Shown: piece by piece, positions 1 through 35,610 of the stretch
Layout of the letters: the number at the start of each line of letters is the position of its first letter
How positions within the stretch are numbered: the first letter of the stretch is position 1
Assembly: GCA_007131635.1 (NCBI GenBank)
Contig: SLQE01000294.1
Location: forward strand, 1 to 35,610
Reading direction: 5' to 3'
Length of the DNA stretch: 35,610 bases
DNA from: Bacteroidota bacterium
Lineage (GTDB): Bacteria > Bacteroidota > Ignavibacteria > T3Sed10-11
The notes under the pieces: model-generated
Told to the model about the DNA's origin: nothing
Database searches by the model: none
Seen by the model: the letters and a program-made list of their open reading frames with translations, nothing else
Made by a program: the position numbers and the translations under genes

Positions 1-833
1 CATCCGACATCGGCACCCGCCGTGTAATCAAGCATCTCTTCATACGGCATCGCCCCGGTAAACGACACCCGTTCGGCAATATTTTTTCTCTGCGCGTATA
101 GTTCGACATCTTGACGAAGGGCGCCATCTCCCATAATAACGATATGCACGTTATCGATAGCTGTTGCAATATCGATTATATGAAATAATCCCCGACCCCG
201 CATCAACCATCCCTGATACAGAAATACAGAGTAGTTATCGGCTATATTGAATTTCTTTTTCAAAATATGTCTATCACCCGGATGCAACCGCCTGGGCGGA
301 TGGTTATTGATGGTAACGGGCAGCGGGATGTTATAACGTTGCCTGATGAGTTCGCTGTCGCGTTCCCCTGAAGTTATCGTGCTGTCTGTAAACCGGATAC
401 AGAAACGTTCGGCTGCCGACCAAAACCTCTGGGTTACCGGACGATTATGAAGAGATGCTATGGCAAAGTACAATTCTTTTGCATCGTACAAAACTTTTGA
501 TCCCGTAAAAAATTTTGCAGCTACCGCTGCGGGCAGACTGTACAGGTCCTCTGAAAGTATTAGCGACGGCCGTATGGCGATCATCCGCCAAAATGCCCGG
601 ATCCAGAAGTGAACATATTTGATCTTCGATCCAAGGTGCTCGATTACACGAAGCTCTTCCACCCGTATCCCGCCGAATTCACCCTCGTTATCCGTTTCTC
701 CCGGACCGAGAAAAGTAACCTGCATACCGAACCGTTTCAGAGAGCGGGCGATATTCCTGCACCGGCCATCGGTACGTATATCGCCGATTTCCAGAACAAC
801 AGCTTTTGTATCGGGACCTCTGTGATGTGGCAT
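1..833 (-). CDS. Glycosyltransferase, GT4-like, partial (runs off the window start)
   Basis: Absent from the ORF track. Manual minus-strand reading from ATG at 833 is open to the window edge: MPHHRGPDTKAVVLEIGDIRTDGRCRNIARSLKRFGMQVTFLGPGE...VFLYQGWLMRGRGLFHIIDIATAI...VSFTGAMPYEEMLDYTAGADVG. This has a GT4-like layout. Its ATG directly abuts the stop codon of the upstream gene. Confidence 0.85.
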   Translation of the reverse strand, partial: MPHHRGPDTKAVVLEIGDIRTDGRCRNIARSLKRFGMQVTFLGPGETDNEGEFGGIRVEELRVIEHLGSKIKYVHFWIRAFWRMIAIRPSLILSEDLYSLPAAVAAKFFTGSKVLYDAKELYFAIASLHNRPVTQRFWSAAERFCIRFTDSTITSGERDSELIRQRYNIPLPVTINNHPPRRLHPGDRHILKKKFNIADNYSVFLYQGWLMRGRGLFHIIDIATAIDNVHIVIMGDGALRQDVELYAQRKNIAERVSFTGAMPYEEMLDYTAGADVG

Positions 834-1799
834 TTACTTCAGTTTTTTCCAGAACGTTGACCGGAGTATTCCACGCGAATTGAATTTTTCTTTAAAAAAG
901 ATAAGATCGAGACTCGGTGTCATGGGATTTTCTGCCCGCGTATCCTGAGAAACACCGGTATCGAGGAATTTATATCCGTCCTTTTTTGCACGTGTTATGA
1001 CTTCATACACCGCTCTGTATATCGGCCGAAGGTGCTGGTACTCATAGAGCATAGCAATATAAAAACAAAGTAATACATTGTCGTTACAATGAAACGTAAC
1101 GACCCCGCCGATTGCTTTCCCCTCGTATCTTACAAGAAATAACCGAATAAGGTCGCCGTTCAGTTTTCTCAGGAGTTTCAGTTCATCGAGCGTGTGAGTC
1201 GGTTCGGCATTGTGTTTTCTTTTATTTTTGACCAGAATAGGATAAAACTCTTCGTATGAATCCGATTCCTCGATCGAAAGCACATCCTGACGAAGTGATC
1301 GCCGTATGATATTCCGCGTCGTTTTCTGAAATGATTTCAAAATATCATCCGTTTCGTGAAGCCGGATGACGTGCGAAATATAATGACGCTGGTACACAAA
1401 ACCGCGATAAAGAAGCGCATATTCGAGATTATGAGAAAGCTCTTTCTGATAAATAAATGGTGCCGATGTCAGATACACTTCACGTATGCCTTCATCCCAG
1501 CAATAATCCTCAAATAAATCGATTATTTCGAGAGTCTCATTAAAATGTATGTCGCCTATGACAAACGATCCGTAGCTCGCTCCCGCCGGTGATTCATAGA
1601 TATTGAGTCTATCCAATCCACCCGGTAAAACCGCACGCAGTTGCCCGTTTTTATAAAACATAAGGTGGTGAAACGGAAACTTATTATCTTCGTGATAATC
1701 AAGGAAGTGCTGCAAGTGGAACATTGTCCCGTTATTCGAACGCAGGACAAATGAATCCCATTCATCTTTTCGGGAGGGCTCGTATTTTACTATTTCCAT
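834..1799 (-). CDS. FemAB/GNAT-like acyl- or aminoacyl-transferase
   Basis: The ORF extends to 1868, but MEIVKYEPSRKDEWDSFVLRSNNGTMFHLQHFLDYH at 1799 looks like the natural start. The C-terminal GNAT-like part is IGGVVTFHCNDNVLLCFYIAMLYEYQHLRPIYRAVYEVITRAKKDGYKFLDTG. Confidence 0.75.
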   Translation of the reverse strand: MEIVKYEPSRKDEWDSFVLRSNNGTMFHLQHFLDYHEDNKFPFHHLMFYKNGQLRAVLPGGLDRLNIYESPAGASYGSFVIGDIHFNETLEIIDLFEDYCWDEGIREVYLTSAPFIYQKELSHNLEYALLYRGFVYQRHYISHVIRLHETDDILKSFQKTTRNIIRRSLRQDVLSIEESDSYEEFYPILVKNKRKHNAEPTHTLDELKLLRKLNGDLIRLFLVRYEGKAIGGVVTFHCNDNVLLCFYIAMLYEYQHLRPIYRAVYEVITRAKKDGYKFLDTGVSQDTRAENPMTPSLDLIFFKEKFNSRGILRSTFWKKLK

Positions 1800-1879
1800 G
1801 TCTTGATCGATAATGACTACAACCCGCGATATTATAAAACGTATTAATATAGCAATTAATTTAACCAAAAATCAACAAA

Positions 1880-1908
1880 TTGCTCTTTTATTCTTCATTA
1901 GGTATATT
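1880..1908 (+). promoter_or_regulatory. Candidate sigma70-type promoter for the MFS gene
   Basis: TTGCTC (1880-1885), 17 nt spacer, TATATT (1903-1908), upstream of ATG 1966. Confidence 0.5.
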
Positions 1909-1965
1909 AAGTAGTTTATATACCCGTAGAGAATTGAAAACAAATTTTGCTCCTCCCCCGTTTTT

Positions 1966-3171
1966 ATGGAACTCTGGAAAAAGAATCTTTACACTATCTG
2001 GATAGCACAATTCATCACGATCGTCGGCATGAGTTCGGTCATTACGTTTTTACCGTTTTATGTCCGTGAACTCGGCGTAAGTGATAACGACCTTGTCGCA
2101 CGCTGGAGTGGATTTGCGTTTTCCGGTCCGTTCATTCTGTCCTTCTTTTTTACGCCGTTCTGGGGGATGATAGGCGACCGATACGGACGCAAGCTGATGG
2201 TTATCCGCGCGGTGTTCGGACTCGGTATTGCACAGATCTTTGTGGGTTCCGCTCAATCGGTTGAACAGCTGATATTTTTCAGGATGCTGCAAGGCGCACT
2301 GAGCGGTTTTATCCCTGCAGCGCTTACACTCGTATCGGCAACCGCTCCGCGAGAACGTACCGGCTACGCGCTCGGATTTCTTCAGACTTCCCTCTCGGCC
2401 GGGATGCTCATCGGTCCCGTTATCGGTGGTGTTCTCGCAGACATGGTCGGGTACCGCCCGATCTTTTATATTGTCTCCGCACTTTGCTTCACGAGCGGAG
2501 CTTTTGTCATTATAATGGTGAAAGAGATCCCCCCCGGGAAAGAGGAAAAAAAGTTCTCACTGCTCGAAAATATCAAATTTGCTCTCTCCTCCTCTCAGAT
2601 TGCATTGGCAATGATCGTTATTTATCTCGCACAATCATCGATTGTCATGCTCCAACCGGTATTTGCATTGTTCATCGAAAAGATCTATGATAACACACAA
2701 TATATCGGTACCGTGACCGGAGCGTTATTCTCGGTTATGGGTATGGTCATGATTTTTTCCGCACCGTGGTGGGGCAACCGCAACGATCTGGTCGGTTATA
2801 AACGCAACCTGCTCATTGCAACGGCTGTCGCAGCTACGATGTTATTTCTGCAGGCATTATCCCAAACACCGTGGCATCTTGCACTGAGCAGAATGGGACT
2901 CGGTTTTGCGATGGGAGGAGTTGTACCGGCCCTCTATTCATCTATCAGCAAACAGACGCCGCTGAAGAGGCGGGGCGGAATCGTCGGAATCGCAACAAGC
3001 TTTACGATACTTGCAAATATAACCGGTCCTACTTCATCCGGTTATATAGCATCACATTATGATATACGGACCGTATTATTTATTACCGCCGGCGTTATGG
3101 CTATTGCGGTATTGATTGTCGGACAATGGATACGAGAACCCATAGTACCCGAAGAATCCGGGGAATCATAA
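1966..3171 (+). CDS. MFS transporter (multidrug-efflux-like)
   Basis: 401 aa with many hydrophobic segments and the MFS motif GMIGDRYGRKLMVI. Confidence 0.9.
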   Translation: MELWKKNLYTIWIAQFITIVGMSSVITFLPFYVRELGVSDNDLVARWSGFAFSGPFILSFFFTPFWGMIGDRYGRKLMVIRAVFGLGIAQIFVGSAQSVEQLIFFRMLQGALSGFIPAALTLVSATAPRERTGYALGFLQTSLSAGMLIGPVIGGVLADMVGYRPIFYIVSALCFTSGAFVIIMVKEIPPGKEEKKFSLLENIKFALSSSQIALAMIVIYLAQSSIVMLQPVFALFIEKIYDNTQYIGTVTGALFSVMGMVMIFSAPWWGNRNDLVGYKRNLLIATAVAATMLFLQALSQTPWHLALSRMGLGFAMGGVVPALYSSISKQTPLKRRGGIVGIATSFTILANITGPTSSGYIASHYDIRTVLFITAGVMAIAVLIVGQWIREPIVPEESGES

Positions 3172-3196
3172 AATATCAATTATTCAGGTTACAATA

Positions 3197-5917
3197 ATGC
3201 AGACAAATAAATCATCTCAGGAACGGTTATTTCTAATCGACGGCTATGCACTCATCTACCGCGCATACTTCGCTTTTATTAAGCGTCCGCTCATAAATTC
3301 AAAAGGACAAAATACGTCGGCAATATACGGATTCGTAAACGCATTGCTTCGCATACTCAAGTCCGAATCACCCGATCATATCGCGGTTGTACTCGATTCA
3401 AAAGAGCCGACATTCAGGCATAAACGTTACAAAGAATACAAAGCTACGCGCGAACAAATGCCCGAAGATCTCGTATCACAACTGGATATGTTAAAGGAGG
3501 TCGTACGGGCATTTAATATTCCGATTGTCGAGATGCCGGGTTATGAAGCAGACGATATTATGGGCACGCTCGCCAGAATCGCTGAAAAAGAAGGTGTCGA
3601 TACTTTCCTTGTTACAGGCGATAAAGATTTTATGCAACTTGTGAGCGATCGGGTAAAGATGTACAAGCCTCCGAAATCAAACGAAGAACCCGAGATAGTC
3701 GATATAAACGGTGTCAGAGAAAAATTCGGTGTTAATCCGGAATATGTTATCGATGTCCTCGCCCTCATGGGAGATTCGTCTGATAATATACCCGGTGTGC
3801 GCGGTATCGGTGAAAAGACCGCGATACCGCTCATTCAGGAATACGGTACGGTTGAAAACCTAATCGATAATATCGAAAAAGTTGAAAAGGAAGGTGTTCG
3901 CACAAAATTAAGTGAAGATCGTCAAAACGCCCTGCTTTCGAAAGAGCTCGTCACCATCGACACAAATGTCCCGCTGAACATATCATTTCATGAACTCAAT
4001 GCAAATACCCGGGACACAGAAAAGCTGACGATACTTTTCAGGGATCTTGAATTCAAATCTATTATTGAACAAATGAGCTTATCAGTACCGGATGAAGACA
4101 GCACGGGAATAGTTAATAAGTCGATTTCATCCTCTGAAGTTGCATACCATCCCGTGCAGAATAAAGAACTCTTCGATCGAATGATCGGCGCACTAAAAAA
4201 AGCTGATGTTATTTCTTTCGACACCGAAACGACATCGCGTAATCCGCTCGAGTCAACCGTTGTCGGTATTTCATTTGCCGTCGATAAGAACAGGGCATGG
4301 TTTATTCCGCTTGAGGATCATGCAATCCCCGGGGTACACCTCAAAAATGAATTACAGAAGATCTTAAACAGTATGACTCTCAAGGGAGGGCAAAACATAA
4401 AATTCGATATATTGGCGCTGCGCTCCCTGGGATTGACCGTGAGCGATCCGCTCTTTGATACTATGATCGCTGCATTTGTGATTCGATCCGACGGCCAGCA
4501 TAATCTCGACTCGCTCGCCAAAGAATACCTGATGTACGATATGGTATCGTACTCAGATCTTGTCGGTTCCGGGAAAAATCAGATGGATATCCGCGACGTG
4601 AATCCCGACGAGCTGGTTCGCTACGCCTGTGAAGACGCAGATATAACGCTTCAGTTGTGGAACAAGCTTAAACCGGGATTAGAGACCATTGATGCATTGC
4701 GATTATGCGAGGAAATAGAATTCCCGCTCATTACTGTTTTGTCAGATATGGAAGCGACCGGTGTCGCCATCGATGCGGATTTTCTCCGCACCTTATCGAA
4801 AAAATTATCGAAGGATCTGCTGAAGATACGCGAGGTAATCTACGAGCACGCAGGATATGAATTCAACATCAACTCAACCCAGCAGCTCAGCAAAGTGTTA
4901 TTCGAGAGACTGAACTTACCGCCGGTTAAGAAAACGAAAACAGGTTATTCTACCGATACATCGGTTCTCGAGCGTCTGAAGGGTATTCATCCCGTCATCG
5001 ACATGCTGCTTGAGTATCGTCAGTATACAAAGCTGCAATCGACATATATCGATGCACTTCCGAGACTGATCAATCCAAAGTCCGGCAGAGTCCATACCTC
5101 ATTCAACCAGACGATCGCATCGACGGGAAGGCTATCGTCGAGCAATCCTAATTTACAAAACATCCCGATCCGCACCGATCTCGGGAGGTCGATCCGTAAA
5201 GCATTCATTCCCACATCGAATGATCACCTGATTATGTCATCGGATTATTCACAGATAGAATTACGTGTCATGGCACATGTGTCGGGAGACGCCGGTCTGC
5301 TTGATGCCTTCAAGAATAATGAGGATATCCACGCAACGACCGCCGCGAAGGTATTTGATGTACCGCTTGACGAGGTCTCAGCCGGTATGCGTCGCAAAGC
5401 AAAGGAAATAAACTTCGGTATAATGTACGGGATAAGTGCGTTTGGACTTGCCTCGCGACTTGAAATACCGCAGGGTGAAGCCGCGGATATCATCGAACGT
5501 TATTTTCATCGTTTCCCGGCCGTCCACCAATATATTCAAAAGACAACGGAAATAGCCAAGAAAGACGGCTATGTTACCACACTGATGGGGAGACGCCGTT
5601 ACCTTCCCGACATCACAAGCAGAAATAAAACCGTACAGCAGAATGCCGTTCGTCAGGCAATCAATATGCCTATTCAGGGAACAGCGGCAGATATGATAAA
5701 GCTCGCAATGGTGCGTATTCACGACAAATTCAAAGAAAAGAAATTACAATCCCGGATGATCATACAGGTACATGACGAATTGGTGTTCGACGTGCTGAAA
5801 ACCGAGCTTGAGGAGATCATAAAACTCGTCGAGCATGAAATGGAACATGCATTAGATCTGGACGTGCCGATTGAGGTCGAAACCGGTACGGGGAAAAATT
5901 GGTTTGAGGCACATTAA
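3197..5917 (+). CDS. polA: DNA polymerase I
   Basis: 906 aa. 5'-3' exo domain (FLIDGYALIYRAYFAF); proofreading motifs DTE, NIKFD and YACEDAD; polymerase motifs DYSQIELRVMAHVSGD, RRKAKEINFGIMYG and VHDE. Confidence 0.98.
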   Translation: MQTNKSSQERLFLIDGYALIYRAYFAFIKRPLINSKGQNTSAIYGFVNALLRILKSESPDHIAVVLDSKEPTFRHKRYKEYKATREQMPEDLVSQLDMLKEVVRAFNIPIVEMPGYEADDIMGTLARIAEKEGVDTFLVTGDKDFMQLVSDRVKMYKPPKSNEEPEIVDINGVREKFGVNPEYVIDVLALMGDSSDNIPGVRGIGEKTAIPLIQEYGTVENLIDNIEKVEKEGVRTKLSEDRQNALLSKELVTIDTNVPLNISFHELNANTRDTEKLTILFRDLEFKSIIEQMSLSVPDEDSTGIVNKSISSSEVAYHPVQNKELFDRMIGALKKADVISFDTETTSRNPLESTVVGISFAVDKNRAWFIPLEDHAIPGVHLKNELQKILNSMTLKGGQNIKFDILALRSLGLTVSDPLFDTMIAAFVIRSDGQHNLDSLAKEYLMYDMVSYSDLVGSGKNQMDIRDVNPDELVRYACEDADITLQLWNKLKPGLETIDALRLCEEIEFPLITVLSDMEATGVAIDADFLRTLSKKLSKDLLKIREVIYEHAGYEFNINSTQQLSKVLFERLNLPPVKKTKTGYSTDTSVLERLKGIHPVIDMLLEYRQYTKLQSTYIDALPRLINPKSGRVHTSFNQTIASTGRLSSSNPNLQNIPIRTDLGRSIRKAFIPTSNDHLIMSSDYSQIELRVMAHVSGDAGLLDAFKNNEDIHATTAAKVFDVPLDEVSAGMRRKAKEINFGIMYGISAFGLASRLEIPQGEAADIIERYFHRFPAVHQYIQKTTEIAKKDGYVTTLMGRRRYLPDITSRNKTVQQNAVRQAINMPIQGTAADMIKLAMVRIHDKFKEKKLQSRMIIQVHDELVFDVLKTELEEIIKLVEHEMEHALDLDVPIEVETGTGKNWFEAH

Positions 5918-5918
5918 G

Positions 5919-7100
5919 CTAGTATCCCTCGGATTTCGACTGGTCATCCCCGGAAGGATTCGGATATTTCCCGGTATGCGATTTTAGAAGAGCTGCTATA
6001 TCTTCCCAGTCGTAGTAATGAAACGTCCTGTCACTCGACATCATCACAAGCATTCCACGGGGAAATGCGAAACCCAATGGCGTTGAGGTAACCTCAACGC
6101 CGTCAGTATCGTTTGCGGAGACAGGAATGATTGCAATGACGGGATGGTCGTGAGGTTTGCCCGGTATACCTTCACGGGGAAATATCTGCAACCGGTGGCC
6201 GCCCTGATCTGAGACGAGTATGTATCCCGTTCCGTCATCATATGTATAAATTGCAATGCCTTCCTGATCGTCTACGAATCCTGATTTGCCGAAAAAAGCA
6301 AGCTCGTCATTGCTTGAATCGGGATCGGCGTAATATTTTCGGATACCGACTTCCTCATCGGAATAATAAACAAACCTCAGTTGGTTATCCACGGCGATTG
6401 CTTCGATTTCTTTTTCACCGCTATATTTTCCGAATTCCCTGACCTTCGTTCCGCGGACATGCCCCATACCATCATCTTCCAATAAATATTGCCTGAGATA
6501 ACCCTTCTCCGGTCCGCTCTTACCGCTGACAATAGCAAATACCGCTTCGTCGTACGGTCTTTTGTAGAGCGCCACTCCCATCGGAGCACGGGTGCTATCG
6601 CCGTCAAATACCGGGATCCCGCCGTCATCGATGGGCTGCATATCGGGTAACGAAAACACTCTGATCATCATACTGTTTCGCTCTGTGGCAACGGCGATAT
6701 CAATCGACCGGTTCTTAAAGCGAAATCCATACGCAACATCCACATTGTTCGGCCGTTTTAAACCGGTTACACTTCGTTCGTGATCAATCTCCCCGTTAAG
6801 ATTGAATACGAATAACCCTCCATTCGTCGGGTGTTTATCAGTCCCGAGTACTATGCTTTTCATGGGATTGGCAGGGTGAATCCATATTGCCGGATCATCG
6901 CTATCAAACGGAACAAACTCTGTAACAACGGCCGGTTTCAATGTATCACCGACAAGCAACGTTGATTGTTTCCAGATGCCATAGCCCTCGCCCGAAAAAT
7001 TCTCGCGGTCACATCCGATAATACATAAAGCGATTATCACAGGAACAAAAAAATACAGTGTCATGCTTTTCATTATTGAATTTTTATCTGATACAAACAC
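5919..7100 (-). CDS. Beta-propeller phytase family lipoprotein
   Basis: Lipobox-like IIGC. DDPAIWIHPANPMKSIVLGTDKHPTNGGLFVFNLNGE and DQEGIAIYTYDDGTGYILVSDQGGHRLQIF match the BPP family pattern. Confidence 0.88.
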   Translation of the reverse strand: MFVSDKNSIMKSMTLYFFVPVIIALCIIGCDRENFSGEGYGIWKQSTLLVGDTLKPAVVTEFVPFDSDDPAIWIHPANPMKSIVLGTDKHPTNGGLFVFNLNGEIDHERSVTGLKRPNNVDVAYGFRFKNRSIDIAVATERNSMMIRVFSLPDMQPIDDGGIPVFDGDSTRAPMGVALYKRPYDEAVFAIVSGKSGPEKGYLRQYLLEDDGMGHVRGTKVREFGKYSGEKEIEAIAVDNQLRFVYYSDEEVGIRKYYADPDSSNDELAFFGKSGFVDDQEGIAIYTYDDGTGYILVSDQGGHRLQIFPREGIPGKPHDHPVIAIIPVSANDTDGVEVTSTPLGFAFPRGMLVMMSSDRTFHYYDWEDIAALLKSHTGKYPNPSGDDQSKSEGY

Positions 7101-7197
7101 GGATTTGCTCCTGTATATTTTTGTATTGAATATAACCGGTAGATTAAGGACATAGAAATATCACGGTACATTTTTCTTTTCCCGGGAGGAGGTCCTG

Positions 7198-7767
7198 TCA
7201 GGTCACGACGTCCGCAGCCTGTTTTTTATCAGTGACCGGATTTTCATTTCTTCGCTTACGGCGTCTTGCTTTGACAATGAGTCCGATTCCGAATACTATC
7301 AACAATACAGGCCAGAAATTGAATAAATAATATTCGATACTGTAGAGATTGAAAAGCTCGGTCGAATCGGCAATGATCAACAGTCCGATACCGGTAAAAA
7401 ATATTGTCGGTATCAACAGATGCCAGTCGCGCACATTGTATATGTACATCATTAAAAATGAGAATCCGAGTATAAGAAATATCGCCGGTAGCAGAACAGG
7501 ATAGCGATCGGTTAGCATATCCATACTCTCAAGAATAAAATATAAGCCGAGCAGAAAAAGCGCTGTCCCCCAGAACACTTTATTGCGGTCACCTCCGCTA
7601 AATGAGCGTACCACCAAAGTCGCTCCGAAAAGGACCATAAATCCCATCACAAAATTCCAGAACGATAACTGCAAGAGTCCCATTTGATCTGCGAGCAGCA
7701 GTAAACCAACGGCTATTAGTATAACACCGAGGGTCGGTATTTTCCGAACATTATTTTTAAATGACAT
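7198..7767 (-). CDS. Multi-pass membrane protein (DUF5668/LiaF-TM-like)
   Basis: 189 aa with repeated hydrophobic segments (LGVILIAVGLLLLADQMGLL; FNFWPVLLIVFGIGLIVKARRRKRR). It is next to a PspC gene. Confidence 0.7.
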   Translation of the reverse strand: MSFKNNVRKIPTLGVILIAVGLLLLADQMGLLQLSFWNFVMGFMVLFGATLVVRSFSGGDRNKVFWGTALFLLGLYFILESMDMLTDRYPVLLPAIFLILGFSFLMMYIYNVRDWHLLIPTIFFTGIGLLIIADSTELFNLYSIEYYLFNFWPVLLIVFGIGLIVKARRRKRRNENPVTDKKQAADVVT

Positions 7768-7846
7768 AGTATTCTCTTATAGTATAAGAAATATTTGGTA
7801 ATAAATCTTCATATAGTACGTTGGGCATTACCCCGATAAGGGTTTT

Positions 7847-8545
7847 TTATAGATGCTCATCCGGCACAAAAATTGCCATTGCAATATACAATAGTATTCC
7901 CGTACCGACCGATAGTATTGTCATAAATATAAACAGCAACCTCACGACGGTCGGATCCAGACTAAAATAATCTCCGAGCCCCCCGCAGACTCCAAAAAGT
8001 TTACGGTCGCGCCGCGATTTATACAATCGCTTATACGACGGTGCATCGTTATGTTCTGCGTTCATTTTGATATCTCCCTCCTGTTCAGGTTCGCCTCTTC
8101 CGGTCTGTCTGCGTTCCCGCGACTGTTGATGTGAATAGATCAGAGCCATACCCAGGAGAATGAACAAAATCGGCAGCACCAATCCCCATGATATATGCCA
8201 GATATGGTGAAAAGCAAACCATCCGAAATTACGCAACAGAAAGAGCAATCCGATAATTATAAAAATCACACCCCAGGTACGTTTCGGAGTATTTTTTGTC
8301 GGTGGTATATCGCCTGATTGTATCATTGCGAGATGATACGGATTAACGGGCATAATGATCATCCCGCCGATATATAACAATATCCCGGTACCGCCGAATA
8401 AAATTAAGAGGATAAACAATCCTCTGACTATTGTCGGATCAATGTCGAAATATTCGGCAATTCCACCACAAATGCCGTCGATCATCCTATCGCGTCGTGA
8501 CTTATACATTCGTTTGGGCTCATTATATATCTCAGCGGCTGCCAT
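7847..8545 (-). CDS. Protein with two PspC domains
   Basis: Two copies of the PspC pattern: YKSRRDRMIDGICGGIAEYFDIDPTIVRGLFIL and YKSRRDRKLFGVCGGLGDYFSLDPTVVRLLFIF. Confidence 0.92.
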   Translation of the reverse strand: MAAAEIYNEPKRMYKSRRDRMIDGICGGIAEYFDIDPTIVRGLFILLILFGGTGILLYIGGMIIMPVNPYHLAMIQSGDIPPTKNTPKRTWGVIFIIIGLLFLLRNFGWFAFHHIWHISWGLVLPILFILLGMALIYSHQQSRERRQTGRGEPEQEGDIKMNAEHNDAPSYKRLYKSRRDRKLFGVCGGLGDYFSLDPTVVRLLFIFMTILSVGTGILLYIAMAIFVPDEHL

Positions 8546-8570
8546 GGTCGTTACTCCTTATGTTCAAATG

Positions 8571-8599
8571 CATACTATCCTTAGTATGGTGTACGTCAA
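8571..8599 (-). promoter_or_regulatory. Promoter with overlapping palindromic operator upstream of the PspC gene
   Basis: Minus strand TTGACG (8594-8599), 16 nt spacer, TAGTAT (8572-8577). The palindrome CATACTA-TCCT-TAGTATG covers 8571-8588. Confidence 0.55.
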
Positions 8600-8627
8600 T
8601 TGAGATTGGAAGTTTCACATAAATATA

Positions 8628-8658
8628 CAAAGTCAGCCCTATACGGGGGCTGACTTTG
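8628..8658 (-). terminator. Intrinsic terminator downstream of frr
   Basis: 12 bp perfect stem CAAAGTCAGCCC (8628-8639) / GGGCTGACTTTG (8647-8658) with a 7 nt loop. It is followed on the minus strand by TATATTTATG, so the U-tract is weak. Confidence 0.75.
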
Positions 8659-8690
8659 GAAACGGCGGCTCTTGAAGGGAACGGGTAGGA

Positions 8691-9248
8691 CTAGACTTCC
8701 ATTATTTCTCTTTCTTTCTGCTCAAGCAGGGAATCTATCTCAGCACTATACTTATCGGTCAACTTTTGAATTTCATCCTCACCTCGTTTCTTCTCATCTT
8801 CCGATATTTGTTTATCCTTTTCGATTTTCTTCAGCGAATCGTTCGCATCACGTCGAAGATTACGAATGGACACCTTTCCCTGTTCACCGTATTTTTTTGT
8901 CAGTTTAACGTATTCTTTCCGCCGCTCCTCATTCAGAGCGGGTATAGGGACACGAATGAGCGTACCGTCATTGGATGGATTTAAACCAAGATTGGCGTTC
9001 CGAATCGCACTCTCGATGACTTGAAGCATATTCTTCTCCCAGGGTTGGACGGTCAGGAGCGTCGGTTCGGGTGCTCCTATATTTGCAACTTGCTTCAACG
9101 GGGTAGGATTGCCATAGTAATCGACTTTAACGCCTTCGATAAGGCCCGGTGTCGCACGGCCTGTTCTGATGGTAATCAATTCGTGTTTCACGGCTTCCAC
9201 CGCCTTTACCATTTTTTGTTTAGCGTCTTTGATAATATCTTGGACCAT
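8691..9248 (-). CDS. frr: Ribosome recycling factor
   Basis: 185 aa. KHELITIRTGRATPGLIEGVKVDYYGNPTPLKQVANI; follows pyrH. Confidence 0.97.
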   Translation of the reverse strand: MVQDIIKDAKQKMVKAVEAVKHELITIRTGRATPGLIEGVKVDYYGNPTPLKQVANIGAPEPTLLTVQPWEKNMLQVIESAIRNANLGLNPSNDGTLIRVPIPALNEERRKEYVKLTKKYGEQGKVSIRNLRRDANDSLKKIEKDKQISEDEKKRGEDEIQKLTDKYSAEIDSLLEQKEREIMEV

Positions 9249-9282
9249 TGCTCACCTCTGTATTCTCTTCGATGTATGTGAA

Positions 9283-10005
9283 TTAAATAGTATGAGCTAC
9301 CCGGGTACCGAGTGTTTCTCCGAGCAGCAGTTTGGTAAGATTTCCGCGCTCGTTCATATTCATCACCACTATAGGCAAATTATTTTCCTGACAAAGTGTA
9401 ATTGCCGTCAGATCCATCACGCGCAGTCCTCGTTTCAGAACGTCGAGATACGTTAATGACGTAAACATATTCGCCTTTGGGTCTTTTTCCGGATCGGCAT
9501 CATAGACGCCATCGACCCGCGTGCCTTTGATGATGACATCGGCTTCGATTTCCACTGCCCGTAGTGCGGCTGCTGTATCGGTGGTAAAATACGGATTCCC
9601 TGTTCCAGCACCGAAAATAACAACCCGTCCTTTTTCAAGATGTCTTATGGCACGACGCCGTATGAAGGGTTCGGCGATCTCTTCCATTTTTATTGCACTT
9701 AATAATCTTGTGAACACTCCCCGGTTCTCCAGGGCATTTTGTAATGCGAGCGCATTTATAACCGTTGCCAGCATCCCCATTTGATCTCCCGTAACCTTAT
9801 CTATACCGTCAGGTGAGTTGGATACTCCCCGATAAATATTTCCGCCACCTATTACGATACCGATCTGTACACCGAGGCTGACCGCGTCCTCAATTTCCTG
9901 ACCGAATTGCGAGAGCACATCGACTGATATGCCGTAATCAAGACTTCCTTGAAGCGCTTCACCGCTCAGTTTCAACATAACACGTTTATATTTTGGCTTA
10001 TTCAT
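9283..10005 (-). CDS. pyrH: UMP kinase
   Basis: 240 aa. [15 protein letters not shown]...[10 protein letters not shown]...[31 protein letters not shown]. Confidence 0.97.
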
Positions 10006-10030
10006 TCAAATAACGGTTATCATGTGGAGA

Positions 10031-10063
10031 TAAAAAGAAAGGTCTCACAGCGGGAGACCTTTC
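10031..10063 (-). terminator. Intrinsic terminator between tsf and pyrH
   Basis: 10 bp perfect stem GAAAGGTCTC (10037-10046) / GAGACCTTTC (10054-10063) with a 7 nt loop. It is followed on the minus strand by TTTTTA. Confidence 0.8.
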
Positions 10064-10071
10064 CGGTTGAA

Positions 10072-10674
10072 CTAATTACTATTTTCACCCAGGTGGAACG
10101 TTTGAAAACGGTTTACCCTGATATTTTCACCAATTTTTGCCGTCGCTTCGTTCAAGAGGTCCTGGACAGTTTTCGTCGAATCTTTAATGAACGATTGTTC
10201 GAGCAGACAAAATTCCTGGTAGAACTTTTCAAGACGCCCCTGTGCAATTTTCTCGGCAATAGTATCGGGTTTACCTTCATTTTTTGCCTGAGTTTTATAT
10301 ATCTCGATTTCTTTTTCCAGCACAGAGCCATCGACGTCTTCCCGGCTCACATAACGGGGATTCATAGCGGCGACCTGCATCGCGATGTCTTTTGCCAAAC
10401 GTTTAAAGTCATCGGTCTTTGCAACGAAATCGGTTTCGCAGTTTAACTCTATTAAGGTACCAACCCGACCGCCTGTATGAATATATGCTTCGATAACTCC
10501 CTGATTTGCAAGTTTATCGGACCTTTTTTGAGCAATGGATGCTCCTTTCTTCCGCAGATAGTCTATTGCTTTATCAAAATCACCGTTTGATTCCTGCAAT
10601 GCTTTTTTACAATCCATCATACCGGCGCCGGTCTTTTCCCTTAACGCCTTTACAGCTTCCGCAGTTATTGCCAT
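10072..10674 (-). CDS. tsf: Elongation factor Ts
   Basis: 200 aa. VKALREKTGAGMMDCKKALQESNGDFDKAIDYLRKKG. Confidence 0.97.
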   Translation of the reverse strand: MAITAEAVKALREKTGAGMMDCKKALQESNGDFDKAIDYLRKKGASIAQKRSDKLANQGVIEAYIHTGGRVGTLIELNCETDFVAKTDDFKRLAKDIAMQVAAMNPRYVSREDVDGSVLEKEIEIYKTQAKNEGKPDTIAEKIAQGRLEKFYQEFCLLEQSFIKDSTKTVQDLLNEATAKIGENIRVNRFQTFHLGENSN

Positions 10675-10708
10675 AATCTCTTTTTACCTCTCTGTTAATG
10701 TAATAGAA

Positions 10709-11500
10709 TCAACCTTTGTCATCAGAACCGGAGTCCGGTTCATCGTCGAAGGAACCCTCTTTTTCTGCTACGGCTTCTTCGACTTCTTCGTCTGTCGGTA
10801 TTTGTTCCTGATCCTTTCGACGAATATTCCCTTCAATGACAGCGTCCGCAACTTTCGATACAATCAGTTGAATGCTTCTTGAAGCATCGTCGTTTGCAGG
10901 CATAATAAAATCTACCAGGTCCGGGTCGCAGTTAGTATCGACGATAGCGAATACCGGGATATTTAATTTATTGGCTTCGCTCACCGCAAGGTGATCTTTT
11001 TTAATGTCAACTATAAAGACCGCACCGGGCAGACGCGACATTTCGACGACACCGCCGAGCACCCGTTGCAACTTTTCTTTCTCGCGCATCAGCATCAGCC
11101 GTTCTTTTTTCGGCAGATTATCGAAGGTACCGTCGGTTTCCATTTTTTCGATGTTCGTATACCTTCTGACGCTCTTCCGTATTGTGCTGAAGTTCGTAAG
11201 CATTCCACCGAGCCAGCGTTCGGTTACATAATATGCGCCGCATCGTTTGGATTCGCTCTCGATTATTTCTTTTGCTTGTTTTTTTGTACCGACGAAAAGA
11301 ATGCCTTTCCCTTCAGCCGCAACATTTGATACCGCATTGCAGGCATCCTCAACGTATACCTGAGTTTTTTTCAGGTCGATTATATGGATACCGTTCTTTT
11401 CCATAAATATGAACGGTTTCATTTTCGGGTTCCATCGGCGTGTGATATGACCGAAGTGTGATCCCGCAGCAAGTAACTCGGTGAGTTCTACTCGCGACAT
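10709..11500 (-). CDS. rpsB: 30S ribosomal protein S2, with an acidic C-terminal tail
   Basis: 263 aa. [24 protein letters not shown]...[13 protein letters not shown]; tail [26 protein letters not shown]. Confidence 0.97.
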
Positions 11501-11555
11501 AGTTTTATCCTTTTGATATTTAAGTTATTATTCCTCTACTTTCGTCATCCTTACC

Positions 11556-11581
11556 GGGAATCCTTCGACAGGACACTCCCC
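11556..11581 (-). promoter_or_regulatory. Hairpin in the rpsI-rpsB spacer / rpsB 5' leader
   Basis: Minus strand GGGGA-GTG-TCCT-GTCGA-AGGA-TTCCC folds as a bulged stem about 55 nt upstream of rpsB. Confidence 0.45.
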
Positions 11582-11611
11582 GGACAGTCGGAAAGTATGT
11601 GTTTTTTTTTA

Positions 11612-12001
11612 TTAACGTTTGGAGAACTGGAAGCGTTTTCTTGCTTTCGGTTGTCCGTATTTTTTTCGCTCTACCATTCTCGGATCCCTCGTGAACATTC
11701 TTGCTTTTTTCAGCGGATCGTGATAGGTTTCATCGAGACGCAAGAGTGCGCGTGCAATGCCGAGACGGATAGCGCCTGCCTGACCTGACCTGCCGCCGCC
11801 GCGGACATTTGCGACAACGTCGTACTTATCAAGTGCTTCGACTATCTCAAGCGGTCTTAATACGTCCCTTCGCTGGTTTTCGATAGGGAAGTACTGTTCA
11901 AATGTTTTTTTATTTACGGTGACATTCCCCGAACCGGGAATTAAACGGACGCGCGCTACCGACGTCTTTCTGCGCCCGATAAAAATTTGAGGTCTTTGCA
12001 T
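11612..12001 (-). CDS. rpsI: 30S ribosomal protein S9
   Basis: 129 aa. [17 protein letters not shown]...[19 protein letters not shown]...[18 protein letters not shown]. Confidence 0.97.
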
Positions 12002-12011
12002 TCAAGCTTCC

Positions 12012-12458
12012 TTATTTTTTTATCTCAAGATTAATTGGTTGCTGAGCTTTGTGCGGATGCTCGGGACCGCGATACACTTTCAGTTTCTTCCTGAGACGTC
12101 GTCCAAGCCGGTTATGGGGCAACATACCTCCTACCGCGTGATGGATAACATACTCCGGCCGTTTATTCATCATTTCTTTAAATGATGTTTCGGTATCCCC
12201 TCCCGGATATCCCGAATATCTGAAATACGTTTTCAGCTCAGGTCTCTTACCGGTTAGTCGTACCTTTTCTGCATTGATGACAATAACGTAGTCCCCGACA
12301 TCCGTATTAGGTGTAAAAACCGGTTTATGCTTCCCTCGTAAAACACGGGCGATTTCGGTCGCTATCCGACCGAGCACCTTTCCTTCGGCATCAACAACAT
12401 ACCATTTTTTGTCTGCTTCGGTGTCTTTAATAAATTTTGTAATTTTTCCGCTATCCAC
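12012..12458 (-). CDS. rplM: 50S ribosomal protein L13
   Basis: 148 aa. [51 protein letters not shown] start with GGAGG upstream. Confidence 0.97.
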
Positions 12459-12515
12459 TGAGTTTTTTCCTCCGGCGGGTTGTAATTTTGGTTTCTAAAA
12501 ATTATTCAAGCAATA

Positions 12516-12544
12516 AATTTACTGATTATTTGATAAAAAGTCAA
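12516..12544 (-). promoter_or_regulatory. Promoter of the rplM-rpsI-rpsB operon
   Basis: Minus strand TTGACT (12539-12544), 17 nt spacer, TAAATT (12516-12521). Confidence 0.7.
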
Positions 12545-12628
12545 ATATTCAGATTTTTTGCAGTTCTGTTTTTGACTCCGGAGATTCCTTCTCATATCAT
12601 ATAAATCGAACTGTCGCTAAGAAATTCT

Positions 12629-13900
12629 TTACAGCAAAGTCACGATCGGATTTTCGAGCATACGTTTAAAATCACGGAGGAATTCCGCACCGACTGCCCC
12701 ATCGACGACCCTGTGGTCGCAGGACATTGTAACGCGCATAGTTTTACCGACTACCACGATACCGTTCCTGACAACCGGTTTTTCCACGATCGCGCCGGTA
12801 GCGAGTATGGCACCCTCTGGCGGATTAATAATAGCCGAAAATTCTTCTATATCAAACATGCCAAGATTACTTATAGTAATACTGCCGCCTTCGTATTCTT
12901 CCGGCTTTAGTTTTTTATTTCTCGCTCGTTCCGCGTAGTCTTTTGCTTCTTTTGATATCTGAATAATTCCCTTTCTGTCGCAACTGCGGATCACCGGCGT
13001 GATTAGTCCGTCTTCGAGTGCAACGGCCAGTCCGATATGTATCTGTCCTCGCCGTTTAATACTGTCTCCTGCCCAGTATGAATTAACTTTCGGATGTTTG
13101 AGCAAGGCATGTGCGGTCAGCTTGATCATTATGTCAGTAAAGCTGACTTTCGCTTCCTTCTGCATTTCGTTCACGCGACTACGCATTTCGACGATGTTTG
13201 TCATATCGACTTCGACGGTCAGATAGAAATGCGGGACGGACGTTTTGCTTTCAACCATCCTGCGGGCAATAGCTTTACGCATACCGGTAAGCTCGATGGT
13301 TTCAGCGACCGGCTCATCAATCGCGTATGATGGTGCCTCTTCTTTCCCGACACCCTTCTCGAGAGCTGCCTCAATATCTCTTTTTATAATTCTGCCTTCC
13401 GGTCCGGTTCCGCTGAGAGCTTTCAGATCGACTCCATGATCATCCGCCATTTTGCGGGCAAGCGGTGAGGCTTTGACTCTGCCGTCCCTGCCCGGAGCCG
13501 GTTTTTCTTCAGACTCTTTTATCTCCGGTGTATCCTGTTTTCTCTCGGTAGTATCTGCTTTTTCTTTATCTTCTTTTTGTTCTTTTTCTTCTTTTTCCGG
13601 TTTATCAGGTTTTTTATCTTTCTTACTGTCGTCCTCCCCGGAAAGATCGTCGACTTTCTCACCTTCTTCACCTATGACAGCTATCACCGCACCGACTGCA
13701 GCTCCCTTCCCTTCCGGCACAACAATTTTCAACAATGTACCGCTATCAAAGGCTTCAAGTTCCATGTCAGCTTTATCGCTTTCAACTTCAGCGATCACCT
13801 CACCCTGTTCTACCTGTTCTCCTTCTTTTTTCAGCCACTTCAGGATCTTTCCCTCTTCCATTGTGTCGCTGAGTTTCGGCATTTGTACTTTTATTGCCAT
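12629..13900 (-). CDS. pdhC: Dihydrolipoamide acyltransferase E2 (pyruvate dehydrogenase type)
   Basis: 423 aa. Lipoyl domain AEVESDKADMELEAF, charged K/E/D linker, peripheral-subunit-binding domain VKASPLARKMADDHGVDLKALSGTGPEGRIIKRDI, catalytic DHRVVDG. Confidence 0.93.
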   Translation of the reverse strand: MAIKVQMPKLSDTMEEGKILKWLKKEGEQVEQGEVIAEVESDKADMELEAFDSGTLLKIVVPEGKGAAVGAVIAVIGEEGEKVDDLSGEDDSKKDKKPDKPEKEEKEQKEDKEKADTTERKQDTPEIKESEEKPAPGRDGRVKASPLARKMADDHGVDLKALSGTGPEGRIIKRDIEAALEKGVGKEEAPSYAIDEPVAETIELTGMRKAIARRMVESKTSVPHFYLTVEVDMTNIVEMRSRVNEMQKEAKVSFTDIMIKLTAHALLKHPKVNSYWAGDSIKRRGQIHIGLAVALEDGLITPVIRSCDRKGIIQISKEAKDYAERARNKKLKPEEYEGGSITISNLGMFDIEEFSAIINPPEGAILATGAIVEKPVVRNGIVVVGKTMRVTMSCDHRVVDGAVGAEFLRDFKRMLENPIVTLL

Positions 13901-13908
13901 TCGTTACC

Positions 13909-14892
13909 TCATTCTTCTATATAGAGTACTTTTTTAATTGCTTTTTTAACACGCTCGACGTTCGGGAGCGATGCTTTTTCTAAATTTGCGGCATACGGCA
14001 TTGGTACATCCGCCTGGTTGACCCGTTCTATCGGTGCATCAAGATAATCGAATGCTTTTTGATGAACCCGTGTTATTATTTCGGAGCTGACGCTTGCAAA
14101 AGGCCACCCCTCTTCAACGACTACGAGTCTGTTTGTCTTCTTTACCGATTCGATTATTTTTGAATCGTCGAGCGGCCGGATCGTTCTGGGATCAATGATC
14201 TCCACATCTATGTCTTCTTCCTTTAATTCATCTGCGGCCTTTTGAACGATATAATACATTTTCGACCAGGTAACCACAGTGACGTCTTTTCCTTCCCGTT
14301 TGACATCGCTCACGCCGATGGGGATGGTATATTCCTCTTCAGGCACTTCACCTTTCTGTCCGTACATTACTTCGCTCTCGAGAAAGATCACCGGGTTATC
14401 GTCCCGGATTGCCGATTTCAGCAAACCTTTTGCATCGGCGGGTGTAGAGGGTGCAATGACATATAAACCCGGAACATGTGAATAAAAAGATTCAAATGAC
14501 TGCGAGTGGGTAGCGGCAAGTCCGTGTGCTGCACCGTTCGGACCGCGGATAACCATCGGTACCTTGAACTGTCCGCCTGACATATATCGCATCTTCGCGG
14601 CATTATTAAATATCTGATCCATTGCGAGAATCGAGAAATTAAATGTCATCATTTCAACAATCGGTCGTAATCCAACCATTGCAGCACCGATACCGATTCC
14701 GGTAAAACTGGCTTCTACGATCGGTGTATCGATAACCCGTTTCTCGCCGAATCGCTGCAGTAAACCTGCCGTAACTTTATATGCTCCCTGGTAGACACCA
14801 ACCTCCTCACCCATTATAAAAACATTTTCGTCGCGTTCCATCTCTTCAGCCATCGCCTGATTTAAGGCTTCACGCCATGTAATAATTGCCAT
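13909..14892 (-). CDS. pdhB: Pyruvate dehydrogenase E1 beta subunit
   Basis: 327 aa. REALNQAMAEEMERDENVFIMGEEVGVYQGAYKVT...RVIDTPIVEASFTGIGIGAAMVGLRPIVE; no N-terminal lipoyl domain. Confidence 0.95.
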   Translation of the reverse strand: MAIITWREALNQAMAEEMERDENVFIMGEEVGVYQGAYKVTAGLLQRFGEKRVIDTPIVEASFTGIGIGAAMVGLRPIVEMMTFNFSILAMDQIFNNAAKMRYMSGGQFKVPMVIRGPNGAAHGLAATHSQSFESFYSHVPGLYVIAPSTPADAKGLLKSAIRDDNPVIFLESEVMYGQKGEVPEEEYTIPIGVSDVKREGKDVTVVTWSKMYYIVQKAADELKEEDIDVEIIDPRTIRPLDDSKIIESVKKTNRLVVVEEGWPFASVSSEIITRVHQKAFDYLDAPIERVNQADVPMPYAANLEKASLPNVERVKKAIKKVLYIEE

Positions 14893-14929
14893 TCTTTTGT
14901 TGTCTCCTTACTAAACTATCGGTTCAATA

Positions 14930-16003
14930 TTATTCTACAATAACGTCTGTATATAAATCTTCGAGCGGCGGCTCTTCGCTCTTCTCGGCAAACTCGATGG
15001 ACTCGTTGACAATCTTTTTGATCTCATCGTCCATTTCTTTCATTTGCTCTTCGCTGAAGATATTTTCTTTTTTGAGAAGTTCACCGAAGTTGATGATTGG
15101 ATCCTTCGCTTTCATCTCTTCAACCTCTTCTTTGGTCCGGTAATGACCGTGAATCGGATCGGACATCGAGTGACCGCGGAATCGATACGTTCGTGCTTCA
15201 AGAAATGTCGGGATATGTTCATAACGCGCCCGGTCAACCGCTTCTTTTGTTTTTCTGTACATATCGAGAACATCCATGCCGTCAACAACATCGCGGGGCA
15301 TATTGTATGCCGACGCCCGTTCATATATATCCCACACGGCAAACGCACGTTCAAATGCGGTTCCCATACCGTACCGGTTGTTTTCACAGATGTACACTAC
15401 CGGAAGTTTCCAGAGTGCAGCCATATTCAGAGTTTCATGAAAGACACCCTGATTCGCGGCCGCTTCACCAAAGAAACAAACGGTCACATCCTGCTCGGCT
15501 TTATATTTCGAACCGAATGCAAATCCGGCGGCAAGCGGAATATGACCGCCCACGATTGCGTGGCCGCCCATCATCCGTTTTTCGGCATCGAAGAGGTGCA
15601 TCGAACCTCCTTTACCACGCGAGCAGCCCGTGACTTTACCAAACAACTCGGCCATCACTTCGTTCGCGGTGATCCCTTTCACCAGTGCATGACCGTGATC
15701 GCGGTATGCGGTAAGCATATAATCCGTTTCATGCATCGCGGCATTCGCACCGACGGCAACCGCTTCCTGGCCGTTATAAAGATGGCAGAATCCCATGATC
15801 TTTTCCATTCCGTACATTTGCGCGGCTTTTTCTTCAAAGCGCCTGATAAGAAGCATCTGGCGGTATATCTGAATTAACTTTTCTTCCGACAAGTCAAGCC
15901 CTTCTAACGGTGCCTTCTGATTGGTGAGCGTCTTCTTGATTGCTTTATCAAATGTTTTATTTGCTTTACTCTGTTTCTTTTTTGGTGCAGCAGATTTTGC
16001 CAT
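14930..16003 (-). CDS. pdhA: Pyruvate dehydrogenase E1 alpha subunit with a basic N-terminal extension
   Basis: 357 aa. RFEEKAAQMYGMEKIMGFCHLYNGQEAVAVG...CSRGKGGSMHLFDAEKRMMGGHAIVGG...YRFRGHSMSDP. Confidence 0.94.
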   Translation of the reverse strand: MAKSAAPKKKQSKANKTFDKAIKKTLTNQKAPLEGLDLSEEKLIQIYRQMLLIRRFEEKAAQMYGMEKIMGFCHLYNGQEAVAVGANAAMHETDYMLTAYRDHGHALVKGITANEVMAELFGKVTGCSRGKGGSMHLFDAEKRMMGGHAIVGGHIPLAAGFAFGSKYKAEQDVTVCFFGEAAANQGVFHETLNMAALWKLPVVYICENNRYGMGTAFERAFAVWDIYERASAYNMPRDVVDGMDVLDMYRKTKEAVDRARYEHIPTFLEARTYRFRGHSMSDPIHGHYRTKEEVEEMKAKDPIINFGELLKKENIFSEEQMKEMDDEIKKIVNESIEFAEKSEEPPLEDLYTDVIVE

Positions 16004-16050
16004 TCGGTTCTCCTGTCTATAAGTAATTGTCTTTCTATAAAAAAATATTA

Positions 16051-16932
16051 TTAAACGTGTTTCTCCGCATGATAGGAACTGCGTACTAGCGGACCTGATT
16101 CTACATGTCTGAAACCCATCGTGTGTCCCTCCTGACGGTACATCGCGAACTCGTCGGGATGAACGAATCTCTCGATGGGGAGATGATTTTTCGTCGGCTG
16201 AAGATACTGCCCGATAGTCAGGATGTCACATTCGACTTCCCGGAGATCATGCATAACCTGCAACACTTCATCCGGCTCCTCACCGATGCCAACCATCATC
16301 CCGCTCTTTGTTAAAAAACCGCGCTTCTTTGCACGATGCAACAATTCAAGCGACTGCGGGTATTTTGCCTGGGGTCGGACAATACGGTAAATACGAGGAA
16401 CAGTTTCTACATTATGATTAAGTACATCGGGTCTCGCATCGAGGACAATATTCAATGCATTTTCCGATCCTTTAAAATCGGGTATCAGCACTTCGATCTT
16501 GCAGTCGGGGATATCTTTCCGTATTAATCTGATACATTCGGCGAATATCGGTGCGCCGCCGTCCTTCCGTTCATCACGGTTCACCGATGTGATAACCGTA
16601 TGCCGTAGACCCATTTTCTTTACAGCATCCGCTACACGCCGCGGTTCATCCCAATCAAGCGCTCCGGGTCGTCCGGTTTTCACCGCGCAGAACCCGCAAC
16701 TTCGCGTACACGTATCGCCGAGAATCATAAATGTGGCCGTACCCGCACTCCAGCACTCTCCCATATTCGGACAACGGGCCTCCTCACACACCGTATGCAG
16801 GCGCTGCTGTCCGATGAGGTCTTTTATTGTCTTATATTGTTCCCCGCCCGGTACACGGACTTTGAGCCATTCCGGCCGCCGCCGCTTGGGTTCGGTTTCG
16901 TGGAGGGGAGATTCCTGTATTATGTAAGCCAT
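16051..16932 (-). CDS. lipA: Lipoyl synthase
   Basis: 293 aa. [38 protein letters not shown] contains both Fe-S cysteine clusters. Confidence 0.97.
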
Positions 16933-16998
16933 ATTGTATCTTTCTCTGCTAACTCAAATCTGTTTAATTGTTGTTAATGGTATAATGGATTAGGAATC

Positions 16999-17218
16999 GG
17001 TTATCGGTTATTGGTTATTTGTTAATGGTCGGTTATTCAACCATTAACAAGTAACCGATTACTACTCATTGGTAAAACGTTCTCTAAAAGCCAATTGGTG
17101 CGAACCATTAACCATTAACTAATAACCAATAACTGCTTAATAACCGATAACTACTTCGTTCTCTGCAAGCAAATGGCTGCGAACCATTAATTAACCATGA
17201 ATAAATAACCGATAACTG
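16999..17218. repeat. MITE-like/degenerate repeat island with terminal inverted repeats
   Basis: GTTATCGGTTATT (17000-17012) and its perfect complement AATAACCGATAAC at 17139-17151 and 17204-17216. A ~60 bp imperfect direct repeat starts CGTTCTCT at 17078 and 17157. Inner hairpin 17011-17028/17041-17058. Confidence 0.8.
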
Positions 17219-17219
17219 T

Positions 17220-18491
17220 TTAAATACTTTGCTTATCGTCAAAGTTTTCCAGATTCCGTACAACTGTCTGGAGGAACATACCGCCAAGCGCACCGTCGAT
17301 AAGGCGGTGATCGTACGACATACTGATATAGACCATCGGTTTAATGGCTATCATATCGTCGATGACAACCGGTCGTTTTTTAATTACACCGACACCGAGA
17401 ATTGCTAGCTGCGGCTGGCTGATGATCGGGGTTCCCCACAGGTTGCCGAATATACCCGGGTTGGTAATCGTAAACGTACCTCCCTGCACTTCGTCGGGGA
17501 CGAGCTTTTTATTACGTGCCCTGACCGCAAGGTCCTGTACCGCACGGGCCAAACCGGTTAGATTTTTCTCATCTGCATGTTTGATTACCGGAACGATTAA
17601 TCCGTTTTCCAACGCTACCGCCACACCAATATTAATGAATTTTTTCATTAATATCTTATCACCGTCGATCGATGCATTCATGAGCGGATATTTTTTTAAG
17701 GCCTTCACAACCGCATCTACCATGAATGGTGTGTACGTCAGCTTAAACCCTTCCCGTTTCTCGAAAGCATTTTTATGCTTCTCGCGGAAAGTAAAAATAC
17801 GGGACATATCTGCTTCCGTAACAGAACTGACATGCGGCGATGTCTTCACACTTTGTACCATATGCTCGGCAATCTTCTTCCGCATGGCGTCCATCTGCAC
17901 AACCTCTACGCCGCCGCGCGACACTTCAACATGCGGTGCAGCGAAAGCTTCAACCGGTTTTTCTTCTGTCTTTCCGGCTTTCTTATCCTCGATATATTTG
18001 AGAATATCTTTTTTCGTTACCCTTCCGCCGGCACCCGTACCCGGGACATTCTCCAGCTCGCCCATACTAACGCTTTCTTTTCGGGCAATATTCAATACCA
18101 GTGGTGAAAAAAACCTGTCTTTTGGTTTCTCCTGCTCCGGGGATGATTTTTCCGTGACCGGGGCCGGTTCCGTTTTTTCCTCGGACGGTTGTGGCTCTGC
18201 CGATTCCGCGGTTGCATCTTTTTCCGGCTCCTTGACCGCCTCGCCGTCGCCTTCGGATTCGATATGTGCTATAACCGTGTGGACTTCAACAGTTTCGTTC
18301 TCATTCACCAGTATTTTCTTTAAAATACCTTTCGATGGTGACGGAATTTCCGAATCAACCTTATCGGTGCTGATCTCCAGCAGCGTTTCATCTTTTTTCA
18401 CCGGATCACCGACTTTTTTATGCCATTTTACGATCGTTCCTTCGGCAATGCTCTCACCCATTTGGGGCATAATAACTTCAATGGTAGCCAT
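17220..18491 (-). CDS. Dihydrolipoamide acyltransferase E2, second paralogue (branched-chain/2-oxoglutarate-like)
   Basis: 423 aa. PQMGESIAEGTIVKWHKKVGDPVKKDETLLEISTDKVDSEIPSP lipoyl domain, PSBD, catalytic DHRLIDG. Confidence 0.93.
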   Translation of the reverse strand: MATIEVIMPQMGESIAEGTIVKWHKKVGDPVKKDETLLEISTDKVDSEIPSPSKGILKKILVNENETVEVHTVIAHIESEGDGEAVKEPEKDATAESAEPQPSEEKTEPAPVTEKSSPEQEKPKDRFFSPLVLNIARKESVSMGELENVPGTGAGGRVTKKDILKYIEDKKAGKTEEKPVEAFAAPHVEVSRGGVEVVQMDAMRKKIAEHMVQSVKTSPHVSSVTEADMSRIFTFREKHKNAFEKREGFKLTYTPFMVDAVVKALKKYPLMNASIDGDKILMKKFINIGVAVALENGLIVPVIKHADEKNLTGLARAVQDLAVRARNKKLVPDEVQGGTFTITNPGIFGNLWGTPIISQPQLAILGVGVIKKRPVVIDDMIAIKPMVYISMSYDHRLIDGALGGMFLQTVVRNLENFDDKQSI

Positions 18492-18526
18492 ATTTTTGAT
18501 TTTTCATTTATTATTGATTATTTCTT

Positions 18527-18554
18527 ATTATATCAGATGAAAATAATTCATCAA
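18527..18554 (-). promoter_or_regulatory. Candidate internal promoter upstream of the second E2
   Basis: Minus strand TTGATG (18549-18554), 16 nt spacer, TATAAT (18527-18532). The spacer contains GATGAA-AATAA-TTCATC. Confidence 0.45.
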
Positions 18555-18573
18555 AAAAATATAATTACTGTTC

Positions 18574-19551
18574 TTAATATTCCAACAATTCCTTCAGATT
18601 TTTTAGGACCTTATCCTTACCCGGTAAAAATTCTGTTTCGAGGGTTGGTGCATAGGGTACGGGCGTATCGCACGCTCCCAGCCGCCGAACGGGTGCATCG
18701 AGGTATTCAAATGCGTTTTCGTTAATGAACGCCGCGATCTCACCGCCGATCCCACCTGTTAGTGTATCCTCATGTAAAATCAGCACTTTATTTGTTCTTT
18801 TCACGCTTTGCAGTATGGCTTCCTTATCGAACGGCATCAACGATCTGAGATCCAGTACTTCAACATCGTATTCATCGCTGCCGGCAATATCCTGTGCTGC
18901 ATCCAGTGCAACGTGTACCGTTGGCCCGTAGGTGATGATTGTTGCATCATTCCCCTTGCGTTTCACATCGGCTTTCCCTATCGGTACCACATAATCTTCG
19001 GACGGCACCTCGCCTTTGATTCGCCGATATAAATATTTGTATTCAAAAAACAGCACCGGATCGGGATCCCGGATAGCAGCTTTCAGCAATCCTTTTGCGT
19101 CGTACGGTGTTGACGGCGCAACGAGTTTCAAACCGGGCTGATGGAAAAACCACGCTTCAGGATTTCGTGAATGGAAGGGTCCTCCGTGAATATTTCCCCC
19201 TGAAGGCAATCGTACGACCATCGGTACCGGGAGACCCCATCTGTAATGGATCGATGCGGTATTGTTCACCAATTGATTAAAACCGCAGGTGACAAAATCC
19301 GCAAATTGCATTTCCGCGACGGGACGCATACCGACGATTGCGGCACCCGTTGCCGCACCTATGATTGCCGCTTCCGCCAAAACCGTGTCGATGACACGCT
19401 CTTCACCGAATTTTTCAAGAAATCCTTTTGTAACTTTAAACGCACCGCCGTACACACCGATATCCTCGCCGAGCAGGAACACTTCTTTGTCACGCTCCAT
19501 TTCTTCCCACAGTGCCGCGGAAATAGCTTCTATGTATGGTTGTACCGGCAT
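18574..19551 (-). CDS. 2-oxoacid dehydrogenase E1 beta subunit
   Basis: 325 aa. EEMERDKEVFLLGEDIGVYGGAFKVTKGF...ERVIDTVLAEAAIIGAATGAAIVGMRPVAEMQFADF. Confidence 0.93.
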   Translation of the reverse strand: MPVQPYIEAISAALWEEMERDKEVFLLGEDIGVYGGAFKVTKGFLEKFGEERVIDTVLAEAAIIGAATGAAIVGMRPVAEMQFADFVTCGFNQLVNNTASIHYRWGLPVPMVVRLPSGGNIHGGPFHSRNPEAWFFHQPGLKLVAPSTPYDAKGLLKAAIRDPDPVLFFEYKYLYRRIKGEVPSEDYVVPIGKADVKRKGNDATIITYGPTVHVALDAAQDIAGSDEYDVEVLDLRSLMPFDKEAILQSVKRTNKVLILHEDTLTGGIGGEIAAFINENAFEYLDAPVRRLGACDTPVPYAPTLETEFLPGKDKVLKNLKELLEY

Positions 19552-19553
19552 AA

Positions 19554-20579
19554 TTATTTTTTTGCGAAGACTCCATCTGTTACTTCGGATCCGTGGGGAT
19601 ACGGTTCTTTTACCGCATCTTCGGCCGATGTTGTCAGTGTGTGATTGATTTCCTCAAACATTTTTGTGTTTTCATCTTCATCCAGAATTCCCCAGTCAAA
19701 CAACTTTCTCTCGAACTGTCGGATCGGATCGCGTTTATTCCATATCTCGTACATTTCTTTCGGGACGTATGAGGCGTCATCGTGAGCCGAGTGACCGTGC
19801 ATCCTCATTGTAACTGATTCGATAAGGGACGGACCATCACCGGCACGCGCACGATCCACGGCTTTCCTTGTTTCGGCATAAACTTGCAATATATCGGTTC
19901 CGTCAACCGTGACGCCCGGTATCCCATATCCGATGGCACGATCGGATAAATTCTCACAGGCGTACTGCTTATGTAAAGGAGTCGAATAAGCAAATTGATT
20001 ATTCTCTATTATCAGTATCAACGGTAATTTCATCACCGATGCCATTGCAAGCGCTTCGTGAAAATCACCCACATTACAACCGCCGTCACCGATGTAGTTC
20101 AATACAACGGAATCCTCTTTTCTGTTCTTCAAGGCAAGTGCCACACCGTTCGCCAGCGGGATCATTGCGGCGAGGTGACTGATATTTCCGTAGATTCTGA
20201 GTTCGGTATCTGCATAGTGCCCGGTACCGTCGCGTCCCCGCGTAAAACCGCTGCCGCGTGCAAGGTGTTGCAGATAGAGCTGATACGGTGTCTGCCCCTT
20301 AACGAAATGCGCACCTATATCACGATGCATGGGGAAGAGATAATCGGTTTTTCCCAGTGCATAACTACTACCGACCGATGTCGCTTCGTTGCCGTTCCCC
20401 GTGTACGCTCCTCCGATAATTTTGCCCTGGCGATACAACTTTAATATCGAATTTTCAAACTCTCTGGTAAGAACCATATAATAATACAACCGGATAGCGT
20501 CCTCACGCAAAAGGTTAAGACGGGATAGTTCCTGCGACAGCGAGTTTGTTTTTTTCGTTTGTATTTCCTCTACCTTCAT
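19554..20579 (-). CDS. 2-oxoacid dehydrogenase E1 alpha subunit
   Basis: 341 aa. YTGNGNEATSVGSSYALGKTDYLFPMHRDIGAHF...NYIGDGGCNVGDFHEALAMASVMKLPLILIIENN. It is separated from E1 beta by 2 nt. Confidence 0.93.
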   Translation of the reverse strand: MKVEEIQTKKTNSLSQELSRLNLLREDAIRLYYYMVLTREFENSILKLYRQGKIIGGAYTGNGNEATSVGSSYALGKTDYLFPMHRDIGAHFVKGQTPYQLYLQHLARGSGFTRGRDGTGHYADTELRIYGNISHLAAMIPLANGVALALKNRKEDSVVLNYIGDGGCNVGDFHEALAMASVMKLPLILIIENNQFAYSTPLHKQYACENLSDRAIGYGIPGVTVDGTDILQVYAETRKAVDRARAGDGPSLIESVTMRMHGHSAHDDASYVPKEMYEIWNKRDPIRQFERKLFDWGILDEDENTKMFEEINHTLTTSAEDAVKEPYPHGSEVTDGVFAKK

Positions 20580-20608
20580 AAACTTTTTTCAGGATTAATG
20601 AACTGCGG

Positions 20609-22696
20609 TTAAAAATCTGCCAGGTCGCGAAGTGCGTTCAATATATCGGTTTCGTTCGGCAGCATATCCTGTTCGAGCGGCGGTGAATACGGGACCGGTG
20701 AATCTTTTGCTCCGACGCGCCTGACCGGACCGTCGAGGTTTTGGAAACAGGCATCCGAAATAAGGGCTGCAATTTCGCCGCCGAAGCCGCCGAATACAGT
20801 ATCTTCGTGAACGATAAGCACTTTGCCTGTTTTACGAACCGAATTATAGATTGTTTCTTCATCGAGCGGATTCAATGTGCGGAGGTCGATGACTTCGACA
20901 CTCACGTCATCAAGTTTCGATGCCGCGGAGAGCGTCCGATGGACCATCATACCATACGTCACAACCGTTATATCATCACCTTCCTGCTTTACGGCAGCCA
21001 TCCCGAAAGGAAGAAGATAATCTTTACCGGGTGCCGGAGCAGCGGCAAATCCCTGTCTGTACATACCCTTATGTTCGAGAAATATAACAGGATCGTTCTC
21101 ACGACAGGAAGTTTTCAATAGTCCTTTTGCATCGGCCGCGTTCGATGGAAAAACGACACGTAATCCGGGGATATGTGTAAAAAATGATTCGATAGACTGA
21201 CTATGATAGAGTCCGCCCCGTATATAACCGCCGACGGCTACCCGGATGACCATCGGACAGGAAAAATTACCGTTCGAGCGATACCGAAGCATTGAGACTT
21301 CATCGCGGATCTGCATAAAAGCAGGCCAGATATAATCACCGAACTGTATTTCGACAACCGGTTTAAAACCGCGTACCGAGAGTCCGAATGCCGTACCTAC
21401 AATACTCGCCTCGGCAAGCGGTGAATTAAAGACCCGGTCCCATCCGAATTTGTCGGTAAGCCCTTTTGTCGCGGTAAACACGCCCCCCTTTTTACCCGCG
21501 ACGTCTTCACCGTATACAATCATCTTCGGATTATGTTCCAATTCCTCGGCGAGCGCATGGTTAATTGCATCGACAAGAACCACCGGTTTCCCTCCGCTCG
21601 CATCCGGTTTTTCATACCCTTCTTTTTTAACCATAAATTCAGGAGCATAAACATTAAGCTGTGAGGTATGCGCTTCCGGTAACGGCCGGCTTTCTGCCCA
21701 GTCTGCCGCGCTGTCGACGAGAGTTTTTGCTTCTTCACGAATTTTTTCCATCTGTTTCTCGTCGAGGATCCCCTCTTTGAGGAGAAATTTTTCCATTTTT
21801 AATATCGGATCACGTTTTTTATCTGCTTCGATTTCCGCGGGATCACGATATTTTTTATGGTCGTCGGACGATGAATGCGGAAGCAAACGAACCACGTCGG
21901 CGTGAATGAGGCTGGGGCCCTCACCCTTCCGGGCTTTTCCGACCGCTTCTCTGGCAATTTGATAGGACTCGAAAAAATCTGTTCCATCAACTAAATATCT
22001 GTTGAGTCCCTTGTACCCCTTCACCATTTCATATACCGACTCACCGGCGGTCTGTTCGCGTCGGGTTACGGAGATGGCATATTTATTATCCTGAATAAGA
22101 AAGATAACCGGTAGTAATTCCCGGCTCGCCCAGTTAATTGCTTCGTGGAATTCTCCCTCACTTGTTGTTCCCTCACCGGATGAGACATACACAACCTCGT
22201 CGGTCCCGTCTTTTACTGCACCGAGAGCGGTACCTACCGCCTGCAGGTATTGCGTACCGGTCGGACTGGATTGCGCAACAATCCGGAGGTCTTTATCGCC
22301 ATAATGTCCGGGCATCTGTCTGCCACCGGAACTTTTCCCTTCCACCCTGTGCATTGTCTCGAGAAGAATATCTTTCGGTGTCGATCCGTATTGGAGTGCG
22401 AATGCGAGATCACGATAATATGGATATGCCCAGTCATACCCCGGTTTCATAGCACGCGCTACAGCGATTTGCGCCGCCTCGTGCCCGGATCCGCCGATAT
22501 GAAAAAAAGCCTTTCCTTGACGCAAGAGGATCATGGACTTATCATCCATATAGCGTGATGTAAGCATCGTCTTGTAAATCTCGATTACCTTCGGGCCATC
22601 GAGTTCGAGACCCTTCAAAGATTTCAGTGTTTGTTCTCCGTCTTTATTTTTTATATCCGATTCTTGCACAACAAGTTTATTTTTCTGAGCGGCCAA
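20609..22696 (-). CDS. Fused 2-oxoacid dehydrogenase E1 alpha/beta
   Basis: The alpha half (SGHEAAQIAVARAMKPGYDWAYPYYRDLAF) and beta half (LVDAINHALAEELEHNPKMIVYGEDVAGKKGGVFTATKGL) are in one frame. The ORF track starts at 22762; a TTG at 22696 preceded by GGGAGG is preferred because it avoids overlapping lipB. Confidence 0.93.
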   Translation of the reverse strand: MAAQKNKLVVQESDIKNKDGEQTLKSLKGLELDGPKVIEIYKTMLTSRYMDDKSMILLRQGKAFFHIGGSGHEAAQIAVARAMKPGYDWAYPYYRDLAFALQYGSTPKDILLETMHRVEGKSSGGRQMPGHYGDKDLRIVAQSSPTGTQYLQAVGTALGAVKDGTDEVVYVSSGEGTTSEGEFHEAINWASRELLPVIFLIQDNKYAISVTRREQTAGESVYEMVKGYKGLNRYLVDGTDFFESYQIAREAVGKARKGEGPSLIHADVVRLLPHSSSDDHKKYRDPAEIEADKKRDPILKMEKFLLKEGILDEKQMEKIREEAKTLVDSAADWAESRPLPEAHTSQLNVYAPEFMVKKEGYEKPDASGGKPVVLVDAINHALAEELEHNPKMIVYGEDVAGKKGGVFTATKGLTDKFGWDRVFNSPLAEASIVGTAFGLSVRGFKPVVEIQFGDYIWPAFMQIRDEVSMLRYRSNGNFSCPMVIRVAVGGYIRGGLYHSQSIESFFTHIPGLRVVFPSNAADAKGLLKTSCRENDPVIFLEHKGMYRQGFAAAPAPGKDYLLPFGMAAVKQEGDDITVVTYGMMVHRTLSAASKLDDVSVEVIDLRTLNPLDEETIYNSVRKTGKVLIVHEDTVFGGFGGEIAALISDACFQNLDGPVRRVGAKDSPVPYSPPLEQDMLPNETDILNALRDLADF

Positions 22697-22727
22697 AACA
22701 ACCTCCCGATTACTAGTATCTGATATG

Positions 22728-23465
22728 TTAAACCGTTTGTCCGACCGAATGCGGAACAGCAAGCGATTCGATTTCCGCAGCCTCTGTTGGCAGTAATGTC
22801 ACATTAAAAACCGACTCAAATTCTCTGACAAGGACCGGTATCACACGATCCAAAGATATATCCTCTTTAAGCACTTCGGTCATCGATGTAACACCCTTAT
22901 GAAAAATCCCGCAGGGAATTATCCTTTCGAAATAGGATAAATCCGGATGTATGTTAAAAGCAAAACCGTGCATTGTAACCCATCGACTGACCTTAATACC
23001 CAATGCGGCGATCTTTTCCTCGCCGATCCAGACTCCCGTCTCACCCCCGGACCTCTTACCGGATATGTCAAAATAGTTGAGCGTCCGGATAATAACTTCT
23101 TCCAGCTGCCGTAAGTACCAATGAATATCTTTTTTAAATCTTTCGAGATTGAGGATAGGATATCCGACAATTTGTCCGGGTCCATGGTATGTAATATCAC
23201 CGCCCCGGTCTATCGGATAGAACTCCGCTCCCGAGTTTTTCAACTCTTGCGCATCGGCGAGCAAATGATTTGGATCACCGCTTTTACCGAGCGTGTAAAC
23301 ATGGTCATGCTCATTTATAAGAAATATATCAGGCGAACGATTGTCGGCAATCAAAGTATGCAGAGATTTCTGCAGATCCCACATCGGTGCATACCGGGTT
23401 CTTCCCATATTGCAATAACGTACGGTATTTCTGGCAGCTTGCACTAGTTTATCGTTCCCGATCAT
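22728..23465 (-). CDS. lipB: Octanoyl-[acyl carrier protein]:protein octanoyltransferase
   Basis: 245 aa. IDRGGDITYHGPGQIVGYPIL...GGETGVWIGEEKIAALGIKVSRWVTMHGFAFNI. The start overlaps the lpdA stop (TGATG). Confidence 0.96.
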   Translation of the reverse strand: MIGNDKLVQAARNTVRYCNMGRTRYAPMWDLQKSLHTLIADNRSPDIFLINEHDHVYTLGKSGDPNHLLADAQELKNSGAEFYPIDRGGDITYHGPGQIVGYPILNLERFKKDIHWYLRQLEEVIIRTLNYFDISGKRSGGETGVWIGEEKIAALGIKVSRWVTMHGFAFNIHPDLSYFERIIPCGIFHKGVTSMTEVLKEDISLDRVIPVLVREFESVFNVTLLPTEAAEIESLAVPHSVGQTV

Positions 23466-24880
23466 CAGATATGTATCGCTTCCCCGTATGCGTCGCCGGC
23501 CGCCTCCATGATCGCTTCGGCGAACGTCGGGTGAGCGTGTACCGTTCGAATAATTTCTTCTTTTGTTGCCTCGAGTGTTTTTGCCATACCGAGTTCGGCA
23601 ATGATCTCGGTTGCTTCATTTCCCACGATGTGTGCTCCGAGCAACTCACCGTATTTAGCATCGAAAATTAGTTTAACGAGACCATCGGTCTCTCCTGCTG
23701 CGATCGCTTTCCCGTGAACCCGGAAGGGGTATCGACCGATTTTAATTTCGTGGCCCTGTTCTTTAGCTTTCTCCTCGGTTAATCCGATCGATGCTACCTG
23801 CGGCTGGCAATACGTACAGCCGGGAATATTCTCATAGTTAATTGGATGCGTCTCGACACCGGCAATCGCCTCGACACAAACTATTCCTTCGTGTGAGGCC
23901 ACGTGCGCGAGCCACGGAGCACCGATGACATCACCAATGGCATACACTCCTTCGACATTGGTCCGGTAATATTCATCCACCTTGATGTGGGCTTTCTCGG
24001 TTTTCACTCCCAGCTTTTCGAGACCGATATTTTCGATATTTCCCCGGACGCCGATCGCTACTAAGGCGATGTCTGCGGCAATATCTTTTTTCCCGCCATC
24101 CTTATCCGAAACGCTCACCTTCACCTGTTTGCCGGAAGTATCGACTTTTTCGACTTTTGTACCGGTGTGAATTTCTATTCCGGACTTTTTAAATTTCTCC
24201 GTGACTACTTTTGTTATTTCTTTATCTTCGATCGGGAGAATAGACGGAAGCATTTCAATGATAGTAACCTTTGTGCCGAATGTGTTATAAAAATAGGCAA
24301 ATTCAACTCCTATGGCACCGGCACCGATTATAATCATTGATTTCGGTACTTTTTTGGGTACCATAGCTTCAAAATATGAAATAACCTTTTCACCGTCGAA
24401 TTCTACATCCGGTAATGAACGGGGTCTTGCACCGGTTGCAATAATTATATGTTTTGCACTGATCGTTTTTTCAGGTTTTTCATCGTCGGCTTTTTTATAC
24501 ACATCTACCTTACCCTTTGCGGGTATTTTGCCATATCCTGAAATATGTTCGATCTTATTTTTTTTGAAAAGGTATTCGACCCCTTTCGAGATCCGATCCG
24601 ATATCTTGCGGCTTCGTTGAACTACTTTTTCAAAATCGAATGAAACGTCTTTTACGTTTATACCAAACTCATCGGCATGACTGATCAGATTATAAAGTTC
24701 GGCATTTCGCAGAAGTGCTTTGGTCGGGATACATCCCCAATTAAGACAAATACCGCCCAATTTATCGCGTTCCACCAGACCGACTTTCAGACCCAGCTGA
24801 CTTGCCCGAATGGCTGCCACATACCCGCCCGGTCCGCCGCCGATAATAACTACGTCAAAACTTGTATTATTTTCTGCCAT
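23465..24880 (-). CDS. lpdA: Dihydrolipoyl dehydrogenase (E3)
   Basis: 471 aa. FAD motif VVIIGGGPGGYVAAIRASQLG, redox motif GGICLNWGCIPTKALL, C-terminal VHAHPTFAEAIMEAA. Confidence 0.97.
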   Translation of the reverse strand: MAENNTSFDVVIIGGGPGGYVAAIRASQLGLKVGLVERDKLGGICLNWGCIPTKALLRNAELYNLISHADEFGINVKDVSFDFEKVVQRSRKISDRISKGVEYLFKKNKIEHISGYGKIPAKGKVDVYKKADDEKPEKTISAKHIIIATGARPRSLPDVEFDGEKVISYFEAMVPKKVPKSMIIIGAGAIGVEFAYFYNTFGTKVTIIEMLPSILPIEDKEITKVVTEKFKKSGIEIHTGTKVEKVDTSGKQVKVSVSDKDGGKKDIAADIALVAIGVRGNIENIGLEKLGVKTEKAHIKVDEYYRTNVEGVYAIGDVIGAPWLAHVASHEGIVCVEAIAGVETHPINYENIPGCTYCQPQVASIGLTEEKAKEQGHEIKIGRYPFRVHGKAIAAGETDGLVKLIFDAKYGELLGAHIVGNEATEIIAELGMAKTLEATKEEIIRTVHAHPTFAEAIMEAAGDAYGEAIHI

Positions 24881-24910
24881 ACCTATCTATTCCTGTATTA
24901 ATGATATTTA

Positions 24911-24944
24911 GTAAACAAAAAAAGGGAAGATATTATTCCCTTTT
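24911..24944 (-). terminator. Terminator-like hairpin in the leader of lpdA (attenuator or sRNA 3' end)
   Basis: Minus strand AAAAGGGAA-TAATATC-TTCCCTTTTTTTG: 9 bp stem (24920-24928/24936-24944) followed by a T-tract, 40 nt before the lpdA ATG. Confidence 0.65.
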
Positions 24945-25043
24945 CCTTCATTTTAAATTTCAACACCCGCAGGTAGTTTCTGATCACATTTTTTTGTATC
25001 TTTTCCACTTGCCGATTAAGTAAGCAAAATTACACGAACGTAA

Positions 25044-25072
25044 AATATACATAAAAAGCAATAAACTGTCAA
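25044..25072 (-). promoter_or_regulatory. Near-consensus sigma70 promoter for the lpdA supercluster
   Basis: Minus strand TTGACA (25067-25072), 17 nt spacer, TATATT (25044-25049). Confidence 0.75.
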
Positions 25073-25181
25073 TAAACGTGTAAACGTGCAAACACCTAAA
25101 TAAAACGTGTAATGAACGCGGCCCGGTTTCATTTTATTGTTTTTTATACGCATTTTTTTTATTATTCACGAGAAATTTGCA

Positions 25182-25655
25182 ATGAATGCAGGTAACGGCA
25201 ATAGTAAGCAGCGTGTCGTGATTACGAACCGGAAAGCGCGTCACGAGTACCATATTGACGAGGTCTATGAGGCGGGGATATCACTCAGGGGAACCGAAGT
25301 AAAATCGCTCCGACTTGGCAACGCGAATTTGCAAGACAGCTATGCTTTCGTTCGTCAAGGCGAGGTTTTTCTCGAAGGTATGCATATCAGTCCGTACGAA
25401 TTCGGGAATCAATTCAATCATGAGCCGAAGCGTGAACGCAAATTACTTCTGCATAGAAAAGAAATACGCAAATTAATCGGGAAAACGAAAGAAAAGGGAT
25501 ATACCCTCATACCGCTCAGCGTTTATTTTAAAAGCGGAAAAGCAAAAATCGAACTCGCGCTTGCACGGGGAAAAAAAAGCTTTGACAAACGAAAAGCTAT
25601 CGCCGAGCGTGACGCAAAGCGTGATCAGGAACGGGAAATGAGAGTAAAATTCTAA
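25182..25655 (+). CDS. smpB: SsrA-binding protein
   Basis: NRKARHEYHIDEVYEAGISLRGTEVKSLRLGNANLQDSYA...RKEIRKLIGKTKEKGYTLIPLSVYF. The internal ATG at 25182 gives the usual ~158 aa; the track start at 25137 is probably too long. Confidence 0.96.
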   Translation: MNAGNGNSKQRVVITNRKARHEYHIDEVYEAGISLRGTEVKSLRLGNANLQDSYAFVRQGEVFLEGMHISPYEFGNQFNHEPKRERKLLLHRKEIRKLIGKTKEKGYTLIPLSVYFKSGKAKIELALARGKKSFDKRKAIAERDAKRDQEREMRVKF

Positions 25656-25667
25656 AGAAAGGAAGAT

Positions 25668-26897
25668 TTGAACAGAGTGTTTCCATCAGTTAATGTACAA
25701 ATGGATGTTATCCGGCGCGGTGCCGAGGAAATCATACCGGAAGAAGATCTGGTAAAAAAAATCGAGCTGTCGGTCAAAGAACGTAAACCGCTTCGTGTTA
25801 AACTCGGTTGCGACCCGAGCAGACCTGATCTTCATCTCGGACACTCGGTCGTGTTGCGGAAACTACGACAATTTCAGGACCTTGGTCATAAGGCTATACT
25901 GATCATCGGTGACTTCACAGGTATGATCGGCGACCCATCCGGACGGAGTAAAACAAGGCCATCGCTTACTCTCGATGAGACAAGGATGTACGGGGAATCT
26001 TATTTCGAACAGGCAACACGCATCCTGTCGACGGAGAACATTCAGATGGTATATAACTCTGAATGGCTCGATAAAATGAGCTTTGCAGATGTCATTAAAC
26101 TAGCGGGGAAATATACCGTTGCACGTATGCTCGAGAGAGACGATTTTCTGAATAGATACAAAGAGGGTGCCCCCATAGGTATTCATGAATTTCTCTACCC
26201 GCTCGCGCAGGCAATGGACTCAGTAGCAATCGAATCCGATATCGAACTGGGTGGAACCGACCAAAAGTTCAATTTGCTCGTTGGCCGTGATATCCAGCGT
26301 GAGTTTGGTATGTCGCCCCAGGTGATCCTTACAGTTCCTCTGCTTACCGGCACCGACGGTGTCGAGAAAATGAGTAAATCTCTTAACAATTACATCGGTA
26401 TAACCGAACCTGCACAGGAGATTTACGGGAAGACACTTTCTATACCCGATGAACTGATTTTTCCTTATTACCTGCTGACGACGGATGTGTCATCACAAAG
26501 ACTTGAGGAATTAAAAAAGATTCTTGCGGATAAATATTCCAATCCCCGCGATGTAAAGAGAGAACTGGCACGGACATTAGTCAGAATGTATCACAGTGAG
26601 GACGCTGCCCGGAGGGCGGAAGACGAGTTTGACCGTGTATTCATAAAGAAAGATATTCCAGAAAACATTCAGGAAATTACACTTGAGAAATCAAACGAAG
26701 GATTTCATATCGTTGACCTTATGATACGATCTTCGCTTGTTTCGTCTAAAAGCGAAGCCCGTCGTTTAATTCAGCAGGGGGGTGTAAAAATCGATAGCGA
26801 GAAGATCGGTGACAGTAACAGTCTGATAGATAAAAAAGATGCCTTTATTCTGCAGGTAGGTAAACGTAAATTCATAAAAATTGTACCAAAGAGCTAA
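25668..26897 (+). CDS. tyrS: Tyrosyl-tRNA synthetase (TyrZ-like), TTG start
   Basis: 409 aa. KLGCDPSRPDLHLGHSVVLRKL, KMSKS, C-terminal S4-like RSSLVSSKSEARRLIQQGGVKID. Confidence 0.96.
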   Translation: MNRVFPSVNVQMDVIRRGAEEIIPEEDLVKKIELSVKERKPLRVKLGCDPSRPDLHLGHSVVLRKLRQFQDLGHKAILIIGDFTGMIGDPSGRSKTRPSLTLDETRMYGESYFEQATRILSTENIQMVYNSEWLDKMSFADVIKLAGKYTVARMLERDDFLNRYKEGAPIGIHEFLYPLAQAMDSVAIESDIELGGTDQKFNLLVGRDIQREFGMSPQVILTVPLLTGTDGVEKMSKSLNNYIGITEPAQEIYGKTLSIPDELIFPYYLLTTDVSSQRLEELKKILADKYSNPRDVKRELARTLVRMYHSEDAARRAEDEFDRVFIKKDIPENIQEITLEKSNEGFHIVDLMIRSSLVSSKSEARRLIQQGGVKIDSEKIGDSNSLIDKKDAFILQVGKRKFIKIVPKS

Positions 26898-26912
26898 GAA
26901 AGGAGACAAGCA

Positions 26913-27458
26913 TTGTACGTTCCAACGAGAATATTTTTTACGAAAGGTGTCGGTCGACATAAAGATTATTTACAATCTTTTGAGCTGGCACTTCGGAATG
27001 CCGGAATAGAAAAGTTAAATCTGGTAACCGTCTCCAGCATTTATCCCGCCGGATGCCGGCGTATTACCCGCGAGGAAGGTTTAAAGCTATTACAACCGGG
27101 AGCCATCACATTCTGTGTCATGGCGCGTAATGCAACAAACGAAGCAAATCGTTTAATAGCCGCATCGATCGGTGTTGCCCAACCGGCAGATGAATCACAG
27201 TACGGATATCTCTCGGAACATCATCCCTATGGTGAAGCGGGTGACCGTGCGGGAGATTATGCAGAGGACCTGGCAGCAACGATGCTTGCGACAACCCTTG
27301 GTGTTGAATTCGATCCCGATACGGGCTGGGATGAACGTGAACAGATATACAAAATGAGCGGTAAGATCGTAAAGACATTTAATATTACCCAATCTGCAGA
27401 AGGCGACAAGAACGGATTATGGTCAACGGTGGTTGCGGTGGCAATATTATTACCGTAA
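26913..27458 (+). CDS. pdaD: Pyruvoyl-dependent arginine decarboxylase, TTG start
   Basis: 181 aa. [49 protein letters not shown] includes the likely Ser-Ser self-cleavage site; [23 protein letters not shown]-like family pattern. Confidence 0.9.
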
Positions 27459-27468
27459 TACCCTTTTA

Positions 27469-28776
27469 TCAGAACCGGGTATTGACAATATTCGCAAAAT
27501 CAGATCCAAAGATATACGAGACAGAAATAGATCCTGAAACAGAAAAATCGGTGGCAAGTTGTCGCTGCTGCAATAAAACATCTTCGAGTGATGCTTTTCC
27601 GGCAGGAAGCGATAACTGATCGTTGATCATCTCAAAATCTGCATGAAAATTAAGCGAAAGACCATCGATTATCCGAACTGACACACGCCCCCACAGCTCA
27701 GCCCGGCGGTGCGATATATCGTGGAAATAATGGGAGCCGACCAAACCACCCTGAATGCTTCCCCACGGCTGGAATACCCGGACAGATGCCTGAAGCCGTT
27801 GTTGCAGCAATCCTTCCTGTTTTTTAAAAAAGATCGTTTCATCATAGTAATCGACGTACGTATAACCGAGTCTGTACACGAACGTTACGGCCTTTCTGGT
27901 TGCTTCCGGGTAAGGGAAAAGACTGTACTCGATGCCGGAACCGACATCAAATTGATTTCTTAAATTCTGATCATTTCGGGTAAGATAATCGCCGAATAAC
28001 CCTGCGGACCAATGATTTCCCAAACTCATTATAACATATGTATCAAAACCATGCCGATGACGCTTGCTGTATATGGGCTCGTCATCCTCACGTTTTATTT
28101 CCACTTCAAAGTAATTGAAGTAAGGTCGTATTCTGATTTTCCAGTCTTCGGTAACCCTGTCTGCGAAGAAACCCCACCGGCCACTGAAATCCCTGCGGTT
28201 TGATTCCAGACCCAATTGAAATCTACCGGCATAGATCTCAAAAATCCAGTTATTCCAGGAGTCATCGACAGATACCTCTTTTAAAAGGTCTTCATCAGGA
28301 ATGTCATAAAAAAGCGAAAACCGTGAGGCAAGCGGTGTGCGCATCATAAAGGGTGCCAGACCGATTTTAAGTACCTCATTGATTTCATCACGAATTTCAT
28401 CATAGGTTGCATTTTGACTGACGGTTCGTTTTAGCGTATAATTAATATCCTGATATGATCGTTGACCGATAAAGGAAATTTCGAACTCACGTCCCCCTCT
28501 GCCGACTCTCTCATCGGTTTTGAAAATATGTATATCGGCCCTCTCCGGGTCACGGACATAATTAACGAATGTAATCTCCGTTCTAATATGATTTAAATCG
28601 AACCATCTGCCGTCAAGGTAGACGGAAGGGACGGTGTCATTAACCCTTATAATCGGTCTGCCGGAACTTTTCTCAACTGCCTCTAAGACGTGAGTAGAGA
28701 CACCGATGATTGAAATAAGAATGAGTATATGGAATAATCGGTAGAATATCATTAGTTTTCGGAATATAAAATACAA
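27469..28776 (-). CDS. Putative outer-membrane beta-barrel protein
   Basis: N-terminal signal-like hydrophobic segment, many alternating aromatic/polar strands, and a C-terminal VSYIFGSDFANIVNTRF ending in Phe. Start may be 28752. Confidence 0.65.
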   Translation of the reverse strand: MYFIFRKLMIFYRLFHILILISIIGVSTHVLEAVEKSSGRPIIRVNDTVPSVYLDGRWFDLNHIRTEITFVNYVRDPERADIHIFKTDERVGRGGREFEISFIGQRSYQDINYTLKRTVSQNATYDEIRDEINEVLKIGLAPFMMRTPLASRFSLFYDIPDEDLLKEVSVDDSWNNWIFEIYAGRFQLGLESNRRDFSGRWGFFADRVTEDWKIRIRPYFNYFEVEIKREDDEPIYSKRHRHGFDTYVIMSLGNHWSAGLFGDYLTRNDQNLRNQFDVGSGIEYSLFPYPEATRKAVTFVYRLGYTYVDYYDETIFFKKQEGLLQQRLQASVRVFQPWGSIQGGLVGSHYFHDISHRRAELWGRVSVRIIDGLSLNFHADFEMINDQLSLPAGKASLEDVLLQQRQLATDFSVSGSISVSYIFGSDFANIVNTRF

Positions 28777-28803
28777 AAATTATTGATTAAATACCAGGAG
28801 AGA

Positions 28804-28855
28804 TTGTGTTCACGAGAGTGCGGCATTATTATTTCGATTCTCTTGCATAACACAA
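28804..28855 (-). other. Long imperfect hairpin in the 5' leader of the beta-barrel gene
   Basis: TTGTGTT (28804-28810)/AACACAA (28849-28855) plus CGAGAG (28813-28818)/CTCTTG (28840-28845). Confidence 0.5.
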
Positions 28856-28890
28856 CGCAGGCGAACATGTGGCTGCTTACAGAACAATCG

Positions 28891-28916
28891 GTGCGGAGTG
28901 AATGAACGCTCCGCAT
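28891..28916 (-). terminator. Candidate terminator after the lytic transglycosylase
   Basis: Stem GTGCGGAGTG (28891-28900)/CGCTCCGCAT (28907-28916), 10 bp including G-U pairs, 6 nt loop. No strong U-tract. Confidence 0.5.
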
Positions 28917-28926
28917 CCGAATAGGT

Positions 28927-29835
28927 TTATTCAAATATTAAACGATAATATGCATAATAACCCATAACATTATCGACGTAATTCACTGTTTCGGGCCATC
29001 CGTGAAAATACCCTCCCTCCGGGCGTCCGTTTTCCCAGACATATCCGTGAAGAGTATAATGTCGTCTTGATAACATGGGAAGTAAATCTCTTATTACCTG
29101 CCATCGGTAGGGATTCAATCCGAGATATATTGCAAGTTGCTGGGCATCACGGACGCGTGTCGGTCCGGCGTTATATGCTGCAAGGGAAAGTCGGATTATA
29201 TCGTCATCATCCGGGTGCAGGTCTGCCGCAGCGATATCAGTCGGTACATCAAAAAGAGATCGTACACGCCAGAGATAATAAACACCGCCGGCAATATTGT
29301 CCTTGGGTTGGCGAACACCATCGATACCAAGAGCCATTGAAACATCCCGGCCGGTCAGAGGCATTATCTGCATTAAACCATATGCACCGCGATGACTCAC
29401 AGCCTGTATTTGGAAACGGGATTCCTGATTCATAACCGCGAGTATCAATCGCCAATCAAAACTATACCGGTTTGCGTATTCTTTAATTGTTTCTTCGTAT
29501 GTATTTAAAATATTTTGAATTCTCGGAAAACCTAGATCGTTCCTCACATCATATGCAAATTGCGAAATATCTATCACTGTCTCTTGATCTTCGATTTCAA
29601 AATCTATAAAGTAAGCTTCGGAAATAATCTCCGATCTCCGGGGAAAAACAGAGTAGGTTTTATCGATTTCTGCAGCAGGGTTTTCGTACGCAACCTTTTG
29701 AACCGTCGCCCGTTGATCATGCATCGGTAGAAACATTCTTGATCCCTGCTCCGATTGATGAATGTTTGCCATAGCGCCGATGCATACAACTAATATAATT
29801 GCTGTTGAGAGTATGTATCTGATAATTGTAATCAT
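28927..29835 (-). CDS. Lytic transglycosylase (SLT domain)
   Basis: 302 aa. WRLILAVMNQESRFQIQAVSHRGAYGLMQIMPLTG...LSLAAYNAGPTRVRDAQ. Confidence 0.93.
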   Translation of the reverse strand: MITIIRYILSTAIILVVCIGAMANIHQSEQGSRMFLPMHDQRATVQKVAYENPAAEIDKTYSVFPRRSEIISEAYFIDFEIEDQETVIDISQFAYDVRNDLGFPRIQNILNTYEETIKEYANRYSFDWRLILAVMNQESRFQIQAVSHRGAYGLMQIMPLTGRDVSMALGIDGVRQPKDNIAGGVYYLWRVRSLFDVPTDIAAADLHPDDDDIIRLSLAAYNAGPTRVRDAQQLAIYLGLNPYRWQVIRDLLPMLSRRHYTLHGYVWENGRPEGGYFHGWPETVNYVDNVMGYYAYYRLIFE

Positions 29836-29887
29836 CCTTGTTTGTGTATGTATTGTTTTACAAATGCAATAATAAATATCAAAAATA

Positions 29888-29915
29888 ATTTTATCTGTAT
29901 TTACTTACTGAGCAA
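29888..29915 (-). promoter_or_regulatory. Candidate promoter for the transglycosylase gene
   Basis: Minus strand TTGCTC (29910-29915), 16 nt spacer, TAAAAT (29888-29893). Confidence 0.4.
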
Positions 29916-30187
29916 CATATTAGAACCAACAAATTTTCATAGAAGTTCAATTAAATGTTGTCTCCCGAAAAAACAACAAAAAAAGTGCCAGTTTACCGCG
30001 GAAAAAATCGACGCGATTTGGCCATATTAGTGCATTGATATCAAAAATATACGGTGACAAACAGGAAATTATGTTAGTCGGTTATTATTACCTAAACCGG
30101 GCTGACATTTTTACACATAGTAATTCGACCGGCCCCGCAGATATTCAATCTTTATTAAGAAGTGTAATGCAATGTATTATTGTGATG

Positions 30188-31525
30188 TTATTTTATCGCG
30201 ATTGTCAATTCCTGAACATAATTATCTAACTCTTTTTTTAATCTTCTTTCCGTTACCGCAATCATCAGATCGTTTGGATCCCCTCCCCACTTGCTGAGCG
30301 GAACTCCTGCCAGAATTTTCTTTTGTGTTAATTTTTCTACAATACTTTCCGCAGATTTAGGTAACGATACAACAAATTCATTAAAAAACGGACGTCCGAA
30401 TTTTAAAGTGCATCCCTGAATCTCTTTGATTTTGCCTGCCAGATAGTGACTCTTTTGCATACAGATATTTGCGACCTCCTGTATGCCCTGTTTACCGAGT
30501 AATGCCAAATACACCGTTGCGGCAAGCATCATTAAGCCCTGATTTGTACAAATATTCGATGTGGCTTTTTCACGGCGAATCTGTTGTTCCCGTGTTTGTA
30601 ACGTAAGAACAAAGCCCCTTTCGCCGTCTGCATCGACCGTGACACCCGCGAGTCTTCCGGGAATTTTCCGCATTAAAAATTCTTTTACCGCGAAGGTTCC
30701 CAGATATGGTCCTCCGAAGTTCAAACCGATTCCGAGGGGTTGGCCTTCGCCGACCATAATATCAGCACCATATTCACCCGGAGGTGTCAGGAGACCCAAA
30801 GAAATCGGATTGACGACTGAAATATAAAGAGCATTCTTTGATTTCGCTACATCGCCGATCTCATAGACGTCTTCAAGGCATCCGTAAAAATTAGGATGTT
30901 GGACTATAACTGCGGCGGTATTATCATCGACGGCACTTTTTACCGCTGACAGATCTGCCGCACCATCGTGTAGATCCGTCTGCCGGAGATTAATATTCTG
31001 ACTCCGGCAGTAGGTCTCGATAATATTAAGGTAATCGGGATGAAGGGCACCGGCAATGACAACTTCGGTACGTTTTGTGTGAGCAACTGCAAGTAATACC
31101 GCTTCTGCGAGTGCACTGCCACCGTCATACATCGATGCATTTGAAACATCCATACCGGTTAACTGACAGATCATTGTCTGATATTCATATATCGCCTGTA
31201 GCGTACCCTGGCTAACCTCGGCCTGATACGGTGTATATGCCGTGTAAAACTCCGAGCGGCCCGTTATCGCACTGATTGCAGATGGAACCGAGTGATCATA
31301 GCTTCCCGCACCGAGATAATTCGAGATACCCGCATGCAGATTTTCTTCGGCGATTCTGTAAACCTCACGCAGCGTTTCACATTCGGATAGCTTCGGGGGT
31401 ATGTTCAGATTTTTTTTCAGTCGTATATCCGCTGGAATGTTCGCGATCAGATCTTCAAATGTTTTCACACCGATCGCATCGAGCATTTCCTGCCGCTCGT
31501 CGTCGGTTGCCGGATAATATGTCAT
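30188..31525 (-). CDS. gcvPA: Glycine dehydrogenase (decarboxylating) subunit 1
   Basis: 445 aa. YLGAGSYDHSVPSAISAITGRSEFYTAYTPYQAEVSQGTLQAIYEYQTMICQLTGMDVSNASMYDGGSALAEA. Confidence 0.96.
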   Translation of the reverse strand: MTYYPATDDERQEMLDAIGVKTFEDLIANIPADIRLKKNLNIPPKLSECETLREVYRIAEENLHAGISNYLGAGSYDHSVPSAISAITGRSEFYTAYTPYQAEVSQGTLQAIYEYQTMICQLTGMDVSNASMYDGGSALAEAVLLAVAHTKRTEVVIAGALHPDYLNIIETYCRSQNINLRQTDLHDGAADLSAVKSAVDDNTAAVIVQHPNFYGCLEDVYEIGDVAKSKNALYISVVNPISLGLLTPPGEYGADIMVGEGQPLGIGLNFGGPYLGTFAVKEFLMRKIPGRLAGVTVDADGERGFVLTLQTREQQIRREKATSNICTNQGLMMLAATVYLALLGKQGIQEVANICMQKSHYLAGKIKEIQGCTLKFGRPFFNEFVVSLPKSAESIVEKLTQKKILAGVPLSKWGGDPNDLMIAVTERRLKKELDNYVQELTIAIK

Positions 31526-31561
31526 AATAAAACTCCTCTTTCCTAATCCCTGGTATAATTT

Positions 31562-31945
31562 CTACGCTTCAGCAACGTGTTCCTTGTATGCACTGCTATC
31601 CATGAGAGTATCTATTTCGGATGGATCACCGATTTTTATCTTTAGCATCCATCCTTTCTCATATGGGTCCTGGTTGACCAATTCGGGGTTATCTTTCAGT
31701 TCGGTATTAACCTCCAGCAGCTCACCACTAACAGGTGCATACAAATCTGCAACGGTTTTCACGGCCTCGATGGTTCCGATTGAATCGTTTTGTGAGAATG
31801 ATGTACCTACTTCGGGGAATTCAATATACACGATATCACCCAATTCTGATTGTGCATAATCCGTAACTCCCACTACGGCTGTATCATTTTCGATCCGCAG
31901 CCATTCATGTTCTTTTGTATATTTTAAATTATCCGGGAAATTCAT
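31562..31945 (-). CDS. gcvH: Glycine cleavage system H protein
   Basis: 127 aa. YTKEHEWLRIENDTAVVGVTDYAQSELGDIVYIEFPEVG...IGTIEAVKTVADLYAPVSGE (lipoyl-Lys region). Confidence 0.97.
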   Translation of the reverse strand: MNFPDNLKYTKEHEWLRIENDTAVVGVTDYAQSELGDIVYIEFPEVGTSFSQNDSIGTIEAVKTVADLYAPVSGELLEVNTELKDNPELVNQDPYEKGWMLKIKIGDPSEIDTLMDSSAYKEHVAEA

Positions 31946-31985
31946 TATTTTTATCTCCTTTTTATCTTTGTATATAGATTGTGGG

Positions 31986-33326
31986 TTAATCCTTAAAAGT
32001 GAATGTTTCTAAGAAACGAGTATCGACATCACCCTCTCTGAACCGTTCGTTGTTCATGACCTTTGCATGGAACGGTATCGTTGTCTGGATCCCTTCTACT
32101 ATAAACTCATCCAGTGCTATAGACATTCTTTTTATGGCAGCTTCGCGCGTCGGGGCATGAACAATCAGTTTTGCAATTAACGAATCATAAAACGGCGGTA
32201 TGGTATAGCCCGCATAAGCGTGTGTGTCGACACGCACACCGAGTCCGCCGGGTACATGCAAACTTGTAATTCTTCCCGGAGAAGGTCGGAAGTCTTTATT
32301 GGGATCTTCGGCATTGATCCGGCATTCGATTGCGTGGCCGATCGGTTTAATTTTTCGTCGCGTTAATCTTTTACCGTTCATAATTTCAATCTGCTCACGG
32401 ATCAGATCAAAGCCGGTCACTTCTTCAGTGACCGGGTGCTCGACCTGAATCCGGGTGTTCATTTCCATGAAATAGAAATTCCGATCTCTGTCCACAAGGA
32501 ATTCTATTGTCCCAGCACCGCGATATGATACGCTCTTGGCACCGCGAATTGCGGCATCACCCATTTTCTCTCTCAGTTCATCATCAACAATCGGTGAGGG
32601 CGATTCTTCAATTAATTTCTGGTGGCGTCTTTGAATAGAACAATCGCGTTCTCCGAGATGAATGACGTTTCCGTACATATCGCCGAGGACTTGAATTTCG
32701 ACATGTCTTGGTTCCTCAATGTACTTTTCGACATACACGCCCGAATTTCCAAATGCCGACTCCGCCTCAGCGCGTGCAGTTTGAAATAATTTCTCAAATT
32801 CCTCCTGTTTCCTCACTATCCGCATACCACGGCCGCCACCTCCGGCAGATGCTTTAATTATAACGGGATATCCTATCGATTCCGCAAGATCGCGTGCGTT
32901 TATTACGTTATCGATCTCACCGCCGCTTCCCGGGACAACAGGGACCTCGGATTTCCGCATCGTATCTTTGGCGAGCGCTTTATCACCCATCGCGCTTATC
33001 ATTAGAGCCGTCGGGCCTATGAAGGTAATACCCGATGTCTCACAAATTTCAGCAAAGCTTGCATTTTCCGCGAGGAATCCATAACCGGGGTGAATCGCAT
33101 CGGCATTCGTTACTTCAGCTGCTGCAATGATCCGGGGGATATTAAGGTAACTTTCTTTTGGTGAAGGTGGACCGATACAAACAGCTTCATCGGCAAATCG
33201 AACATGCAATGATTCACGATCGGCTTCGGAATAGACTGCGACTGTTTTTATATCCATTTCCCGGCATGCACGTATCACTCGAAGGGCAATCTCTCCGCGA
33301 TTGGCAATTAAAATCTTATTCAGCAA
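31986..33326 (-). CDS. accC: Acetyl-CoA carboxylase biotin carboxylase
   Basis: 446 aa. [21 protein letters not shown]...[14 protein letters not shown]...[30 protein letters not shown]. Confidence 0.96.
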
Positions 33327-33335
33327 TGATTGTTC

Positions 33336-33836
33336 CTACTTAATCGGCTCTATGAAGAATAATGTTTGATTGTACTCGATGGGCTGTCCGTTCTCAACCA
33401 TAATCTTGACTATCCGGCCTTTCACATCACACTCTATCTCATTCATTAATTTCATGGCTTCAACGATACAAAGTACGGTACCCGGTTCTACCTCCTGTCC
33501 TACCTCCACGTAAGGATCAGCATCCGGTGCGGGTGCACGATAGAAAGTCCCGACAATCGGAGATTTTACCTCCAGATACTGTACAGTCGGTTCAGCCTTT
33601 TTCTCCTCTGTTTTCGTCGTTTCGACACCAATGGTCTCGGGTTGTGGAGGAGATACCTGTTGCGGTAGCGGAGCCGGCATCTGGTAGAACGGCATAACGT
33701 GCCCCATGGGTTCACCGGCTTTGCTATTGACAGACTTCGCCAAACGAAGCTTTATTCCCTCTTCCTCAATCTCCATCTCGGTCATATTACTTTGATCCAT
33801 TATCTTGATCAGTTTTCGAAGATATGCTAAATCCAT
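33336..33836 (-). CDS. accB: Biotin carboxyl carrier protein
   Basis: 166 aa. Biotinyl motif [42 protein letters not shown]. Confidence 0.97.
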
Positions 33837-33857
33837 TGCCCGCCTGTATTAATAAGT

Positions 33858-34421
33858 TTACTGTTTTGCTCGTTCGATATATGCACCGGTTCTGGTATCG
33901 ACCCTGACAATATCGTTTTCATTGATAAATAAGGGGACCTGCAAAACGGCTCCTGTCTCAAGTGTTGCAGGTTTTGAACCGCCCGTAGCGGTATCTCCTT
34001 TAATCCCGGGCACTGTTTCAACAACTCTGAGGGTAACGTTCATCGGCATCTGGCATCCCACTATTTGATTTTGAAAAGTCTCAACGTCAACAGTGTCACC
34101 CTCTTTAAGATATTTCTCTTGTCCGGACATCATGACCTGGTCAAGGTGGAACTGGTCGTGAGTTTCATTATCCATAAAGTAAAATGAATCATTATCCCGG
34201 TACAGAAATTGCGCAGGACGTCGCTCCACACGTGCAACCTCTATCTTATCATTGGAGCTGAATTTGTGTTCTAACAATCGACCGGTTTTCATATTACGCA
34301 TTTTTGCCTGCACAAATCCTCTTTTATTTCCCGGGGTCCGGTGTTGATAATCCTCTACGGTATATAGATCACCGTCAAATACTATTATCATTCCAATACG
34401 AAAATCAAGAGCTGTCGCCAT
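33858..34421 (-). CDS. efp: Elongation factor P
   Basis: 187 aa. DFRIGMIIVFDGDLYTVEDYQHRTPGNKRGFVQAKMRNMKTGRLLEHKFSSNDKIE; C-terminal TGAYIERAKQ. Confidence 0.96.
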   Translation of the reverse strand: MATALDFRIGMIIVFDGDLYTVEDYQHRTPGNKRGFVQAKMRNMKTGRLLEHKFSSNDKIEVARVERRPAQFLYRDNDSFYFMDNETHDQFHLDQVMMSGQEKYLKEGDTVDVETFQNQIVGCQMPMNVTLRVVETVPGIKGDTATGGSKPATLETGAVLQVPLFINENDIVRVDTRTGAYIERAKQ

Positions 34422-34477
34422 ACTACCTTTAAGTTTGTAAGATATATTAATTTATTTTATATTACTCATGAATCATT

Positions 34478-34506
34478 AATATACTGCCATATACTTTTAA
34501 AGTCAA
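34478..34506 (-). promoter_or_regulatory. Promoter of the efp-accB-accC-gcvH-gcvPA group
   Basis: Minus strand TTGACT (34501-34506), 17 nt spacer, TATATT (34478-34483). Confidence 0.7.
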
Positions 34507-34520
34507 CTTTACAAAACCCT

Positions 34521-34892
34521 ATGAGTTCTTCAGTTTCTCCTTCTAGAAGGCCGTTATGGACAATATTTTCAGTAATGCTTCTCTCCGGTATCATCGGGTG
34601 TAGCGGTTCGACCGGCAATAAAATAAGTCACGAAACGATGGTAAAAATATATGCCGATGTTCTGATCATCAGCAGTGAATATGAAGAAGGAAAAGAACCA
34701 GACCGGTATTTCGAACAGCTCGATTCAGTACTCACCATGTACGGTACAAACCGCGAAACGTTCGAATCCACGCTTAGATATTATCAGGATGATCCCTTTC
34801 GCTGGAAAGAGCTCATCGATCTGGTAATCCGTGATCTTGAAGACCGTCGCGATCAGGCAACAGATTCTTCCGATAAGCGATCCTCGTCCTGA
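34521..34892 (+). CDS. Small lipoprotein (DUF4296-like pattern, unverified)
   Basis: 123 aa. Signal plus lipobox VMLLSGIIGCSG, followed by a helical domain YADVLIISSEYEEG...YGTNRETFESTLRYYQDDPFRWKELIDLVIRDLEDRR. Confidence 0.65.
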   Translation: MSSSVSPSRRPLWTIFSVMLLSGIIGCSGSTGNKISHETMVKIYADVLIISSEYEEGKEPDRYFEQLDSVLTMYGTNRETFESTLRYYQDDPFRWKELIDLVIRDLEDRRDQATDSSDKRSSS

Positions 34893-35269
34893 TTACCCAT
34901 CCCCGCTGAAGGAAAGTAGTAAGGCCTGATTTCCTTGCCGAGATATCCCAATACCGCAGCTATTACGCCGAAATCATCCAGATAGCCGATCAGTGGCATC
35001 ATATCGGGAATGGCATCAAACGGCATGATAAAATATGCAAGTGCCGCAACGACAACCGATTTCCGGTACCACGGTATTTTCGCATCCTTCATATACCTGA
35101 ACAATGCCAGCACATGCTTCGTTAGTCTTATACCGATTCGCACCGACCGTAATTTCTCAGCGATGTTCTCCCGGACGTATTTTTCTTTATTTGCATATTC
35201 CTTTTCTGCCCCGGGAATATCTAATTCATCAAGAATACCCGGACGATCACCGTTGTATGGTTTCTGCAT
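34853..35269 (-). CDS. DUF1232 (YkvA-like) membrane protein
   Basis: IPWYRKSVVVAALAYFIMPFDAIPDMMPLIGYLDDFGVIAAVLGYL is the DUF1232 core. ATG at 35269 has GGAGG 9 nt upstream; the track start at 35302 is less well supported. Confidence 0.85.
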   Translation of the reverse strand: MQKPYNGDRPGILDELDIPGAEKEYANKEKYVRENIAEKLRSVRIGIRLTKHVLALFRYMKDAKIPWYRKSVVVAALAYFIMPFDAIPDMMPLIGYLDDFGVIAAVLGYLGKEIRPYYFPSAGMGNQDEDRLSEESVA

Positions 35270-35317
35270 AATTGGCTTCCTCCATATTTTATCCGCATTC
35301 ATGGTACATGTGTATAA

Positions 35318-35610
35318 TTAAGGAATAATGTTATTCTCCGGCGTGGATGCTTTCACGACTTCGCCGATCACATAAGCTTGTTCTCCCCGTTTCAATAATA
35401 CATCAATTGCCGAATCTACATTCTCTTTACTCACGACAGAAACAAGCCCGATACCCAGATTGAATACACGTTGCATTTCGGAAGTCTCGACGTTCCCGGT
35501 CGATTGGATCAGCCTGAATACAGCGGGTATCTCCCACGCATCCCAATCAATGACAACTGATACATTTTTCGGTAATATCCGTTTCGTATTACCAACGATA
35601 CCACCACCGG
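35318..35610 (-). CDS. purM: Phosphoribosylformylglycinamidine cyclo-ligase, C-terminal part (runs off the window end)
   Basis: Absent from the ORF track. Manual reading: GGGIVGNTKRILPKNVSVVIDWDAWEIPAVFRLIQSTGNVETSEMQRVFNLGIGLVSVVSKENVDSAIDVLLKRGEQAYVIGEVV. Confidence 0.93.
   Translation of the reverse strand, partial: GGGIVGNTKRILPKNVSVVIDWDAWEIPAVFRLIQSTGNVETSEMQRVFNLGIGLVSVVSKENVDSAIDVLLKRGEQAYVIGEVVKASTPENNIIP

What the first reader, a model, noticed from the sequence alone, without database searches (positions are those of the whole stretch)
24881..25072. Consensus promoter plus ~155 nt leader ending in a terminator hairpin before lpdA: attenuator or small RNA
Minus strand TTGACA-N17-TATATT predicts a start near 25037. 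The transcript would contain a small ACC-UGCG-GGU hairpin (UNCG-type loop), then AAAAGGGAA-N7-TTCCCTTTTTTTG with a U-tract ending near 24912, only ~30-40 nt before the lpdA ATG. It may be a premature-termination switch for the supercluster or an independent ~125 nt sRNA. A 17-codon ORF (MKEKGIISSLFLFTKYH) overlaps the terminator.
Basis: partly seen in the sequence, partly recalled or inferred. Interest (0 to 1): 0.6.

Follow-up and report, generated by a model that had tools for sequence, protein, structure and literature searches.

The report
Early stop signal before lpdA genes
Between its promoter and the lpdA gene, which heads a large cluster of energy-metabolism genes, this bacterium carries an RNA stop-signal hairpin that is conserved over at least four related bacterial families, sits only at this gene in the genomes searched, and probably limits how much of the cluster is transcribed; what controls it is unknown.

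Summary
A near-consensus promoter (TTGACA-N17-TATATT, 25072-25044, minus strand), a ~157-nt leader and an intrinsic-terminator-like hairpin with U-tract (24947-24917) precede lpdA. Promoter and hairpin are kept in all four lpdA leaders found in the genus. In related families of the same class the same lpdA-lipB-E1-E2-lipA cluster carries a comparable hairpin 13-77 nt before lpdA and downstream of a promoter. Above the threshold: f1 4/4, f12 8/11, f17 9/14, f18 3/12, against 0.1, 1.5, 1.4 and 1.0 expected from shuffles. Stem sequences differ between families but pairing is kept. In f1 and f12 the hairpin pattern occurs once per genome in the genomes that have it, always at lpdA (12 of 12). All families with the hairpin fall in one clade of the LpdA tree; members that lack it mostly have very short leaders. 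Best reading: a conserved, cis-acting transcription attenuator of the 2-oxoacid-dehydrogenase/lipoylation cluster. Corrections: the UNCG hairpin and the 17-codon ORF are not conserved. No aptamer or antiterminator is detectable, and some leaders have only 24-38 nt before the hairpin, so a metabolite riboswitch is unlikely. A genus-specific 24-nt box (24959-24982) is conserved and unexplained. Termination itself is untested.

The parts
25044..25072 (-). Promoter TTGACA-N17-TATATT
   Evidence: hexamers identical in 4/4 genus leaders and TTGAYW-N17-TATATT in most hairpin-bearing relatives.
24881..25037 (-). lpdA leader, predicted start 25037
   Evidence: Start inferred from the -10 element; the first ~38 nt are poorly conserved (6/38 columns), 24999-24912 is conserved.
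24959..24982 (-). Genus-specific conserved box CAGAAACTACYTGCGGGYGTTGAA
   Evidence: 22/24 columns identical in 4 genomes; in 4 of 6 genus genomes, at lpdA only; no excess over the control in 391 class genomes.
24965..24987 (-). Possible small stem-loop (CAG/YUG with loop AAACUAC, plus GUC/GGY) over the box
   Evidence: RNAalifold and pair counts: 95.8% of cells paired, two pairs vary G-C/G-U, none on both sides; weak.
24965..24974 (-).
   Evidence: A-U pair broken in 3 of 4.
24917..24947 (-). Terminator-like hairpin (core 24920-24944) with U-run 24923-24917
   Evidence: pattern; fold; cross-family pairing.
24898..24951 (-). 17-codon ORF across the hairpin; not conserved as coding
23465..24880 (-). 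lpdA, dihydrolipoamide dehydrogenase
   Evidence: Pfam Pyr_redox_2 and Pyr_redox_dim.
12629..23465 (-). Downstream cluster: lipB, fused E1, E1 alpha, E1 beta, E2, lipA, E1 alpha, E1 beta, E2
   Evidence: Pfam for most of them; synteny over five families.
25137..25655 (+). smpB, divergent neighbour; so the hairpin is not the terminator of an upstream co-directional gene
   Evidence: Pfam SmpB; divergent in other f1, f3, f12 and f18 members.

Best explanation
The element is a cis-acting transcription attenuator of the lpdA-headed 2-oxoacid-dehydrogenase and lipoylation cluster. RNA polymerase starts near 25037, makes ~120 nt of leader, and at the GGGAA/UUCCC hairpin with its U-run a fraction of complexes terminate; the rest read through into lpdA, lipB and the following E1, E2 and lipA genes. 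The hairpin is modest (about -8.5 to -15 kcal/mol for the strong cases), so leaky termination is expected. Shown: promoter, hairpin, position, conservation, lpdA-specificity in f1 and f12, kept pairing. Inferred: that it terminates, that read-through varies, and by what. Because the RNA before the hairpin is short and unrelated between families, the control most likely acts on the hairpin or on the polymerase (an RNA-binding or Nus-type factor, or ribosome occupancy of the purine-rich 5' arm) rather than through a ligand aptamer. In this genus an extra 24-nt box may be a binding site that tunes read-through.
For: Genus: promoter, box and hairpin in 4/4 lpdA leaders, with variable loop and invariant arms. 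Class: leader hairpins in f1 4/4, f12 8/11, f17 9/14, f18 3/12 versus 0.1, 1.5, 1.4, 1.0 expected from dinucleotide shuffles; at a weaker threshold or by eye also G135, G145, G248, G176, G337. Hairpins lie 24-118 nt after a promoter and 13-77 nt before lpdA. Pairing kept through change: position -2 A-U/G-C, own arms 21/21 paired versus 0.68 across families; position +3 A-U/U-A, 18/22 versus 0.51. Genome-wide, AAGGGAA-N3-9-TTCCCTTTTTT occurs once in each f1 and f12 genome that has it, at lpdA in 12 of 12; the f17 version occurs at one place per genome, at lpdA, in 7 of 7 genomes with a match. In f1/G000 sequence 3/3 lpdA genes but 1/27 other divergent genes have such a hairpin. Hairpin families share one LpdA clade, six gains or losses at minimum, 0 of 500 shuffles as low. 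Most hairpin-less f12, f17 and f18 members have leaders of only 27-49 nt. Cluster synteny.
Against: No transcript data. The hairpin has only 3 G-C pairs in this genome; termination efficiency is unknown. No antiterminator (mean z 0.27) and no significant structure before the hairpin (mean z -0.32), so the regulatory input is not identified and it could be a constitutive leaky terminator. Several families with the same cluster (f3, f9, f22) lack it. f18 hairpins are weak (-4.6 to -8.9 kcal/mol). The 20-kb background regions were partly chosen knowing that lpdA had hairpins, so only their non-lpdA genes are an unbiased background.
Confidence: 0.72

Rival explanations
1. The promoter and terminator define a ~121-125-nt small RNA acting in trans, with the conserved box as its pairing seed, and lpdA is expressed by read-through (as with UpsM of Rhodobacter).
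For: Conserved 24-nt mostly unpaired box followed by a terminator in 4/4 genus members; such dual leader RNAs are documented (PMC5089854).
Against: Outside the genus only the hairpin is kept and the RNA before it is 24-115 nt of unrelated sequence; the box is genus-only; the hairpin is always tied to lpdA.
Confidence: 0.12
2. A metabolite riboswitch or leader-peptide attenuator senses lipoate, TPP, branched-chain amino acids or similar, and the terminator is its expression platform.
For: Position before a 2-oxoacid-dehydrogenase cluster; orphan candidates aceE and aceE-II exist before pdh operons in other bacteria (PMC11109978).
Against: No Rfam match; no antiterminator or pre-hairpin structure; some leaders have only 24-38 nt before the hairpin; the ORF is not conserved.
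Confidence: 0.06
3. The hairpin is not a terminator but an mRNA 5'-end stabiliser or translation element; its 3' arm can alternatively pair with the lpdA ribosome-binding site.
For: 3' arm (UUCCC or CCCUCUU) complementary to the lpdA SD region in many members, e.g. f17 z down to -2.5; mean z -0.54 over 29.
Against: A U-run follows the stem in nearly all members; the pairing signal is weak and absent in this genome (z +1.0).
Confidence: 0.07
4. Chance terminator-like hairpin with no function.
For: Terminator-like patterns are common in shuffles of the region.
Against: Cross-family recurrence, kept pairing and lpdA-specificity.
Confidence: 0.03

Closest known systems
Leader intrinsic-terminator attenuators (premature terminators surveyed by Naville and Gautheret 2010, PMC2965389)
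   Same: Promoter, leader, intrinsic-type terminator shortly before the first gene of an operon.
   Different: No antiterminator, leader peptide or aptamer found; the terms pyruvate dehydrogenase, lpd, pdh and Bacteroid- do not occur in that paper's main text.
aceE-II motif (and the earlier aceE motif), PMC11109978
   Same: Candidate regulatory RNA before a pyruvate dehydrogenase operon that includes lpdA.
   Different: aceE-II: Thioalkalivibrio only, upstream of aceE, with many conserved nucleotides; here a bare hairpin upstream of lpdA in Ignavibacteria-related bacteria.
UpsM leader sRNA of the Rhodobacter dcw cluster, PMC5089854
   Same: Rho-independent terminator in a leader that can yield a small RNA before a large conserved cluster.
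   Different: 268-nt leader, another operon; no evidence yet here of a stable or trans-acting RNA.

Membership tests
Intrinsic-terminator attenuator (general kind) | G+C stem followed by U-run located between promoter and first gene | tested here: met
   the stem has only 3 G-C pairs in this genome.
Intrinsic-terminator attenuator (general kind) | Conserved at orthologous genes with pairing kept through change | tested here: met
Intrinsic-terminator attenuator (general kind) | Transcripts end at the U-run and read-through is regulated | not testable with these tools
   Needs Term-seq or in vitro transcription.
Riboswitch | Conserved aptamer upstream of the expression platform | tested here: not met
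   No Rfam match; 24-115 nt of unrelated sequence before the hairpin outside the genus.
Riboswitch or classical attenuator | Antiterminator competing with the terminator | tested here: not met
   Complementarity of the 5' arm to the upstream leader is no better than shuffled, mean z 0.27.
Leader-peptide attenuator | Conserved short ORF with start, stop and regulatory codons | tested here: not met
   ATG only in this genome; ends differ; 32-nt insertion in one relative. Judged by reading the alignment.
   Outer pair broken in 3/4.
Trans-acting small RNA | Discrete stable RNA with trans targets | not testable with these tools
   Only the genus-conserved box is suggestive.

The most novel reading that the evidence does not exclude
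An aptamer-less attenuator in which the purine-rich, SD-like 5' arm is itself the sensor: ribosomes (or another purine-rich-RNA binder) on the arm block the terminator, while the freed 3' arm can mask the real lpdA ribosome-binding site, tying expression of the 2-oxoacid-dehydrogenase and lipoylation cluster to translation capacity.
Probability: 0.08. Interest if true: 0.65.

Novelty: new member of a known kind. Interest (0 to 1): 0.42.

Why it matters
Whether and how Ignavibacteria-related bacteria regulate pyruvate and branched-chain 2-oxoacid dehydrogenases was not covered by any paper the searches returned. A single-copy leader terminator kept at lpdA across families is a concrete, testable control point for this cluster, and it may belong to a class of leader terminators without an aptamer or leader peptide, whose signal would be something else.

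Tried and rejected
UNCG hairpin as a conserved element: rejected. 17-codon ORF or other short leader ORFs: no reading frame with a shared start and stop across the four genus members (read by eye). Dispersed repeat or multi-copy regulon: the box and hairpin are single-copy in the genome. Rfam families: none at gathering score; the low-threshold matches (DapZ, 23.8 bits versus cut-off 56, etc.) are chance-level. Antiterminator and SD-sequestration tests: no and weak. MAFFT could not align the hairpins across families because loop lengths differ, so pairing was counted on arms anchored at GGG/CCC. A first pair count failed on string length. Literature: no paper on an lpdA leader attenuator was found in the held library; one search failed.

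Full report
WHAT IS THERE. On the minus strand a near-consensus promoter (TTGACA-N17-TATATT, 25072-25044) predicts a start near 25037. The leader runs 157 nt to the lpdA ATG at 24880. A hairpin AAAAGGGAA-N7-TTCCCTTTT followed by a U-run (ending at 24917, then GUUU) lies 36 nt before the ATG. The 46-nt hairpin segment folds at -12 kcal/mol, z -2.4. smpB lies divergently upstream, so the hairpin is not the end of an upstream co-directional gene. lpdA is the first gene of a mostly tight run lpdA-lipB-fused E1-E1a-E1b-E2-lipA-E1a-E1b-E2; the largest gap, 287 nt, lies between E2 and lipA.

GENUS. Four of six genus genomes hold this lpdA in their assemblies, and all four keep the promoter, a 24-nt box (CAGAAACTACYTGCGGGYGTTGAA) and the hairpin. 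Identical columns: box 22/24, 5' arm region 12/12, 3' arm plus U-run 17/18, but only 2/5 in the loop and 6/38 next to the start. An alternative small stem over the box (CAG/YUG, GUC/GGY) pairs in 95.8% of cells with one-sided changes only; four sequences cannot decide it. The box is genus-only: among 391 class genomes the other matches are no more frequent than control matches. The 17-codon ORF has TTG starts and different ends in relatives and is not supported.

CLASS. The lpdA-lipB-E1-E2-lipA cluster is broadly syntenic over f1, f3, f12, f17 and f18. Scanning 120 nt upstream of 119 lpdA orthologues gave terminator-like hairpins in f1 4/4, f12 8/11, f17 9/14 and f18 3/12, against 0.1, 1.5, 1.4 and 1.0 expected from shuffles; other families are near expectation. 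Each lies downstream of a promoter-like site, mostly TTGAYW-N17-TATATT, and 13-77 nt before lpdA. Hairpin-less members of f12, f17 and f18 mostly have leaders of only 27-49 nt, as if promoter and gene had closed up when the element was lost.

STRUCTURE. Stems differ by family (AAAAGGGAA, GAAGGGAA, GAAAGAGGGAA, GGAAGAGGGC, GAAGGC and others) while pairing is kept. With arms anchored on GGG/CCC, position -2 switches A-U to G-C between families: own pairing 21/21, cross-family pairing 0.68; position +3 switches A-U to U-A: 18/22 versus 0.51. The cross-family comparison is a simple control and does not correct for phylogeny.

SPECIFICITY. AAGGGAA-N3-9-TTCCCTTTTTT occurs once in each f1 genome that has it (4) and in eight f12 genomes, always just before lpdA. 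The AAGAGGG version occurs at one place per genome in seven f17 genomes, again at lpdA. In own-genome and f1 sequence, 3/3 lpdA genes but 1/27 other divergent genes have such a hairpin. On an LpdA tree all hairpin families lie within one clade (SH-aLRT 90), needing at least six gains or losses; none of 500 label shuffles was as clustered. One ancestral gain with several losses is the simplest reading, but not shown.

MECHANISM. Transcripts that start at the promoter must pass the hairpin to reach lpdA, since too little room is left (13-77 nt) for another promoter in most members. Partial termination is the simplest consequence. The regulatory input is open: complementarity of the 5' arm to the upstream leader is no better than shuffled (mean z 0.27), the pre-hairpin RNA is not unusually structured (mean z -0.32), and pairing of the 3' arm with the lpdA ribosome-binding site is only weakly favoured (mean z -0.54). 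Several leaders have only 24-38 nt before the hairpin, which leaves no room for an aptamer. A factor acting on hairpin or polymerase, or an unregulated leaky terminator, fits best; in this genus the box is the obvious candidate binding site.

COMPARISON. No Rfam family matches. Candidate riboswitches before pyruvate dehydrogenase operons exist elsewhere (aceE, aceE-II) but differ in gene, taxon and structure. UpsM shows that a leader terminator before a conserved cluster can also make an sRNA. Literature searches found nothing on an lpdA attenuator; the library is open-access only.

VERDICT. Observation confirmed; attenuator supported by comparative evidence; sRNA possible but secondary; metabolite switch unlikely; termination and regulation remain to be shown by experiment.

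Noticed in passing
window 16940-17210 (minus strand): The gap between the E2 gene and lipA is filled with degenerate direct and inverted repeats (TTATCGGTTATT / AATAACCGATAA, TTAATGGTT / AACCATTAA).
   Followed up: no
window 10036-10064 (minus strand): Strong terminator-like hairpin GGAAAGGTCTCCCGCTGTGAGACCTTTC with T-run between tsf and pyrH; G003 has a similar hairpin (L191, near 146).
   Followed up: no
L004 (G005) lpdA leader: Two insertions with a shared motif (TTAATCAWT, then GAGCGAA) flank the hairpin in this genus member, one between the box and the hairpin, one after it; they look like small repeat elements.
   Followed up: no
window 20609-22762: Natural fusion of E1 alpha and E1 beta in one 717-aa protein, next to two separate E1 alpha/beta pairs in the same cluster.
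   Followed up: partly
L250 (G084) and L249 (G123), family f7: lpdA leaders contain a different inverted repeat near the gene (e.g. AAGGACAGTCC...GGACTGTCCTT) with a shorter T-run; possibly an independent leader hairpin.
   Followed up: no
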